Shown here one piece after another: positions 1 to 64,000 of a stretch of 64,000 nt of DNA (positions are counted from its first letter, which is position 1; every line of letters begins with the position of its first letter). The translations under genes were made by a program, and so were the position numbers. This DNA is from Frankia alni ACN14a (GTDB lineage Bacteria > Actinomycetota > Actinomycetes > Frankiales > Frankiaceae). The notes beneath the pieces are model-generated. The model saw nothing but the letters and a program-made list of their open reading frames with translations, ran no database searches and had not been told where the DNA came from. The stretch spans positions 5,946,962 to 6,010,961 of the forward strand of contig NC_008278.1 in the NCBI RefSeq assembly GCF_000058485.1, read 5' to 3'.

Positions 1-252
1 AATCCCTATCGCTGCCGAGCGGAACGCCATCCGGCGAATCGTTTGACGGCCGCCTGCGCTGTCGCCGACGGCAACCGTCTCGGCGGCACTGTCCGCCCTG
101 CGTCCAGGAGCTACGCCCGCCGGGCCATCGCCTGCTGGCACGGCGCCGCATTGCAGGACGCCGCTTGACAAAACGCCCTAGATCCCAACGATTAGCCGGG
201 TCGGCTACGGATCGGTCGAACCTGGCGCGAACCGCCGGTATTCTTGCTGCTC

Positions 253-284
253 TGGCCGAATGAGCGCTTACCCTCATTCGGCCA
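253..284. promoter_or_regulatory. 12-bp inverted repeat upstream of DUF397 gene
   Basis: TGGCCGAATGAG at 253-264 is perfectly complementary to CTCATTCGGCCA at 273-284, with an 8-base loop. No T-run follows, so a protein-binding site or leader hairpin is as likely as a terminator. Confidence 0.5.
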
Positions 285-311
285 CTGACAGTTAGCGCGC
301 ATCTCTCGTAC

Positions 312-330
312 GGGAGACGCCGTATCTCCC
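312..330. promoter_or_regulatory. Short inverted repeat abutting the DUF397 ribosome binding site
   Basis: GGGAGA at 312-317 pairs with TCTCCC at 325-330, ending two bases before the AGGAGG at 332-337. The bases just upstream (TCTCTCGTACGGGAGA) can form a competing near-palindrome. A role in translation control is an inference only. Confidence 0.35.
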
Positions 331-341
331 AGGAGGCAGGC

Positions 342-551
342 ATGCTGCCGACCGATCCGGCCGGGCTGGTGTGGCGCAAGAGTCGAGCCAGCAACTCGTC
401 AAACTGCGTGGAGGTGGCCATCGTTCCCGGCCACGTACTGATACGCGACTCGAAGAACCCCGGGGGTGGGATGCTTTCGTTCACCGAGGCGGAGTGGGCC
501 GCGTTCCTCGTGGGGGCACGCGCGGGCGAGTTCGACCTGCCCGAGGTCTGA
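342..551 (+). CDS. DUF397 domain protein
   Basis: A 69-residue protein that fits the DUF397 family: the WRKS motif at residues 11-14, an N-C-V-E-V-A segment, a central D-S-K and a C-terminal F-x-x-x-E-W-x-A-F with a G-E-F tail. The start is supported by AGGAGG at 332-337 eight bases upstream. DUF397 proteins commonly accompany XRE-DUF5753 regulators in actinobacteria (WhiJ-type sets) and are thought to modulate them. Here such a regulator lies 630 bases downstream on the same strand. The biochemical function is not established. Confidence 0.88.
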   Translation: MLPTDPAGLVWRKSRASNSSNCVEVAIVPGHVLIRDSKNPGGGMLSFTEAEWAAFLVGARAGEFDLPEV

Positions 552-1128
552 CACCGCCACGCTCCGCCGACCTTCGAGGCGAGACGAGCACAGCACGACC
601 CATGCTCGGGCGCGCCCGGTTCCGTACGCGGCCCACCCGCTGTCCGCAGTCTGTACTCCACGCTGTCCGCGGTCTGTCTGCGCACTGCCCGCGGTCTGTC
701 TTCGGCACCGCCCGCGGTCCGTTCACGCCGCCGCCGGCGTCCGGTCGTCCCCGGACGGACAATCGGCGTCCCGCATCGCGCGGTCCCGCCCCCGCACGGA
801 CGACCTCGCCTGCCCCGGACGAAGGGCGCGCTGGCACCGCCTCCCCACACCCGCACGGAGCCGACGCGCCGGGCGGGGGCACGCACCCATGCCCTTGCAG
901 CCGCCTGACCAGCACATTCACGACCCAAGAATCGGTCGTGCGCCTATGCGGCAGGAGGTGTACGGGGGGCCAGTAGGCGGGCGGTTGCCCGGCAGATGTC
1001 CAGTAGTCGTTCCAACTGCGGCATCCCGGGACCAGTCGGGAGGGGATGTTCCGGTCGGATGAATAGCCGACGGGGGTGTCGCAAAGTGAACCTGGCCGAC
1101 CGGAGCCTGCCGACCGCCTGTAGGCAGC
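552..1128. other. Gap without a supported gene; degenerate GC-rich repeats
   Basis: Several overlapping frames are open here but none looks like protein: they are Arg/Pro-rich and lack a ribosome binding site. Between about 635 and 722 a unit resembling C-T-G-Y-C-C-G-C-G-G-T-C-T-G-T recurs four times. The remainder holds no feature I can name. Confidence 0.45.
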
Positions 1129-1142
1129 ATGCCATATGGCAT
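1129..1142. promoter_or_regulatory. Perfect 14-bp palindrome, putative operator
   Basis: ATGCCATATGGCAT is its own reverse complement. It lies about 30 bases upstream of the ribosome binding site of the XRE/DUF5753 regulator, in an otherwise GC-rich stretch. The position suits autoregulation by that regulator, which is an inference. Confidence 0.55.
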
Positions 1143-1183
1143 ATTGAGCCGCGACAGCGTAGTCTCGGTTTGGAGGGGTGCTC

Positions 1184-2092
1184 ATGGTCGGCGAACGTAA
1201 TCCAGCGGTCCTGCGGAGAAGGCTCCGCACGGAGTTGCGCCGCGCCCGCGCGGCCGCCGGCATGACCCAGCGCGACGCCGCCACCGGGCTGGACTGGTCG
1301 CCGTCGAAGCTCATCCGCATCGAGAACGGGTCGGTGGGAATCACCCCGGTCGACCTGCGGGCACTGCTCGGCCTCTACGGCGTCACCGACAACGACCGGA
1401 TTGAGTCACTGGTCGAGATGGCCCGGGCGAGCCGGCGTTCCGGCTGGGGCGAGTACAAGGACGTCCTCTCCCGCGAGTTCCTCATCTACCTGGAAAACGA
1501 GGCGTCCGCCTCGGCCATCCGGCAGACCGAGCCGCTACTGGTACCGGGGCTTCTGCAGACCGAGGAGTACGGCCGGGCGCTGCTGCGCAGCGGAACCATC
1601 GGCCGGGACAACGCGGCGTTCGTCGATCGGGCCTGGGAGGTCCGCCTCTCCCGGCAGGAGATTCTCGAGCAGACCGACCGGCCCGAGATGGTCTTCATCC
1701 TCGACGAGGCGGCGATCCGGCGCCAGGTCGGCGGCGCCGGGGTGATGCGCCGACAGCTCGAGTACCTTCGGGCCCTGGCGCGGGACGGTCGCGCGGAGAT
1801 CGCGGCGATTCCTTTCTCCGCCGGCGCCCACCAGGGCATGCGGGGCCCGTTCACGATCCTCGAGTTCGCCGAACCCGAGGACGATCCGGTGCTCTACTTC
1901 GAGAACAGCCTCGGCGACACGATCAACCGTGACGACACCGAGCTCACCTCGCAGTATCTGACCACGTTTCTGGAACTGCAGGAACTGGCGGTGAGCGGGC
2001 CGGCATTCGAGGACATGATCGACCGGGCGGTGGCCGAGATGACCGGTGCCATCGAGGTGTCCGTTCCGCGACCGGTCTCCTCCACGACCTGA
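1184..2092 (+). CDS. XRE-family HTH regulator with DUF5753
   Basis: A 302-residue regulator. An N-terminal helix-turn-helix (about residues 10-70, with M-T-Q-R-D-A-A and S-P-S-K-L-I-R-I-E-N) is followed by a DUF5753 domain (about 90-275), marked by Y-L-x-x-E-x-x-A and V-P-G-L-L-Q-T-x-E-Y. I chose the ATG at 1184 because GGAGG at 1172-1176 is seven bases upstream; a GTG at 1178 overlaps that site and is less likely. The family belongs to the WhiJ-like actinobacterial regulators that usually pair with DUF397 proteins, as here. The palindrome at 1129-1142 could be its operator. Confidence 0.92.
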   Translation: MVGERNPAVLRRRLRTELRRARAAAGMTQRDAATGLDWSPSKLIRIENGSVGITPVDLRALLGLYGVTDNDRIESLVEMARASRRSGWGEYKDVLSREFLIYLENEASASAIRQTEPLLVPGLLQTEEYGRALLRSGTIGRDNAAFVDRAWEVRLSRQEILEQTDRPEMVFILDEAAIRRQVGGAGVMRRQLEYLRALARDGRAEIAAIPFSAGAHQGMRGPFTILEFAEPEDDPVLYFENSLGDTINRDDTELTSQYLTTFLELQELAVSGPAFEDMIDRAVAEMTGAIEVSVPRPVSSTT

Positions 2093-2261
2093 TTCCACCG
2101 ATCGCGGCGACTCGCCGATCAGGGCGACCCACCGATCACGACGACAGAGCGGGGAAGGATGACGACAACTGAGGTAGGCGTCCTCGCTGCCGGGTGGCCG
2201 TCGGACCGGGCCCGCCCGGCCGCGCCGCGCCGACGGACCTAGCGTCGGGTGGCCACGTCCC

Positions 2262-2567
2262 ATGCCCGTCGATGAGGTACCGCAGAGCGATCGACAGGAC
2301 GCGTCCGTAGGTCTCGACGGATGGCGCCTGGTGGAGGGGTTCGCCAGATACGTCGTCTCCAGTTGGGGAGTCACGCTCCGCTTCGTGGTGGTGCTGTCGA
2401 TTCCCACCGTCTCCGCGCTGCTCGTCGTGGTCGCGCTGGTCGAGGTCGACCACGATCCGCTGTGGCTGCTCGGCGCCCTGCCGAGCGCCGTCCTGGTCGT
2501 CGCCCTCGCGAGATTCCTGCGAACGCTCCGGCGCCATCGAGCGAAGACCGGTCCCGATCGTTGGTGA
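2262..2567 (+). CDS. Small two-helix membrane protein
   Basis: A 101-residue protein with two predicted membrane segments, about residues 38-60 and 66-86, followed by a basic tail (R-T-L-R-R-H-R-A-K). I recognise no family. No clear ribosome binding site precedes the ATG, so the start or even the gene is uncertain. It converges with the next small membrane protein across a 35-base gap. Confidence 0.5.
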   Translation: MPVDEVPQSDRQDASVGLDGWRLVEGFARYVVSSWGVTLRFVVVLSIPTVSALLVVVALVEVDHDPLWLLGALPSAVLVVALARFLRTLRRHRAKTGPDRW

Positions 2568-2602
2568 CCGGACGGGTCTTCGTCGCAGCCGGCGACCGGA
2601 CC

Positions 2603-2899
2603 TCAGCGGCGGCTGGCACGCATCCGCGCGACGATGGCGTCGGCGTACCAGGCGGCCACGATCACCAGTGCGAAGGTGACGCCCACCATGACCGCGAGCT
2701 GGGCGATGCGGTCGACCAGGTCGCCCAGCAGCAGCCCGACGAGGGAGCCGGCGCCGAACGACAGGACGCCGGCCACGAGACCGTAGGCAGCCGCGGCGCC
2801 GTCCACGGGCACACGCGGGGTGAAGCGGCGACGCGAGGGCGATGGAGACGGTCCGGGGTTAGCCATCCATGCCTCCATCATCTGACCCCGAGCGTTCAT
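2603..2899 (-). CDS. Small membrane protein of unknown function
   Basis: Up to 98 residues, with a basic N-terminal region (S-R-R-R-F) and two hydrophobic segments near residues 35-58 and 66-88, then a short basic tail (A-R-M-R-A-S-R-R). The start could also be the internal Met of M-A-N-P-G-P. No recognisable domain. The topology suggests a small integral membrane protein with both ends cytoplasmic. Confidence 0.55.
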   Translation of the reverse strand: MNARGQMMEAWMANPGPSPSPSRRRFTPRVPVDGAAAAYGLVAGVLSFGAGSLVGLLLGDLVDRIAQLAVMVGVTFALVIVAAWYADAIVARMRASRR

Positions 2900-3145
2900 C
2901 GTACCGCCATCAGATCTCGATCAACAGGTCGATCATGAACCGGCCCGCCCTCGCGACGGCGTAACCCGCACCGCCGCCCCGCGCGCAGGGCGCCCGCAGG
3001 ACTGACGCGGCGCACGTGCCGGGCGGCGGGAGTGTGGTGACGGCATGCTATCTGGCAGTCGCCGACAGAGATAGAGGCCGACGCCGCCGAACCCTACGCG
3101 CAGGCCCCACGCGGAGCCCGGGGGCCTCGCCGTCGAAACAGCGGT

Positions 3146-3721
3146 TCAGCTGTCCGCGTCTGCGCCGCGCGGCGGGACGGTGCGCAGGGTGGCGAGCGCG
3201 GTGCGCAGGTCGTCCCAGGGGAAGGCAGTGTTCTCCCGGCCGGGCTGATCGGCTCCGGCGCGCGGGTCGCCGGGTCGTCCGATCACCAGGCGCACGCCCC
3301 AGGACCGCAGGGTGGCGATGCTCGCCGCGTACGCGGGGTGAGCGGCCAGGGCGCTGTTCGGGTACGGCGCGATGATGATCGGCAGACCGGCGCCGACGGC
3401 CTCGTTGAGCAGGCCCAGGGCCAGGGTGTCCGAGACGCCAGCGACGATCTTGTTGACGGTGTTGAACGTCGCCGGTGCGACGACGATGGCGTCGGCCGGC
3501 GGCAGCACGTCGGGCTCCCCCGGCCGCTTGTACGCGGAGCGAACCGGATGGCCGGTCAGCTCGGCGAGCCGCCCCGCATCGAGGAACCCGGTCGCCGACG
3601 GGGTGGCGACCACGCACACGTCCCAGCCCGCGCCCTGGGCGTACTCGACGAACGCCGGCAGGTCCGCGGCCGGATAACCGCCGCAGGCCACGAGGTAGAG
3701 CACCGGATCGTCGGCTGTCAT
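3146..3721 (-). CDS. Flavoprotein of the phosphopantothenoylcysteine decarboxylase fold
   Basis: A 191-residue protein with the flavoprotein (DfpA/EpiD-like) fold: an N-terminal strand L-Y-L-V-A-C-G, the V-A-T-P-S-A segment, D-A-I-V-V-A-P-A-T-F-N-T-V-N-K and S-D-T-L-A-L-G-L-L-N-E. I start at 3721 because AAGGG sits six bases upstream; an ATG at 3727 touches that site. In known family members this fold binds FMN; the substrate here is unknown. A clear paralogue is encoded at 19448-20002. Similar stand-alone flavoproteins often lie near XRE/DUF397 regulators in actinobacteria, and such a set is 1 kb upstream here. Confidence 0.85.
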   Translation of the reverse strand: MTADDPVLYLVACGGYPAADLPAFVEYAQGAGWDVCVVATPSATGFLDAGRLAELTGHPVRSAYKRPGEPDVLPPADAIVVAPATFNTVNKIVAGVSDTLALGLLNEAVGAGLPIIIAPYPNSALAAHPAYAASIATLRSWGVRLVIGRPGDPRAGADQPGRENTAFPWDDLRTALATLRTVPPRGADADS

Positions 3722-3772
3722 GGACATCCCTTCCAGAAGCCGGCCCGCACTGCCGGGACGTGGAGCGAGCGG

Positions 3773-6223
3773 TCAGTACAGCAGGCGCTGACCCGGGCCG
3801 GACCCGCCGGCGGCGAGCGCCCGCGCCGACATCCGGTACAGCGACGCCTGGGTGGCGTCGTTGCAGGTGTAGTACAGGTCGCCGCCGGGATCGGCGAGGA
3901 CGCCGAACAGCCGCTCGGTGTCGCCCACGCACGCCTGCCGCAGGACCGGCCGGACCGGTGCAGCGGTGCCGGTGCCCTCAGTGCCCGTGCCGCCGGTGTC
4001 GGGGCCGGTGCGGGTGCCGGGGCCGGTGCCGCCCGGCCGGTCGCCGACCTGCCAGATCGCCCCGTGCCGGGCGTCGGTGAACAGCACTCCCCCGCCGCCG
4101 CCCGGAGCCGGTGTGAGGCTGGTGATGGCGGCGTCGTCGAGGGTGCGGTCGACGACGGTCCTGATCGTTCCGTTCTCGACGACGTGGATGCGGGCGTGCC
4201 CGTCGGCGTACGACAGGACGAACACCCGTCCCGCGGCGTCGACCGCGACGCTGTAGGCGTTGGCCAGCGGCACCTCGGTCGCCCGGTCGGTGCCGTCGTC
4301 GTACCGGCGTTCGTGGGCCACCCGGTGGCCGCGGTCGGTGGCGGCGCCGTTGCCGGCGACGAGCTGCGCCGCCGTGGTGCGGTAGTCGCCCGTCCCGGCG
4401 GCGGGATCGATCTTCCAGACCTGGCCGGCGTAGCCGGTGGTGAAGTACAGCGCGCCGCCCGGGCTCACCGCGACGCTGGTCGGCGTGCCGATCTGCGCGC
4501 CGACGTTCTTCGGCCCGGCCGCGCCGCCCGCCGGGCAGATCGTCGCCGGCGCCACCGCCTTACCGCCGTCGGCCGCCCCCGCCAGCACCCGGTCCACCGT
4601 CTCCGTCGACGGCCGCCCGGCCACGGTCTCGACCCGCCACGGCTGCCCCGCCGGCCGGTAGACCCGGCGGACGACGCAGTTCCACTCGTCGGCGATGAAG
4701 ATCGACCCGTCACCACCGCCGGCGGCGATGCCGGCCGGGCGGCGCAGCGCGGCGACCGCGGCCGGTTCGTCCCGGGCCGGTCCCGGCTGGCCGCTGCGGT
4801 CGGCGCCGGCCCGGCCGACGACCGTGCTGGCCGCCCCCCGCGCGAACAGCGTCAGCGCGTGCTGGCTGGAGTCGGCGAGCAGGATGTCGCCACCGCCGTC
4901 CGCCGCCAGGCTGACCAGGCCACGCAGCGGCAGCGGCGCGCTCACCGGGTACGCCGGCGCGGCACTCGGCCGGACGGGCGCCGCCGCGGGCCCGCCGCCG
5001 CCGCCCGGCCCGACGCGCAGGACGCCCGTGGCGAGCAGCACGACGACCGCGAGAACGACCGCGATCAGGCCCGACGCGGACCAGCCGAGCTCCCCCACCC
5101 GCGCCCGCGCCCACGCCGACCCGCCCCGCTCCCGCAGCGACCGCAGGACCCCGGCGTACCGCGACCGGACCCCGCCGGCCTGCCCGCCACCGATCAGCCC
5201 GGTGGCGGGAAGCCACCCGTTGGTCGGGGGGCTGGTGGTCGGGGGGCTGGTGGTCGGGGGGCTGGTGGTCGGGGGGCTGGTGGTCGGGGGGCTGGCGTCG
5301 GCCGGCCGGTAACGCCGCGTCGGCGGGAGCGGGCCGCGGCTGCGGCGGCGCAGGTCCTCGTCGCCGCGGAAGCTGATCCCGGTGCCCGCCAGCCAGTCCG
5401 GTCCGAACGCGTACCGGGTGGCGTCGATCAGGTCCGCGGCGAAGGCGAGCGCACTCGGCTGGCGCTCCGCCGGATCCTTCGCGAGCGCCCGCAGGGCGAC
5501 GGCCGCCACCTCGGCAGGGATGCGCGGCAGCGGGTGCGGCACGGCCCGGCGGTGCCGCTCGGCCATGACGTGCGGCCGCGGGTCGGCGCCGAACGGCGGC
5601 GAGCCGGCGAGCAGCTCGTAGAGCACGGCGCCGAGGGCGTAGACGTCGGCGGCCATCCCGGCGGCGGCGAGGTCGAACTGCTCGGGCGCCAGGTACGGCG
5701 TCGAGCCGACCACGCTCGTCGGCGTGGCGGTGCCCGTCGACTCCAGCAGGCGCGCGATGCCGAAGTCGGTGAGCTTGGGCGCCCCGTCCGCGGCGAACAG
5801 GATGTTCGACGGCTTGATGTCGCGGTGCAGCAGGCCCTCGCGGTGCACCCGGTCGAGGGCGACGGCGACCGCCGCGACGGTGGCGCAGGCGGCCGGCGGC
5901 GCGAGCCCCGCCTGCGCGCGCCCGGCCAGCGTCCCGCCGGGCAGCAGCTCCATGACGATGAGGGCCATGTCCGCGTCGCGCACGTAGTCGAAGACCCGGA
6001 CGATGTGCGGATGGTCGAGGCTGGCGACGATCCGCGCCTCGGCGTCGACGCCGTCGGCGGGCGGCTCCGACGCGGGCGCGGGCACCGCCAGCACCTTGAC
6101 CGCCACGTCCCGGTCGAGCCGGCGATGCCGGGCGGCGAACACCCGGCCAAACCCGCCGCGGCCGAGCTCGGCGCCGATCTCGTAGTCCGGCAGCACCGCC
6201 TGGACGTGCCCCTGCACGATCAC
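3773..6223 (-). CDS. Receptor Ser/Thr protein kinase with NHL-type beta-propeller
   Basis: An 816-residue membrane kinase of the PknB/PknD type. The N-terminal kinase domain (about 12-275) has the glycine loop G-R-G-G-F-G at 21-26, the ATP lysine K43, the catalytic H-R-D at 133-135 and D-F-G at 153-155, so it should be active. A proline/threonine linker carries five copies of S-P-P-T-T (about 309-334). One membrane helix (about 380-400) is followed by an extracellular region with NHL-like repeats (for example G-D-I-L-L-A-D-S and S-I-F-I-A-D-E-W-N), probably a sensor propeller. The start is a GTG with a G-rich site upstream. The ligand is unknown. Confidence 0.92.
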   Translation of the reverse strand: MIVQGHVQAVLPDYEIGAELGRGGFGRVFAARHRRLDRDVAVKVLAVPAPASEPPADGVDAEARIVASLDHPHIVRVFDYVRDADMALIVMELLPGGTLAGRAQAGLAPPAACATVAAVAVALDRVHREGLLHRDIKPSNILFAADGAPKLTDFGIARLLESTGTATPTSVVGSTPYLAPEQFDLAAAGMAADVYALGAVLYELLAGSPPFGADPRPHVMAERHRRAVPHPLPRIPAEVAAVALRALAKDPAERQPSALAFAADLIDATRYAFGPDWLAGTGISFRGDEDLRRRSRGPLPPTRRYRPADASPPTTSPPTTSPPTTSPPTTSPPTNGWLPATGLIGGGQAGGVRSRYAGVLRSLRERGGSAWARARVGELGWSASGLIAVVLAVVVLLATGVLRVGPGGGGGPAAAPVRPSAAPAYPVSAPLPLRGLVSLAADGGGDILLADSSQHALTLFARGAASTVVGRAGADRSGQPGPARDEPAAVAALRRPAGIAAGGGDGSIFIADEWNCVVRRVYRPAGQPWRVETVAGRPSTETVDRVLAGAADGGKAVAPATICPAGGAAGPKNVGAQIGTPTSVAVSPGGALYFTTGYAGQVWKIDPAAGTGDYRTTAAQLVAGNGAATDRGHRVAHERRYDDGTDRATEVPLANAYSVAVDAAGRVFVLSYADGHARIHVVENGTIRTVVDRTLDDAAITSLTPAPGGGGGVLFTDARHGAIWQVGDRPGGTGPGTRTGPDTGGTGTEGTGTAAPVRPVLRQACVGDTERLFGVLADPGGDLYYTCNDATQASLYRMSARALAAGGSGPGQRLLY
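5222..5296. repeat. 15-bp tandem repeat, five copies, inside the kinase gene
   Basis: The unit GGTCGGGGGGCTGGT, read on the plus strand, repeats five times without interruption. It encodes the S-P-P-T-T repeat of the kinase linker on the minus strand, keeps frame and is likely length-variable between strains. Confidence 0.85.
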
Positions 6224-6301
6224 GCGCTACCCCGCGTCCGCCGCGTTCCCCGCCATTCCAGGCCCGCCACCAGGCCGGGATCATCTGTGAGCCGACTATA
6301 A

Positions 6302-6728
6302 CCGAGCACCTGCGACCGATCCGCCACCGAGCGGTCAGGGCGCCGGGGCGCGGACGACGACCGGGACAGGGGACAGCGAGCGCCCGTGGCCGCCCGGGAT
6401 TACCGCCGACGTCCTATCCACCGTCCCCGACGCGGGCCCGATGGGTTCTTCGAAACGGCAGTTCGGGGCGGGAGGACTCCCTCGCCGTTGTTCTCCGAGC
6501 AAACACCTCGGACTTCTCAGCCGGGAGGTCGGCGGGTTTCGGGGAACACCGCGTCGGTCGGATCGCGAGAGAAGGTGCCACGAAAAGCACGGGCCGCTCG
6601 ACGTCCGGCGGTGGGTGATCGGCTGTCGGCTGCGGGCGGCCCTGCGGGTACCGGAACCACCGGCCGTCACGGGTCTTGCGGCCCGGTGGCACAATCGGCG
6701 CCGAGTCCGAAACGGGGGTGAGGACGGC
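6302..6728. other. Divergent intergenic region before the TIR gene
   Basis: About 500 bases separate the kinase start from the TIR gene start. I see no gene in it: the frame reading into the TIR protein from 6441 is Arg-rich and lacks a ribosome binding site. A CACAAT at about 6692 is the only -10-like hexamer before the start. The region presumably holds the promoters of both divergent units. Confidence 0.4.
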
Positions 6729-8882
6729 GTGTCGGCCATGGGACGATGGGACTTCTTTCTTTCGTATGCGGCCGAAGATCGTCTGTGGGCCGAGTGGCTC
6801 GCCTGGCAACTGGAGTCCGCGCATTACCGGGTGCTCATCCGGGCCTGGGACTTCGTGCCGGGATCGAACTGGAGCCTGCATATCCAGCAGGGCGTCGTCG
6901 GCGCGGAACGCACCATCGTCGTGCTGTCTGCGGCGTATCTGCGCTCCCTGGACGACACCCCGGAGTGGCAGGCGGCGTTCGCCGCCGACCCATCCGGAGC
7001 CGGGCGGCGGCTCCTGCCTGTCCGGGTCGAGGACTGCGAGCTGCCCGGGTTACTGAAGCAGCTCGCCCCCATCGACCTGTTCGACCAGCCCGCCGATTCC
7101 GCCCGTGACACGCTGATCGCCCTGGTCCGGCACGCGATCGACGGACGCGCGAAGCCGAACATCGAACCAGCCTTCCCAGCCCAGGCGCAAACCCGGCTGG
7201 CCGAACCCGCCTTTCCCTCGGCCCCAACCGGCTGTGGCTCGCGGGCCGGAAGTCCGGCCACACCGCCGACCGGCGAAGCGGCGTCCGCATGGCGACGAAG
7301 AACGAACCAGGCCGCCGGCACTCCTCGCCCCCCAGTCGCCGCACCCGGTGGTCCGCCCCGGACCACGCAGCCACGGCCCGCGACGATGCTGGCGATCCGG
7401 CCGGGCAGCGGCAATGACTCAGCGCCTTCCCCTCCGAACGCGGCCCCAGTCTCTCCGCTCTCCGACCCTGCCGCCCGGGGCCCAGAGGAGGCCGCCCGCA
7501 ATCCGGGGCAGGCTGCCCGAGACGCACCGCGCGCGAACCCGCCGCAGAAGTCAGGTCGGCCGGCGGCGGCGCCCCGGCGCCGGCGCGGTGGATCCTGGGC
7601 GACGCTGCCCGCGGACCGGGTCATCCGACTGGCCGACACGGTCGAACCGGCGGTCCGCGCCGCGCTGGACCCGTTGCCCGCCGACGCGCCCGCCGTCCTC
7701 GGCTACCGCCCGGACGCACAGCCCTCGCTCGCCGCCTGCCAACGGGCGTTGCTCGCCGATCTGGAGTCGGTCGCGGTGGCGCTGTTCCCCGACTGGCTGC
7801 CAGGCGCCGAGGTCATCGAGTCGGCGGGCGGGGTGGGCGTGGCCGCGGCGCGGGCCCTCGCCAGCCGGAGCGCCGCCGCGCTGGACGTCTTCGGGCCGTA
7901 CCTGGCGGATCTGGCCGAGCGGTCCCTGCGCGGGGCGCCGACGGGCACGCGGTTCACCGTCGAGGTACGGGCCGCGGGCGTCGCGAAGGCCATCGCCGCC
8001 GGGTTCGGCCGTGAGCGGCTGGTACTGCTCGTCGATCCGGGGGCATCCGGGGGTCGGCTCCGCGACCGACGGACCGCCCTTGACGCACTGGCCTGGTTCG
8101 CCTATACGGCACGCGTCGGCGTGTGGTTGACCGGGCTCCCCGACGGCCCGGACGCCGACCGGGCCAGGACCGTGTCCTGCCCCGCGAGCGGGCGCCCGGC
8201 CCCGGCCGACGGGGCGTCCGAGCCGGCGGCGTCCCCGCTGCCGGGCGAGGTCGCCACACCGACCCCCGCGACCCTTAGCACGGCCGCGATCAACCAGATG
8301 GAGCCGACGGCAGCGACGCGCGAGGGGCGCATCCGGGCGCGGAGCGCCGGGGCGGAGCCGGCCCGGCCGCAGTCCACCTGGAGGGCGCCGGCCGCCCCAC
8401 CGTCGTCGACGACGATGGCACCGACGACGACGACACCGACGACGGCGACGGCGACGGCGACGGATGAGCCGGGTATGCCGGCGGGCGGCGATGACCGACC
8501 GAACCGAGTGGTGCTGCCCGCGGTCGTCGGCCGGCCGCATCCGGCGAGCCGGGCGGAGAAGCGGCTCGAAGGCGCGTTGCGCGCCAAGGAGTGGGCGCAC
8601 GGGCGGGCCTGGAACCAGCCCTACCGCTCCGGCCCCCTGACCGGGCTGCACTACCTCGACCTCATCTGGTCCGCCGAGCGGGTGGTCATCGAGGTCGACG
8701 GCCCGGAACACCGCGGGGTTGCGCACTACGAATCGGACCGGCGGCGGGACGCCGAACTCGTCCTCGACGGCTTCGCCGTCCTGCGGTTCACCAACGACCA
8801 GGTGCTCGACGACGTGGACGCCGTCGCGAGCCAGATCGAACGATGCGTCGAGGCGCGCCGAAAGACTCCGAAAGAGGCATAG
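6729..8882 (+). CDS. TIR-domain protein with C-terminal DUF559-type nuclease domain
   Basis: A 717-residue protein. TIR domain at about 5-135: D-F-F-L-S-Y-A-x-E-D, W-D-F-V-P-G-S-N-W, and the conserved E-W with Glu79, expected to be the catalytic glutamate of NAD-consuming TIRs. A long Pro/Ala-rich linker leads to a helical module of unknown family (about 300-480), then a second linker. The C-terminus (about 600-710) fits DUF559, a Vsr-like PD-(D/E)XK nuclease fold, with Asp644 and E-V-D-G at 655-658. The GTG at 6729 is chosen because GAGGA ends four bases before it; the ATG at 6738 is the alternative. It is the first gene of a three-gene unit with four bases before the next start. Effector role in defence is inferred. 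Confidence 0.85.
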   Translation: MSAMGRWDFFLSYAAEDRLWAEWLAWQLESAHYRVLIRAWDFVPGSNWSLHIQQGVVGAERTIVVLSAAYLRSLDDTPEWQAAFAADPSGAGRRLLPVRVEDCELPGLLKQLAPIDLFDQPADSARDTLIALVRHAIDGRAKPNIEPAFPAQAQTRLAEPAFPSAPTGCGSRAGSPATPPTGEAASAWRRRTNQAAGTPRPPVAAPGGPPRTTQPRPATMLAIRPGSGNDSAPSPPNAAPVSPLSDPAARGPEEAARNPGQAARDAPRANPPQKSGRPAAAPRRRRGGSWATLPADRVIRLADTVEPAVRAALDPLPADAPAVLGYRPDAQPSLAACQRALLADLESVAVALFPDWLPGAEVIESAGGVGVAAARALASRSAAALDVFGPYLADLAERSLRGAPTGTRFTVEVRAAGVAKAIAAGFGRERLVLLVDPGASGGRLRDRRTALDALAWFAYTARVGVWLTGLPDGPDADRARTVSCPASGRPAPADGASEPAASPLPGEVATPTPATLSTAAINQMEPTAATREGRIRARSAGAEPARPQSTWRAPAAPPSSTTMAPTTTTPTTATATATDEPGMPAGGDDRPNRVVLPAVVGRPHPASRAEKRLEGALRAKEWAHGRAWNQPYRSGPLTGLHYLDLIWSAERVVIEVDGPEHRGVAHYESDRRRDAELVLDGFAVLRFTNDQVLDDVDAVASQIERCVEARRKTPKEA

Positions 8883-8886
8883 GACC

Positions 8887-9783
8887 ATGACCCCCGCCAG
8901 CTCCCCGACCCCCACGAGCGACCCGGCCCGCCCGACCACGGCGCGCCGCACGGGATCAGCCAGCCGCGACCGCTCAGCTCTGTCTGCCCGGGAGGCGGCG
9001 ATCCTGCTGGCCCTGCTCGCCCAGGACCGGCCGATCTCCAACGAGGAGCTGCGCGAGCGGTTCCGCTTCACCCTGGTCGGCGCCGAGCGCCGCCGGCTCA
9101 ACGAGCTGCGCCTCGTCGAGAGCGGCAAGGTGCCCGGACACGGCAACTTCCTGTTCCATCAGGTCACCGACGCCGGCTGGGCACGGGGCTGCCAGGAGTT
9201 GGCGCCGCGTCCGATCGAGACGGGCACCCTGCCCGCCGGGGTCTTCTTCGCCGTCGCCGAGGGCCTGCACCGGTTCCTGGAACGGGAGCAGATCGCCATC
9301 GGCGAGTTGTTCCGCGCCGATCCGCCCGGCCCGGCCGATTCCCCGCCGGCGAGTGCCACGCCCCCGGCGCTGCCCGATCCGAGCACGGAACCGGCGGCGG
9401 GCACCGCGACGGCTCCATCGACTGCGGCGACGGCAACCGTGGACGCCGAGCCCGCGGACGAAGCCAGGCCAGCGGACAGCGGTCGGCCCGCGGACGACAT
9501 GGTCGACGAGGACGGTGGCGTGGCCATCGAGGCGGCTATCCGGGCGGCGTACGCCAGTCTCGCCGCCGGGCCGTACGACTGGGTGCGGCTGGCGAAGGTC
9601 CGCCCGCTTCTCGGCGGCACGGCCAAGGCGCAGGTCGACCGGGCGTTGCGGCGGATGGCGCGCCAGCCGGACGTGCGGGTCGTGCCGGACGAGGACCAGA
9701 AGTCGCTGAATGCCGCGGACCGCGCGGCGGCGGTCCGCATCGGCGAGCACGACAACCACCTGCTGCTGATCGGGCCGGCATGA
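8887..9783 (+). CDS. Protein with helix-turn-helix-like ends; middle gene of the TIR/HerA unit
   Basis: A 298-residue protein. The N-terminal part (about 25-85) reads as a winged helix: A-R-E-A-A-I-L-L-A-L-L followed by S-N-E-E-L-R-E-R-F and R-R-L-N-E-L-R-L-V-E. An Ala/Pro/Thr-rich linker (about 150-205) leads to a second small domain (about 215-298) that also looks winged-helix-like and ends V-R-I-G-E-H-D-N-H-L-L-L-I. The ATG at 8887 follows the upstream stop by four bases with AGAGG eight bases away. Its TGA overlaps the next ATG (ATGA), so the two are translationally coupled. No named family. It may be a DNA-binding or adaptor subunit for the ATPase, which is inference. Confidence 0.8.
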   Translation: MTPASSPTPTSDPARPTTARRTGSASRDRSALSAREAAILLALLAQDRPISNEELRERFRFTLVGAERRRLNELRLVESGKVPGHGNFLFHQVTDAGWARGCQELAPRPIETGTLPAGVFFAVAEGLHRFLEREQIAIGELFRADPPGPADSPPASATPPALPDPSTEPAAGTATAPSTAATATVDAEPADEARPADSGRPADDMVDEDGGVAIEAAIRAAYASLAAGPYDWVRLAKVRPLLGGTAKAQVDRALRRMARQPDVRVVPDEDQKSLNAADRAAAVRIGEHDNHLLLIGPA

Positions 9784-12700
9784 TCACCGAACTGGACGCC
9801 CTGGCCGCTGTCAGGCTGGACTGGGTGCACGCGCTGGAGGACGTCTGGCGCAGCTCCCCGGTCCATGTCGACGGCCTGCACACGCAGCCGCGGCGACGCA
9901 TCCTCGCCGCGCTGATGGAGGCCGACACGCGCAAGCCGCTCGGCGTCGTCGTGCAGGGCCAGGCCGGCGCGGGCAAGACGCACCTGCTTGGCTGGGTCCG
10001 TCAGCAGGTCCAGGAACTCGGCGGGTACTTCTTCCTGGTCGGGCACGCGAGCAGCGAGGCGTTCCATGCCAGCGTCGTCGGGTCGATGCTGTCCGACCTG
10101 TTCCGGCCCGTCGACGGGGAGACCCAGCTTCGACGGTTCCTGCGGTCGCTGTGCGAGCTGCTGCGCGTACCCGCGGAGCTGACCGCCTCCGTCGTGGGCG
10201 AGACGGCGTTGGAGCCGGGGCACCTGAAGGACCTCATCGTCGCGCTGGGCGACCACGACCGGGCGCTGGCCCGGGAATGTCAGCACACCCTGCGGGCCCT
10301 GACGCTGTACAACTCCGACGACTACGACGAGCTGACCGTTGGCGAGACCTATCTGCGATCGATGGACGAACAGGAGCCCGGCGAGCGGGCCCGCCGCGGC
10401 ATCCGGCCCGCCACCCGCCGCCCGGCCGACATCGTGCACGAGCTGTCCCGGCTGCTGGCCCTGACCGGGCCAAGCGTGATTGCGGTGGACCAGGTCGACA
10501 CGGTTGTGGCCGAGGCAGCGGTCCGTGACGACGATCCGGACGGGCGGCGCGGCGGGTCGGTGGCGTTCAACGTGCTCGCCGATGGGCTGCTCATGCTGCA
10601 CGAGCGGACCGAGCGGACGCTGTGCCTGCTGGCCTGCCTGCCGGCGAGCTGGATCCTGTTCCGGGAGAACGCGGTGACGTCCGTGCGCGACCGCTTCCAC
10701 GAGATCATGCCGCTCAATCGGCTTGAGGATCCCGCGATCACCGTCCGGATCATCGAGCGGCGGTTCCGGGAGGACTTCGACCGGATCGGCTTCACCCCGC
10801 CGTACCCGACCTGGCCGGTGAAGCGCGCGGCGTTCGACCGCGCTCCCCATTACACCCCGCGCGAGCTGCTACAACGCATCGACCGGCATCTGGAGACCTG
10901 CCTGTCCGCCGGCGTCGTCCGCGAGCTGGACGACTTCTCCGCGCAACCCGACGCGCACGCTGCCGCCCGGGCCGCCGAACCAGCCACGCCCGATGCGTCC
11001 GCAACCGCGGCCGGATCCGCCGGGACCGTCGGATCCGGTATGGCTGGGATCGCGGGGGAAGTGGCCGGCCAGGCCGAAGCCCAGCCGGCGGCGGCGTCCC
11101 AGGAGGGTGCGAGGCGGGTCGGTTCGACACCCGCGGCGGACGGGAACTCGACCGGGCCGGCCTCGACCGCGGGGACGCCGCCGCACCCGGCCGAACCGTC
11201 CCTGGCGGCGCTGGACGCGGTGTTCGCCGAACTGGTCGCAACCGTGCCGAGCGTGACGCCGGCCAATGAGGACATCGTCATGCCGGAGCTACTGAACGCG
11301 GGACTCACCGCCTGGATCACCGAGAACGGCGGGACGCGCCGCGGCTTCGGCCTCGAACCGAGCCCGAGCGCCCGGCCGCCGCTGCACGCCCGGCTGTCCC
11401 ACATCCTCAACGCCGAGACCGGCGAGCAGGCTCAGTGGTCGTTCCGGGCGATCACTTCCGGCCACGGCCGGGCGATCCTGCCCCGCATCACCAGCGCCTG
11501 CGTCATGTCCGGGATCGCCGCCGGCAACCCGCGCCGGCGGCTGTTCCTGCTGCGCAACACCGACTGGGGCCACGGCACGAAGACGCACGAGGCACTCGCC
11601 GCCTTCACCGAGGCGGGCGGCGTCGTGCACCGCCTCGACCGCGACGACCTGGCAACCTTCGCGGCGCTGCGGACCCTGTTCGACCGCCAGCATCCCCACC
11701 TGCGCGAATGGCTGACCGCGCGCCGCCCCGCCAGCGCAACGTCCCTGCTGCGCACGGCCTTGGGGGACGCCGCCGTCGAACCCCCCGGCGGCGCCGCGGA
11801 ACCCGAGGCCGGCGCCGCGCGGACAGTGGACGACAGGGCGGGTGCGGCCGGCGGCTGTCCGACACCGGCGAACGGCTCCCCCGACCGGGTCGCCGGCATC
11901 CCCGCCCCCACCAAGCGGACGAGCGCGCCGGGCACGCCGTCCGCGTTCGTACTCGGCACCTCGCTGGCTTCGGCGGAACCGGCCCGGCTCGATCTGGCCG
12001 TCCTGCGCCGGCACGTGGCGATCTTCGCCGGGTCGGGGTCGGGCAAGACCGTCCTGATCCGGCGGCTGATCGAGGAGGCGGCGCTGCGGGGCGTGTCCTC
12101 GATCGTGCTGGACCCGAACAACGACCTGGCCCGGCTGGGCGAGGCGTGGCCGAGTCCGCCGGCCGGCTGGCAGGGCGAGGACAAGAGCCTCGCCGACGAC
12201 TACCTCGCCGGCACCGACGTGGTGATCTGGACGCCACGGCGCGACGGCGGCCGGCCGGTGAGCTTCCAGCCGCTGCCCGACTTCGCCGGTCTGCGCGACG
12301 ACCCGGACGAGTTCGCCGCGGCGATCGACGCGGCCGTGGCCACTCTCGCGGCGCGGGCGGGCGTGACCGGCGCGACGTCCCGGGCCAGCATCGGCCGGGC
12401 GATCCTCACCGCCGCGCTGCGCCATTTCGCCCGAGGGAACCGGTCCGGTCTGACCGCGTTCGTCGAGCTGCTCGCGGACCTGCCCGACGGGGTGACCGAC
12501 CTCGACCCGGCGGACAAGCTCGCGAAGGGCCTGGCCCAGACACTGCGCGCGGCGATGGTGAATGATCCGCTGTTCGGCGGGCAGGGCGCGCCGGTCGATC
12601 CCGGGGCGCTGCTGCGCCCGGCCCCGGGACGCCGCGCCCGCGTCTCCGTGATCAGCCTGATCGGGCTGCCCCAGGACGAGCAGCGGCAGAGCTTCGTCAA

Positions 12701-13166
12701 CCAGCTCCAGCTCGCCCTGTTCGCCTGGGTGAAACGCAACCCCGCGGGCGAGCGTCCCCTCGGCGGGCTGTTCGTCATGGACGAGGCGCAGACGTTCGCC
12801 CCGTCCGGGCCGACCACCGCCTGCACCGCCAGCACGCTGGCGCTGGCCGCCCAGGCGCGCAAGTACGGCCTCGGGCTGGTGTTCGCGACCCAGGCGCCGA
12901 AGAACCTGCACAACGGCATCCCCGGCAACGCCACCACGCAGTTGTTCGGCCGGCTCAACAGCCCGACCCAGATCGACGCGGCCCGGCTGATGGCGCGCGC
13001 CAGCGGCGGCGACGCGGCGGACATCGGCCGGCTCGGCGTCGGCGAGTTCTACGCCACCAGCGAGGCGCTGACCTTCGAGAAGATCCGCACCCCGCTGTGC
13101 CTGACCCACCATCCCGCCTCCCCCCTGACCGACGAGGAGGTCATCGCCCGCGCCAGGGAGGACTAA
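9780..13166 (+). CDS. Dual ATPase: ORC/STAND-like N-terminus fused to HerA/FtsK-like C-terminus
   Basis: A 1128-residue protein with two P-loop modules. The first (about 1-395) has Walker A G-Q-A-G-A-G-K-T (Lys66) and Walker B V-I-A-V-D-Q (Asp237), with helices reminiscent of ORC/Cdc6 or STAND ATPases. After a low-complexity linker, a domain at about 498-665 (G-R-A-I-L-P-R-I, L-F-L-L-R-N-T-D-W-G-H) matches no family I can name. The last part (about 735-1128) is HerA/FtsK-like: Walker A G-S-G-S-G-K-T (Lys756), D-P-N-N-D-L, Walker B F-V-M-D-E-A-Q (Asp1001/Glu1002) and the sensor-like A-T-Q-A-P. HerA-type ATPases form hexameric DNA pumps and partner with effectors in several anti-phage systems. 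It starts inside the stop codon of the previous gene. Confidence 0.9.
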   Translation: MITELDALAAVRLDWVHALEDVWRSSPVHVDGLHTQPRRRILAALMEADTRKPLGVVVQGQAGAGKTHLLGWVRQQVQELGGYFFLVGHASSEAFHASVVGSMLSDLFRPVDGETQLRRFLRSLCELLRVPAELTASVVGETALEPGHLKDLIVALGDHDRALARECQHTLRALTLYNSDDYDELTVGETYLRSMDEQEPGERARRGIRPATRRPADIVHELSRLLALTGPSVIAVDQVDTVVAEAAVRDDDPDGRRGGSVAFNVLADGLLMLHERTERTLCLLACLPASWILFRENAVTSVRDRFHEIMPLNRLEDPAITVRIIERRFREDFDRIGFTPPYPTWPVKRAAFDRAPHYTPRELLQRIDRHLETCLSAGVVRELDDFSAQPDAHAAARAAEPATPDASATAAGSAGTVGSGMAGIAGEVAGQAEAQPAAASQEGARRVGSTPAADGNSTGPASTAGTPPHPAEPSLAALDAVFAELVATVPSVTPANEDIVMPELLNAGLTAWITENGGTRRGFGLEPSPSARPPLHARLSHILNAETGEQAQWSFRAITSGHGRAILPRITSACVMSGIAAGNPRRRLFLLRNTDWGHGTKTHEALAAFTEAGGVVHRLDRDDLATFAALRTLFDRQHPHLREWLTARRPASATSLLRTALGDAAVEPPGGAAEPEAGAARTVDDRAGAAGGCPTPANGSPDRVAGIPAPTKRTSAPGTPSAFVLGTSLASAEPARLDLAVLRRHVAIFAGSGSGKTVLIRRLIEEAALRGVSSIVLDPNNDLARLGEAWPSPPAGWQGEDKSLADDYLAGTDVVIWTPRRDGGRPVSFQPLPDFAGLRDDPDEFAAAIDAAVATLAARAGVTGATSRASIGRAILTAALRHFARGNRSGLTAFVELLADLPDGVTDLDPADKLAKGLAQTLRAAMVNDPLFGGQGAPVDPGALLRPAPGRRARVSVISLIGLPQDEQRQSFVNQLQLALFAWVKRNPAGERPLGGLFVMDEAQTFAPSGPTTACTASTLALAAQARKYGLGLVFATQAPKNLHNGIPGNATTQLFGRLNSPTQIDAARLMARASGGDAADIGRLGVGEFYATSEALTFEKIRTPLCLTHHPASPLTDEEVIARARED

Positions 13167-13238
13167 TGACCCCGAGACGCGCACCGACGACGGTTCCAAT
13201 GCGCCCGTCTCGCGCACCCGCGAGAAGCGAAAGCTGAT

Positions 13239-13852
13239 CTGCGGCTGAGCGGCGCCGAGGAGCGACTTATCCACGAGCTCGGCGGCCCGAATCCCCCACG
13301 AACGCCGTTCCTCCGGGTATACGGACGACTTGTCGCTGCGCTGGAGACCGTGCGGGAGGCCAGTTATGATCTCGTGCTGTTCGACTGCGCGCCGAACTTC
13401 GGAGTTCTGACCCGGACGGCGATCGTCGCCAGCAACTGCCTACTGGTACCGAGCCGTCGGATCGGCTTTCCACTCAGGCGATCGACCACCTCGGGGAACG
13501 GCTCGATCATTTCGTCGGCGAGTACGACGACAGAGCGGGCCCGGCAGCGACACGGAAGGGAATTCCTGCTCGGCTGATCCCTCGGATCCTTGGAGTCGTC
13601 TTCACGATGGTGCGGTCATACCAGCGCGACGAGGTCGCCCCCTCTCAACGCAACGCGATCGACCAGGTCCAGCGCAAGCTTCCGGTGCTGAACTCCATCA
13701 TCTTCGACACCGTCCGGTATGGCGGCACGACAGCGACCGCGCCTATCGTGCTTGCGGATCCGCAATCCCGCCAGCAGCGGGACATTCCCGGCCAGTGGCA
13801 GGCTCTAGCAGCCGAGTTCACCGCGAGACTGGAGGCGCTGCACGATGAATGA
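13239..13852 (+). pseudogene. Truncated and frameshifted ParA-family ATPase
   Basis: The C-terminal two thirds of a ParA/MinD-type protein can be read. The first piece (up to about 13450) gives Y-D-L-V-L-F-D-C-A-P-N-F-G and N-C-L-L-V-P. After a frameshift near 13446-13454 the second piece runs D-R-L-S-T-Q-A-I-D-H-L through R-I-L-G-V-V-F-T-M-V to the stop. The N-terminal Walker A (K-G-G-x-x-K-T) region is absent: the homology begins about 70 bases after the stop of the dual-ATPase gene. This suggests a recombination or insertion end point. A non-functional remnant is the likely reading; one sequencing error would not restore the missing N-terminus. Confidence 0.8.
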
Positions 13853-14307
13853 CACGAGGCCGGCGGCGCTCGCGGCCGCGCTTCGACGGCTCGCCGACCT
13901 GGTTGAGAGTCTGGACCTCGCGAGCCTAAACGATCTCCTCTCCGGCCGGCGATCTCTGATCCTCGGCGCACGAGAGCAGTCGGCGAACGCCCGCCAGGCT
14001 GGACGCTCCCCTGTTCCAGCCACCTCCACCAAACCGGCCTTCGGCGACGATCTTGGGCATATCGTCTCGCCGCAGGAGGCCACTGCCGCGCACGCCGCCC
14101 TGACGGCGATGTCTAGCCGAGAGGAGGCGGCGGCGATACCTCGACACCTTCATTCCCCGGTTGACGGCACTTGCCGACGCGCTGCACGTCCCGCACCGTG
14201 CGCGGGAACGACGAGCCGATCTCATTGACAAGATAGCGGACGCGACCGTCGGCGTTCGCCTGGACACCCGGGCCATGCGAAGAACCCCGCCGAGACCCGC
14301 CCCGTGA
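13845..14307 (+). pseudogene. Frameshifted partner gene of the ParA remnant
   Basis: The ATG overlaps the stop of the ParA remnant by eight bases. The first frame gives about 90 residues beginning M-N-D-T-R-P-A-A-L-A-A-A-L. Around 14110-14137 the coherent protein moves to another frame and continues R-Y-L-D-T-F-I-P-R-L-T-A-L-A-D-A-L-H to D-A-T-V-G-V-R-L-D-T-R-A, ending at a TGA at 14305. Genes of this kind often follow ParA-like genes in actinobacteria, though I cannot name the family. One frameshift disables it, consistent with decay of the whole pair. Confidence 0.7.
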
Positions 14308-14329
14308 CCAAGGCATAAAGTTTTCCGGT

Positions 14330-15652
14330 GTGGGGGACTCCGCGGTAACACCAGGATTGGCGGCAAGCAAGTTCGGCCTGTTCGACGGGTTCGAGGCGTA
14401 CCGCACGCCGTCGGTCGAGGACTACCGGCGGGTGCTGACGAGTGGCATGGTCGTGCCGGACACGAACGTCCTGCTCAACCTGTATCGCTATCACCCGGAC
14501 GCGCGCGACAACCTGTTGGATGTGCTCACCGGGCTCGGCGAACGGGTGTGGGCACCGCATCAGGTGGTCGCGGAGTTCTGGACCCAGCGCACCAACGTGC
14601 TGCGCGACCCGCGGGGCACGACGGCGGCCCAGAGCGAGCTGCTGAAGCTGCGCGACCAGGCTGACAAGGTGATACGCACCTGGGTTAACCGGCTCTCCCT
14701 CGACCTGGTGGAGGCGACCGGCCTACACAGGGCCCTCGCTGCCGGGTTCGACCATGTGTCGGAGCGGATCGCGGCCACCCATGACCGCGAGATGGCACGA
14801 TATTCCACCGACTCGAACCTCGACCCCGTCGTGAAGCGACTGGCGACCATTCTCGAGCGGCGGGTCGGTCCCGCTCTGCCGCCCGACGAGCACCGCGAGG
14901 CGGTCGACGAGGGTCTGCGCAGGGTCGAGCAGCAGCGCCCGCCCGGTTACAAGGACGGCACGAAGAAGGGTGCCGCTCCGGCTGGCGACTACGTGCTCTG
15001 GAAGCAGATCCAGGTGGAGGCCGGCGCGCGACACTGCGCCGTCCTCTTCGTCACCGGAGACGTCAAGGAGGACTGGTGGCGTCTCGACCAGGGCCTCCCC
15101 GTGGGCCCGCGGCCCGAACTCGTCCGGGAGCTGCTCGACACCGCCGGCTGCGCCCTGTACATGGTCCGGCCCGACACGCTGCTCCGGCTGGCCGGGGAGA
15201 TGCTCAGCGTCGAGGTGCCCGCCGCCGCGCTGGCCGACGTCGGTCGCGTCCAGCAACTGCAGCAGGAGCGGAACGATCGGGACGACGAGCCCGAGGACCA
15301 GGAGACCGGCTGGACCGCGGTGGCGCTCGACGCGGTCCTCGGCCGGCTGCGCCAGGAGGCGGCGGTGCAGGCGCGGGCGATCGAGCGGGCCGCCGAGTCC
15401 GACGGTTTCATCAGCCGCGAGGAGGTGTACCGGATCGGCTACGGGGCGGACCGCAGCCTGCGCGGGTTCACCCGTCCCGTGCGCCGCATCGTCGCCTACT
15501 TCCAGGGCCGCGGGCGCATCCCGCTCGACGCCGAGCCGCTGCTGGACGCCGTCTACGACGACCAGTCCGGCCAGGCCATCGGCTTCCAGCTCCCCGTCTC
15601 CGTCACCGCGCTGCTCGGCTCCCCCGCCGACCCGGCGGTCGACGAGGACTGA
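14330..15652 (+). CDS. PIN-like domain protein (DUF4935 type)
   Basis: A 440-residue protein. The N-terminal PIN-like domain has V-V-P-D-T-N-V-L-L with Asp44 in the usual metal-binding place, then a W-A-P-H-Q-V-x-x-E-F-W segment and, later, L-F-V-T-G-D-V-K-E-D-W-W, the family's acidic end. The C-terminus (about 370-430) has a small helical domain (S-R-E-E-V-Y-R-I-G-Y, R-R-I-V-A-Y-F-Q). Long DUF4935-type PIN proteins are predicted RNases found in defence-rich regions. The GTG start is weakly supported by an AAGG about 19 bases upstream. It lies just after the ParA remnants and before a Nudix gene. Confidence 0.85.
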   Translation: MGDSAVTPGLAASKFGLFDGFEAYRTPSVEDYRRVLTSGMVVPDTNVLLNLYRYHPDARDNLLDVLTGLGERVWAPHQVVAEFWTQRTNVLRDPRGTTAAQSELLKLRDQADKVIRTWVNRLSLDLVEATGLHRALAAGFDHVSERIAATHDREMARYSTDSNLDPVVKRLATILERRVGPALPPDEHREAVDEGLRRVEQQRPPGYKDGTKKGAAPAGDYVLWKQIQVEAGARHCAVLFVTGDVKEDWWRLDQGLPVGPRPELVRELLDTAGCALYMVRPDTLLRLAGEMLSVEVPAAALADVGRVQQLQQERNDRDDEPEDQETGWTAVALDAVLGRLRQEAAVQARAIERAAESDGFISREEVYRIGYGADRSLRGFTRPVRRIVAYFQGRGRIPLDAEPLLDAVYDDQSGQAIGFQLPVSVTALLGSPADPAVDED

Positions 15653-15674
15653 ATCCACCGGCCCTGGAGTTCCG

Positions 15675-16106
15675 ATGACCTACACGAGTCCCGTGGACGT
15701 GCTTCTGCTCCTGGTCCGCGACGACCAGGTGCTGCTTGCCCTGCGTGCGGGAACCGGATTCGCCGACGGTTGGTGGAACCTGCCCAGCGGGAAGCTCGAA
15801 CACAACGAGGACGCCGCCAGCGCGCTCGTGCGCGAGGCCCGCGAGGAGACCGGCCTCGTCCTCGATCGGTCCAGGCTCTGCCTCACCGCCACGATCCACT
15901 CCCGCAATGACCGCGGCAGCGCGCGCCTCGGCCTGGTCTTCCGGCCGGCGAGTTGGACGGGCGAGCCGGTCAACGCCGAGCCGGAGAAGTGCGCCGGAAT
16001 CGCCTGGTTCCCCCTCGACGCGATCCCCGCGCGGACCTACAGAACCTCCCGCACCGGCATCGAGCTGTTCCGCCGCGGCGAGAACTTCGCCGCCAAGGGA
16101 TGGTGA
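15675..16106 (+). CDS. Nudix hydrolase
   Basis: A 143-residue protein with a complete Nudix box: Gly39, Glu45, R-E at 53-54, E-E at 57-58 and Gly60. It should hydrolyse a nucleoside diphosphate linked to another moiety; the substrate cannot be read from sequence. The ATG at 15675 has GGAG five bases upstream and lies 22 bases after the PIN gene, so the two may be co-transcribed. Adjacent Nudix and TIR/PIN genes invite a link to NAD-derived nucleotides, but this is speculative. Confidence 0.9.
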   Translation: MTYTSPVDVLLLLVRDDQVLLALRAGTGFADGWWNLPSGKLEHNEDAASALVREAREETGLVLDRSRLCLTATIHSRNDRGSARLGLVFRPASWTGEPVNAEPEKCAGIAWFPLDAIPARTYRTSRTGIELFRRGENFAAKGW

Positions 16107-16219
16107 TGTGCCCGCCCACCCGACCAAGTAGCGGCCGCGTTCATTCGGTGGCATGAGTTCGGGCGCCGTTCATCTCACCGGCCTTCCGCCGGTCACCCCT
16201 GCCCGAGAAGGGTGACAGT

Positions 16220-17488
16220 GTGACATCGATCCGTCGCACCGTTCTGGCCGCCGCCGCGGCCGCGGCACTCGCGTGTTCCGCCGCCGCGACCGCAAGCGCA
16301 TCGACGACGACAGCCGCGTCGACGACGGCGAGCACGCTGACGACGGCCCCCGGGAGTCGTGCGGCGGCCGGTGCCTCGGCGGCGCCGGGCGGGCCGCGGG
16401 AGCGGGTCTGCCCGCCCGGCGCGGTCGCCGTCGGGTTCAGCGACGCGCTGGACAAGGCGTCGATCGGCGGCGTGACGGTCGGCGGGTTGTCGGGGCTCGC
16501 GGCGGACTGGCGCAGCGGCGGGTACGTGGCGGTCCAGGACCACAGCGGGACGGATCCGGCGCGGCTGTTCTTCTTCCGCGACCCGCGCCACCCCACGCCG
16601 ACGGGCACGCTGACCCTGCGCCGACCGGACGGCATCCCGTACGACGCGGCGGGCTTCGACGGGGAGGGTGTCGCCGTCCTGCCGGACGGGCGGTTCCTGG
16701 TCAGCTCGGAGACGGAGCCGTCCGTGCGGGTGTTCGGCCGGGACGGTCGGCAGGCCGGGCAGCTCGCGGTGCCGGCCCGGTTCGCGGTCGCGCCCGCCGG
16801 CGAGGCGACGGCGAACGCCACCCTGGAGGGCCTGTCGATCTCGCCGTCGGGGCGGTTCGTCTACGCCGCGATGGAGGGCACGCTCGCCGGGGACGCCCCG
16901 GCCACAGAGGCCGCCGCCACAGACGCCGCCGGTCCCGGACAGCCGGGGAGCGGACAGCCCGGGAGCGGACAGCCCGGGGCCGGACAGCCCGGGAGCGGGC
17001 AGGCCCCGTTCCGGCGGATCCTCGTCTACGCCGCCGACCCCGGCGCGGCCGACGGCTTCCGGCTGATCCGCCAGCTCGGCTACCGGGTCGACCCGGGCAA
17101 CCGGATCGCCGAGGCGACGGCCTACGGTGACGGGCGGCTGGTCGTGCTGGAGGCGGCGTTCACGCCGAACGTCGGCAACACCGCGACCCTCTACGCCGTC
17201 ACCGGCGCCGACCGGGCCCCGGACGTCGGCGGCATCGCCGACCTCGCCACCGCGCCGGCCGCCGACATCATCGTCAAGCAGCCGGTCGCGGACCTCGTCC
17301 GCTGCCCGACCCTCGGCGCGCCCAGCCGGGAGCCGCAGCTCAACCCGCTGCTCGACAACTACGAGGGGCTCGCCGTCGCCGCGCCGCCGGCCGGTCGCGG
17401 CCCGGCGACGCTCACCCTGATCAGCGACGACAACCTCGCCGCCACCCAGATCACCCGCGTACTCACCCTCGCCGCGCCCCTGCCCTGA
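16220..17488 (+). CDS. Secreted esterase-like phytase-family protein
   Basis: A 422-residue exported protein. A signal peptide covers roughly residues 1-28 (R-R-T-V-L then an Ala-rich core and A-S-A). The body fits the esterase-like activity of phytase family (PF13449 type): G-G-L-S-G-L, F-D-G-E-G-V-A-V-L, L-E-G-L-S-I-S and Y-E-G-L-A-V. These segments outline a beta-propeller that may cleave phosphate or ester substrates outside the cell. An insertion near residues 234-255 consists of G-Q-P-G-S repeats. The GTG at 16220 has AAGGGTG just upstream. It appears monocistronic. Confidence 0.85.
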   Translation: MTSIRRTVLAAAAAAALACSAAATASASTTTAASTTASTLTTAPGSRAAAGASAAPGGPRERVCPPGAVAVGFSDALDKASIGGVTVGGLSGLAADWRSGGYVAVQDHSGTDPARLFFFRDPRHPTPTGTLTLRRPDGIPYDAAGFDGEGVAVLPDGRFLVSSETEPSVRVFGRDGRQAGQLAVPARFAVAPAGEATANATLEGLSISPSGRFVYAAMEGTLAGDAPATEAAATDAAGPGQPGSGQPGSGQPGAGQPGSGQAPFRRILVYAADPGAADGFRLIRQLGYRVDPGNRIAEATAYGDGRLVVLEAAFTPNVGNTATLYAVTGADRAPDVGGIADLATAPAADIIVKQPVADLVRCPTLGAPSREPQLNPLLDNYEGLAVAAPPAGRGPATLTLISDDNLAATQITRVLTLAAPLP

Positions 17489-17950
17489 CCACCGCCCGCG
17501 CCGACCCCTCGGCGAGGCGATCCGGGCGGTGACTCCCCTGCCCCGCGGGGCGGTGCCGGACATCGTCCGAACGCAGGGCGATGCACCCGTTCGGGGGCGC
17601 CGGGGCGGAGTGGTCACCCCCGGATGGGCGTGGCGGGGTCCACGATGCGGGCGCCCGAACGAGCGTCACCGGGCCGGCCGTCGAAGGTGCCTGGCGAGCA
17701 GCGTCACCACCGCCGCGCGCCGCGCGCCCACCAGCGTCGCCGCGGCCGGCCGGGCGCCGTCGCGTGCCGTCGGGCGTCGGGACGGCGACCCCGCCCGGGG
17801 GAGCACCCCCGGGCACACAGACTGCCTTCGTCAACCGGTGCCGGTCCCTAGGTCCCCTTACAAAACTCCAACAGTCCCGGCGGGTTCGCCGGGACCGCCC
17901 AGGCAGAGTCGTCTCGACGATCCGTCGGTGACCGACCTGAAGGAGCCAGC
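17489..17950. other. Intergenic region with hairpin before the GNAT-AAA gene
   Basis: No convincing gene; open frames here are Arg/Pro-rich and lack start signals. A perfect hairpin, GTCCCGGCG at 17874-17882 and CGCCGGGAC at 17887-17895 with a GGTT loop, lies 56 bases before the next start. It follows an A-rich spot (TTACAAAAC near 17859), so the promoter is probably just upstream and the hairpin in the leader. Confidence 0.5.
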
Positions 17951-19294
17951 GTGCCCATCTGGCACATCCGTCCCTACGAGACCGTCGACTACGCGGCCAC
18001 CGTGCGGCTGCTCGAGGAGGTGCGCAGCACCCCGGGCGGACCGCCGATCAACCTGACCGACACCGTGCTGGCGCTGCGGCACGAGCCGCCCGACACCGAG
18101 TCCCCCGTCGTGGTCGCCGTCGCGGGCGAGCACATCGTGGGGGCCGCGATCGGGCGCAAGGAGGGTGGCGCGGGCCGGGTCCTCACGGTCGCGATCGCGC
18201 CGGCCTGGCGTCACCACGGCATCGGCTCCGGCCTGCTGCAGAGCGTGGAGAACCTGCTCCTCCACGCCGGCTGCCGGCGGATCACCACCCTGATCACCCC
18301 CGGCCAGTCCGGGGAGGAGGCGTTCCTCAACCGCGGCTTCAGCGCCACCGGGCAGGTGCTCTACGACAAGCAGATCCCGCTGCGCCCGGCGGACGTGTCG
18401 ACCGTCGAACGCTGGGGTGGGGCGCTGCTGAGCACGTCCGAGTGGTCGAACCTCGCGGGCATGGAGGACGAGCGCAAGCTCATCGAGCAGCGGCTGCTGC
18501 TGCCGGTGCGCGAGCGAGAGCTGGCCGAGGCCTACGGCGTGGTCATCCCCACGGCGATGCTGTTGTTCGGGCCGCCGGGAACCGGTAAGACGTCGTTCGC
18601 CCGCGCGATCGCCGCCCGGCTGGAGTGGCCGTTCGTGGAGCTGCTGCCGTCGCGGCTGGCCTCGGGGGCGGCCGGGCTCGCCGCCGAGCTGCGTTCGGCG
18701 ATCGACGACCTGATGGGCGTCGAACGCGTCGTCGTGTTCATCGACGAGGTCGACGAGATCGCCCAGTCCCGCGAGACCCGGCCGGAGAACCAGTCGGTCG
18801 TCAACGAGCTGCTCAAGGCGATCCCGCTGTTCCGCGGGGTGCAGGGACGGCTGCTGATCTGCGCGACGAACGCGGTGTCGGCGCTGGACCCGGCGTTCGT
18901 CCGGCCCGGCCGGTTCGACCTGGTACTCCCCGTCGGGCCGCCGGACGCCAGCGGACGCCGCGTGCTGCTGGCGGGCCTGCTGGAGCGGGTCGCCAACAAG
19001 GAGGACATCGACCTGGACGCGGTGGTGGCCGCGACCGACCTGTTCACCCCCGCGGACCTCTCGGCGGTCGTGCAGCGCTCGGCCGCGGCGGCCTTCCACC
19101 GGGCCGCGGACGGCACCTGGCTGCATGGCAAGCCCGGCTCGGACGCGGCCGGTCCCGACGGCGGCGAGAACCCCGCGGCGACGCCGCTGACCACCGCCGA
19201 CCTGCTCGACGCGGCCCGACAGGCCCGTCCGACGATCAGCCTGACCGAGCTCGACCGCTTCCGCCGGGACGCGGAGGCCTTCACCCGCATCTGA
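17951..19294 (+). CDS. GNAT acetyltransferase fused to AAA+ ATPase
   Basis: A 447-residue fusion. Residues 1-145 read as a GNAT acetyltransferase: L-T-V-A-I-A-P-A-W-R-H-H-G-I-G-S, the acetyl-CoA loop, then N-R-G-F. Residues about 165-400 form an AAA+ module: Walker A G-P-P-G-T-G-K-T near 207-214, Walker B V-V-F-I-D-E-V-D near 260, A-T-N sensor and R-P-G-R-F-D arginine motif, closest to FtsH/katanin-like members. The GTG start has AAGGAG eight bases upstream. A flavoprotein gene follows 150 bases later on the same strand. The AAA part could remodel a partner that the GNAT part acetylates; this is inference. Confidence 0.88.
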   Translation: MPIWHIRPYETVDYAATVRLLEEVRSTPGGPPINLTDTVLALRHEPPDTESPVVVAVAGEHIVGAAIGRKEGGAGRVLTVAIAPAWRHHGIGSGLLQSVENLLLHAGCRRITTLITPGQSGEEAFLNRGFSATGQVLYDKQIPLRPADVSTVERWGGALLSTSEWSNLAGMEDERKLIEQRLLLPVRERELAEAYGVVIPTAMLLFGPPGTGKTSFARAIAARLEWPFVELLPSRLASGAAGLAAELRSAIDDLMGVERVVVFIDEVDEIAQSRETRPENQSVVNELLKAIPLFRGVQGRLLICATNAVSALDPAFVRPGRFDLVLPVGPPDASGRRVLLAGLLERVANKEDIDLDAVVAATDLFTPADLSAVVQRSAAAAFHRAADGTWLHGKPGSDAAGPDGGENPAATPLTTADLLDAARQARPTISLTELDRFRRDAEAFTRI

Positions 19295-19447
19295 GGTCCT
19301 TTGCCGGTGCCGGGTGCGGCGGGACCTTCGGTCCGTCCGCACCCGACGTTCGGCTGCTCCGCCCGGAAAGCGGCCGATCCGGCGGAGAATGACGACTGGA
19401 ACAGATGCTTCTGGTTTCTCCGCGGCCTCGAGATGGGTTTCTTCGCC

Positions 19448-20002
19448 ATGACTGTCGGAAATCGCGCGCTCTACATCGTCGTCTGCGGCGGCGGGTATCC
19501 CGCCGACGACCTCCCCGTCTTCGTCAAGCAGGCGCAGTCGACCGGATGGGACATCCGGGTCGTCGCCACCCCGTCGTCGCTGAAGTTCATCGACACCGGC
19601 CTGCTCGCCAACCTCACCGGTCACGGGGTGCGCAGCGAGTACACGCTGGTCGAGGACGACAACGAGGAGCGCCCGGTACCCGACGCCATCGTGGTGGCGC
19701 CGGCCACCTTCAACACGGTGAACAAGTTCGCCGGCGGGATCTCCGACACCCTCGCACTCAGCCTGCTCAACGAGACGATCTGCTCGGGGATCCCCATCAT
19801 CATCGGGCTGCCGCCGAACCCGACCCACGCGAAGCATCCCGCGTTCCTCGCGAACATCGCGACCCTGCGTTCCTGGGGCGTACAGGTGATCTTCGAATAC
19901 GAGGACGTCGTGCTGGAGAACGTCCCCGACATCGAGGCGTGGAAGGCGTTGTTCCCCTGGCAGAAGCTCCTCGACGCGCTCGAGGCCGCGAAGACCTCCT
20001 GA
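19448..20002 (+). CDS. Second flavoprotein, paralogue of the one at 3146-3721
   Basis: A 184-residue protein with the same landmarks as the first copy: Y-I-V-V-C-G-G-G-Y-P, V-V-A-T-P-S, D-A-I-V-V-A-P-A-T-F-N-T-V-N-K and S-D-T-L-A-L-S-L-L-N-E. It belongs to the FMN-binding phosphopantothenoylcysteine decarboxylase fold without the catalytic partner domains of CoaBC. I start at 19448 because this matches the paralogue's N-terminus; an ATG at 19433 is possible and neither has a strong ribosome site. It lies downstream of the GNAT-AAA gene, perhaps as an operon. Confidence 0.82.
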   Translation: MTVGNRALYIVVCGGGYPADDLPVFVKQAQSTGWDIRVVATPSSLKFIDTGLLANLTGHGVRSEYTLVEDDNEERPVPDAIVVAPATFNTVNKFAGGISDTLALSLLNETICSGIPIIIGLPPNPTHAKHPAFLANIATLRSWGVQVIFEYEDVVLENVPDIEAWKALFPWQKLLDALEAAKTS

Positions 20003-20097
20003 AAGACTGCCGCGCTACCCGGCCATCAGGCTCCCGGGCCACCAGGTCATCGGACCACCAGGTGATCGGGTGACCGTGTGCGACATCCCCCGCGCGG

Positions 20098-20592
20098 TCA
20101 CCCGAGTGCCGGCGCCTGTCCGGCGGTCGGCGCCGGTGCGGCCGTCCGGGTCCGCAGACCGGTTCGGACGGCCGCGCCGGCCAGGAGCAGCAGTCCGACG
20201 GCGGCCCAGACGACGAGGCAGCCGACACCGGCGGCGATGCCCCGGCCATCGAAGTACTGGCCGCCGCGCAGCACCGACAGGCCGCCGCCGTGGGGAGAGT
20301 ACGGGGTCAGCGCGGCCACGGTCCCCAGGACGCGCCCCAGCACCGTGGCGCCAAGCGCGCTGCCGATCGCCAGGAAGACGATCGCGTAGAACTCGATCGT
20401 TCCGTTGGGATTCGTGGACGCGGTCGGGGCCAGGTCCGTGACGGTCAGCTTCGTCCCGCTCGCGGCGGCGAAGCGCTGGCCGACCTGGACCAGGGCGTCT
20501 CGACGGAGCGCGCCGCCCCGCTCGCGACCACGAGGGATCATTTTTCGGGTCGAGCCGTCACGGGTCGGCCCAGCCCGCCACGATCCGGTCAC
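20098..20592 (-). pseudogene. Remnant of a DUF3533-like multispanning membrane protein
   Basis: The readable product keeps a piece of an extracytoplasmic region (T-K-L-T-V-T-D-L-A-P), one membrane segment (F-Y-A-I-V-F-L-A-I-G), then jumps to a typical C-terminal end: G-G-L-S-V-L-R-G-G-Q-Y-F-D-G-R-G and a last membrane segment. Full DUF3533/ABC-2-like proteins have about six membrane helices and 350 or more residues. The N-terminus and an internal block of several helices therefore seem deleted. It abuts the end of the histidine kinase gene. The family call is from memory of the pattern and moderate. Confidence 0.5.
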
Positions 20593-21917
20593 GCGTGCAG
20601 CGGCAGATCCACGGTCACGGCGGTCGGGCCGCCGGACGGGCTGGTGACGGCGAGCCAGCCGTCCACAGTGCGGACCCGCTCCACCAGGCCGGCGAGCCCC
20701 CCGTCGCCGCCGGGGTCGACGCGCGCCCCGCCGGCACCGTCGTCGCCGACGACGACGCGCACCCGCCTGGCGCGCCCGACGATGCTGACGTGCGCCTCGC
20801 CGGCATGGCTGTGCTGGGCCGCGTTGGCCAGCAGCTCGGCGACGCAGCAGTAGGCGATCGTCTCGATCGCCGCCGACGGCCGGTCCGGCAGGTCGACGTT
20901 CACCCGCACCGGCAGCGCGCTGCTCGCGGTGAGGCTCACCAGCGCCGCGCCGAGGCCCCGGTCGAGGATCGGCGGGTGGATCCCGCGGGCGATGTTCCGC
21001 AGTTCGACGAGGACCTCCTTGACGTCGCGGTGGGCGGCGTCGACGAGCGTGCGGGTGGTCTCCAGGTCGACGGCGTCGCCGTCGGCGGCGAGGTGTTCGC
21101 GGGCGATGCCGAGGTTCATCGCCATCGCCACCAGCCGGACCTGCGCCCCGTCGTGCAGATCGCGTTCGATGCGGCGCAGCGCCGCGGCCGAGTCGTCCAC
21201 GGCGGCGGCGCGGGTGCGTTCCAGGTCACGCACCCGCTGCGCGGTGAGCGATCGCCGGGTCGGGCCGAGCAGGCCGCGGCTCAGCAGCACGTCCAGTTGC
21301 ACCAGCCCGCGCACCGTCCAGCGGGCGACGGGCAGCATCAGCAGCCCCGTCACGGTCACCCCGACGATGAGGGGGGCGGTGTCGAGGAAGTAGTCGGTGC
21401 CGAACGAGGCACCGCGGTGCCCCTGCCCGTCGCCGTCGTGCTGCAACGGCAGGGACGGCCGCCAGACCGCGTAGGTGACCGCGCCCAGCGCGTAGCCCCA
21501 GAGCGTGATCGAGACGATCCCGCTGACCAGCGAGAGCGGAAACTTCAGCAGCAGGTAGGCGAGAGCCCGCCAGCCGACCGTGTCGCCCAGCCCCGCCCGG
21601 ATCCAGCCGGACGCACCGGGACGGCGTGGCCGGAACGGGCGGGGCGCGGGAACGCGCGCGTGCAGCAGCCCGACGGCCAGCCGCCGGTTCACCTCGCCGA
21701 GCCGGCGGGCGCCGACGATCAGTGCCGCCAGCAGCGGCAGGCCGACGACGGTGGCGGCGAGGCCGGCGCCGACGGAGATCGCGACGACCGCGTAGACGAA
21801 GGAGAGGATGCCCAGCAGCAGCCCGACCAGGGTGTGGGCGAACTCCCGGTGCACCCGCCAGCGCGGCGGTCCAGGCTCCCGCGCGGGGACGCCGGGCGGT
21901 GGGATCGTCATGATCAT
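20589..21917 (-). CDS. Orphan sensor histidine kinase (HisKA_3 type)
   Basis: A 442-residue NarL-type sensor kinase. Four or more membrane segments precede residue 200, with an actinobacterial sensor domain. The dimerisation helix has E-R-D-L-H-D-G-A-Q with the phosphoacceptor His255, and the ATPase part has the N-box A-E-L-L-A-N-A-A-Q-H and G-D-D-G-A-G-G. The ATG has AAGG five bases upstream. Partners of this class are LuxR-type response regulators usually encoded next door. None is present on either side: a membrane-protein remnant lies downstream and an NmrA gene upstream. Loss of the regulator with the neighbouring deletion is possible. Confidence 0.9.
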   Translation of the reverse strand: MIMTIPPPGVPAREPGPPRWRVHREFAHTLVGLLLGILSFVYAVVAISVGAGLAATVVGLPLLAALIVGARRLGEVNRRLAVGLLHARVPAPRPFRPRRPGASGWIRAGLGDTVGWRALAYLLLKFPLSLVSGIVSITLWGYALGAVTYAVWRPSLPLQHDGDGQGHRGASFGTDYFLDTAPLIVGVTVTGLLMLPVARWTVRGLVQLDVLLSRGLLGPTRRSLTAQRVRDLERTRAAAVDDSAAALRRIERDLHDGAQVRLVAMAMNLGIAREHLAADGDAVDLETTRTLVDAAHRDVKEVLVELRNIARGIHPPILDRGLGAALVSLTASSALPVRVNVDLPDRPSAAIETIAYCCVAELLANAAQHSHAGEAHVSIVGRARRVRVVVGDDGAGGARVDPGGDGGLAGLVERVRTVDGWLAVTSPSGGPTAVTVDLPLHA

Positions 21918-22128
21918 CGGTGCCTTCGGAAGCAGTATGTCACGGCCCGGTCGCCCGGGACACGGTCACCGCGGGACGCCCGGTCCCCGTGGGGACGCCT
22001 CTCAGCCTGCCGCCGCGTCCTCGACGCTCCCAGCCGGTGTGCCCACCACTCGCCTTCGGGTTATCCCGACCCCGCCCCGTCCCACGCAGATCCATCCCGC
22101 CCCGCCCCGTGGCCCCGCCCCGTCCCGT

Positions 22129-23049
22129 TCAGACGGGCGAGGCCAGCCTTGCGGCGGGAAACTCCGCGGCGTGCGTGTCGAGCCACTGCGCGTAGGTCCG
22201 CGGCGGGCGGCCGAGCAGCGCCTCGACGGTGGGCAGCACGGGCGACTCGTCGAGCGAGCCGTCGAGGTAGAAGTCGGCCATCGCGGCGGCGTACTGCGCC
22301 GGCATCGTCCGGTCGAGCTCCGCGCGGGCCTCGTCGGGCCCGAGTGCCACCAGCCGCAGCGGACGACCCAGCCGCTCGGCGAGCAGCCGGAGCCGCTCGG
22401 CCGGCAGCAGCGACTGCGGCCCGCTGACGGTGTGGATCGCCCCCGCCTGCCCGCCCGGAGCGGTCAGCACCCGCGCGGCCACGGCGGCGATGTCGGCTGG
22501 ATCGATCACCGCGGCCGGGGCGTCCGGAAACGGCTCGCGCACCTCGTCGCCGGCCTCGAGCTGGGGCAGCCAGCGCAGCGTGTTCGACATGAACGCGAAG
22601 GGGCGCACGACCGTCCACGGCACCCCCGCGGCGGCCACGGCCTCCTCGGAGCGCACCATGTAGTCGGTGACGGCGTTGCTCCGGTCGCCGCTGGCCGCGG
22701 AGCTGCCGGACAACAGCACGACGTGCTCCACCCCGGCGCGGCGCGCCTCGGCGAGCACCCCCGGCATGTCCCGGTAGCCCGGCAGCAGGAACATCCCCCG
22801 CACGCCGGCCAGCGGACCGGCCAGAGTCTCCGGTCGGTCCAGGTCTCCGCGCACCACCTCGAGCGGCGCGCGTGACGTGGATGACTCCTCGGACGGGGAT
22901 GACGCAGGTGACGGGGATGAGGCGGACGGCGCGGGCCGGGCGGGCAGCTCGCCGCGACGGGTCAGCGCGCGGACCGGCTGGCCGGCCGCGGCGAGCGCGT
23001 CGACGAGTTCCCGCCCGATGTTGCCGGTTGCTCCGGTGACGAGGTACAT
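22129..23049 (-). CDS. NmrA-family NAD(P)-binding protein
   Basis: A 306-residue atypical short-chain dehydrogenase fold protein. The N-terminus M-Y-L-V-T-G-A-T-G-N-I-G carries the dinucleotide-binding glycine motif, and T-R-R-G follows the second strand. Later segments V-V-L-L-S-G-S-S and W-T-V-V-R-P-F-A-F-M are typical of NmrA/QOR2-like proteins. A Ser/Pro-rich insertion lies near residues 40-60. It may act as a quinone reductase or redox sensor. GGAAGG six bases before the ATG supports the start. It is divergent from a TetR regulator, the usual arrangement for a regulated target. Confidence 0.9.
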   Translation of the reverse strand: MYLVTGATGNIGRELVDALAAAGQPVRALTRRGELPARPAPSASSPSPASSPSEESSTSRAPLEVVRGDLDRPETLAGPLAGVRGMFLLPGYRDMPGVLAEARRAGVEHVVLLSGSSAASGDRSNAVTDYMVRSEEAVAAAGVPWTVVRPFAFMSNTLRWLPQLEAGDEVREPFPDAPAAVIDPADIAAVAARVLTAPGGQAGAIHTVSGPQSLLPAERLRLLAERLGRPLRLVALGPDEARAELDRTMPAQYAAAMADFYLDGSLDESPVLPTVEALLGRPPRTYAQWLDTHAAEFPAARLASPV

Positions 23050-23098
23050 GATCGTCCTTCCCGGCGAGAGTGCTCAATGATCAGCTTGACGGCGGTAC

Positions 23099-23108
23099 GG
23101 AACGTTCC
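23099..23108. promoter_or_regulatory. Perfect 10-bp palindrome between nmrA-like and tetR-like genes
   Basis: GGAACGTTCC lies in the 142-base divergent intergenic region, 50 bases from the NmrA start. Position and symmetry suit a TetR-family half-site pair controlling both genes. It is short, so confidence is limited. Confidence 0.4.
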
Positions 23109-23191
23109 CTAACAATGCGGGACCATAAACCTGCACGCCGCAACCCACGGCCCGCCCGGGTTCGACCACCGACGACGAGAGACTCACGACC

Positions 23192-23911
23192 GTGCCAGGT
23201 ACAGGTAGGACGACCGACGGCGACTCCCCGGCCCCACCGCCGGCGACGCCACCGCCCTCACCGCCGCCCTCACCGCAGCCGTCACCGTCGCCACCGCGGC
23301 GCAGTGCGGCGCAGACCCGTGAGCACGTGCTGGCCGTGGCGCACGAGCTGTTCTACTGGCAGGGCATCCGCGCCACGGGAGTGGACACGCTCGCCGCGCA
23401 GGCCGGCGTCGCGCCGACCACCCTCTATCGGCTGTTCGCCGCGAAGGACGATCTCGTCGCCGCCTACGTGGAACGGGCGGGCGCGCTGTACCGGCAGTGG
23501 TTCACCGAGGCGGCGGAGGCGGGCGGGACGTCGCCTCGCGCGCGGATCCTCGCCGTGTTCGACGCCCTGGTCGAGCAGACGCGACCCGACCGCTGCCGCG
23601 GCTGCCCGTTCCTCATGGCGCTCGCCGAGATCCCCGACCCACAGGCGCCCGCCCATCGCCACGCCGTCGCCACCAAGGCCTGGGTCCGCGACCAGTTCGC
23701 CGCGATGACGGCCGCCCTAGCCGCCCCCGGCGCCGACCCCACCGCTCCCGGCGCCGACTCCACCTCAGATTCGCGGGAGCTGGCCGACCAGCTGGTTCTG
23801 ATCATGGAAGGCGTCTACGCCAGCGTGGCGGCCCTCGGCGCCGACGGGCCGGCGCGGCACGCCCGCGACCTCGTCCGGATCCTGCTGGACAGCCACGGCG
23901 CACGCCGCTAG
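23192..23911 (+). CDS. TetR-family regulator
   Basis: A 239-residue regulator. A Pro-rich N-terminal tail (about 1-36) precedes the TetR helix-turn-helix: T-R-E-H-V-L-A-V-A-H-E-L-F, G-V-D-T-L-A-A-Q-A-G-V-A-P-T-T-L-Y-R-L-F, K-D-D-L-V. The C-terminal ligand domain contains a Cys pair in R-C-R-G-C-P-F. The start is a GTG. It faces the NmrA gene divergently and probably represses it. Its TAG stop overlaps the stop of the convergent CitE-like gene in a CTAG tetramer. Confidence 0.93.
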   Translation: MPGTGRTTDGDSPAPPPATPPPSPPPSPQPSPSPPRRSAAQTREHVLAVAHELFYWQGIRATGVDTLAAQAGVAPTTLYRLFAAKDDLVAAYVERAGALYRQWFTEAAEAGGTSPRARILAVFDALVEQTRPDRCRGCPFLMALAEIPDPQAPAHRHAVATKAWVRDQFAAMTAALAAPGADPTAPGADSTSDSRELADQLVLIMEGVYASVAALGADGPARHARDLVRILLDSHGARR

Positions 23912-24987
23912 CGCAGCGCCCTCGGGCGTCCGGCGATCGCGGCGTCGACGGCGAGCAGCCGGCGGGCGTTGTCGACGTGCAGATTTTCGATCATCCGCCC
24001 GTTGACGGTGACGACCCCCCGGCCCGCGGCCTCCGCGTCCGCCCAGGCCCGCACGATCTCCGCGGCCTCGGCAAGCTGCTCGGCGGACGGCGAGAACGCC
24101 CGGTTGCAGGGCTCGACCTGGCCGGGATGGATCAGGGTCTTGCCGTCGAACCCCAGCTCACGGCCCTGCCGGCATTCGGCGGCGAAACCCTCGGCGTCGC
24201 GGACGTCGTTGTAGACGCCGTCGAGGATCGCCTTGCCGCTGGCCCGCGCCGCCAGCAGGCACAGCCCCAGACCGGTCAGCAGCGGCGCCCGGCCGGGCAC
24301 GTGCTGCGCACGCAGCTCGTTGGCCAGGTCGTTCGTGCCCATCACCAGCACGGCCAGGCGCGGCGAGGCCTGGGCGATCTCCAGGGCGCGCAACATCGCG
24401 ATCGGCGTCTCCACCATCGCCCAGATCAGGGTGTGCCCCGGCGCCCCGGCCGCGTCCAGGTCCCGTTCGACGGCGTGCACGTCGGCCGGCGAGCCGATCT
24501 TCGGCACGACGACGGCATCCGGTCCCGCCTGGGCGGCGGCGCGCAGATCGTCGGCGTGCCAGGGTGTGTCCCGCCCGTTGACCCGGATCGCCACCTCCCG
24601 CCGGCCGTAGGCGCCGGCGGCCACGGCGGCGCAGACCCGCGTCCGGGCCTCCTGCTTGGCGGCCGGGGCCACCGCGTCCTCCAGGTCGAGGATGAGCGCG
24701 TCGGCCGGCAGACCCTTCGCCTTCTCCAACGCCCGCTCGTTCGCCCCCGGCATGTACAGCACCGACCGACGCGGCCGGTAGTCCGCCGCCGTCCCGTGGG
24801 CCGCCGTCGCTCCGGCCGCCGTCCCTTCGGACGCTGTCCCTTCGGCCGTGGCACCCTCGGCTGTCACCGCATCCCTCCCGTCCCCGCGCGCCCCGTCCCG
24901 CCCCGCCATCCGGACCCGGACGGTCCGCCGGAGACCAGGTGAAACCGATGTCTCTCCGACCAGACCGGCTGTTGCGGTCGAGGACAC
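23908..24987 (-). CDS. CoA ester lyase (HpcH/HpaI aldolase, CitE-like)
   Basis: A 359-residue protein. After a low-complexity N-terminus with T-A-E-G repeats (about 42-68), the TIM-barrel core begins R-R-S-V-L-Y-M-P-G and contains L-I-L-D-L-E-D-A-V, R-V-N-G and V-V-P-K, the citrate lyase beta / malyl-CoA lyase signature. C-terminal G-K-T-L-I-H-P-G-Q completes the family pattern. It probably cleaves or forms a (3S)-malyl- or citramalyl-CoA-type ester with Mg2+. The GTG at 24987 has AGGGTGAG upstream; a start at the internal Met near residue 28 is possible. Confidence 0.88.
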   Translation of the reverse strand: MSSTATAGLVGETSVSPGLRRTVRVRMAGRDGARGDGRDAVTAEGATAEGTASEGTAAGATAAHGTAADYRPRRSVLYMPGANERALEKAKGLPADALILDLEDAVAPAAKQEARTRVCAAVAAGAYGRREVAIRVNGRDTPWHADDLRAAAQAGPDAVVVPKIGSPADVHAVERDLDAAGAPGHTLIWAMVETPIAMLRALEIAQASPRLAVLVMGTNDLANELRAQHVPGRAPLLTGLGLCLLAARASGKAILDGVYNDVRDAEGFAAECRQGRELGFDGKTLIHPGQVEPCNRAFSPSAEQLAEAAEIVRAWADAEAAGRGVVTVNGRMIENLHVDNARRLLAVDAAIAGRPRALR

Positions 24988-25115
24988 GCGGACTCACCCT
25001 ACTGGCCCGGTGGCCGGTGCCGGGGGCCAGCCGACCGAGCGCAACGAGGTGAACGCACCGACCATGTGAGCGAGCCCAACGGCGCGAGCGAGCCCAACCA
25101 GGCGAGGATGTGCAC

Positions 25116-26123
25116 GTGGTCAGTGCGAGCGGATGGCGGTTGCCGGTGGCGGCGGGACTGGAGCTGCACGTCGAGGACGTGCAGCCGGACGCCCGCCCGC
25201 CCGGTGGGGCGGCTCTGGCCGGCGCCCCGGGCGGCGGAGTCGGCAGCTGGGGCAGCCCGGTCGTGCTGGTCCACGGGATCGCCGGCAGCACCGCGGACTG
25301 GGCCGCGGTGGCACCCGAGCTGGCCGCCACGCGCCGGGTGATCGCCTACGACCATCGGGGGCACGGCGCCAGCGGCCGGGCACCCGGCGGTCGGGCGGAC
25401 TACAGCTTCGACCTCCTCCTCGCCGATCTCACCGCCGTGGTTGCGGCACTCGGGCCGGCCGGGATCCATCTTGTCGGCCACTCCCTGGGCGGGGTGGTCG
25501 CGCTGCGGTACACGCTGGAGCATCCGGACCGGGTGCGTTCCCTTGTGCTCGTCGACACCGCCGCCGCGCCCGCCAGCGCCACCGGACCGGTCGCGAGGCG
25601 CATCGTGGCGGCGGTGCTGGAGGGAGCGGCGGCGATCGCGTCGGGCTCCGACCTTGCCCGTCGCGACGGCCGGGCCGGTGCCGGTACCGACGCCGACGGC
25701 CCGGCGGGCGCGGCGCAGGGCGGCGGCGTGGGTGCGGCGCAGGGCGACGGCGTGGGCGCGGTCCATGACCATCGCAACCCTGCCGAACGTCAGGTGGCGG
25801 GGCTGGGCCAGGCGGACCCGGAGGCGCTCGCCGCCTTGGGCCGGGAACTCGGCGGCTATCCCTCGCTCGTTCCCCGGCTCGGCGAGATCACCGTGCCGAC
25901 GACCGTCATCGTCGGCGAGCACGACTCCACGCTGCGGGCGGGTGCGCAGACCCTGGCACACGACATCCCCGGAGCCCATCTCGCCGTCATCGCCGGGGCC
26001 GATCACAGCCCCCAGGCCAGCCGTCCGCTGGCGTGGCTGACCGCCGTCGACGCCCACTTCGCCCGCGTCGAGACGGCCGCGGCCGGCGGCACTCCGGCCG
26101 GCCGTGCCGCCCCAGCCGGCTGA
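25116..26123 (+). CDS. Alpha/beta-hydrolase
   Basis: A 335-residue serine hydrolase. V-V-L-V-H-G-I-A-G-S gives the oxyanion loop, G-H-S-L-G-G the nucleophile elbow, V-G-E-H-D the acid region and G-A-D-H-S-P the catalytic histidine. A Gly/Ala-rich insertion of about 40 residues separates the cap from the C-terminal part, with two near copies of G-A-A-Q-G. The GTG at 25116 has GAGGA seven bases upstream; the GTG at 25110 is an alternative. Substrate unknown. Confidence 0.9.
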   Translation: MVSASGWRLPVAAGLELHVEDVQPDARPPGGAALAGAPGGGVGSWGSPVVLVHGIAGSTADWAAVAPELAATRRVIAYDHRGHGASGRAPGGRADYSFDLLLADLTAVVAALGPAGIHLVGHSLGGVVALRYTLEHPDRVRSLVLVDTAAAPASATGPVARRIVAAVLEGAAAIASGSDLARRDGRAGAGTDADGPAGAAQGGGVGAAQGDGVGAVHDHRNPAERQVAGLGQADPEALAALGRELGGYPSLVPRLGEITVPTTVIVGEHDSTLRAGAQTLAHDIPGAHLAVIAGADHSPQASRPLAWLTAVDAHFARVETAAAGGTPAGRAAPAG

Positions 26124-26125
26124 TG

Positions 26126-26197
26126 GGACGCCGTCCTGCCTGTCCGGAGGCCTCCGTGTCCGGACGCCGTCCTGCCTGTCCGGAGGCCTCCGTGTCC
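26126..26197. repeat. Perfect 36-bp tandem duplication
   Basis: Two identical 36-base units (26126-26161 and 26162-26197) lie directly after the hydrolase stop. Each contains the palindrome GGAGGCCTCC. The second unit supplies the left arm of the hairpin that follows. Confidence 0.9.
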
Positions 26198-26221
26198 GTT
26201 TCGTCCCTCTGGATAGGCAGG
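26171..26221. terminator. 16-bp stem-loop between convergent genes
   Basis: CCTGCCTGTCCGGAGG at 26171-26186 pairs along its whole length with CCTCTGGATAGGCAGG at 26206-26221, two pairs being G-U, with a 19-base loop. It lies between the convergent hydrolase and M50 peptidase genes and could terminate both. The same element recurs at about 28940 and 30170. Confidence 0.6.
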
Positions 26222-26252
26222 AAGGCCAGGCCAGGCTGGCCGCGGCGGCGGG

Positions 26253-27041
26253 TCAGGCGAGCAGGAGGGCCGCGCCTTTTAGGGCGCACCACAGGCTGAC
26301 GGCGCCGAAGGCGAGGACCCAGAACAGCGCGGGAAGGTGAGTGCTCTCGGCGAGCTTGTCGGCGTCCGAGCCGACCGCGCCGCGCCGGCGGGCGCGGTGC
26401 AGGACCAGCACCGACCGCGGACCGGAGAACAGCAGCACCCAGGTGAGCAGATAGGCGTACCAGAGCTGGACCCAGCCCGGGGCGTACCGGCCGGCGAGGA
26501 TCAGCGAGGCACCGACCGAGACGACGACCAGCTCCCCGAAGCGGTTGCGCATCACGAGCAGCAACGCGGCGAGCGCCGCCACCGCCAGGATGAGCACGGC
26601 GGTCACCTTGCCCGCCGCCAGCAGCCGCGCCGAGCAGACCCCGATCAGCGAGGGGAAGACGTAGCCCGCCGCCCGCGTGGCGAACAGTCCGATGCCGCGG
26701 CGCCGGCCGAACGAATAGGTCAGGCCGCTGCCGTCGGACTCGACCCAGACACCGCCCACCCGCCGGCCGGAGAGAAAGGCCGCGAGAGCATGCCCGCCTT
26801 CGTGGACGGCGGTGTCGAGATGCTCCGGCACGCTGCTGACGAGCACGGCCAGCAGCGCGAGGAGCCCGGTCACGACGGCGACCGACCGCGGCGCCGCCGC
26901 CCCGTCCAGAACGACGGCAAGAGTGCCGTCCGCCACCACGCTCACCGCGCCCCCGAAGCCACGCCGAATCCCCCCGGGCCGGCGCAGGCGCGTCACCCCG
27001 AGCCCGAGGCTGCCCGCCGCCGGCCTGGTACCCCCAGACAC
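26253..27041 (-). CDS. M50B-like membrane peptidase
   Basis: A 262-residue integral membrane protein with the zinc motif H-E-G-G-H at 80-84 in a D-T-A-V-H-E-G-G-H-A-L context, the pattern of the M50B-like actinobacterial family. Several hydrophobic segments surround it (about 50-70, 125-150, 155-185, 195-220 and 240-260). A second conserved motif with an acidic zinc ligand is not obvious, so activity is uncertain. The start is a GTG lying inside a 17-bp direct repeat. It would cleave within membranes if active; no substrate is suggested by neighbours. Confidence 0.8.
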   Translation of the reverse strand: MSGGTRPAAGSLGLGVTRLRRPGGIRRGFGGAVSVVADGTLAVVLDGAAAPRSVAVVTGLLALLAVLVSSVPEHLDTAVHEGGHALAAFLSGRRVGGVWVESDGSGLTYSFGRRRGIGLFATRAAGYVFPSLIGVCSARLLAAGKVTAVLILAVAALAALLLVMRNRFGELVVVSVGASLILAGRYAPGWVQLWYAYLLTWVLLFSGPRSVLVLHRARRRGAVGSDADKLAESTHLPALFWVLAFGAVSLWCALKGAALLLA

Positions 27042-27070
27042 GGATGCCGCCCTGACACGGATGCCGCCCG
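27037..27070. repeat. 17-bp tandem direct repeat at the M50 gene start
   Basis: GACACGGATGCCGCCC plus one variable base occurs twice in tandem. The first copy overlaps the GTG start codon of the minus-strand peptidase gene, and together they form its translation leader. Confidence 0.75.
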
Positions 27071-27193
27071 GCCTCCGCTCCCGCGTCCGGCCACGATCAT
27101 CCCGGGCCGATCTGGGTGACTCCTCGTCTTTTCCCGGTATCGCCGGGATTCCGCGGCCGACAGGATGTCCGGTGAACCCGCCCGGTCACGGCT

Positions 27194-28741
27194 TCAGACG
27201 GTGTTGAGGTACTGGTCGCGGAGCTGGCGCTTGACCAGCTTGCCGGTGGGGGTGCGCGGCAGGTCGTCGACGAAGTCGACCGTGCGAGGGATCTTGAAGC
27301 CGGCGAGGCGGGGGCGCAGGAAGTCCAGCAACTCGGCGGCCAGCTCAGGGCCGGGGACTGCGGCCGGGGCGGGCTGGACGACGGCGACGACCCGCTCCCC
27401 CATCTCCTCGTCGGGCAGGCCGATGACCGCGACGTCAAGCACCTTGGGATGCAGGGTCAGGCTGTCCTCGATCTCCTGTGGGTAGATGTTGACCCCGCCG
27501 GAAATGATGGTGAACGCCCTGCGGTCGGTGAGGAACAGGTAGCCGTCCTCGTCGAGGTAGCCGACGTCGCCGGTGGTCGACCAGGTGGGGTGGTCGGGGT
27601 GGCGGGCGGCGGCGGTCTTCGCCGGATCGTTGTGGTATTCGAACGCGGGGACGTCCCGCTCGAAGAAGATCGTGCCGACCTGGCCGGTGGGCAGCTCGGC
27701 GCCGTCGTCGCCGCAGATCCGGACGATCCCCATCCCGGGGCGGCCGACCGAGCCCGGCTTGCGTAGCCATTCCTCCGTCGTGATGAACGTGGCGCCGGCC
27801 TTCTCCGTCGACGAGTAGTACTCGTAGATGATCGACCCCCACCAGTCGATCATCGCGCGTTTCACCTCGGGCGGGCAGGGCGCCGCCGCGTGGACGGCGA
27901 CCCTGTGGCTGGACAGGTCGTACTTCTCCCGGACAGCCGGGGCGAGTTTGAGCATGCGGACGAACATCGTCGGCACCCACTGGCTGTGGGTGATGCGGTG
28001 GTGCTCGATCGCGGCGAGTGCGCCCTCGGCGTCGAAGCGATCCATCAGCACGACCGTCCCGCCGTGACGGTGCACCCAGCCGCCGAACCGCAGCGGCGCG
28101 GCGTGGTAGATCGGTGCGGGCGAGAGATAGACGGTGTCGGGGCCGAAGTCGTACATCGACCCGAACAGGGTGACCAGCGGGTCGCCGGGTTCGTGGACCT
28201 CGCGCTCGGGCAGGTCGTCCCGGATCCCCTTGGGCCGGCCGGTGGTGCCGGACGAGTACAGCATGTCCGTGCCGCACGGCTGGTGGGACAGCGGGCCGGG
28301 AGGCACCGAGGCCAGCGCCTCGTCGTACGAGCCATACGTACTCGATGCACCCGCGTCCGCGCCGTAGACCAGCCGGATCCCGACCCGGGGGGTCGCCTCG
28401 ACGATCTGTTCGGCCACGTCGAGCAGGGCGGCCGAGACGACGAGGCCGCGCGCGCCGCAGTCGTCGATGATGTAGGCGACCTCGTCCGCGACGAGGTGCC
28501 GGTTGACGGCAGTGATGTACAGGCCCGATCGAAGCGCTGCCCAGAAGACCTCAAAGGCCCGCGGGTCGTTGTCGGTGAGCAGGGCGAGATGATCCCCGCG
28601 GCGCAGACCAACCTCGTGCAGGCGGCGGGCGAGCCGGCTCGAGGCGTCCTCCAGCTCGCCATAGGTGAGCACGGCACCCGTGCCGGCGACGATCACGGCC
28701 GGCTTGTGGGGAGACTGCTCGGCGAACACCCCCGGGTACAT
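27194..28741 (-). CDS. Acyl-CoA synthetase / AMP-dependent ligase
   Basis: A 515-residue adenylate-forming enzyme. The P-loop Y-S-S-G-T-T-G-R-P-K-G is intact, followed by Y-Y-S-S-T-E, T-G-D-V-G-Y-L-D-E-D-G-Y, and the C-terminal P-R-T-P-T-G-K-L-V-K-R with the catalytic lysine. It should activate a fatty or aromatic acid to its CoA thioester via an acyl-AMP. I start at 28741, where AGGGAGAG precedes the ATG; an upstream extension of 21 codons lacks such a site. The substrate class cannot be fixed from sequence. Confidence 0.92.
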   Translation of the reverse strand: MYPGVFAEQSPHKPAVIVAGTGAVLTYGELEDASSRLARRLHEVGLRRGDHLALLTDNDPRAFEVFWAALRSGLYITAVNRHLVADEVAYIIDDCGARGLVVSAALLDVAEQIVEATPRVGIRLVYGADAGASSTYGSYDEALASVPPGPLSHQPCGTDMLYSSGTTGRPKGIRDDLPEREVHEPGDPLVTLFGSMYDFGPDTVYLSPAPIYHAAPLRFGGWVHRHGGTVVLMDRFDAEGALAAIEHHRITHSQWVPTMFVRMLKLAPAVREKYDLSSHRVAVHAAAPCPPEVKRAMIDWWGSIIYEYYSSTEKAGATFITTEEWLRKPGSVGRPGMGIVRICGDDGAELPTGQVGTIFFERDVPAFEYHNDPAKTAAARHPDHPTWSTTGDVGYLDEDGYLFLTDRRAFTIISGGVNIYPQEIEDSLTLHPKVLDVAVIGLPDEEMGERVVAVVQPAPAAVPGPELAAELLDFLRPRLAGFKIPRTVDFVDDLPRTPTGKLVKRQLRDQYLNTV

Positions 28742-28937
28742 GCGCTCTCCCTGATGCCGATGCGGCGTGGCCGTTCGAGCGGATCCGAATGTGGCAGCCA
28801 TCACAATATCGACGCCGTCACGTTACGTCCACAGACTTCGACACATCGGCGCCAGGCTCGACCCCCGAACCGGGCCTCGCCAGCCGGGTTGACTTCGAGT
28901 GCGCTCTCATCGTTACGGTCGGCTGCGGGCGACGGTT

Positions 28938-28988
28938 TCCTGCCCGTCCGAGCCCCTCGATGTCCGATTAATCCCTCTCGATAGGCAG
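28938..28988. repeat. Degenerate copy of the dispersed stem-loop element
   Basis: This stretch aligns with the element at 26171-26221 over about 50 bases, sharing CCTGCC, GTCCG, TCCCTCT and GATAGGCAG in the same order and orientation. Complementarity of the arms is broken by several changes. Confidence 0.6.
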
Positions 28989-29022
28989 TGCGGGGGAGTT
29001 CTCAGCCGCGGGATCGGCGTCC

Positions 29023-29071
29023 ACACATGCAGGGTCAGCACGTGCAGGGTCGGCACACATGCAGGGTCAGC
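29023..29071. repeat. Three tandem copies of a 15-17 bp unit
   Basis: ACACATGCAGGGTCAGC at 29023-29039 recurs as ACGTGCAGGGTCGGC at 29040-29054 and again exactly at 29055-29071. The array ends ten bases before the AGGAGG of the aldo/keto reductase gene, so it may affect its leader or be a regulator site. Confidence 0.8.
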
Positions 29072-29095
29072 GATGACGAGCAGGAGGCTTCACCC

Positions 29096-30142
29096 ATGCG
29101 GTACCGCAAGCTCGCCCGGACCGGCGTCGAGGTCAGCACCCAGTGCCTGGGCGCCATGATGTTCGGCGCCTTCGGCAACACCGACCACGACGAGTGCGAA
29201 CGCATCATCAACCACGCGCTCGACGCGGGCATCAACTTCGTCGACACCGCCGACGTCTACTCCCAGGGCGAGAGCGAGCAGATCGTCGGCAGGGCCATCA
29301 AGGGCCGCCGTGACGACATCGTCCTGGCCACCAAGTGCTTCACCCCGATGGGCGACGAGCGCAACCACCGCGGCGGCTCACGGCGCTGGATCACCCGCGC
29401 CGTCGAGGACAGCCTGCGCCGGCTCGACACCGACTACATCGACCTCTACCAGGTCCACCGGCACGACTGGGACGTCGACCTGGAGGAGACCCTCGGCGCC
29501 CTGACCGACCTCGTCCGCCAGGGCAAGGTCCGTTACCTGGGTTCGTCGTCGTACCCGGCCGACTGGATCGTCGAGGCGCAGTGGGCCGCGCGCCGCCGCA
29601 ACAGCGAGCGGTTCGTCTGCGAGCAGCCGCAGTACTCGATCTTCGCCCGGTCGATCGAGGAGGCGGTGCTGCCCGCGACGCTGCGCCACGACGTGGGCGT
29701 CATCCCGTGGAGCCCGCTGGCCGGCGGCTGGCTGACCGGCAAGTACCGCCGCGATGCCGAGATCCCGTCGGGCTCGCGCTTCGGGTCGGAGGGGGTGTTC
29801 GCCCGCCGCCGCGGCGGTGCCGGGCTGGACGAGGACCCGAGCACGCCCGCCCGCTACGACGCGGTGGAGGGGCTCGCCACCGTCGCCGAGCAGGCCGGGA
29901 TCTCCCTGACCCACCTGGCGCTGGCGTTCGTGGACAGCCACCCGGCGGTGACGTCGACGATCATCGGGCCGAAGACGCAGGCGCAGCTCGACGACGTGCT
30001 CGCCGGCGCCGACGTCACCCTCGACGCGACCACGCTCGACGCGATCGACAAGGTCGTCCCGCCGGGCACCGACATCGCCGGCATCGAGCACTACAGCGGC
30101 AACCCCTCGCTGCGCCCCGCGTCCCGCCGCCGCGCCGGCTGA
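29096..30142 (+). CDS. Aldo/keto reductase
   Basis: A 348-residue NADP-dependent oxidoreductase with the family tetrad: Asp and Tyr in D-T-A-D-V-Y-S, Lys in A-T-K-C and His in Y-Q-V-H-R-H. V-I-P-W-S-P-L-A-G-G-W-L-T-G and I-I-G-P-K-T complete the cofactor site, closest to the AKR11/YajO-like group. The ATG at 29096 has AGGAGG eight bases upstream. It is followed by a strong hairpin and appears monocistronic. The carbonyl substrate is unknown. Confidence 0.94.
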   Translation: MRYRKLARTGVEVSTQCLGAMMFGAFGNTDHDECERIINHALDAGINFVDTADVYSQGESEQIVGRAIKGRRDDIVLATKCFTPMGDERNHRGGSRRWITRAVEDSLRRLDTDYIDLYQVHRHDWDVDLEETLGALTDLVRQGKVRYLGSSSYPADWIVEAQWAARRRNSERFVCEQPQYSIFARSIEEAVLPATLRHDVGVIPWSPLAGGWLTGKYRRDAEIPSGSRFGSEGVFARRRGGAGLDEDPSTPARYDAVEGLATVAEQAGISLTHLALAFVDSHPAVTSTIIGPKTQAQLDDVLAGADVTLDATTLDAIDKVVPPGTDIAGIEHYSGNPSLRPASRRRAG

Positions 30143-30169
30143 CCCACCTCGCTGGCATGCCCGCACTGC

Positions 30170-30218
30170 TTGCCGTTCCAGAGGGACGAATCGGGCGCTG
30201 AACCCTCTGGAACGGCAA
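30170..30218. terminator. Perfect 16-bp hairpin after the aldo/keto reductase gene
   Basis: TTGCCGTTCCAGAGGG at 30170-30185 is perfectly complementary to CCCTCTGGAACGGCAA at 30203-30218, with a 17-base loop. It starts 27 bases after the stop codon and probably ends that transcript. Its arms resemble the stem-loop element at 26171-26221, including the trailing GGAAGG. Confidence 0.7.
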
Positions 30219-30371
30219 GGAAGGCGGACTCCGACCCGAACGGGGGCCGCTCCCGGCGCGGCGGGGCCGGGGAGGCCGTGTCAGCGGGCTGTCAGCGCGG
30301 CGGCCGCGCCACGCCCGGCGCGTCACCGGCGCCTCGCCAAACTGTCAGTGGTGGCCGGCAAGCTCATCGGC

Positions 30372-31430
30372 ATGACGGTCACACACGAACACCGCACCCC
30401 CGCGATCGTCGCCGAGGGGCTGGTCAAGCGCTACGGCGCCACGACGGCGCTCGCGGGCGTCGACCTGACCGTGCCGGCCGGCACGGTCTTCGGCCTGCTC
30501 GGACCCAACGGCGCCGGTAAGACGACAGCGGTGCGGGTCCTGGCGACCCTGATCCGGCCGGATGCCGGGCGGGCGCTGGTCGGCGGCTACGACGTCCGCC
30601 ACGACAGTCACCGGGTCCGCCAGCTCGTCGGGCTCACCGGGCAGTACGCCTCGGTGGACGAGATGCTCACCGGCCGCGAGAACCTGGTGATGATCGGCCG
30701 ACTGCTCGGGTTGTCCCGGTCCACCGCGAAGGCCCGGGCGGGCGAGCTGCTCGCGGACTTCCGGCTCACCGAGTCCGCGGACCGGTCGGCGCGGACGTAC
30801 TCCGGTGGCATGCGCCGGCGCCTCGACCTCGCCGCGAGCCTGGTCGGCCGCCCGCGGCTGCTGTTCCTCGACGAACCGACCACCGGTCTGGACCCGCGCA
30901 GCCGCAACGAGATGTGGGACGTGGTGCGCGACCTGGTCGGCGGCCACGGCGTCACGGTGCTGCTCACGACGCAGTACCTGGAGGAGGCCGACCAGCTCGC
31001 CGACGACATCGCGGTCGTCGACCACGGTCGGATCATCGCCCACGGCTCGCCGGAGGCGTTGAAGAAGCAGACCGGCGCGCAGACCCTGGCGGTCCGCCCC
31101 GGGGACGGCGCCGACACGCCGCTGGTGGCGGCGACGGTGGCCGAGCTGGTCGGGGTGGCGCCGGACATCGCCGCCGGCCTCGTCAGCGTCCGCGTCACCG
31201 ACCCGGCCGTGCTGCCGGCGCTCGTGCGCCGCCTCGACGACGCCGGCGTCACCGTCGGGGAGATCACCCTGCGCAGCTCCAGCCTGGACGAGGTGTTCCT
31301 CGCGCTGACCGGCCATCCGGCCACGGACGGCCCGACCCCCGCCGAGCCGACCTCCTCCACCGACGTGAACGCCGGCGAGCCGGCCGTCGACGACCCGGCC
31401 GCGCGGATTCCCGCGGCGACAAGGAGCTGA
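30372..31430 (+). CDS. ABC exporter ATP-binding protein, DrrA type
   Basis: About 352 residues. Walker A G-P-N-G-A-G-K-T-T, signature Y-S-G-G-M-R-R-R-L and Walker B L-L-F-L-D-E-P-T-T-G-L-D are all intact, with T-T-Q-Y-L-E-E-A-D as switch region. The C-terminal part has the extension with L-R-S-S-S-L-D-E-V-F-L-A-L typical of the daunorubicin-resistance DrrA group. It energises efflux together with the permease encoded six bases downstream. The ATG at 30372 is taken; a GTG at 30348 would add eight residues. Since the permease is frameshifted, the exporter may be non-functional. Confidence 0.93.
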   Translation: MTVTHEHRTPAIVAEGLVKRYGATTALAGVDLTVPAGTVFGLLGPNGAGKTTAVRVLATLIRPDAGRALVGGYDVRHDSHRVRQLVGLTGQYASVDEMLTGRENLVMIGRLLGLSRSTAKARAGELLADFRLTESADRSARTYSGGMRRRLDLAASLVGRPRLLFLDEPTTGLDPRSRNEMWDVVRDLVGGHGVTVLLTTQYLEEADQLADDIAVVDHGRIIAHGSPEALKKQTGAQTLAVRPGDGADTPLVAATVAELVGVAPDIAAGLVSVRVTDPAVLPALVRRLDDAGVTVGEITLRSSSLDEVFLALTGHPATDGPTPAEPTSSTDVNAGEPAVDDPAARIPAATRS

Positions 31431-31436
31431 CCCGCC

Positions 31437-32280
31437 GTGACCGCCCTCACCACAGCCCTGCCGAGCCAGACCCCGGGGACGACCCGGGGAACGCAGCCGC
31501 TCGGATCCGCGCGGGTCACCCCGCTCGACGCGCTTCGCCACACCGCCACGCTGGCCTGGCGCACCCTCGTGCAGGTCAGGCACAACCCGATGGAGCTGCT
31601 CGACTTCAGCGTCCAGCCGCTGATGTTCCTGTTGCTGTTCACCTACGTGTTCGGCGGGGCGATCTCCGGCTCGACCGGCGACTACCTGACGTTCGCGCTG
31701 CCCGGCATCATCGTCCAGAACACCCTGTTCACGACGCTCAACACCGGCACCGGGCTGAACACCGACCTCACCAAGGGGGTGTTCGACCGGCTGCGCTCGC
31801 TGCCGATCGCCCGCAGCGCGCCGCTGGCCGGGCGGATCCTCGCCGACATGACCAAGCAGCTCTGGGCCATCGCGATGCTGCTCGGCCTCGGCTACATCCT
31901 CGGCTTCCGGGTCCAGACCGGGCCGCTGCAGGCGCTGGCCGCGGTCGGCCTGGTGGTGCTGTTCGCGCTGGCCGCCTCGTGGATCTCCGTGCTCGTCGGG
32001 ATGCTCGTCTCCGAACCGGAGAAGGTGATGGTCTTCGGCTTCACGCTGATCTTCCCGTTGACGTTCGTCAGCAACGCCTTCGTCCAGACGTTCGACCATG
32101 CCCGGCTGGCTGCAGGCGTTCGTCAAGGTCAATCCGGTCACCGCGCTCGCCGACGCCACCCGCGGCCTGCTCGTCTCGGGCCCGGTCTGGACCCCGACAT
32201 GGCACGCGCTGCTGTGGGCCGCGGGCCTGGCCGCGGTGTTCGCGCCGCTGGCGGTGACCGCGTTCAGGCGGCGGGTCTGA
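31437..32280 (+). pseudogene. ABC-2 permease, DrrB type, with a one-base frameshift
   Basis: The first frame gives about 218 residues of a normal ABC-2 permease with P-M-E-L-L-D-F-S-V-Q-P, V-F-D-R-L-R-S-L-P and four membrane helices, up to S-N-A-F-V-Q-T. From 32098 the plus-one frame continues as M-P-G-W-L-Q-A-F-V-K-V-N-P-V-T with the last helix and the stop at 32280. The expected junction reads T-S-T-M-P-G-W, so an extra T at 32091-32092 explains the break. In the first frame translation would run to 32408 with non-homologous sequence. This is either a real mutation or a sequencing error. Confidence 0.82.
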
Positions 32281-32461
32281 CCGGCACGCGCACCGCGACC
32301 GCGTGGCCGCATCCGACCACCCCGGCCGCCTCGGCCACCCCGGCGCCAGCCCGGCCCGGCCCGGCCCGCGAGCATCGGCGGCGCGCCCGGGCGACCCGTC
32401 CTCACTAAGATCGAGACCAGCGCCGCCGGCGTCGCATCCACCACGTGAGGGAGCCTGCGCG

Positions 32462-32977
32462 ATGAACGGTTCCGATCTTCTAGCCGACGCCTTCGGGCGG
32501 ATCCGGGACGAGGTGCGCGACGCCGTCGCCGGACTCGACGCGCAGCAGCTCGCCATCCGCGTCGACGGGACGTCCAACTCCGTCGGCTGGCTGGTGTGGC
32601 ACCTGACCCGCGTTCAGGACGACCACGTGGCCGACGTCGCCGGGCTCGAGCAGGTCTGGACCGCGGGGGGCTTCGCGGACCGGTTCGCGCTGTCGCTGCC
32701 GGCCGCGTCGATCGGCTACGGGCACACGACGGAGGAGGTCGACGCCGTCCGCGTGGCCGACCCGGCGCTGCTCGTCGACTACCACGAGGCCGTCCACGAC
32801 CAGACCGTCCGCTACCTCGCCAAGATCACCGACGGTGACTTCGACCGCGTGGTGGACGAACGGTGGGAGCCGCCTGTCACCCTTGGGGTCCGCCTGATCA
32901 GCGTCGTTTCAGACGACCTCCAGCATGTCGGCCAAGCGGCGTTTCTGCGGGGCATCATCGAGCGACGGCAGTCGTGA
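32462..32977 (+). CDS. DinB-family protein (DUF664 type)
   Basis: A 171-residue four-helix bundle protein of the DinB/YfiT superfamily. W-L-V-W-H-L-T-R-V-Q-D-D-H carries a metal-binding histidine, and H-E-A-V-H and D-D-L-Q-H-V-G-Q-A-A-F-L-R-G supply others, the usual trio. Members use a divalent metal and often bacillithiol or mycothiol, acting as thiol transferases; the exact role here is unknown. The ATG at 32462 has GAGGGAG upstream. Confidence 0.9.
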   Translation: MNGSDLLADAFGRIRDEVRDAVAGLDAQQLAIRVDGTSNSVGWLVWHLTRVQDDHVADVAGLEQVWTAGGFADRFALSLPAASIGYGHTTEEVDAVRVADPALLVDYHEAVHDQTVRYLAKITDGDFDRVVDERWEPPVTLGVRLISVVSDDLQHVGQAAFLRGIIERRQS

Positions 32978-33062
32978 CGGCGCCGGGACGGGCCGCAGGC
33001 CGACCGGACGTTTCGTCACCCCGGTCGGGAACCCATCGCACAGTCGGCAAAAGGTAGGCGTC

Positions 33063-33251
33063 GTGCCCCATTGTTTCGTTGCCGGCGACGGTCAGCTCAT
33101 CGTGCTCGACGTCTGGCGGCCCACCGAGGCCTTCCACCAGTTCTTCCTCGACCCGCCCGCGATCGACATCCTCATGCGGGACGCCGGGGTCGTCGACCCG
33201 CCCGAGATCCCCGTCTGGCAACCGACCGAGGGCGCCCCCGACACCTCCTGA
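33063..33251 (+). CDS. Short monooxygenase-like protein, N-terminally truncated
   Basis: About 62 residues. V-A-G-D-G-Q-L-I-V-L-D-V-W-R-P-T-E-A-F-H followed by F-L-D-P-P and a C-terminal P-E-I-P-V-W resembles the C-terminal half of small actinobacterial antibiotic-biosynthesis-monooxygenase-like proteins, which are usually near 100 residues. An AAAAGG lies about nine bases before the GTG, so it could still be translated. It may equally be a remnant. Confidence 0.4.
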   Translation: MPHCFVAGDGQLIVLDVWRPTEAFHQFFLDPPAIDILMRDAGVVDPPEIPVWQPTEGAPDTS

Positions 33252-33344
33252 CTCCTCCACGGACACCCCAGCCCCGGCCGCCACTGGCCGCCACCGACGA
33301 CCAACAGCCGGACGCGCACGGGACCGGATGCAAGAATCTCGGTC

Positions 33345-33914
33345 ATGCCCGACGCCGGATCACGGCCTGCTCCCGGCCCGTCCTCCGTAGCCGCGGCGTT
33401 TCCCGCTCCACCGCCGCAGGACGAGATCATCCTCACGACGGCACGGGACGGGGACGCGGATCAGATCGTCAAACTGCAGTATCTCTGCTACCAGTCCGAG
33501 GCCGAGCTGTATGGCGACCACTCCATCGCGCCGCTGACGGAGACCGTCGCCGAGCTGCGCGCCATCCTCGCCGCAGGCGGTGACGGGCGGCGTGGCGACG
33601 CGGCGACCGTCCTCGTCGCGCGGTGCGGCTGGGAGGTGGTGGCGGCGGTGCGCGGGCGGCTCGACGGAGACACCTGCCGGGTCGGCCGGCTCGTCACCCA
33701 TCCGCGGCTGCGCCGCCGGGGGCTCGCCAGCCGGCTGCTCACCGAGATCGAGCTCCACCACGCCACCGCCGCCCGTTTCGAGCTGTTCACGGGCGCTCGC
33801 AGCGTCGACAACATCCGCCTCTACACCCGCCACGGCTACCAGGAGACCGGACGGGCCATCGACGGCGGCATCGAAATGATCTTTCTCGGGAGGCCGGCCG
33901 GGACGCCCGCCTGA
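33345..33914 (+). CDS. GNAT-family N-acetyltransferase
   Basis: A 189-residue protein. After a Pro-rich start, the GNAT fold begins I-I-L-T-T-A-R-D-G-D-A-D-Q-I. The acetyl-CoA loop is V-G-R-L-V-T-H-P-R-L-R-R-R-G-L-A-S-R-L-L, and N-I-R-L-Y-T-R-H-G-Y-Q-E-T-G is the classic motif B. It acetylates a small molecule or protein amine that cannot be named. No strong ribosome binding site precedes the ATG. Confidence 0.9.
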   Translation: MPDAGSRPAPGPSSVAAAFPAPPPQDEIILTTARDGDADQIVKLQYLCYQSEAELYGDHSIAPLTETVAELRAILAAGGDGRRGDAATVLVARCGWEVVAAVRGRLDGDTCRVGRLVTHPRLRRRGLASRLLTEIELHHATAARFELFTGARSVDNIRLYTRHGYQETGRAIDGGIEMIFLGRPAGTPA

Positions 33915-33965
33915 GCGGCCGGCCCGCCAGGCACTCCCACCGGCAGGCGCGGGCGCCTCGGGCCG

Positions 33966-34403
33966 TCAGGGATTGCGGGTGCGCAGCAGGGTGCGCAGCT
34001 CCGCGTTCCAGTCGATGCCCTCGCTCTCCCGGCCCGCCGGCACCTTCTCCTCGATCTCCGCGAGGAACCGGGTGACGATCGAGCGGGGCAGTTCGAGGTC
34101 GGCGTGCCCGGACGGACTGGACAGGGTGACGGTGACGACCGCGCGCCCCTCCGACCTGGTCGGCCGGATCCGCACGTCACCGGTGCCGGTGGGGCTCTGC
34201 GTCCCCTCTGCCAGCAGCGTGCGCGCGAAGATCCAGGTGATGGACTCCCGGCCGGGGCGCAGGATCAGCTCCACCGCGAACGGATCCGCCGGATCGTAAC
34301 GCAACGTGCCCGCAACGGAGGCTCGCGCACCGTCCTCCGTGACGAAGTCGGCGGAGAGATCGCGCACCACGACATGCGCGGGCGTCGAACTGTGACGGAG
34401 CAT
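33966..34403 (-). CDS. SsgA-like sporulation and cell-division protein
   Basis: A 145-residue SsgA/SsgB-like protein: L-R-Y-D-P-A-D-P-F-A-V-E-L, I-T-W-I-F-A-R-T-L-L-A-E-G, G-D-V-R-I-R-P and a C-terminal F-L-A-E-I-E-E-K-V-P are the family blocks. SsgA-like proteins occur in sporulating or filamentous actinobacteria; SsgB positions FtsZ during sporulation septation in Streptomyces. Whether this copy is the SsgB orthologue cannot be settled here. GGGAGG precedes the ATG by six bases. An inverted repeat lies directly upstream of that site. The gene is a strong pointer to a morphologically complex host. Confidence 0.92.
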   Translation of the reverse strand: MLRHSSTPAHVVVRDLSADFVTEDGARASVAGTLRYDPADPFAVELILRPGRESITWIFARTLLAEGTQSPTGTGDVRIRPTRSEGRAVVTVTLSSPSGHADLELPRSIVTRFLAEIEEKVPAGRESEGIDWNAELRTLLRTRNP

Positions 34404-34415
34404 CGCTGCCTCCCA

Positions 34416-34437
34416 ACACGGTCAAATCCGACCGTGT
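34416..34437. promoter_or_regulatory. Inverted repeat upstream of the SsgA-like gene
   Basis: ACACGGTC at 34416-34423 and GACCGTGT at 34430-34437 are perfect mirror arms with a 6-base spacer. The repeat sits immediately upstream of the GGGAGG ribosome site of the SsgA-like gene, a plausible operator or leader hairpin. Confidence 0.5.
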
Positions 34438-34566
34438 CAGCATCTCTCCCGCCACGCTTCGGATCAGCCGCCCGAGGGGCCCCTGTGTACAGGCGGAACA
34501 ACCCGACACTCACGGGCCGATCAGCAGGAGCGTTCGCTGGAGGTGCGCGGGGGAGGGAGCTCCAGG

Positions 34567-35520
34567 TCATCCCCAGGTGGTGAGGTTGCGGCTGAGGCCG
34601 CCGACCGGCGCGCCGATCACCTCGCGGTTGATCCCCCGCGTGTCCAGGACGATGGCGCCGGACGGTCGGATCCGACCGAGCTCGCCGTCGAGTTCGTCGT
34701 CGGTGTCGCCGCCGGAAGCGCCGGGGGCGCCGTCGCGGTCGCGGCCAGGGGTGTCCACGCCCCCGGCACCGGCACCGCGACGGACGGCGTCGGGAACGAC
34801 GGGCGGATCGGCGTCCCGATCGGTGGGCCGGCGCAGCGGCAGGGCCGCGCCGCGCGGGACCGCCCGCCCACCGCGCAGCACGATGACCCCACGCAGCACC
34901 GTGCCGACGAGAACGTCGGTGCCGGTCGACGCGGTGACCGGCGCCGTGACCACGGCCCGCAGCAGCCAGCGCGGCCCGTCGAAGCCGAGCACGCGCACCA
35001 GCCAGGCCTCCCCACCGAGGGGCGTCTCGGCGCGGGCCGGTGTCTCGGCGCGGGCCGACGTCTCGGCGCGGGCCGACGTCTCAGCCGTGAGCCGAAGCTC
35101 CGCACCGCAGTCACCGACGGTTTCCCGGACCGACCCGCACGTCCTCGGATCGGCCCAGCCGGCGAGGCCCGCGAGCCGCTCGGCGGGCGAGGCGCGCAGC
35201 TCGGCGCGTGTCTCCTCCCACAGGCCCTGGCTCTTCGGCGCGGCGTACGCGGCGAGCGTCATCGTCGCCCGGCCGGCCCTCACCTCGACGGCGACGCCGC
35301 GGCCGGTGTCCGGATCCATCCGTAGGTCCACGGAGACGCCGGCCGGCACGGGGACGACGAGCGAGCCCAGGTCGAGGCGACGGATCTGGTCGTTCGGCGC
35401 CTCGGCCAGATCGTAGGGTCCCAGGGGCGGCTCGTGGCGCCGGGCGGGGACGCCCGCGAGATAGTCCGATCGGTCATCGGCGGCGGCGCCGAGACGGTTG
35501 CGGCCGAACCTTCCGAACAT
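34567..35520 (-). CDS. DUF3710 family protein
   Basis: About 317 residues. G-P-Y-D-L-A-E-A-P-N-D, R-L-D-L-G-S-L-V-V-P, A-A-Y-A-A-P-K-S-Q-G-L-W-E-E and G-F-D-G-P-R-W-L-L-R form the DUF3710 pattern found across actinobacteria, often near dUTPase genes; no dut is in this window. An insertion near residues 148-165 holds S-A-R-A-E-T repeats, and a second Gly/Asp-rich insertion lies near 235-275. Function unknown. I start at 35520, eight bases after GGAGAGGG; a GTG at 35538 is possible. Confidence 0.85.
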   Translation of the reverse strand: MFGRFGRNRLGAAADDRSDYLAGVPARRHEPPLGPYDLAEAPNDQIRRLDLGSLVVPVPAGVSVDLRMDPDTGRGVAVEVRAGRATMTLAAYAAPKSQGLWEETRAELRASPAERLAGLAGWADPRTCGSVRETVGDCGAELRLTAETSARAETSARAETPARAETPLGGEAWLVRVLGFDGPRWLLRAVVTAPVTASTGTDVLVGTVLRGVIVLRGGRAVPRGAALPLRRPTDRDADPPVVPDAVRRGAGAGGVDTPGRDRDGAPGASGGDTDDELDGELGRIRPSGAIVLDTRGINREVIGAPVGGLSRNLTTWG

Positions 35521-35770
35521 CGCGACCGCCCTCTCCACCTGGCAACCCGTTCAGGATCGCCGATGCCCCGGCCGGTGTCGACGCGAACGGGGATTCGCCA
35601 GCCGTCAGTGTGACCTGGAACCGGTGTGTACCCGTTGGGTAGACCGAGGGTAGGTTCGGGCGGGTGAGCGGAGTTCGACAGCCCCGGCCGGCGCCGCCGG
35701 CGACGAACCGTCCGCGGTCGCACGCGCGGGTGATGCACCCGGGCGCCCCGCACCCGCCGCACCGAGCCGC

Positions 35771-36685
35771 ATGATCAGCGCCGTCGGAACGTCCACGACC
35801 GTGATCACGGCGTCCGCCCCGCTGAGCGACATCGGGCACTGGGCCCGCGGCAGCGGCCTGGAGGTCGTGCTGCTGGTGACGGGGGCGGCGCTGCTGACCC
35901 GGTTGGCAACCTGGCTCGGTGACCGCGTCACGAGCCGGATCGACGTACCCGCGACCGGCGCCGACCGGGTCGTGCGCACGGAGGCGGCCAAGCACCGGCA
36001 CGCCGTCGCCCAGGTCGTCACCTGGACCGTGCTGGTCATCGTCTACTGCCTGACGGCGGTGCTGGTGCTGCAGCGCTTCGGCGTGCCCCTGACGGGTTTC
36101 GTCGCGCCGGCGACGATCGTCGGTGTCGCCCTCGGCTTCGGCGCCCAGCGGGTCGTGCAGGACATCCTCGCCGGGTTCTTCATCATCGCCGAGCGCCAGT
36201 ACGGGTTCGGTGACCTGGTCCGCCTGCTCGTCGCCGGCGGCCCGGCGGCCGGGTCCACCGGCACGGTGGAGGAGGTCACGCTGCGCATCACCCGGATCCG
36301 GACGTCCAGCGGCGAGGTCGTCACCACGTCCAACGGTCAGATAGTCCAGGTGATCAACCTGTCCCGGGACTGGGCCCGCGCGATCGTCGACGTGCCGATT
36401 CCCGCGACCGCGGACCTCACCACCGTCAGCGATCTGCTCAACCGGGTCGGCGCCGAGGCGTACGCGGACGAGACCCTGCACGCCCTGCTGCTCGACGCCC
36501 CGACCGTGATGGGCGTGGAGAGCATGGACCTCGACGAGTTCAAGATCAGGGTCGTGGCCCGCACCCAGCCCGGCCGGCAGTTCGAGGTGGGCCGGACGCT
36601 GCGAGCGCGCATCGGCACCGCCCTGCTGCGGGAGGGCATCATCGTCCCCACCGATCTCGACACCGCCGCCCCCACCTCCTCATGA
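35771..36685 (+). CDS. Mechanosensitive ion channel, MscS family
   Basis: A 304-residue protein with three predicted membrane helices and the MscS pore region V-A-L-G-F-G-A-Q-R-V-V-Q-D-I-L-A-G, followed by the beta domain with I-T-R-I-R-T-S-S-G-E-V-V-T-T-S-N-G-Q-I. It should open under membrane tension to release solutes during osmotic downshock. The small membrane-anchored protein downstream may be co-transcribed. Confidence 0.93.
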   Translation: MISAVGTSTTVITASAPLSDIGHWARGSGLEVVLLVTGAALLTRLATWLGDRVTSRIDVPATGADRVVRTEAAKHRHAVAQVVTWTVLVIVYCLTAVLVLQRFGVPLTGFVAPATIVGVALGFGAQRVVQDILAGFFIIAERQYGFGDLVRLLVAGGPAAGSTGTVEEVTLRITRIRTSSGEVVTTSNGQIVQVINLSRDWARAIVDVPIPATADLTTVSDLLNRVGAEAYADETLHALLLDAPTVMGVESMDLDEFKIRVVARTQPGRQFEVGRTLRARIGTALLREGIIVPTDLDTAAPTSS

Positions 36686-36788
36686 CCCGCCCCGGCCGCA
36701 CGACCCGCCCCGGCCTGGTGACCCGCGCCGGCCGCACGACCCGCGCCGGGTGCGTGGCCCACCCCGATCCGACCAGGCGGTGCCGAGC

Positions 36789-37259
36789 ATGACCTGGCTG
36801 TCCTCGTTGCGGCCGGTCCAGTTCCTGCAGTCGATCCACATGCGCCGCTCCACCATCGGCCTGGTGGTGTTCTTCCTGCTGACCGTGGCGCTGTACCTGC
36901 TGGTTCGCCCGACCCCCGAGCGCGTCGTCCAGAACCGCCGCCTGGCGCAGACCACGCAGTCGACCGTGACCGACGGATCGGACGACGGCGCCGCGACGAG
37001 TACGACCAGGCCGCGTCGCACCACCCCGACGCCGACCGGCACCGTGACGCCCACGCCGACCCCGGCGCCCACCGCCACCGAAGATCCGGCGGCCACGGCG
37101 AGCCCCACCGCTGCGTCGACTCCCCTCTCCCCGACCGCGACCGCCGACACCGGCTCCGGCCTGCGATCGGACGGCACCGCGGCGACGCCGGGCGCGACCG
37201 CGCCGGCACCCGCCGCCACGCCCGGCCTCGGCTCGTCGGGAACCATCCCCCAGCCGTAG
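36789..37259 (+). CDS. Membrane-anchored Thr/Pro-rich protein
   Basis: A 156-residue protein with one N-terminal membrane helix (about residues 22-40, I-G-L-V-V-F-F-L-L-T-V-A-L-Y-L-L-V) and a long extracytoplasmic tail rich in Thr, Pro and Ala, including T-P-T-P-T-P. No enzymatic domain. It follows the MscS gene by about 100 bases and may be an envelope spacer or channel-associated protein; that is a guess from position. Confidence 0.65.
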   Translation: MTWLSSLRPVQFLQSIHMRRSTIGLVVFFLLTVALYLLVRPTPERVVQNRRLAQTTQSTVTDGSDDGAATSTTRPRRTTPTPTGTVTPTPTPAPTATEDPAATASPTAASTPLSPTATADTGSGLRSDGTAATPGATAPAPAATPGLGSSGTIPQP

Positions 37260-37393
37260 CCCGACCGACGTAGCCGCGCGACGTCGGACCGCCGCACGTC
37301 GTCAGACCACCGCATGTCGTCAGACCACGGAATCACCACGTATGGCCACCCGAAAGTGGGGATATGGACCGGTCGGTTGGGTACAGACCGACC

Positions 37394-38215
37394 ATGACCA
37401 CACCGCCCACCCCCGCATCGCCCGAGGGCGGTGCCCCGCGAGCCGGGACCGGTCCCACGGGATCACCGGTGTCGACGACCGAACCGATTCCCGCCACCCA
37501 GATGCCGACCGGCGCGCCGCCGCCCACCGCCGCGTACCCGTCACCGCCCGCCGCCGCCCCGTACGGCCAGACGCCCCCGCCCGGCGCACCCGCCGGCACG
37601 GCGCCCGGGCAGTACCCGCCGCCGACCGGCGCGCCCGGATCGTCGACCTCGCCGCGGACCGCGCCAGGATCATCGCCCGCGCCGACGGCCGCGCCGGGTG
37701 CGGGATGGCGGCGAGGTCCGGGGCGGGGCAGGCGCGCCGAGCGCCCGCACATCCCGGTGACCCGCACCAGCCGCGTCTGGACGACGCTGGTGCTGTTCGC
37801 GCTCGTCCTCATCCTTCTGCTGATCTTCATCCTGCAGAACCAGGACGATGTGAAGCTGTCGTTCCTGGGGGCGCACGGGTCGATCCCGCTCGCCGTCGCG
37901 ATGCTGTTCTCGGCGGTCGCCGGCGCGCTGCTCGTCGCGATCCCCGGCGTCGGCCGCATGATCCAGCTCCGCAAGGTGGCCCGGCGCGGCACCGCGGCCG
38001 TCCCGGCTCGCTCGACCAGCGTGCCCGGCTCCACCGCCCCGGCTGGCTCCCCCGTGCCGCCTGGCTCCCCCGTCCCGACTGGCTCGAACGGCGTGGCGGG
38101 GTCGAACAGTGTGGCGGGGTCGAACAGCGTGGCCGGCACGGCCGATCGACCGGTCCCCACGGATCCGCCGGCCGGCAGGCCGGCCAGGAAGCTGCTCCAC
38201 CGCTCGGCGCGGTGA
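37394..38215 (+). CDS. LapA-like (DUF1049) membrane protein with disordered tails
   Basis: A 273-residue protein. A Pro/Ala-rich N-terminal half precedes a DUF1049/LapA module: T-R-V-W-T-T-L-V-L-F-A-L-V as first helix, I-L-Q-N-Q-D-D-V-K-L-S-F-L-G-A, then I-P-L-A-V-A-M-L-F as second helix. The tail carries repeats of G-S-N-S-V-A. In E. coli LapA acts in LPS assembly, but actinobacterial members lack LPS and have no assigned role. The ATG at 37364 would add ten residues. A BrkB-like gene follows. Confidence 0.8.
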   Translation: MTTPPTPASPEGGAPRAGTGPTGSPVSTTEPIPATQMPTGAPPPTAAYPSPPAAAPYGQTPPPGAPAGTAPGQYPPPTGAPGSSTSPRTAPGSSPAPTAAPGAGWRRGPGRGRRAERPHIPVTRTSRVWTTLVLFALVLILLLIFILQNQDDVKLSFLGAHGSIPLAVAMLFSAVAGALLVAIPGVGRMIQLRKVARRGTAAVPARSTSVPGSTAPAGSPVPPGSPVPTGSNGVAGSNSVAGSNSVAGTADRPVPTDPPAGRPARKLLHRSAR

Positions 38216-38225
38216 CCGCCCCGCG

Positions 38226-39392
38226 ATGAGAGGGCGCCGGAGGGATGGTCGGGCGACCGGCCAGCGTGCCGCGGCGGCCCCGGACGCCGGTGCCGGTCGC
38301 GAGGTCGGCGGTTCGTCCGCCGGGACCGCCTCGGATGCCGGCCCCGGACGCGAGCCGCCGGCGGCGGTGCCGGACCAGACGCTGATGGTGCCGGACCAGG
38401 CGATACTGCGGGATCAGGCGGTGGCGGCCGTGCGGGCGGCCGACGGGCCGGGGCAGGTCACCGAGCTGCCCCGACGCTCCTGGTTCGGGGTGCTGCGCCG
38501 CACGGTCCGGGAGTTCATGGACGACGACCTCCCCGACCGGGCGGCCGCGCTGACCTACTACGCGGTGCTCGCCATCTTCCCCGCGCTGCTCGTGCTGGTG
38601 TCGCTGGTCGGGCTGCTGGGCAGGTCGACGACGGACCGCCTGCTCGACAACATCGAGCAGCTCACTCCCGGCGCCGCGCGCGACATCCTGCACAACGCCG
38701 TCAACGGGCTGCGCGACAGCGCCGGGTCCGGCGGGGTCGTCGCGATCATCGGCCTGGCCGGCGCACTGTGGTCCGCCTCGGGGTACATCGCCGCGTTCAT
38801 CCGCGCCGCGAACGCCGTCTACGACATGCCGGAGGGCCGGCCCGTCTGGAAGATCGCCCCGCTGCGCCTGCTCATCACGATCACCCTGGTGGTGCTGCTC
38901 GCGGTCAGCTCGGTGATCGTCGTGTTCAGCGGTGCTCTCGCCGAACAGGCGGGCACCGCGATCGGCCTGGGCCACGAGGCGATCACCGCCTGGTCGTTCG
39001 CGAAGTGGCCGGTCCTCGTGCTGATCGTCACCGCCGTGATCGCGCTGTTGTACTGGAGCACGCCCAACGTGCGCCCGCACGGCTTTCGCTGGCTGACGCC
39101 GGGCAGCGTGCTGGCCGTCGTGATCTGGCTGGTCGCGTCGGGCGCGTTCGCCTTCTACGTGGCCACGTTCGGCTCGTACAACAAGACCTACGGGACGCTC
39201 GCCGGCGTCATCGTGTTCCTGGTGTGGCTGTGGCTGTCGAACCTGGCGATCCTGCTCGGCCTGGAGTTCGACGCCGAGATCGCCCGGGCGCGGGCGATCG
39301 CCGCGGGCCTCGACGAGGGCGTCGAGCCGTACGTGGAGCCGCGCGACACCCGCGCCTGGCCGCGCCCGCGCCGACGAGTCGCCCGGAACTGA
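38226..39392 (+). CDS. YihY/BrkB-like inner membrane protein
   Basis: A 388-residue membrane protein of the YihY/virulence factor BrkB family. After an Ala/Gly-rich N-terminus, the family block D-R-A-A-A-L-T-Y-Y-A-V-L-A-I-F-P-A-L-L-V-L is followed by about six membrane helices and F-G-S-Y-N-K-T-Y-G-T-L-A-G-V-I-V-F-L-V-W-L-W, then a basic tail. Molecular function is unsettled; a transporter role has been proposed. The start is weakly supported. It lies eleven bases after the LapA-like gene. Confidence 0.9.
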   Translation: MRGRRRDGRATGQRAAAAPDAGAGREVGGSSAGTASDAGPGREPPAAVPDQTLMVPDQAILRDQAVAAVRAADGPGQVTELPRRSWFGVLRRTVREFMDDDLPDRAAALTYYAVLAIFPALLVLVSLVGLLGRSTTDRLLDNIEQLTPGAARDILHNAVNGLRDSAGSGGVVAIIGLAGALWSASGYIAAFIRAANAVYDMPEGRPVWKIAPLRLLITITLVVLLAVSSVIVVFSGALAEQAGTAIGLGHEAITAWSFAKWPVLVLIVTAVIALLYWSTPNVRPHGFRWLTPGSVLAVVIWLVASGAFAFYVATFGSYNKTYGTLAGVIVFLVWLWLSNLAILLGLEFDAEIARARAIAAGLDEGVEPYVEPRDTRAWPRPRRRVARN

Positions 39393-39408
39393 CAGGGCAC
39401 GGAACGAC

Positions 39409-39479
39409 CGGCTACGAGACGACGACGGGCTAAGGGACGACGGCGGGCTACGAGACGACGGCGGGCTAAGGGACGACGG
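39409..39479. repeat. Four tandem 17-18 bp units between convergent genes
   Basis: Units at 39409-39425, 39426-39443, 39444-39461 and 39462-39479 alternate between C-G-G-G-C-T-A-C-G-A-G-A and C-G-G-G-C-T-A-A-G-G-G-A forms. The last unit contains the TAG stop of the minus-strand stress protein gene, and every unit carries the same CTA. Confidence 0.85.
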
Positions 39480-39972
39480 TCACCGGCCACAGGCCGCTGC
39501 GGACCAGGCGGCTCGCCAGGGAGCCGATGAGCCGGTGCCCGGCGCTTTCGGACGCGCCGACGACGACCATGTCGGCCTGCACCTCGGCGGCGCTGCGCTT
39601 GATCCCGTCGAAGGGGTCGCCGGCGCGCACGAGGAAGCGGATCGGCACGCCGAGCTCCTCGGAGCGTTCCTGGATCGACGACCGCACCTCGGCGGCGATC
39701 GAGTCGATGACCTGCTGGACCGCCTCCCCGGCCGGGGCCGGCGACAGCGCCGCCCAGACCGACGGCGACGCCACGTACACGACGACGAGCCGGGACGCCT
39801 GCCGCCGGGCGAGACCCGCCGCGAACGCCGCCGCCCGCATCGCCGTGCGGGAGCCGTCCACCCCGGCGAGGATCGCCCGCGGGCCGTCCGTGCCGAGTTC
39901 GAACCGCCCCGGCTGCCACGCCGGCCCGAAGTCCTCGACCAGCATCACCGATGGCCCCACCTCAGCACTCAC
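39466..39972 (-). CDS. Universal stress protein
   Basis: A 168-residue UspA-fold protein: I-L-A-G-V-D-G-S-R-T-A as the first strand and loop, L-V-V-V-Y-V-A, and D-M-V-V-V-G-A-S-E-S-A-G-H-R-L-I-G-S at the nucleotide site. The usual G-x-x-G pair is altered (the second Gly is Glu), so ATP binding may be weak. The start is taken at the GTG 39972; an upstream extension of 12 residues is possible. Its 3' end lies in a tandem repeat. Confidence 0.85.
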   Translation of the reverse strand: MSAEVGPSVMLVEDFGPAWQPGRFELGTDGPRAILAGVDGSRTAMRAAAFAAGLARRQASRLVVVYVASPSVWAALSPAPAGEAVQQVIDSIAAEVRSSIQERSEELGVPIRFLVRAGDPFDGIKRSAAEVQADMVVVGASESAGHRLIGSLASRLVRSGLWPVTVVP

Positions 39973-40112
39973 ACCCGCAGTCTTTCGCACCCGACCGCGT
40001 CTGGACACCGGCGGGCGCCGGCAGCGCGCAGGCCGGTGGTCGGCATCAGGTGCAGGACCACCCCACCTGCCGGTGCCTCAGGCGCAGGGTTGCCTCAGGC
40101 ACAGGGCCTGCC

Positions 40113-42947
40113 TCAGGCACAGGGCTGGTGGTAGGGCAGCGACGCGAACGCGTCGGTCCACTCCTCCGGTGTGATCCGGTTCGCCGGGTCGGCGCAGGCG
40201 GTGCGGGCGAGGCGGCCCGGGTCGGCCTCCCACAGCCGCAGCGTGCCGTCGTACCCGGCGGACAGCACGACGCCGGTGCCGGCGACGAACGTGACCGTGC
40301 TGATCGGGCGAGTGTGACCGTGCCACTGGGTCAGCGTGACCGGCGCGGCGGGGTCGCTGACGTCGAACAGGCGCACCGTCTCGTCGTCGCCGCCGGACGC
40401 CACGAGCGCGGGGGCGGCGCCACGGGCCACGCTCGAGACCCCGCCGAGCTGGCCGGCGACGACCGCCTGCGGGACGGGACGCCCGGGTTCGCGCACGTCC
40501 CACAGTCGGACGGTGGCGTCGACGCCGCCGGAGACGAGCAGGCCACCGTCACCGCCGAAGGTCACGGCACGCACGGCGCGGGTGTGTCCGCGCAGGACCG
40601 CGGCCGGTGTGGGGTGGGCCGCGTCGCGGATGTCCCACAGCCGCACCGTGCCGTCCTCCCCGGCCAGTGCCAGTGTCCGGCCGGCGGGTGCGAACGCGAC
40701 GGAGTACACCCCGCCGGTGGACGTGTCGGCGCGGGAGCGCTGGGTCGGGTTGGCAGGGTCGGTGACGTCCCACAGCGCGAGGACGCCGTCGGCCCCGGCG
40801 GAGGCGAGGGTGTTGCTGTCCGGGCTGAAGGCGACGGTGCGCACGGCGTCGGTGTGCAGCCTGGCGACGGACCAGCGGGTGATGTGGGCCGGGTCGTGTA
40901 CGTTCCACAGCCGCACCGCGCCGTCGGTGCCGCCGGAGGCGAGCAGGTCGCCGCCGCCGTTGAAGGCCAGCGCGCCGATCCAGCCGGTGCTCGTCACCGA
41001 GCCGAGCCGGACGAGCCGGGTGCGCTCGGCGACCTCCCACAGGGTGATGACGCCGTCCGTCCCGCCGGTGGCGACCCGGCTTCCGTCCGGGCTGGCCGCC
41101 GCCGACAGCACGGCGCCGGGCCCGGTGTCGACGGTGGTGGGGGGTACGTCGGTGCCGTACAGGGCGATCATCGCGCTGCGGGTGGCCGGCGAGCTCGGCG
41201 CCGCGGTGTAGGCCGCGAGGGCCAGGCGGCGGGCGAGCCCGTTGTCGTCGTCCTGAAGCGTGATCGCGCGGGTGGCGACCGAGTCGGGCACGTTCGACGC
41301 GGCCGACCCGTTCCCACCGCGGCCGACGAGCACCACGACCAGGCCCGCGGCGATGGCGATGACCGCGACCGCCGCCACGATCAGCCACGGCCGCCCCGAG
41401 CGACGCCGCCCGCGCGCCGACGCCGGCGCCGCGGTCTCGGCGCCCGACGCGGACGGCGCGCCGGCGGCCCAGCCGACGTCGTCGCCAACGCCGGCCTCGA
41501 CCTTCGTCCCGAGCCTCTCCCTCGGCCCAGACCCGTCCCCGGGTCCGGACCTCGCCGCGATTCCGGCTTCGCGTTCGGGGGTGCGGGCGACGCCGCCCGA
41601 CGCCTGGCCGACGGCGTGGCCCGACGGACGCGCGCCCGCGCCGCCGCGGGGCTCGGCCTCGGTCCAGATCGTGACCAGCCCGTCGGTGACCTCCGGCAGG
41701 CTCGTCTGCCACCGCTCCGCCGGCTGCCAGACGGAGTGCTGGCCCGACGGGGACGCCTCCCCGACCGGTCCGGCCGACCCGGCCGACCTGACCGGCCCGG
41801 ACCCGCCGGTCGCGGCCGGCGGGCCGGAACGGCCACTGCGATCGCCCCGGTCCGCGGACGGCAGGGAGCCGGAGAGGTCGGCGCGTGCAGGCGTCGGCGG
41901 GAACTCGGGCGGCGGCCCGACAGGCTGATGATCGGTGATGGGGGTGACGGGGGTGAGGGGGTCCGCGGCGGCCGGGGTGGGGGGCGGCTGGGTGCCCCGC
42001 GGCGTGGTGTTCAGCGGCCGGATGAGCGCGGTCACCTCGGACAGCGACAGCGGCGGCTGTGGCACCGGGACCGGCGCGTCGGCCCGCAGGTCGAGCAGCC
42101 GGGCGTAGAGCTCCTCGGCGCGCGGCCGGTCCGCGGCGACCTTGCGCATCGCATCCTCGACGAGGGGGCGCAGGCTGTCCTCGAACCCGTCGAGCGTGGG
42201 CGGCTCGTTCACGGTGCGAAACAGCAGCCCGGGCGTCGGGCCGCCGCCGAACGGGTACCGGCCGGTCCCGGCGTAGATGAGGACACCGCCCCAGGCGAAG
42301 ACGTCCGCCGCCGAGGTGACCTGCTCGCCCTTGGCCTGCTCGGGCGCCATGAAGGCCGGCGTGCCGAGCTGGCGGTCCCCGCCATGGTCGAGATCGAGCC
42401 TGGTGGCGGTGTCCAGGGCGCGGGCGATGCCGAAGTCGATGACCTTGGGGCCGAGCCGGGACAGCAGAATGTTGGACGGTTTGAGATCGCGGTGCACGAT
42501 GCCGGCCCGGTGGATGGCCATGAGGGCGGTCGTCATGCTCACGGCGAGCTGGTGCAGCTCCGCCGTGTTCAGTGGGCCGCGCCCCACCACCGCCTCGGCG
42601 AGCGTCGGACCGTCGACGAACTCGGTGATCAGGTAGGGCTGCTCGGCGGTGATGTCGACGTCGAGGACCGCGGCGGTGCAGAACCGGGCGACCCGGCGGG
42701 CGTTGTCGGCCTCCTGCTTCAACCGCGCCCGGAACTCGGCGAGGCGGGCGAGGTCCGGGCGGATCAGTTTGACGGCCACCTGCCCGCCGGTGGGGGTCTC
42801 CCCCAGGTAGACCGTGCCCATGCCGCCCGCCCCGAGCCGGCGCAGCAGGCGGTAGGGGCCGACCTGGGTCGGTTCTGCGGGCCCAGGCCCGGGACGGCGG
42901 TCGTGCGCGCCGTCGGCGGTGGCGCCGTGACCGGATGGGTGGGACAT
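40113..42947 (-). CDS. Receptor Ser/Thr protein kinase with WD40 beta-propeller
   Basis: A 944-residue membrane kinase. The kinase domain (about 31-290) has G-A-G-G-M-G at 39-44, Lys60, H-R-D at 152-154 and D-F-G at 171-173. A low-complexity juxtamembrane region reaches a single helix (about 517-542). Outside lies a WD40 domain (about 600-935) with seven or more repeats such as L-A-S-G-G-T-D-G-A-V-R-L-W-N and T-V-R-L-W-D-I-R-D. It ends in the conserved-looking C-A-D-P-A-N-R-I-T-P-E-E-W. I start at 42947 (M-S-H-P-S-G); the TTG-initiated extension lacks support. Ligand unknown. Confidence 0.92.
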   Translation of the reverse strand: MSHPSGHGATADGAHDRRPGPGPAEPTQVGPYRLLRRLGAGGMGTVYLGETPTGGQVAVKLIRPDLARLAEFRARLKQEADNARRVARFCTAAVLDVDITAEQPYLITEFVDGPTLAEAVVGRGPLNTAELHQLAVSMTTALMAIHRAGIVHRDLKPSNILLSRLGPKVIDFGIARALDTATRLDLDHGGDRQLGTPAFMAPEQAKGEQVTSAADVFAWGGVLIYAGTGRYPFGGGPTPGLLFRTVNEPPTLDGFEDSLRPLVEDAMRKVAADRPRAEELYARLLDLRADAPVPVPQPPLSLSEVTALIRPLNTTPRGTQPPPTPAAADPLTPVTPITDHQPVGPPPEFPPTPARADLSGSLPSADRGDRSGRSGPPAATGGSGPVRSAGSAGPVGEASPSGQHSVWQPAERWQTSLPEVTDGLVTIWTEAEPRGGAGARPSGHAVGQASGGVARTPEREAGIAARSGPGDGSGPRERLGTKVEAGVGDDVGWAAGAPSASGAETAAPASARGRRRSGRPWLIVAAVAVIAIAAGLVVVLVGRGGNGSAASNVPDSVATRAITLQDDDNGLARRLALAAYTAAPSSPATRSAMIALYGTDVPPTTVDTGPGAVLSAAASPDGSRVATGGTDGVITLWEVAERTRLVRLGSVTSTGWIGALAFNGGGDLLASGGTDGAVRLWNVHDPAHITRWSVARLHTDAVRTVAFSPDSNTLASAGADGVLALWDVTDPANPTQRSRADTSTGGVYSVAFAPAGRTLALAGEDGTVRLWDIRDAAHPTPAAVLRGHTRAVRAVTFGGDGGLLVSGGVDATVRLWDVREPGRPVPQAVVAGQLGGVSSVARGAAPALVASGGDDETVRLFDVSDPAAPVTLTQWHGHTRPISTVTFVAGTGVVLSAGYDGTLRLWEADPGRLARTACADPANRITPEEWTDAFASLPYHQPCA

Positions 42948-43010
42948 CGGTGCGTCACTCCCGCCCTGGTCGTCGAGGAAGCCGGCCAAGGCTCGGCCGG
43001 TGGCTAACGG

Positions 43011-45059
43011 CTAGCGGCGCTGCGCCCTGGCCCGGCGCCGCCCCCGGGCCGCGAGCTGGTAGTGCACGGCCAGGAAGGACAGCGCGAGGAACAGCGGCAG
43101 CAGGACCGACGTCGCCGTCGCGCTGGTGTCCGCGGAGACGAGCACCATGTCGATCCCGGCGTCGAGGTCCTTGCCGCAGTCCGCCTTCACCGGGCGGTAC
43201 CCCGGCCGGAAGCTGGCGAACTGGACGACAGTCTCGAAGGTACCGGCCTGGTCGGCGACGGCCCGCCCGACGAGTTCGCCACCGGCCGTGAGCACCGCCG
43301 GCGCCCCGGGCCGGCACCCGGCGCCGCGGGCGAACAGGGTGTCCCCCGCGGTGACGACGGTCCGGTCGAACAACAGCTCTCCGGGATGCGCCTCCCGCGC
43401 CACCGGGGTGCCGACCGGCGGTTCCGGTGCGCCGGCGGGAAGCACCGGGGTGCACGCGCCGAGCACGCGGACCGTGCCCTTGGCGCAGCGCGGCGGCGCC
43501 GGGACGGCGCACAGCTCGTCGAGCGGCACCGCGACGCCCCCCGGGCACAGCCGTCGCCCGGCCGGGCAGTCCAGCGTCGCCGCCCGCACCGAGCCGTCCC
43601 AGCAGACGACGGGGACGGGCGGTGACGGCGTCGGCGCCGGGCACGCCTCGCCCACCGGCACGCCGACCGGCGAACCGGCGCAGAACCGCTGCGGCAGCGG
43701 GCACTGGTCGGCGGTGTCGCGCACCGACCCGTCCGGGCAGGTGACCGAGGCATGCGGCGACGGCGAACCGCTGGTCGGCGTCGGCGCAGCGTGGTCGGTC
43801 CGGGTGGCGGTCGGCCCCGGGCAGGGCGTGGCGGCGGCCGCCGCCGGGCCGCGGGGGCGGGCCGGGGTCGCGCTTGCGCAGGGCGGCCGCTGGTCGCAGC
43901 CCGGCGCCGGTGACGATCCGGTCGGGCAGGTGGTCGAGCACGAGTCGGCGGACGGCTCTGCGTCGACGATGATCGGGCCCTCGGGCGCGGTCGTCAGTCC
44001 ACAGGGCGGCGGCGGCGCGTGGCAGACACCGGCGGGGGAGGGGGCGGGGGCGCCGCGGGACGGCGAGGAGCAGGCCGTGGAGATGGGTCTACAGGTCCCG
44101 TCCGGGCCGGCGGTCGCGGCGGTCGGGCACACCGGTGCAGACGTCGGGCAGGTACCGGCACCGGCCAGCGCCGGGCAGACCGTGGGCGTGGGCGTGCAGT
44201 CCCCGCCGACGGCGAGGGTCGTCCCGCTCGGGCAGGCGGAGGGAGTGCTCGTCGGGCCGGTGGGGCCGGCTGAAGCCGAGGGCCCCGGGCCACTCGGCGA
44301 CGCGGTGTTCTCGCCCCCGGACGGCTGCGCCGGAGTCGTCGGAGTCGTCGGCCTGGGCGGCGGCTGCGGCGCGGGATCCGTGGTCGCAGGCCCCGCCGGC
44401 GAGCCACCGGAACCCGGCGGAGTGCCACCCGACCCGGACTGGCGACCCGGTGAGCCGATGCCGGTGGAAGTACCCCCGGACCCGCCGGTGGAGGAAGCCC
44501 CGGACCCGCCGCCGGTGGCCGCGCCGCCCGTGGTGGACCCGGCGCCCGCACCCGGGTCACCTGCGGCTGAGCTGCCGGCGGGGGCGCCACCGGTCGAATC
44601 CGCGCCGGCCGCGAGGCCCCCGGACACTCCGGAACCCGACACGGCACCGGCCCCCGATGCAGAGCCGGTCCCCGACGCAGCGCCGGAATCAGCCACCGAG
44701 CCAGAACCCGACACAGAGCCAGAACCCGACGAATCGGCGGAATCCGATGAGACGGCGGAATCCTGCGTGCCGACGGAATGAGGCGGGGCATCGGTAGCCG
44801 TCGCCGCCGCGTCGTTCACACTCACCAGCCGGGGTGGCCCGAGCAGGCCGCCGGCCGCCCCCGCTCCCGCACACAGGAGCAGGACGCCAAGAAAGACGGT
44901 CGGCACGACCCCACGCCGAGACCGCCGCCCGAGTCGGTCGACCGATCGATGGCCAGACACCAGTGCGCCCCCCCGGGTGCGACCGGCAACACGTTGAGGC
45001 CGGCCCATCCCCATGACCCGCGAAAACACGTGATGCACGATTGGCGGAAGTCCCACCAT
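43011..45059 (-). CDS. Cys-rich, low-complexity surface protein
   Basis: About 682 residues. A basic N-terminus and a membrane helix near residues 50-72 are followed by a long Gly/Ser/Thr/Pro-rich stalk. Next is a Cys-rich part with repeated C-P-S-G-T-like, C-P-D-G-S-V-R and C-W-D-G-S-V-R units, then an Ig-like module (T-V-V-T-A-G-D-T-L-F-A-R-G-A-G-C-R-P-G) and a final membrane helix with a basic tail. The opposite strand has a 551-codon open frame, but only this strand shows ordered domains. The start may be 45059 or a later Met. Probably an envelope-anchored structural or adhesive protein. Confidence 0.7.
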   Translation of the reverse strand: MVGLPPIVHHVFSRVMGMGRPQRVAGRTRGGALVSGHRSVDRLGRRSRRGVVPTVFLGVLLLCAGAGAAGGLLGPPRLVSVNDAAATATDAPPHSVGTQDSAVSSDSADSSGSGSVSGSGSVADSGAASGTGSASGAGAVSGSGVSGGLAAGADSTGGAPAGSSAAGDPGAGAGSTTGGAATGGGSGASSTGGSGGTSTGIGSPGRQSGSGGTPPGSGGSPAGPATTDPAPQPPPRPTTPTTPAQPSGGENTASPSGPGPSASAGPTGPTSTPSACPSGTTLAVGGDCTPTPTVCPALAGAGTCPTSAPVCPTAATAGPDGTCRPISTACSSPSRGAPAPSPAGVCHAPPPPCGLTTAPEGPIIVDAEPSADSCSTTCPTGSSPAPGCDQRPPCASATPARPRGPAAAAATPCPGPTATRTDHAAPTPTSGSPSPHASVTCPDGSVRDTADQCPLPQRFCAGSPVGVPVGEACPAPTPSPPVPVVCWDGSVRAATLDCPAGRRLCPGGVAVPLDELCAVPAPPRCAKGTVRVLGACTPVLPAGAPEPPVGTPVAREAHPGELLFDRTVVTAGDTLFARGAGCRPGAPAVLTAGGELVGRAVADQAGTFETVVQFASFRPGYRPVKADCGKDLDAGIDMVLVSADTSATATSVLLPLFLALSFLAVHYQLAARGRRRARAQRR

Positions 45060-45117
45060 ACGACGCTCGTTAGAATAACAGCAGACCGGCCGCACATCCC
45101 GGTCGCGGGGGGAAGTA
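45060..45117. promoter_or_regulatory. Divergent promoter region
   Basis: Only 58 bases separate the Cys-rich protein gene from the divergent exported protein gene. TAGAAT at 45071-45076 is a good -10 hexamer for plus-strand transcription. The stretch is clearly richer in A and T than its surroundings. Confidence 0.45.
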
Positions 45118-45894
45118 GTGACAATCGCAGGGCCGGCCGCGCGGCCGGCGCGGGAAAGAATTCTCATCACTGTTTGCCTGGCGGCGTGCCTCGGTTGGCT
45201 CATGTTGTCCCCGCCACCCGCTGCCCGTGCGGCGCCGGGGGGTGGCGTGGAGCTGGCCGTGACCGTCGACGGCCAGCCGCTCGGCCGGGGCGATCTCGTC
45301 CTCGATGCCGGCGCGGTAGCCCGAGTGGTGGTCGGCGTGCAGAACCTGAGCCGGTCGGACGTGGACGTCGACTCGGTGCGGCTGAGCGGCACCGTGCTCG
45401 GCCTGACCTTCTTCGACTACGACACCCGCGTCCGCACGACCGTGCCGGCCCGCGGCTCGGCGAACTGGACGGTCGATCTCGACATCCGGGACCTGGACGG
45501 GCGGGCCACCGGGCTGATGCCGATCGAGGTGGCGCTGCGCGACACCGATCTGCACACCGTGGCGAAGGCGACCGGAACCGCGAGTGTGCACGGCTCGCTG
45601 CTGTCCATCTACGGCCTGTTCGGGCTCGGCCTGCTGGTCCTGATGGGGCTGCTGTGGGCGGTGGCGCTGCTCCCCCTCGGCCGGCACGCCGCGCCGGCCG
45701 AGTGGTGGCAGCGGGGGCTGCGGTTTCTGCCGGCCGGCTGCGCGGTCGGGCTGTTCGGCGTCTTCGCCCTCTCCGCGACCCGCCTGTTGTCGCCCACCAC
45801 CGCCGTCGACGTGTCCCTGACCGTCATCGCCGCGGCCGTCTGTTTCGCGATCGGCGCCCTGCTGCCCCGGTTGACCCCCGCCCGGCCCGCGTAG
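45118..45894 (+). CDS. Exported protein with three C-terminal membrane helices
   Basis: A 258-residue protein. A signal sequence (about 15-38, ending A-R-A-A-P) leads to an extracytoplasmic beta-rich domain of about 120 residues (V-E-L-A-V-T-V-D-G-Q-P, R-V-V-V-G-V-Q-N-L-S) like Ig/DUF916-type folds. Three membrane segments follow (about 162-188, 200-222 and 228-250). No named family. GTG start with GGGGAAG before it. Divergence from the Cys-rich surface protein suggests a joint envelope role. Confidence 0.7.
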   Translation: MTIAGPAARPARERILITVCLAACLGWLMLSPPPAARAAPGGGVELAVTVDGQPLGRGDLVLDAGAVARVVVGVQNLSRSDVDVDSVRLSGTVLGLTFFDYDTRVRTTVPARGSANWTVDLDIRDLDGRATGLMPIEVALRDTDLHTVAKATGTASVHGSLLSIYGLFGLGLLVLMGLLWAVALLPLGRHAAPAEWWQRGLRFLPAGCAVGLFGVFALSATRLLSPTTAVDVSLTVIAAAVCFAIGALLPRLTPARPA

Positions 45895-46050
45895 TCCCGC
45901 ACCGCCCGTCCGCCGCGCACCCCGCCATCCAGCCGGGGCGTGTCGCTTGTTGACGCCATAACGACGCAGCGCCACCATTCAACTTCATAGAGTAGTTGCA
46001 CGGTGGAGAACGCCAGGTCCTCCGTCGGGCGGACAGGAAAGGCGACTCAC

Positions 46051-47256
46051 GTGCCGAACGACCGCAGGACCTTCATCCGCCTGGCCGCGCTGGCCGGCGC
46101 CGCCGCTCCCCTCGCGCTCGGCGCGGTCCCACCCGCCGCGGCGGCGACGGCAGGCGCCGCCACCGGCGACGCACCCGCCGCGGCGCCGCCGCCGCGTCCC
46201 CCGTTCGGGCGTCCGCCGGTGCTCGTCCCCGGCCCCAACGCCTACAGCCCGGGCCGACTGAAGGCCGGGAACGCCGCGGGACTGCTCGTCGGAAGCTGGG
46301 ACGACTCCCCGTACAGCGCCATCGGCGGCATCTGGCGCGACGGGACCGTGCACTTCCTCCCGGGCAGCAACGATCCGGTGGCCGTCAACGAGGCCGGCGT
46401 CGTCGTCGGCGACGTGGTGACCCACTACGAACGCCAGGTGTTCCGCTGGTTCAACGGCAACTACCAGCGCCTGGAGCACCTCGGCGGCACCGACACCGCC
46501 GGCGGGCGCTCCAGCAGCGCGGCGGCCGTCAGCCCCACCGGGGCCGTCGTCGGCACCAGCAGCACCAACAGCGGCACGCGGCATGCCGTGCTGTGGCAGG
46601 GCCTTCGGCCGCAGGACCTCGGCACCCTCGGCGGCCCGTCGAGCCAGGCGTCCGACGTGAACGCCGCGGGCAACATCGTCGGTTCCGGCCAGACCGCCGC
46701 CGGCCAGTCACACGCCGCCGTCTGGTTCGGGGGAACCAGCCACGACCTCGGCACCCTCGGCGGGCCGACGAGCGAGGCCGTCGCCATCAACGATCGCGGG
46801 CAGATCGTCGGCCAGAGCGAGACCGCGGACGGCCACCACCACGCCGCGCTGTGGGACCGGGGCCGCGCGATCGACCTCGGCCCCCTGCCCGGCGAGACCA
46901 CCTCGCGCGCGGTGGCGATCAACAATGCCGGCCAGGTGCTCGTCAGCTCGTACGGGCCGACGAACAGCGCCTTCCTCTGGCAGGCCGGACAGCGCACCCG
47001 GCTGTGGGCGCCCGACGGCTCCGTGGAGGCGACGGACCTGAACGACCAGGGAGTCGTCAGCGGCACGGTGACGGCCGCCGACGGCACCACACGCGCGTTC
47101 CGCTGGCGGGCCGGCCGGCTCACCGAACTCCCCACCCTTGGCGGCAACTACGCGAACGCGGGGGCCGTCACCCCTACCGGGATCATCCTCGGCACGTCCC
47201 ATTCGGCGACCTCGCCGCTCCCGCAGGCGGTGTTCTGGCCGGCCCCCGGCCGCTGA
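46051..47256 (+). CDS. Tat-exported HAF-repeat protein
   Basis: A 401-residue protein. The N-terminus N-D-R-R-T-F-I-R-L-A-A-L-A-G carries a twin-arginine signal with cleavage near A-A-A. The rest consists of about seven HAF-type repeats, for example H-A-V-L-W-Q-G followed by D-L-G-T-L-G-G and V-N-A-A-G-N-I-V-G, which fold as a propeller-like structure. HAF proteins are extracellular with no defined activity. The GTG at 46051 has AGGAAAGG eight bases upstream, better than an upstream GTG at 46003. Confidence 0.9.
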   Translation: MPNDRRTFIRLAALAGAAAPLALGAVPPAAAATAGAATGDAPAAAPPPRPPFGRPPVLVPGPNAYSPGRLKAGNAAGLLVGSWDDSPYSAIGGIWRDGTVHFLPGSNDPVAVNEAGVVVGDVVTHYERQVFRWFNGNYQRLEHLGGTDTAGGRSSSAAAVSPTGAVVGTSSTNSGTRHAVLWQGLRPQDLGTLGGPSSQASDVNAAGNIVGSGQTAAGQSHAAVWFGGTSHDLGTLGGPTSEAVAINDRGQIVGQSETADGHHHAALWDRGRAIDLGPLPGETTSRAVAINNAGQVLVSSYGPTNSAFLWQAGQRTRLWAPDGSVEATDLNDQGVVSGTVTAADGTTRAFRWRAGRLTELPTLGGNYANAGAVTPTGIILGTSHSATSPLPQAVFWPAPGR

Positions 47257-47272
47257 TCCCCCGCCGACCCGA

Positions 47273-47289
47273 CCGGCCGCGAGGGCCGG
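47273..47289. terminator. Short GC hairpin between convergent genes
   Basis: CCGGCC at 47273-47278 and GGCCGG at 47284-47289 form a short stem with a 5-base loop between the HAF-repeat gene and the convergent methyltransferase gene. It is the only hairpin in a 56-base gap; strength is modest. Confidence 0.35.
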
Positions 47290-47312
47290 CCGGGGAGGCC
47301 GGGAAAGCGCCG

Positions 47313-48206
47313 TCAGGCAGCCGGCTCGGCCAACACCAGAAGATATTCGAACTCGTACCGGCCCGGACCGCCGAGCGGGCCGAGATACTCGCCGGCGGCG
47401 AATCGCAGCAGGTCGTCGTCGAGTGCAGCGAGGAGTTTCGGATCCGGGCCGAGACGTTCGTATGTCTCGACCACCGGAGCGAAACACGCCCGGTAGAGCG
47501 TGCACCATTCCGCCGGCGAACCGGCGAAGTCCAGGCGGGCCGTACGCCGGTGCGTTTCCAGCCGGCCGACCCGGTCACCGAACAGGGCACGCACGTGGTC
47601 CGGGTCGCCCCAGTCCGTCGGCGCCGGCGCACCCTGCGCCCGGGTGGGGACGTACCGCTCCAACAGCGCGAACAGCCGTCCCATCGCCCCACCGGCGGTC
47701 CAGTTCGCCATCGCCACCGTGCCGCCCGGGCGGCACACCCGCACCAGCTCCCGGGCCGTCGCCGCCTGGTCGGGCGCGAACATGGCGCCGATACAGGACA
47801 GCACCACGTCGAAGTCCTCGTCGGCGAAGGGCAGCAGCTCCGCGTCCGCCTCCAGCCATTCCATGCTGATGCCGCGGTCGGCCGCGGCCTGCCGGCCCCG
47901 CTCGATGAGCTTGGGAGTGAGGTCGGAGGCGGTCACGTCCGCGCCCAGCTCCGCGGCCGCGATGGCCGCGTTGCCGCTGCCGGCGGCGACGTCGAGCACC
48001 CGGTTGACGGGGGTGACCCCCGCGGCCCGGACGAGGTCGCCGCCGAGGCCGACGAGCAGGCGGGCGATCACCGAGTAGTCCCCACGGGCCCAGGTCCGGC
48101 CGTCCGGGGCGGGCTCTCCCGGTGCCCCTGCGGCGGCGGCCGCCGCGTTCGCGGAACTCACTGGCCGCCCGACCAGCGCGTGTGCATCGAGATCGTCAAC
48201 AGTCAT
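47313..48206 (-). CDS. Class I SAM-dependent methyltransferase
   Basis: A 297-residue methyltransferase. Motif I is R-V-L-D-V-A-A-G-S-G-N-A-A, followed by V-T-A-S-D-L-T-P, E-A-D-A-E-L-L-P-F-A-D-E-D-F-D-V-V-L and the motif III region C-R-P-G-G-T-V-A-M-A-N-W, as in UbiE-like enzymes. The methyl acceptor is unknown. AAAGGAAG precedes the ATG. It is divergent from the crotonase gene across 400 bases. Confidence 0.92.
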   Translation of the reverse strand: MTVDDLDAHALVGRPVSSANAAAAAAGAPGEPAPDGRTWARGDYSVIARLLVGLGGDLVRAAGVTPVNRVLDVAAGSGNAAIAAAELGADVTASDLTPKLIERGRQAAADRGISMEWLEADAELLPFADEDFDVVLSCIGAMFAPDQAATARELVRVCRPGGTVAMANWTAGGAMGRLFALLERYVPTRAQGAPAPTDWGDPDHVRALFGDRVGRLETHRRTARLDFAGSPAEWCTLYRACFAPVVETYERLGPDPKLLAALDDDLLRFAAGEYLGPLGGPGRYEFEYLLVLAEPAA

Positions 48207-48608
48207 GATCTTCCTTTCCCCGGCACGGGTTCACGGATTACACCGGGCCGATCCACCGCACCACAAAAGAAACCCCAGGTGGATCGCCACTTAACAGAGC
48301 GGAGCACCCATGAAGGGCACTCCACACCCGCCCCCAAGGCCGCTGAATATCCCCGGAAGCCGACAGGAAATATTCTCCGTGATCGGCCGGTGACACGCCA
48401 GCGATACGCATAGCCGGGGAATTGAAGCGGTCACGCCCCGGCAATGCGGCGGATGCGGTATAAGGCCCGTCCGGACGACGAGGGCGCCGGTCACCCGGTT
48501 TCGGCCGGCGGGCACGGCGCGCCCCAGGCCGGCGGATCGGCCAGGATGTCGGACGGGGCGCCCGACCCTCGGCAAACGCCGGCACCGACCAAACAGCGGA
48601 GGATCAGC
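48207..48608. other. Divergent intergenic region, methyltransferase to crotonase
   Basis: I see no gene. GCCGGGG at 48413-48419 can pair with CCCCGGC at 48436-48442. A TATAAG hexamer at 48459-48464 is a candidate -10 for the crotonase gene, with no clear -35. The first 200 bases are relatively A-rich. Confidence 0.4.
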
Positions 48609-49391
48609 ATGAGCGAGTCCGGCGACGTCGCCGTCCAGACCCGGCCCGACCACGTCGCGGTCGTCGAGATCCGCCGGCCGCCGCACAACTACTTCGACGT
48701 GCACCTCGTCGAGGAGCTCGCCGACACCTACGACAAGCTCGCGGCCGGGTCCGAGGTCCGCGCGATCGTCCTCGCCGCGCAGGGCAGGCACTTCTGCGCG
48801 GGCGCCGACTTCGCCGGCGCCAGCACGGCGGCGGCGGTCACGGCCGAGGAGGGCGCGCCGGCCCTCTACCGGGCGGCGGCGCGGCTGTTCGCCGCCCCGA
48901 TCCCGGTGGTGGCCGCGGTACAGGGCAGCGCGATCGGCGGCGGGGTGGGGCTCGCCCTGTCCGCGGACTTCCGGGTGGCGAGCCCGGAGACCCGGTTCGT
49001 GGCGAACTTCTCCCGGCTCGGCCTGCACCAGGGCTTCGGCCTGTCGGTGACGCTGCCGGCGGTCGTCGGCCGGCAGAAGGCGCTGGACCTGCTCTACACC
49101 GGCCGCCGGGTCGCCGGGCAGGAGGCGTTCGAGATCGGCCTGGCCGACCGGCTCGCCCCGGCGGAGGGGCTGCGCGACGCGGCGCTCGCGTTCGCCGCCG
49201 AGATCGCCGCGGCCGCGCCCCTGGCGGTGCGCAGCATCCGGCAGACGATGTGGGCGGACCTCGTGCCCGCGATCCAGGCCGCCACCGAGCGGGAGGCGTC
49301 CGAGCAGGCCATCCTGCGGGCCACCACCGACTTCGCCGAGGGCGTGCGGGCCACCGCCGAGCGCCGCGCCCCTCACTTCACCGGCCGCTGA
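48609..49391 (+). CDS. Crotonase-fold protein lacking both hydratase glutamates
   Basis: A 260-residue enoyl-CoA hydratase/isomerase-superfamily protein. The CoA-binding oxyanion segments H-F-C-A-G-A-D-F and G-S-A-I-G-G-G-V-G-L-A are clear. In rat mitochondrial hydratase the catalytic glutamates sit in G-G-G-C-E-L-A and in Q-P-E. Here these positions read G-G-G-V-G-L-A and A-N-F, so both are missing. It may catalyse another crotonase reaction, such as isomerisation or CoA-ester hydrolysis. GGAGGA precedes the ATG by about six bases. Confidence 0.9.
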   Translation: MSESGDVAVQTRPDHVAVVEIRRPPHNYFDVHLVEELADTYDKLAAGSEVRAIVLAAQGRHFCAGADFAGASTAAAVTAEEGAPALYRAAARLFAAPIPVVAAVQGSAIGGGVGLALSADFRVASPETRFVANFSRLGLHQGFGLSVTLPAVVGRQKALDLLYTGRRVAGQEAFEIGLADRLAPAEGLRDAALAFAAEIAAAAPLAVRSIRQTMWADLVPAIQAATEREASEQAILRATTDFAEGVRATAERRAPHFTGR

Positions 49392-49401
49392 ACCCCGCTG
49401 T

Positions 49402-51957
49402 TCACGGGCGACCGGCGGTCGCGGGCGGCGGGGCACGGTTGTCGACGATGTCGCCGGTGGCGAGGTGGCAGCCGCGTTCGAGCAGGCGGCGTGCCGTGGA
49501 CCTGCTGTCGACACCGTCGGCGATCACCTCGATGCCCAGGTCGATCACGGTGGCGAGGAACGCGTCGGTGAGGATGCGCAGCCGGTACTGGGTCGAGCGG
49601 TCGACCCACAGCGCCGTGTAGGCGGGATGCAGGGTGATCAGGTCGACGGGCAGCAGCCGCAGGCTGTCCACCGTGGTGTCCGCCGAGCCGACCTCGGCCA
49701 GGGAGATCCGCACGCCCGCGCGGTGCAGCCGGGTGAGGACCGCGGCGGTGGCGTCGAGGTCGCGGTCCCGGCCCGTCCCGCGGATGTCGAGGACGAGCGC
49801 ACCGGCCGGCAGCCCCGCGTCGGCCAGGGCCGAGGAGATCTCCGCGGGTAGTCCCTCGCGGGCGACCCGCTCGGCGAGCAGCGGCACGTGCACCGCCGCC
49901 GGTCGCGCTCCGGGCTGCGTCCGGCCGGCGATCCACGCCAGGGCGTGGCGCAGCAGGAACCGGTCGAGGGCCGGCCCGACACCGGCCGAGTCGCCCAGGG
50001 CGGCCAGCCGTTGCGGACGGAACACGCCCAGCCGGGGATGATGCCATTCGAGCCGGGCCTGGTAGGCGGGCACCTCGTCGGTCGCCAGGTCGACGACGGG
50101 CCGCAGGCAGACGTCGAGCCGGCCGCCGCTCGGGTCGTCGCGGGCGGCCGCGGCGAGGGCGGCCCGCAGGGCGGGGACCGTGTCCGGCGCGCCGAGGCCG
50201 GCGTCGTAGACGGTGAGCAGTCCGGTCTTGCCGGACTTGGCCGAGTACATCGCCAGGTCCGCGCGATGCAGCAGGGTCTCGGCTGTGATCGCGGTGTCGG
50301 CGGTGCCGACGACCACGAGCCCGAAACTGGCCGCGACGGCGTAGGTGGTGTCGGCCAGCCGGACCGGAAGGCGCACCGCCTCCGCGAGCCGGTGCCCGAT
50401 CGCCACCGGGTCCTCGCCGGCCTCGGCGTCGGACTCGGACTCGACGTCGGACTCGGACTCGGACTCGGACTCGGTCTCGGTACCGCCCCCGTCGTGGGGC
50501 CGGGCGCGGGCGGATTCGAGCAGGATGGCGAACTCGTCCCCGCCGAAGCGGGCCACGGTGTCGGTGGCCCGAACGGCGGCGGTGAGCCGGCGGGCGGTGA
50601 CGCGCAGCAGCTCGTCGCCGGCCGCGTGCCCGAGCGTGTCGTTGACCTGCTTGAAGTCGTCAAGATCGCAGAAGACCACGGCGACCGGGTGGGGTACCCG
50701 GGCGTAGCGGGCCAGGGCCTGGTCGAGCCGGTCGGCGAACAGCGCCCGGTTGGCCAGGCCCGTCAGCGGATCGTGGAAGGCCAGCCGGCGCAGCTCCCGC
50801 TGGTTGTCCTCCAACCGCTCCAGCAGCCGCACGTTGTCGGCCATCGTCGTCAGCTGCCGGACGAGGGCCAGCACGAGTAGGCACAGCAACGCCCAGATCT
50901 CCTCCTGCCCGGCCAGATCGGTCCTCAGCACCCGCACGACCGCGACGGCGGCCGCGACGAGCAGCGGCAGGTAGGGCAGCATGACGTGCCACCAGCGCCG
51001 TCGGTACTCCGCGGCGGTCCACTGCGCCGCCGGGACCAGGACCAGGGGCGTCTGCACCGGCGGCAGCAGCGCGGCGAGACCCACCAGCAGCGGACCGATC
51101 ACGAAGCCCATGTCCAGGATGCGCGGAAGGTCGGCGAGGCTCCGCGTCGTCGCGTACAGGTAGATCATGATGGCCAGCGCGAAGACCATCAGCCCCGAGC
51201 CGAGCAGGCTCAGGCCGAGCAGGGAACGCGGGCGGCGGAACGTGGCGATCAGGATGATCGTCACGGCGGTGACGAGCGCGGCGGCGGTCACGACCAGGGC
51301 CGGCAGGATGTCGTAGACGGGATGGTCGCCCTCCTTGATGCCGTTCTGCAGCACCGTCACCCAGGCGAGCAGCGCGACGGCGCCGGTCACGATGACGCTG
51401 TCGAGCACCGTGATCAGGTACCAGCGCCGCTGCCGGGCGGTGCCGCGCGCGAGCGTGTCGAACGGCTCGGTCGGATAGCGCAGCACCCCGGCCAGGCCGC
51501 ACAGCCACGGCACCAGCAGGACCAGCATGGGCAGGGTGATGTGCGGCACGGGTTGTCCACCATGGACGACGTCGCGCAGCGAGGCGAGCGCCGTCCCCGA
51601 CAGCGCCAGCACCATCACGCCGACGAGCAGGCGCCAGGAGCGTTCCGCGCCCTCGCGCCGGGCCGCGGTCACGAAGCAGGCCAGCGCGCCGGACGCCGTC
51701 GACGCGAGCCCGGCGGCCCGCACCACGATCAGCGCGGCCCGGGCGGGCAGCGTCAGCGTGGCCAGCGCCACCGCGACGACGACCACGGCGACGACGATCG
51801 CCGTCCACCGCCACCACCGGGCGACGGGCGGCCCCCCGAACCCGGCCGAGCGGGCCCGCGCCGGCCCGCGTGCGTCGTCCCGGATCCGGCCGTCACGCCC
51901 CGACCCGTCGTCACGCCCCGACCAGCCGTCACGCCGCGTCCGGCCGTCACGCCCCAT
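49402..51957 (-). CDS. Membrane GGDEF protein with degenerate EAL domain
   Basis: About 851 residues. Eight or more membrane helices fill residues 45-400. A GGDEF domain follows with an intact R-F-G-G-D-E-F near 471-476, so diguanylate cyclase activity is expected. An acidic insertion of alternating Ser/Glu lies just after it. The C-terminal EAL-like domain (about 610-840) lacks the catalytic E-A-L (reads Y-Q-A-R-L-E-W) and the D-D-F-G-T-G loop, so phosphodiesterase activity is unlikely; it may only bind a nucleotide. I start at 51957 since the longer frame runs into the next gene and shows no start signal. Confidence 0.85.
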   Translation of the reverse strand: MGRDGRTRRDGWSGRDDGSGRDGRIRDDARGPARARSAGFGGPPVARWWRWTAIVVAVVVVAVALATLTLPARAALIVVRAAGLASTASGALACFVTAARREGAERSWRLLVGVMVLALSGTALASLRDVVHGGQPVPHITLPMLVLLVPWLCGLAGVLRYPTEPFDTLARGTARQRRWYLITVLDSVIVTGAVALLAWVTVLQNGIKEGDHPVYDILPALVVTAAALVTAVTIILIATFRRPRSLLGLSLLGSGLMVFALAIMIYLYATTRSLADLPRILDMGFVIGPLLVGLAALLPPVQTPLVLVPAAQWTAAEYRRRWWHVMLPYLPLLVAAAVAVVRVLRTDLAGQEEIWALLCLLVLALVRQLTTMADNVRLLERLEDNQRELRRLAFHDPLTGLANRALFADRLDQALARYARVPHPVAVVFCDLDDFKQVNDTLGHAAGDELLRVTARRLTAAVRATDTVARFGGDEFAILLESARARPHDGGGTETESESESESDVESESDAEAGEDPVAIGHRLAEAVRLPVRLADTTYAVAASFGLVVVGTADTAITAETLLHRADLAMYSAKSGKTGLLTVYDAGLGAPDTVPALRAALAAAARDDPSGGRLDVCLRPVVDLATDEVPAYQARLEWHHPRLGVFRPQRLAALGDSAGVGPALDRFLLRHALAWIAGRTQPGARPAAVHVPLLAERVAREGLPAEISSALADAGLPAGALVLDIRGTGRDRDLDATAAVLTRLHRAGVRISLAEVGSADTTVDSLRLLPVDLITLHPAYTALWVDRSTQYRLRILTDAFLATVIDLGIEVIADGVDSRSTARRLLERGCHLATGDIVDNRAPPPATAGRP

Positions 51958-52210
51958 CTGAACGTCACCGTCCAACCCGGCCGAGCGCGGCGTCACCGTG
52001 GCGGTCCGCCCCTCGGCCCCTTCGTACCTATGCCCGTCCGGCGACCCAGACCCGACCGAACCGGCCCGGCCGCTGCCCAGGGTGACCCCCGGTTCGGGGT
52101 CTGGCCTGGACGCCCGGCAGAGACCGGCGCTCCCGGGGCCGATGCACACCGGCGGCGACGGCCTGCCGGGCACCCGCGGCGAACGGCCACGGCGCTGCCC
52201 GGGCCGGTGT

Positions 52211-53665
52211 TCATCCGTCGTGCAGGACCGCGGCGAGCCGGTCGACCGCGGCGACGAGGCCCTCACCCGGAGTGCGGCTGTAGGTCAGCCGCAGGTGGGG
52301 GGCGACGACCTCGCCCACGGTGTAGGCACTGCCGGGCCCGACGGCGACGCCCGCCCGCCGGGCGGCCGCGGTGACGAGCCGGTCGTCGGCACCGGGCGGC
52401 AGCGGCAGCCAGACGTGCACACCCCCGCTGGGCGGCTGCGGCGGGCCGAGGGTGGGAAGGGCGCGCGCGATCGCGGCGAGCAGCGCCGCCCGGCGGGCCA
52501 GCAGCACCCGGCGCAACGAGGCCAGGTGCCGGCGCCAGCCCGGGGTGCTGAGCAGCTCCACCGCGGTCTGCTGGAGCACCGGGGCGACGAACAGGTCGTC
52601 GGTGATCCGCGCCCGGGCCAGCCGGGCCGCCACCGGGCCGCGGGCGGTGACCGCCGCGATCCGCAGGCCCGGGGACACGCTCTTCGACAGGGACAGCACG
52701 TGCACGACGTGACCGTCCGGGTCGGCGGCGGCCAGCGGGGGCGGGCTGACCGCGGTGAGATCCAGCGGCGCCACCCAGTCGTCCTCGACGCAGAACGCCC
52801 GGTGGTCCCGCAGGGCCGCGAGCACCGCCGGCCGGCGGTCCGGGGCGAGCACCGCCCCGGTGGGGTTGGCGTGCCGCGGCTGGAGGTAGACCAGCCGCGC
52901 CCCGCTGCGGCCGAGGACGTCGGCGAGATCGTCCGGGCGCACCCCGGCGCCGTCCGCCGGCACCGGGACCGGGACAAGCCCGGCGGCCCGCGCGGCGGCC
53001 AGCGCCCCCGGATAGGTGGTGTGCTCGACCGCGAGGGCCTCCCCGGGCCGGCCGAGGGCGCGGAAGACCAACGCGAGCGCCGCCTGCCCGCCGCTGGTGA
53101 CGAGCACGTCGGACGCGGTGTGGGACGGGCTGACCAGGCCGGCGATCAGCCCGCGCAGGTCGGGCAGGCCGGCGACCGGGGTGCGATCCCAGGCGCCGGG
53201 CCGGCGCGCGGCGCGGGCGGCGGCCGCCGCGAGCAGGCCCACCGGCTGGGCCGCCGGATCCAGGTAGGCCGAGGCGAGGTCGAGCACGCCGTCGGGGACG
53301 GGTGAGTACAGGTCGGTCATGTCGTGCGGCAGGTCGTCGCGGGCGCCGAGCACGGCGGTCTGCCAGCTCAGGTCGGTCGACCGCGACGCCGGCGGCGCGG
53401 CGACGACGCTGCCGCGGCCGGGCGTGGTGAGCAGCAGCCCGCGGGCGGCGACCGCCGCGAGGGCCCGCTGCACCGTCAGCGCGCTCGCCCGGTGCCGGCG
53501 CTGGAGCTCCCGGGTGCTCGGCAGCGCCGAGCCCGCGGGCAGGCGGGCGCACAGCGCGGTCAGCTCGTCGACGATCCCCGCCGGCCCGCCCCCACCGCCC
53601 GGCCCGCCCCCACGGCCCGGCCCGGCCGCCGGCCCGTCGGCGCTTCCACCGATATCCTCGTACAT
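52211..53665 (-). CDS. MocR-type GntR regulator with aminotransferase domain
   Basis: A 484-residue PLP-dependent regulator. The N-terminal winged helix has G-S-A-L-P-S-T-R-E-L-Q-R-R-H and L-T-V-Q-R-A-L. The aminotransferase-like domain contains T-S-G-G-Q-A-A-L, Q-P-R-H-A-N-P-T-G, V-E-D-D-W and the PLP lysine in S-L-S-K-S-V-S-P-G-L-R. MocR proteins sense PLP or amino compounds and regulate vitamin B6, transport or amine genes. The ATG overlaps the start codon of the divergent transporter gene, which is probably its target. No ribosome binding site precedes it, so a leaderless message is likely. Confidence 0.9.
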   Translation of the reverse strand: MYEDIGGSADGPAAGPGRGGGPGGGGGPAGIVDELTALCARLPAGSALPSTRELQRRHRASALTVQRALAAVAARGLLLTTPGRGSVVAAPPASRSTDLSWQTAVLGARDDLPHDMTDLYSPVPDGVLDLASAYLDPAAQPVGLLAAAAARAARRPGAWDRTPVAGLPDLRGLIAGLVSPSHTASDVLVTSGGQAALALVFRALGRPGEALAVEHTTYPGALAAARAAGLVPVPVPADGAGVRPDDLADVLGRSGARLVYLQPRHANPTGAVLAPDRRPAVLAALRDHRAFCVEDDWVAPLDLTAVSPPPLAAADPDGHVVHVLSLSKSVSPGLRIAAVTARGPVAARLARARITDDLFVAPVLQQTAVELLSTPGWRRHLASLRRVLLARRAALLAAIARALPTLGPPQPPSGGVHVWLPLPPGADDRLVTAAARRAGVAVGPGSAYTVGEVVAPHLRLTYSRTPGEGLVAAVDRLAAVLHDG

Positions 53666-54614
53666 GAGAGGCAAGGAAAGCGCATTCGTCGGGAGCGGGG
53701 AAGCGCGGGGGCTGGTGTCGGGCGCCGCGGGGGTGGTGGCGTTCAGCCTCACGCTGGTCGCGACCCGGGCCGCGGAGCCCGCCTTCGGTGCGCTGACCGT
53801 CGGCGCCGGGCGCGCCGTGCTGGCCGCCGGCCTCGCGGCGGCCCTGCTACGCCGCCGCGGCCTGCCCCTGCGCCCCCCGGACGGGCGGGCGGCGACGATC
53901 GTCATCGCGGCGACCGTGGTCGTCGGGTTCCCGCTGCTGACCTCGTGGGCACTCGCGGACGTCCCGGTCGCGCACGCCGCTGTCGTGGTGGGCCTGGCAC
54001 CCGCGGCGACGGCCGGGTTCGCGGTGGTGTTGGCCGGCGAGCGGCCGAGGCCGCCCTACTGGGCGGCCCTGGGCGTCGGGCTCGCCGCGGTGCTGGCCTT
54101 CGCGGTGGTGCAGGGCGCGGGCCGGCCCCGGCTGGCCGACCTGCTGGTGCTCGCCGCGGTGGCACTCGTCGGCCTCGGTTACGCCGCGGGCGGGGTGCTC
54201 GCGCGGCGCTTCGACGGTGCGGCGGTGATCTGCTGGGCGCTGCTGGCGGCGCTGCCGGTCACGGTGCCGCTGACCGCGATCGGCCTGGCCGTGCATCCGC
54301 CGCGCGCGGTGACGGCCGGGGCGGCCGCCGGACTGGGCTACGTCAGCGTCGTGAGCATGTTCCTCGGCTTCGTCGTCTGGTATCGGGGGCTCGCCCTCGG
54401 CGGGGTGGCGCGGGTCGGGCGGCTCCAGCTCGCCCAGCCGGTGCTGACGCTGCTCTGGGCGGCACTGCTGCTCGGAGAGCCGCTGACGCCGGTCGGCGTC
54501 GGGACGGCGGTGGTCGTCATCGCCTCGGTCGTCCTCGGCCGTCGGGCTCCCGTACGCCCGAACCACGCCGGCTCCGTCACCGGCCCGGGCACGACCACGG
54601 CAGATCACCGGTAA
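53664..54614 (+). CDS. EamA/DMT-family transporter
   Basis: A 316-residue protein with about ten membrane helices in two EamA halves (V-V-A-F-S-L-T-L-V-A-T-R-A at the start of the first and G-Y-V-S-V-V-S-M-F-L-G-F-V-V-W-Y-R-G in the second). It likely exports an amino acid or related metabolite. Its ATG shares two bases with the ATG of the divergent MocR regulator, so it would be leaderless; a GTG at about 53713 is an alternative start. Pairing of MocR and DMT transporter genes is common. Confidence 0.9.
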   Translation: MRGKESAFVGSGEARGLVSGAAGVVAFSLTLVATRAAEPAFGALTVGAGRAVLAAGLAAALLRRRGLPLRPPDGRAATIVIAATVVVGFPLLTSWALADVPVAHAAVVVGLAPAATAGFAVVLAGERPRPPYWAALGVGLAAVLAFAVVQGAGRPRLADLLVLAAVALVGLGYAAGGVLARRFDGAAVICWALLAALPVTVPLTAIGLAVHPPRAVTAGAAAGLGYVSVVSMFLGFVVWYRGLALGGVARVGRLQLAQPVLTLLWAALLLGEPLTPVGVGTAVVVIASVVLGRRAPVRPNHAGSVTGPGTTTADHR

Positions 54615-55425
54615 CGGCTGGTCGCGCTGGGCGGGTGGCCGAGCGCGGAGTTGCGGTGCGCAGTGCACGATCCACCGGCGTCAGACCGTGCACATCGCGC
54701 CGCGGCCGGCCCTGCCCCGGTTCGGACTCACGCCGCCGGGTCGCTCCCGTCGGTGCGCAGTGGATCGGGGGTGGCCCGCTGGGACGGGTGCGCGGCGCCC
54801 ACCGGGTGGGCGCCGGGCGCCGCTCGCCCGCGCACTCACCAAGGGTGGGGGCGGCTTTGCCACACCCTGCCACCCACCGGTATGCATAAGGGTTCTCCGT
54901 ACTTCACATCCGGCGGAACGAATCCAAACATCCGAGGCCGTGGAACCGGATTTCCCTCGGCCCCCCGCGAGCGGCCGAGACCCCCTTGGATGCCACACGT
55001 CGCAGGCCTGATCGGCATCGCCGCGGCGCCCACAACGGTGAATCCGCCACACCGAAGGCACCGATGGGGGGTGGCCGTCATCGGACGGTAATGAAGCACC
55101 TCACCGCGGTCACCCGATGAGGCCGTTCATCCCCTCGTCCCGCTCATCCTCGCGGACACCGTGGCGCCGGAGGAAATCGAAAAGCCGCAGCGCCGGTGCT
55201 CGCAGCGGGACCCACCACAAAGGCATGTGTGTCGCCCGATACCTTGTGCTGCCCCTCGCCCGGTAGCCCGGTCCGACCGAGCGTCGACCCGACTACCACC
55301 CATGGGCCGGCAATGGGCCCGAAAGGGCCCGAAAGGGCCCCGTCCCCCATGTGGTGGACGGCCCGGGACAGGCACCAGCCCAGGAACAGGAACCAGGCTC
55401 GTTCAAGGCACGGAGACGGTGAGGA
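54615..55425. other. Long intergenic region before the binding-lipoprotein gene
   Basis: About 800 bases without a believable gene; open frames on both strands are Arg/Pro/Gly-rich and lack start signals. It contains a strong inverted repeat at 54794-54814, a less GC-rich patch near 54890-54930 (TATGCATAAGG) and GGGCCCGAAA repeated twice near 55316. The promoter for the lipoprotein gene should be in its right half. Confidence 0.45.
54794..54814. terminator. Perfect 10-bp inverted repeat with one-base centre
   Basis: GGCGCCCACC and GGTGGGCGCC flank a single G. It lies 180 bases after the transporter gene. A one-base loop cannot fold fully, so either a slightly opened hairpin terminator or a dimer-binding site is possible. 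Confidence 0.4.
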
Positions 55426-56700
55426 ATGAGAAGAAGCCTGCGTTCATCCGTCGCGGCGATAGCCGCGGTCGCCAGCATGGTCGTCGGCGTGACCGCGTGC
55501 GGCGGAGGCGGGGGGAACGGCGGGGACATCCTGAGCCAGGCCCGCAACGGCGGGTCCGACCCGTGCGCGCCGACACCGGGCGTCGACCGCGACACGGTCG
55601 GCCTCGGCCTGCTGTACTCCGGCTCGCCGTACGACGGCGACCCCAGCGCGCTGTTCCGGGCGGGCGTGGACGCCCGCCTCGGCGAGCAGAACGCCAAGGG
55701 CGGGATCTACGGCCGCCGGCTGTCCTACCGCATCGAGGACGACGAGGCGGTCCCCGCGCTGAACGCCGTCGGCGGGCGCGCCCTGGCGCAGCGCGACAAG
55801 GCGCTCGGCATCCTCCAGTTCAGCGTGGCGGCCGCCGGATCGGCGAAGCAGCTGGAGTCCACCGGGGTGCCCGTCGTCGACGGGCAGATCACCGATCCGT
55901 CGCTGGCGCCCCGCTCGAACGTGTTCAGCTACTCCCGGCCGGCGGTACAGGAACCCACCTCCAGCGGCTGGGGCGAGTTCCTCGCCAACCGGGGCGCGCA
56001 CCGCGCGGTCACGGTCTCCCTGGAACTGTCCTCCGCCACCCGGTCGACAGCCGACGCCGCCCGCCGCAGCGTGCTCGCCGCCGGCCTGAAGGTCTCGGAC
56101 AACCTGCAGGTGCCGAGCGGTCCCTTCGACGCCGACCGGTTCGTCGACGAGGTCCGGGACTCCGGCGCCGACAGCCTCATCGCCTTCGTCCCGGCGCCGA
56201 ACTTCTACCAGATCGTCGCCGCGGTGCAGGACGCCGACCTCGGCCTCAAGGCGATCCTGGGCAACCCGACCAGCTACGACCGCAGCCAACTCGCGCGAGT
56301 CGGCGACTCCGCCGCGGGGGCGTACGCGTTCCTCGACTACACGCCGTTCGAGCTCAACACCCCGGCGCACCGGCGGTTCCTCGCCGCGATGGCCGCCTAC
56401 GCGCCCCAGGCCGCCGCGCTGCCGGACGGCACCGCGCTGATCGGCTGGATCAGTGCGGACCTGCTGCTGCGCGGCATCACCACCGCCGGCGTCTGCCCGA
56501 CCCGCGCCGGCGTGCTCGCCGGCCTGCGCCGCCAGACCCGCTTCGACGCCGACGGGCTGCTGCCGGCGGCGATCAACCTGAGCAGGGGCGTGGCCAACAT
56601 CGCGCCCTGCTACGACTACGTCCAGGTCACCCAGGACGGCAGGAAGTTCGTCCCGGTGCCCGGCAAGCCACGATGCGGGCGGATCCTGCGGGCCGGCTGA
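55426..56700 (+). CDS. Branched-chain amino-acid-type substrate-binding lipoprotein
   Basis: A 424-residue lipoprotein: R-R-S-L-R then a hydrophobic core and lipobox V-T-A-C with Cys25. The body is a type I periplasmic-binding fold (LivJ/Peripla_BP_6 like): V-G-L-G-L-L-Y-S-G, F-R-A-G-V-D-A-R-L, N-A-K-G-G-I-Y-G-R-R, and D-S-L-I-A-F-V-P-A-P-N. It should capture an amino acid, amide or aromatic acid outside the membrane. No permease or ATPase genes lie beside it, so it either serves a distant transporter or acts as a sensor. GTGAGG just before the ATG may be its ribosome site. Confidence 0.88.
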   Translation: MRRSLRSSVAAIAAVASMVVGVTACGGGGGNGGDILSQARNGGSDPCAPTPGVDRDTVGLGLLYSGSPYDGDPSALFRAGVDARLGEQNAKGGIYGRRLSYRIEDDEAVPALNAVGGRALAQRDKALGILQFSVAAAGSAKQLESTGVPVVDGQITDPSLAPRSNVFSYSRPAVQEPTSSGWGEFLANRGAHRAVTVSLELSSATRSTADAARRSVLAAGLKVSDNLQVPSGPFDADRFVDEVRDSGADSLIAFVPAPNFYQIVAAVQDADLGLKAILGNPTSYDRSQLARVGDSAAGAYAFLDYTPFELNTPAHRRFLAAMAAYAPQAAALPDGTALIGWISADLLLRGITTAGVCPTRAGVLAGLRRQTRFDADGLLPAAINLSRGVANIAPCYDYVQVTQDGRKFVPVPGKPRCGRILRAG

Positions 56701-56762
56701 CCGCGCCGGCCGAGTGACCCCGCCGGCCGGGTGACGGCCGGGTGACCGCGCCCGCGCGAACG

Positions 56763-56810
56763 GCCGGGTTCCCGCCGCCGACCCGAGCGGGCGGACGGCG
56801 GGAACCCGGC
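56763..56810. terminator. Perfect 15-bp hairpin between convergent genes
   Basis: GCCGGGTTCCCGCCG at 56763-56777 pairs exactly with CGGCGGGAACCCGGC at 56796-56810, with an 18-base loop. It lies 62 bases after the lipoprotein stop and 43 before the end of the convergent small secreted protein, so it could serve both. Confidence 0.7.
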
Positions 56811-56852
56811 GCGCCGGGGCATCACCCCGCGGTGAGCAGGTCGGGCGACCAC

Positions 56853-57194
56853 CTAGCGTACGGTCGGCCACTTACCCCAGTAGTAGAAGCCGGGGTGCCA
56901 TTCCTTGGGATGCCAGACCTTCGGGAAGTAGTGGTGGTGCCACCAGTAACCGGGAATCCAGTAGCCGGGTTCCCAGTATCCGGGGTGGAAGATCCGGTGC
57001 TGCCCCTTGTGGTCCTTGGGGCCGTCGTGCGGCTTGTCCACCGCCTTTGGCGGCGGCGGTGCGGGCGTGGTGGCGGCCGGACCTGGGCTTGCCAGTGACG
57101 GCGTGGCCGCGCCGGCGGGCGCGGCCGTCAGGAATGCGGCGAAGGCGAGGACGACAGCCAGGAGCAGATGTCTGCAACGCTTGATGATTTTCAT
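56853..57194 (-). CDS. Small secreted WXXGXW-repeat protein
   Basis: A 113-residue exported protein. A signal peptide (residues 1-28, K-I-I-K-R-C-R then a hydrophobic core and P-A-G-A-A) precedes a Pro/Lys-rich linker. The C-terminus is extremely aromatic: W-E-P-G-Y-W, W-I-P-G-Y-W and W-H-P-G-F-Y-Y-W, with H-H-H, fitting the WXXGXW repeat class. Function is unknown. I start at 57194 because AAGGG lies six bases upstream; an ATG at 57200 touches that site. Confidence 0.82.
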   Translation of the reverse strand: MKIIKRCRHLLLAVVLAFAAFLTAAPAGAATPSLASPGPAATTPAPPPPKAVDKPHDGPKDHKGQHRIFHPGYWEPGYWIPGYWWHHHYFPKVWHPKEWHPGFYYWGKWPTVR

Positions 57195-57449
57195 GCACAT
57201 CCCTTCGGCAGATGCGCCGTCACGACACCCCGACCGTTCGGATCTCCCGTCGGCAGGCCCTCCCCGGCGCACCTGCTGAATACCCTCGCCACCCTCCGCA
57301 CAATCGTCGGCACGCCACGTTGTCGTGATCGGGCGAACCGCATTGTTCGGCGTTCGATACCCAGCCTCCGCCCGCTACCGGAATCGACACGTTCTGAATC
57401 CGACGGAAAAGGCGGCTTTTCCTGCGGTGCCCGTCCGCGCAGGCGGCTC
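57195..57449. other. Intergenic region with a small A/T-stem hairpin
   Basis: No gene is seen. GGAAAAG at 57405-57411 and CTTTTCC at 57416-57422 form a 7-bp hairpin with a GCGG loop. It lies downstream of the minus-strand gene ending at 57511 and could terminate it. Confidence 0.45.
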
Positions 57450-57524
57450 GTCAGAGCACGGCACGTCAGGACACCGCGCGCCAGGACACGGCACGTCACG
57501 ACATGGCGCGTCAGGAGACGGTAC
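57450..57524. repeat. Five degenerate 15-bp tandem units
   Basis: Units of the form G-T-C-A-G-G-A-C-A-C-G-G-C-R-C repeat five times with two or three changes each. The last unit covers the 3' end and stop codon of the minus-strand DinB-like gene, so repeat expansion may set that protein's C-terminus. Confidence 0.8.
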
Positions 57525-58089
57525 GACCGAGGTGACCGGCCAGCCGACGGTAGGCGTCCGCGTCGGCGGGCACCTCGACCACCGGGCCGAAGGGCATCTC
57601 CTCGCGGCCCTCGACCGGCACGGCCCGCCGGGCGATCTCCAGCGAGATGACGGCGAGCTCGGGATCGAGGCCGCCGGTGCGGCCCGTCGCGACCGCCAGA
57701 TCCCAGGCGTGCGTCGTCAGCTCCTGGGTGTAGGCCGCCGCGGCAACCCGGCCGGGCAGCACCGCCCAGGGCAGGCGCAGCGGCCGGTCGAGCAGGGCGT
57801 CGTCGGACCAGACCGCGCGCAGCTCGGCGGCGGCCTTCGCGTAGCGCTCCGCCCAGCCGTCGAACGGCACCCCGGTGGTCACCAGCGGCAGCTCCCGGGG
57901 GTCGCCGCCCCGACCGGCGACGGCGACCCGGTCGACCACGGTGAACAGGTGCCCGACCAGGGTGGCGACGTCGAACTCGGAACAGGGCGTCGACAGCGCG
58001 ATCTGGTCCGGCTCGACGGCGGCGACGAGCCGCCCCGCCTGGTCGAGGGCGCGGTCGAGCAGCGGACGCGGGTCGTCCAGCGGGTTCAT
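57511..58089 (-). CDS. TIGR03086-type metal-binding DinB-like protein
   Basis: A 192-residue protein of the mycothiol-dependent maleylpyruvate isomerase-like group: C-S-E-F-D-V-A-T-L-V-G-H-L with the first metal histidine, and Y-T-Q-E-L-T-T-H-A-W-D-L-A-V-A-T-G with a second. These fit the TIGR03086 pattern. The enzymatic reaction is not known for most members. GAAGGAG seven bases before the ATG fixes the start. Divergent from the WYL regulator 300 bases away. Confidence 0.88.
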   Translation of the reverse strand: MNPLDDPRPLLDRALDQAGRLVAAVEPDQIALSTPCSEFDVATLVGHLFTVVDRVAVAGRGGDPRELPLVTTGVPFDGWAERYAKAAAELRAVWSDDALLDRPLRLPWAVLPGRVAAAAYTQELTTHAWDLAVATGRTGGLDPELAVISLEIARRAVPVEGREEMPFGPVVEVPADADAYRRLAGHLGRTVS

Positions 58090-58387
58090 GGAGGTGCTCC
58101 TTCGGTCGTCGTCGGTCGCAGTGGCGTGTTCGGGGGCGACGGTAGCCACCGAACAGGACACCTCCTGTCCTGTTCACGGCGCCGGACACGCCCGCTCGCG
58201 CGGCACCCCGGGAGACATGACCAGGCCACAGGCCGGATACCTACTCATCACGCTCAGGCCTGGTACACCCACGGCTTCTACGGCTCGGTCAGCCACAACG
58301 TCAAAGGGGTCTACCAGCGGTATCCGATCGTGACCCCCTGAGCCGGCCGGGCCGCCCCCGGGATCGGGCTCGGCCTACGGTGATCGG

Positions 58388-59512
58388 GTGCGTGCGAGTC
58401 GACTGATCGCCATCACCATGATGTTGCAGGCGCACGAGCGGCTCACCGCCGCGCAGATCGCCGGGCGGCTCGGCGTGAGCGACCGGACGGTCCGCCGGGA
58501 CCTCGACGTCCTCGGTGAACTCGGGGTGCCGCTGTACTCCGAGCGGGGACGCGGCGGCGGGTGGCGGCTGGTCCACGGCTGGCGCAGCGACCTGTCGGGG
58601 CTCACCGCCGACGAGGCGCACGGGCTGTTCCTGGTCGCGGGTCCGGCGGCGCGTCCCGGGCTCGGGCTGGAGCCCGCGGTGGACTCGGCGCTGCGCAAGC
58701 TGCTGGCGGCCCTGCCGGCGGCGACCCGCCCGGACGCCGAGGCCGTCACCGCCACCCTGCTCGTCGACCCGGGCCGCTGGGGTGGCCCCGCCGTGACGCC
58801 GCCCGCCCCGCTCGCGACGCTGGCCGGCATCCTGCGGGCGGGCCACCGCGCCCGGGTCCGTTACGCCGGCCGGGCCGCCCGCGCGGCCGGCGAGCCCGCC
58901 CGCGACCGGGACGTCGACCCCTACGGCCTGGTGCAGAAGGGTGACGTCTGGTACCTCGTCGCCGGGACGGACGCCGGCCCGCGCACGCTGCGGGTCTCCC
59001 GCATCGAGTCGGTCACCGAGCTCGACGAACCGGCGAACCGTCCCGCCGACCTCGACCTGCCGGCCCTGTGGGCGCAGTCGCGCCGCGCGGTCGAGGAACG
59101 GATGTGGGCCTACCGGGTCCGCCTGCGCGCCGACCCCGCGATCGTGCCGATCCTGCTCGGCGTGCTCGGCGCCCGCGGCCGCATTGAACCGCCGGCCGCG
59201 TCCCCCATCGGCGGGAGCACCGCCGATGGCGCCGAGCATCTGCCGGCGCGCATCGCACCCCTGGGCACCGTGGACGACCACACCGCCGGCTGGACGGCGC
59301 TGTGCGCCTCGTTCCCGAGCGCGGCCGTCGCCGCCGCCGACCTCGCCGGATTCGGCGCCAGGGTCATCGTCGACGAGCCGCCCGGCCAGCCGGACGGCGT
59401 CGCCGCGCACCTTCGGCGCATCGCGACCGAACTGCTCGCGCGATACTCGGGCCCGGCATCGCGGACGGCACCGAACCCCGAGGCCGAAGATCGTCAGGAG
59501 ATCGCACCATGA
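58388..59512 (+). CDS. WYL-domain transcriptional regulator
   Basis: A 374-residue regulator. The N-terminal helix-turn-helix (residues 1-60) reads L-T-A-A-Q-I-A-G-R-L-G-V-S-D-R-T-V-R-R-D-L. The WYL domain (about 140-220) contains D-P-Y-G-L-V-Q-K-G-D-V-W-Y-L-V-A. A WCX-like C-terminal extension follows. WYL proteins bind nucleic acid or nucleotide ligands and often respond to DNA damage or act as repressors. The start is a GTG. Its TGA overlaps the ATG of the YbaK-like gene (ATGA), so the two form an operon. Confidence 0.92.
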   Translation: MRASRLIAITMMLQAHERLTAAQIAGRLGVSDRTVRRDLDVLGELGVPLYSERGRGGGWRLVHGWRSDLSGLTADEAHGLFLVAGPAARPGLGLEPAVDSALRKLLAALPAATRPDAEAVTATLLVDPGRWGGPAVTPPAPLATLAGILRAGHRARVRYAGRAARAAGEPARDRDVDPYGLVQKGDVWYLVAGTDAGPRTLRVSRIESVTELDEPANRPADLDLPALWAQSRRAVEERMWAYRVRLRADPAIVPILLGVLGARGRIEPPAASPIGGSTADGAEHLPARIAPLGTVDDHTAGWTALCASFPSAAVAAADLAGFGARVIVDEPPGQPDGVAAHLRRIATELLARYSGPASRTAPNPEAEDRQEIAP

Positions 59513-60054
59513 CCCAGACCGGTACCGAGCCCCAGACCGGCGCCGAGACCACCGGACCCGATTTCGCCGAGCTGCCGCCGCGCAGCCGTCTGGTCGCCGA
59601 AGCGCTGCACGCGGCCGGGGCGGAGCAGGCCGCGCGAGCCATCCGCGAGCTGCCCGACTCGGCACGGACGGCGGCGGAGGCCGCCGCGGCGGTCGGCTGC
59701 GAGGTGGGCGCGATCGCCAACAGCCTGGTGTTCGTCACGGAGGCCGCGCAGCCGGTGCTGGTGCTGACCAGCGGCAGCCACCGGGTCGACACCGACGCGC
59801 TCGCCCCCAGGCTCGGGGTGGCCGCCCTGTCCCGGGCCAGCGCCGCCCAGGTGCGGGAGGCGACCGGGCAGGCCATCGGCGGGGTGGCCCCGGTGGGTCA
59901 TCCGGCGCCGCTGCGCACCGTCGTCGACGTGACCCTCACGGACCATCCCCGGATCTGGGCCGCCGCCGGCACCCCGCACACCGTCTTCCCGACGACCTAC
60001 GAGGAGCTCGTCCGGGTCACCGACGGCACCCCGCTGCCCGTGACAGCCGACTGA
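59509..60054 (+). CDS. YbaK/EbsC-like aminoacyl-tRNA deacylase
   Basis: A 181-residue protein of the YbaK/prolyl-tRNA editing family: S-L-V-F-V-T-E-A-A-Q-P-V-L-V-L-T-S-G, then G-Q-A-I-G-G-V-A-P-V-G-H, and a final D-V-T-L-T-D-H. E. coli YbaK removes Cys from tRNA-Pro. The functionally important lysine before S-L-V-F (K-S-L in YbaK) reads Asn here (A-N-S-L-V-F), so the substrate or chemistry may differ. Translationally coupled to the WYL regulator. Confidence 0.87.
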   Translation: MTQTGTEPQTGAETTGPDFAELPPRSRLVAEALHAAGAEQAARAIRELPDSARTAAEAAAAVGCEVGAIANSLVFVTEAAQPVLVLTSGSHRVDTDALAPRLGVAALSRASAAQVREATGQAIGGVAPVGHPAPLRTVVDVTLTDHPRIWAAAGTPHTVFPTTYEELVRVTDGTPLPVTAD

Positions 60055-60076
60055 GCCGCCGCCGGCACGCGCGGTG

Positions 60077-60859
60077 TCACGACACCTGTAGGGCCGCCGG
60101 CGACTCGGGCAGGATCTGACCCCCGTCGACCACCAGCGCCTGCCCGGTGATGTAGGAGGCCTCGTCCGAGGCAAGGAACAGCGCCGCGTGACCGATCTCG
60201 TCGACCTCACCGAGCCGGCGCATCGGGATCGCGGCCTCCATCGAGTTCAGGTAGTCGGCGCCCAGCTCGTCGAGCCCTTCGGTGCGGACGCTGCCCGGGA
60301 GCACCGCGTTCACGGTGACCCGGTCCCGGGCGAGCTCGACCGCGGCGGTGCGCATGAACCCGAGCACCGCCGCCTTGGACGCCCCGTAGTGCGACCAGCC
60401 GGGATGACCGGTGACCGGCCCGGTGATCGACGAGGTGAGGATCACCCGGCCGCGGCCGGAGGCGACCAGCGCCGGCAGGAACGCCTGCACGGTGAGGATG
60501 GCGCCCTTGACGTTCGTGCCCAGCACCTCGTCGATGTCGGCCTCCGTGATCGTCGCCAGCGGCACGGACGGGAAGATCCCCGCGTTGGCGCAGACGACGT
60601 CCACCCCGCCGTGCCGCTCGGCGACGGTCCGGGCCAGCCGCGCGCTGTCCTCGGCGCTGGCCGCGTCGGCGAGCACGAAGCTGACGGTGCCCTCGCCGAG
60701 CTCGTCGAGCTCCTGCGCCGTGGTGGCCGCGGCGACGACATCCCGGCCGCTGAGCACGACATTCGCCCCCGCCGTCGCGAAGACCCTGGCGATGCCCTTG
60801 CCGATCCCCTTGCTCCCGCCGGTGACCACGACGGTCCGACCCGCGACCGAGGTGAACAT
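60077..60859 (-). CDS. Short-chain dehydrogenase/reductase, FabG-like
   Basis: A 260-residue classical [15 protein letters not shown] is the cofactor motif, N-A-G-I-F the structural motif, and the catalytic Ser in T-S-S-I-T and Y-G-A-S-K are intact. It should be an NAD(P)-dependent alcohol/ketone oxidoreductase. I use the Met at 60859; the frame extends upstream by 13 codons without a better site. GAAAGGA lies about ten bases upstream. Confidence 0.93.
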
Positions 60860-60939
60860 GTGGCACGTCCTTTCGCCGATGCGCGGTGATGTCCGCATAG
60901 TCCCCGGCCGATGGGACGTTCAAGCAGCCCGATCCGCGG

Positions 60940-62145
60940 TCAGCCGGCGAGCAGGCGTCCGGCGAGGTAGGCCTCGGCGAGCTCGCAGCTGTCGCGGGCG
61001 TACGCCGGGATGCTGGGCACCGCGTCGGAGTGCGGGTGGGTGCCGAGCCACGCGACGAGCAGCAGCCGGCGCAGCAGCACGAAGGTCGGGATCATCGCGA
61101 CGTCCGCGGCCGTCAGCGGGAGCCGCCGCTGGTAGGCGGCGAGCCACGCGGCGACGAGATCGCCGGCGGAGTCCAGGTGCTCGATGAACGACAGCGACGC
61201 CGCGAGGTCCCACAGGTACCAGCCGAAGCCGCAGTCGTCGAAGTCGATGACGCACACCTCGTCCGCCTTCACTGACTTCGCCGCCTGCGCCGCCTGCGCC
61301 GCCTGCGCCGCCTGCGCCGCGCTCGCGCCTCCCGTGCCGATGACCAGAGCGTCGTCGGGGACGAGGAGGTTCGCCATCCGCATGTCCGCGTGGATGAGCC
61401 CGAACCGCTGCGGCCCCCGGCCGAAGGCCGCCAGGCGCTCCTGGGCGACGGCGACGGCCCGGCCCAGCAGCTCCACGGCCTCACCCGCAGCGCCACCCCG
61501 CGATCCCCGCCCGGCGGCGACCGGAGATCCCGGCGCGTGGACGACCCGCGATCCCGGGTCGTCCACGCCCGCGGCTGCATCTGCTCCAACGACGACCGCC
61601 TCGGCCAGCGCCGTGCGCAGGCCGGAGATCCAGCTCCCCCACCGGGCGGCGGGGCCGAGGGTGCTCTCCCAGGTCCAGGCGAAGCGGGCGAACGACGGCG
61701 GGCGGGCCCAGCTCCGGGCGTGCCGATGCAGCCGGGCGGTGACGTCGCCGAGCTGGCCGAACGTCCCTCGCAGCGCGGCGGGTTCCAGGGCCTCGGGCGA
61801 CCGGCCGTCGACCCACTCGAACAGCACGGCATGCCGCCCGGTCGCGGTCGCCACGAGGGCGCCGGAGCGGGTCGGGACGACCGGCGGAGTGCGCACGACA
61901 CCGTCGGCGCGAAGGGCGGCCACCCAGGCGAGCTCCCCGTGGATCTCGGCGAGGCTGTGGTAGCCGGGGCGATGCAGCCGCAGCGCCCAGCGACGCCCGC
62001 CGGCCGGGTCGTCCACCTGGTAGGTGACGTTCTCCGAGACGTGCAGGAGGGTGGCCTTCGGCGCCGGCCCGAGATCGTAGGCGCCGAGCACCTCGTCGAC
62101 GGTCACGTCCAGCCCGAGCAGCCCCTCCGCCGAGGTTGCGCTCAT
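60940..62145 (-). CDS. APH/ChoK-like phosphotransferase
   Basis: A 401-residue kinase-fold phosphotransferase. The catalytic loop [10 protein letters not shown] and metal site [12 protein letters not shown] are intact, as in SrkA, choline kinase and aminoglycoside phosphotransferases. An A-A-Q repeat insertion lies between them (near 61280-61320). It is divergent from eutB, which makes an amino-alcohol kinase an appealing guess, though homoserine or protein kinase roles are equally possible from sequence. Confidence 0.85.
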
Positions 62146-62267
62146 CGCACGGCCCCGCGAGGCGACGGCACCGCCCCTGCCGCCCCCACCTTCCCGTCCT
62201 TCGGCACGGGAGCACCGTAATACGGCTCCATCGTCCGTCCAGGCGAAGGTCCGTACCGTTACGCGAG

Positions 62268-62320
62268 CGGAGTGCATCGTCGAGCGACATGCGTCCGCGG
62301 ACGGAGTGCATCGGCGAGCG
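62268..62320. promoter_or_regulatory. 19-bp direct repeat upstream of eutB
   Basis: CGGAGTGCATCGTCGAGCG at 62268-62286 recurs at 62302-62320 with one mismatch. The copies start 34 bases apart, about three helical turns, in the divergent region between the phosphotransferase and eutB. A regulator site is likely but unproven. Confidence 0.5.
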
Positions 62321-62349
62321 GATCGCGTCTGGGACGGGAGGTGGCCGCG

Positions 62350-63792
62350 GTGGCCTACCGGATGACGGTGCGCGGCGAGCGGCACGTGTTCGCCGATCTG
62401 GCGGAGCTGTTCGCGAAGGCGAACGAGGAGAAGTCCGGCGACCAGCTCGCCGGGATCGCCGCCGGGTCGGCGCGCCAGCGGGTGGCGGCCAAGCTCGCGC
62501 TCGCCGACGTCACGCTCGGCGAGATCGTCGCCGCGCCGCTGATCGACGACGCGGTCACCGACCTGATCCTGCGCGGTCAGGACGCGGCGTTGTTCGCCCC
62601 GCTGGCGTCGCTGACCGTGGGTGAGTTCCGCGAGCTCGTGCTGTCGCCGTCGTTCCCGGCGCGCTGGCGCGACGACGGCCTGGCCCGCGCGATCACTCCC
62701 GAGATCGCCGCCGCCACCGCGAAGATCATGAGTGACAAGGACCTGATCTGCGCCGCGAAGCCGCTGCGGACGGTCACCCGCTGCCGCAACACGATCGGCG
62801 AGGCGGGCGTTCTCGGCGTGCGGGTGCAGCCGAACCATCCCGCCGACGACCTGGAGGGCATCCTGCTGTCGGTGCTCGACGGCCTGCTGCACGGCTGCGG
62901 CGACGCCGTGCTCGGCGTGAACCCGGCGCGCGAGTCGGTCGAGCAGGTCGGGACGATCCTGCGCGGCCTCGGCGCCCTGGTCGACGCGCTGGCTCTGCCG
63001 ACGCAGACGTGCGTGCTCGCGCACCTCACCACCCAGCTCGCCGCGCTGGCCGCCGGGGCGCCGGTGGACCTGCTGTTCCAGTCGGTCGCCGGCACGGAGG
63101 CGGCGAACACGAGCTTCGGGATCACCCTGGACCTGCTCGCCGAGGGCCGCGAGGCCGTGCTCGCCCACCATCGCCGGGACCGGTCGGGCGACTTCGTCGG
63201 CGAGCAGGTCATGTACTTCGAGACCGGGCAGGGCAGCGCGCTGTCCGCCGACGCGCACCACGGCGTCGACCAGCTCACCTGCGAGGCGCGGGCGCACGGG
63301 GTGGCGCGGGCGTTCGACCCGTTCCTCGTCAACTCGGTCGTCGGTTTCATCGGCCCGGAGTACCTCGCCGACGCCCGCCAGATCACCCGCGCCGGCCTGG
63401 AGGACCATTTCGTCGGCAAGCTGCTGGGCCTGCCGATGGGCTGCGACGTCTGTTACACCAACCATGTCGACGCCGACCAGAACACCAACGACGACCTGCT
63501 CGTCCTGCTCGTCGCCGCCGGCTGCACGTTCGTGATGGGCGTCCCGAGCGCCGACGACGTCATGCTCGGCTACCAGTCGACGAGCTACCACGACGCCGCC
63601 GGCATGCGCGAGCTGTTCAACCTGCACGCCGCGCCGGAGTTCACCGCCTGGCTGACCGACCGCGGCCTGCTCGTCGACGGCCACCTCGCCGACCCCACCG
63701 GCCCCGTCGCCGCCCTGCTCACCGCCGGCCTCGACGACGCCCTCGCCGCCCTCCCCACCCGACCCGCCCTCCCCTCGGGCCCGACCCGGTGA
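62350..63792 (+). CDS. eutB: Ethanolamine ammonia-lyase large subunit
   Basis: A 480-residue EutB, close to the 453 residues of the E. coli protein. Family blocks include [30 protein letters not shown] and [10 protein letters not shown]. With EutC and adenosylcobalamin it splits ethanolamine into acetaldehyde and ammonia. The GTG at 62350 has GGGAGG eight bases upstream. EutC starts in the stop codon. No microcompartment shell genes are seen in the window; in actinobacteria the enzyme usually works free in the cytoplasm with a nearby permease. Confidence 0.96.
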
Positions 63793-64000
63793 CCCCCGAT
63801 TCCGACCCCACCGCCGCATCCCCCGAACGGACCAGTCCGGATCGGGGGCCCGCGGCGGTGCCGGTGGATCTGGCGGCGCTGGCCGAGCGGGTCCGGGCGG
63901 TGACGCCGGCACGGGTGTTCGTCGGCCGGACCGGAACCTCCTACCGGACGGCGAACCTGCTGGCGCTGCGGGCCGACCACGCGGCGGCCCGCGACGCCGT
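63789..64000 (+). CDS. eutC: Ethanolamine ammonia-lyase small subunit, partial
   Basis: The first 70 residues of EutC, cut by the window end. After a Pro/Ala-rich start, [16 protein letters not shown] and [12 protein letters not shown] match the conserved N-terminal part of the small subunit. Its GTG overlaps the eutB stop codon (GTGA), giving tight translational coupling of the two subunits. Confidence 0.92.

Follow-up and report, generated by a model that had tools for sequence, protein, structure and literature searches.

A conserved actinobacterial protein family with a GNAT acetyltransferase domain and a single AAA ATPase domain in one chain

The gene analyzed here occupies positions 17951..19294 (+) of the window, by which we mean the whole stretch of 64,000 nucleotides from Frankia alni ACN14a; the genome it comes from consists of one contig of 7.5 Mb. 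Inspection of the sequence showed an AAGGAG just 5′ of the GTG start codon. The gene encodes 447 amino acids; its counterparts in relatives, like it, consist of one ORF. The first-pass annotation had described a GNAT acetyl-CoA loop and a full AAA motif set in one chain of 447 residues, and this description was correct: the ORF is exact and both halves were matched by Pfam models above the cut-offs. The GNAT domain covers approximately residues 1–145 (17951..18385, +) and was recognized by three Pfam models as well as by a structure model and fold search. Acetyltransf_1 (PF00583) matched residues 49–126 with an E-value of 1.8e-9 and 38.3 bits (cut-off 20.7), and the GNAT models PF13508 and PF13673 also scored above their curated cut-offs. 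A linker of residues 146–162 (18386..18436, +) leads to the AAA ATPase domain with its lid and C-terminal helix (residues 163–447; 18437..19291, +), which was assigned with PF00004, PF17862, phmmer and VIA. PF00004 matched residues 203–328 (E 3.1e-26, above the curated cut-off) as the single AAA match of the protein, so that the GNAT domain is N-terminal to one AAA domain. The lid model PF17862 was barely above its cut-off and Vps4_C was a weak match below it. The C-terminal helix (residues 431–445; 19241..19285, +) was delimited by DSSP on the model and aligns with the tail of Cdc48 D2. No NCBIfam model spans the whole fusion, and the Cdc48, PAN and FtsH models on the AAA half remained far below their cut-offs. 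None of the 25 Pfam families found on the protein at E ≤ 0.1 was, by its model name, a domain of the RNA cytidine acetyltransferase TmcA.

For the family alignment, 74 sequences were drawn from 75 loci and the window (L118, whose family ORF was not called, left out; L042, called on the wrong strand, entered by direct translation; L055 counted twice); some genomes enter this set twice via two collections, and gene calling was crude. Reduction at 85% identity left 35 sequences. The acetyl-CoA pyrophosphate loop of the window protein, R87-HHGI-G92 (18209..18226, +), follows the pattern R/Q-x-x-G-x-G/A, which is kept in 66 of the 74 relatives. The remaining eight comprise one fragment, two partly altered sequences (L108 and L110) and five members of one clade. 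Nearly fixed GNAT positions are G129 (35/35) and E100 (34/35). Residue 138 is Phe in 16 and Tyr in 12 of the 35 sequences, and a role of this residue as general acid is a guess by position only. In the linker, G156 is invariant (35/35). The ATPase motifs are conserved throughout: Walker A GPPGTGKT (residues 207–214; 18569..18592, +) is invariant in 35/35 at residues 207–213 (GPPGTGK), and the same holds true for D265 and E266 of Walker B VVFIDE (residues 261–266; 18731..18748, +), the sensor-1 Asn N307 (18869..18871, +) and both arginines of the arginine-finger pair R318-PG-R321 (18902..18913, +). Further positions invariant in all 35 sequences are specific to the family and include W226, F228, E230, P233, N285, E286, K289, F437 and R446.

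The same two-domain order, which the first-pass annotation had proposed to look for elsewhere, was found in many other genomes. A full-length fusion is present in all 13 Frankia genomes searched. Within the order, 18 of 35 genomes carry it, all belonging to two genera, Frankia and a second one taken as Protofrankia-type; the 35-genome search gave no fusion in the other five genera. With the GNAT half alone as query, the fusion was found in 39 of 296 genomes of a class sample, and in a phylum sample in 29 of 396 genomes (E ≤ 1e-35). In the latter, 27 of the 29 matches start at query residue 12 or earlier and two at residue 51; for one of these two, the ORF is cut off at the beginning of its contig. 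AAA domains of the fusion's subfamily were never found on their own, and a free GNAT half was found only once, as a frame-shifted copy in genome G190. In this second copy (L142, about 7615-8879, −), GNAT and AAA are in different frames with the shift within the linker; we rejected it as a two-gene form and read it as decayed or mis-sequenced. Relatives share the same order within a single chain, which rules out a spurious ORF as well as a misassembly. The presence of GNAT and AAA in one chain is near certain.

Among 72,556 plasmid records, the GNAT half matched 21, all actinobacterial and two of them predicted to be conjugative. A scan of genome contigs with patterns derived from one sequence gave 30 loci, again actinobacterial. 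The family is old, conserved and widespread among actinobacteria, and it is likely limited to this phylum. An origin from phages or viruses was rejected, as none of 105 matching phage records covers 80% of the query. Of the 32 loci on viral contigs, 31 are matches to the AAA half, some few of which start at residues 136–159. One viral contig (L151, 1872-2879) gave a weak match of 26% to query residues 15–336, possibly another protein with an N-domain in front of an AAA domain.

Structure models were calculated for the whole chain and, as AAA chains fill the matches listed for the whole-chain model, for the GNAT part alone. AlphaFold2 on the first 160 residues with a 20-row alignment gave a mean pLDDT of 66.6, with values below 50 at residues 115–142 and 148–160. 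This model resembles GNAT structures, several of which contain acetyl-CoA; the best E-value in Foldseek was 8.6e-7, and VIA gave Z scores of up to 14.2 (rmsd 3.1 Å over 111 residues). RimI, NatC, aminoglycoside and other acetyltransferases scored about equally (VIA Z 12–14), so that the substrate class, protein or small molecule, cannot be read from the fold. The whole-chain model had a mean pLDDT of 73 and a pTM of 0.56, which makes the relative placement of the domains unreliable. Its residues ~150–447 resemble p97 D2, Vps4, FIGL-1 and spastin about equally (VIA Z 16–17, rmsd 4.2–5.3 Å), with Z 17.2 and rmsd 4.2 Å over 258 residues for p97 D2 against the AAA part.

The first-pass annotation had envisaged a remodelling ATPase that delivers protein acetylation, and in this wording the claim was not supported, for two reasons that concern the pore of the ring and the history of one clade. 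The pore-loop-1 region of the window protein (residues 233–248, PSRLASGAAGLAAELR; 18647..18694, +) lacks the aromatic-hydrophobic-glycine motif, and 70 of the 74 family sequences are devoid of aromatic residues (F, W or Y) in the segment 233–248. Instead, the alignment shows a short stretch rich in Ala, Gly and Ser. Of the four exceptions, three carry EYG, and in the fourth an F is located past the loop. The control sequences in this alignment all show FVG; they are FtsH and the proteasome ATPase from the genome of the window, and a second FtsH from a genus-mate. It is this aromatic-hydrophobic-glycine motif, located in pore loop 1, that defines unfoldases; p97 D1, Rix7 D1 and NSF D2 do not have it (PMC6355894). 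Judged from these sequences, the ATPase of the fusion family is probably not a threading unfoldase. The same source states that the rings of Rix7 and p97 D1 still contact substrate despite their non-aromatic pore loops (PMC6355894), and threading is therefore weakened rather than excluded.

One clade of nine genomes lacks the acetyl-CoA loop throughout (9/9), with Walker A, Walker B and both arginines intact in every genome. On the tree of the AAA half, the three representatives of this clade cluster as a single branch inside the family (100/100), and L110, whose loop is partly altered, adjoins this branch (97/94). The refuting case named in the first-pass annotation, homologues whose N-terminal part lacks the GNAT fold, was not encountered: the N-terminal domain is kept, although this clade has lost the acetyl-CoA motif. 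Estimates of dN/dS by the Nei-Gojobori method, to be read with the reservation that the genes are GC-rich, the pairs not independent and some dS values near saturation, were 0.05–0.28 for GNAT and 0.09–0.22 for AAA in Frankia (21 pairs), 0.05–0.09 and 0.04–0.11 in Protofrankia (10 pairs), 0.02–0.06 (one value saturated) and 0.03–0.07 in the Acidimicrobiia type (6 pairs), and 0.33–0.73 and 0.07–0.15 in the loop-less clade (10 pairs). Thus, in clades with the acetyl-CoA loop, the two halves are under similar constraint. The ratio of protein differences in GNAT to those in AAA, for which L066, L068, L108 and L110 were left out, was 2.2–4.0 in the loop-less clade, whereas pairs that keep the loop had medians of 0.87–1.51. 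In the loop-less clade, GNAT thus evolves fast next to an AAA half that stays constrained; this could reflect adaptation to a new ligand and not loss. Retention of the AAA half after loss of the acetyl-CoA site speaks for the ATPase as the core of the protein and for the GNAT domain as an input to it. The loop-less clade represents a natural experiment: its comparison with Frankia separates the job of the ring from what the acetyltransferase adds.

The gene neighborhood was analyzed by gene clustering in 75 loci and the window and by Pfam searches with 191 neighbors of 34 diverse loci. A recurring partner was not found, as each Pfam family was present in at most three of these 191 genes. In the window, a flavoprotein gene (PF02441; 19448..20002, +) begins 153 nt downstream of the fusion gene and had been suggested as the first candidate for a partner. 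A full-length match to it adjoins the fusion gene in 11 loci and a partial match in one, all from Frankia; the remaining 63 of the 75 loci have no match at this place. Because this adjacency is confined to Frankia, the flavoprotein is a poor candidate; it was rejected as a partner and is judged to lie outside the system. Upstream of the fusion gene, the window contains genes for a protein with TIR_2 and DUF559 (6441-8882, +) and for an AAA_22/HerA-like double ATPase (9780-13166, +; PADLOC mad8 model, E 2.8e-23), with an unassigned ORF between them (8719-9783, +). The region 6441-13166 (+) looks like a TIR-HerA-type defense locus. Just downstream of it lies a gene for a PIN_8 protein (14330-15652, +; E 1.5e-70), possibly an effector nuclease. 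In the loci L070 and L120, which are apart on the tree and one of which is a Kitasatospora plasmid, the fusion gene lies near hydrogenase-maturation genes (HypC/D/E/F). On the Rhodococcus plasmid pDK2 (L073, 7677-11851) it is located between Hsp20 genes and a pair of Dyp-peroxidase and encapsulin genes. Two of the 191 neighbor genes encode SulP transporters. These co-occurrences are too sparse to point to a partner. One contig (L055) carries two copies of the fusion gene, at 6001-7266 and 9358-10623, each following the same short-chain-dehydrogenase-like gene; either a tandem duplication or a repeat from assembly could account for this.

As a working model, whose probability we put somewhat short of even, we propose that the protein is an ATP-switched AAA ring of the Cdc48-D2/Vps4 type, a stand-alone two-domain protein with a GNAT N-domain that depends on acetyl-CoA. 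Six chains would form the ring, a hexamer being assumed from the fold, and ATP binding and hydrolysis would switch it from one shape to another without threading of a substrate. The GNAT domains, six in number, would be placed where Cdc48 has its N-domains. Their contact with a client protein would depend on acetyl-CoA and would serve either to acetylate the client or to sense acetyl-CoA. The core function would thus lie with the ATPase, to which the GNAT domain would be an input or targeting module. With a little more reserve, we consider it possible that the ring gave up threading and couples ATP-driven changes to acetyl-CoA, as an ATP-timed acetyltransferase or as a carbon-status switch on a client, and that one lineage dropped the acetyl-CoA site and kept the ring. 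If one protein reads both ATP and acetyl-CoA, energy and carbon status would be tied to a switch in soil actinobacteria, including the nitrogen-fixing Frankia.

Several other functions were weighed against this working model. The AAA ring might unfold or pull a client and thereby expose a lysine or the N-terminus for acetylation by the fused GNAT domain. Both sets of active-site residues in one chain, the similar constraint on the two halves in the Frankia, Protofrankia and Acidimicrobiia-type clades and the resemblance of the GNAT model to RimI and N-terminal acetyltransferases, among others, fit this idea. Given the missing aromatic pore loop in 70 of 74 sequences, the nine-genome clade that keeps the ATPase without the acetyl-CoA loop and the equally good scores of aminoglycoside acetyltransferases, with which the fold does not tell protein from small-molecule substrates, we regard it as unlikely. 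Slightly less doubtful, yet still improbable on balance, is a GNAT domain that binds acetyl-CoA without transferring the acetyl group, so that its occupancy would set the state of the ATPase and link carbon status to the ring. Residue 138 is not invariantly Tyr, and one clade does without the acetyl-CoA loop; moreover, in acetyltransferases known from bacteria, GNAT occurs joined to signal domains (PMC11254643), an arrangement that would be reversed here. The present data, however, fit catalysis as well as binding, and residue 138 was picked by position.

The opposite assignment, which gives the enzymatic work to the GNAT domain and leaves the AAA domain as a mere scaffold for oligomerization, appears quite improbable. 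The absent gripping loop would suit a structural ring, and NSF D2 also lacks the motif (PMC6355894), but a scaffold would not need the full set of Walker A, Walker B, sensor and arginine residues that is invariant in 35/35 sequences, and the AAA half outlives the acetyl-CoA motif of the GNAT half. We consider it highly improbable that the protein is an anti-phage defense ATPase related to IetA. In IetAS defense, IetA pairs with a protease partner. PADLOC IetA models matched the AAA half (E 9.1e-29), as did the NCBIfam IteA model (E 1.8e-23), the 21 plasmid records indicate a mobile distribution, and TIR, HerA-like and PIN_8 genes lie upstream of the fusion gene in the window. These matches, however, cover the AAA domain only, the NCBIfam match is far under its cut-off (83 versus 510 bits) and is outscored by generic AAA models, and among the 191 neighbor genes of 34 loci no recurrent defense partner was found. 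The neighbor genes scanned in the window, a part of its genes, included no protease family. Unlike most defense genes, the fusion is kept in every Frankia genome searched.

AAA rings gain jobs via a domain fused in front, and the system closest to the AAA domain of the fusion by sequence is Cdc48/VAT (phmmer best E 2e-60). The AAA fold is similar to that of p97 D2, and both Cdc48 and the fusion carry an N-domain before the ring. The fold of the Cdc48 N-domain differs from GNAT. Cdc48, p97 and the actinobacterial Cpa have two AAA domains, whereas the fusion has one, with GNAT replacing the N-domain and without the aromatic pore loop. With the meiotic-clade AAA proteins (Vps4, spastin, FIGL-1), the fusion shares the presumed single AAA ring and, as far as the model goes, a C-terminal helix, which in this clade packs on the AAA domain; it differs from them by lacking the pore-loop-1 aromatics, by being bacterial and by the absence of the MIT-type N-domain that is a feature of this clade. 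Proteasome-activating ATPases have a C-terminal HbYX docking motif; the fusion chain ends with F-T-R-I, and proteasome-type NCBIfam models were far below their cut-off. A term search of the Cpa paper gave neither Frankia nor acetyltransferases (PMC6017811).

Members of the family, e.g., WP_007297117.1 and WP_331742139.1, are labeled "bifunctional GNAT family N-acetyltransferase/ATP-binding protein" in RefSeq, which is a name only, with no function attached. In the open-licence PMC literature, as judged from titles and abstracts, we found no study of a GNAT–AAA fusion and no AAA ring with an acetyltransferase in front, in agreement with the first-pass statement that no characterized enzyme has this order. 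The family is thus real, conserved and already named, but apparently unstudied. As in the fusion, the GNAT domain of bacterial protein acetyltransferases of types I–V is joined to a larger partner domain. In the review section on bacterial GNAT types, these partners are NDP-forming acyl-CoA ligase-like domains or domains binding cAMP, NADP or amino acids, and AAA is not listed (PMC11254643). With an AAA partner, which is neither in this list nor the case of a GNAT domain alone, the fusion falls outside types I–V, and it is also unlike the ACT-GNAT proteins of actinobacteria (PMC6434083). The closest precedent for a protein that works by ATP-coupled acetylation is the RNA cytidine acetyltransferase TmcA/NAT10, which contains a Walker-type ATPase and an N-acetyltransferase in one chain (PMC6770127). 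In TmcA/NAT10 the ATPase is a helicase domain preceding the acetyltransferase, whereas the fusion combines an AAA domain with the acetyltransferase in the reverse order.
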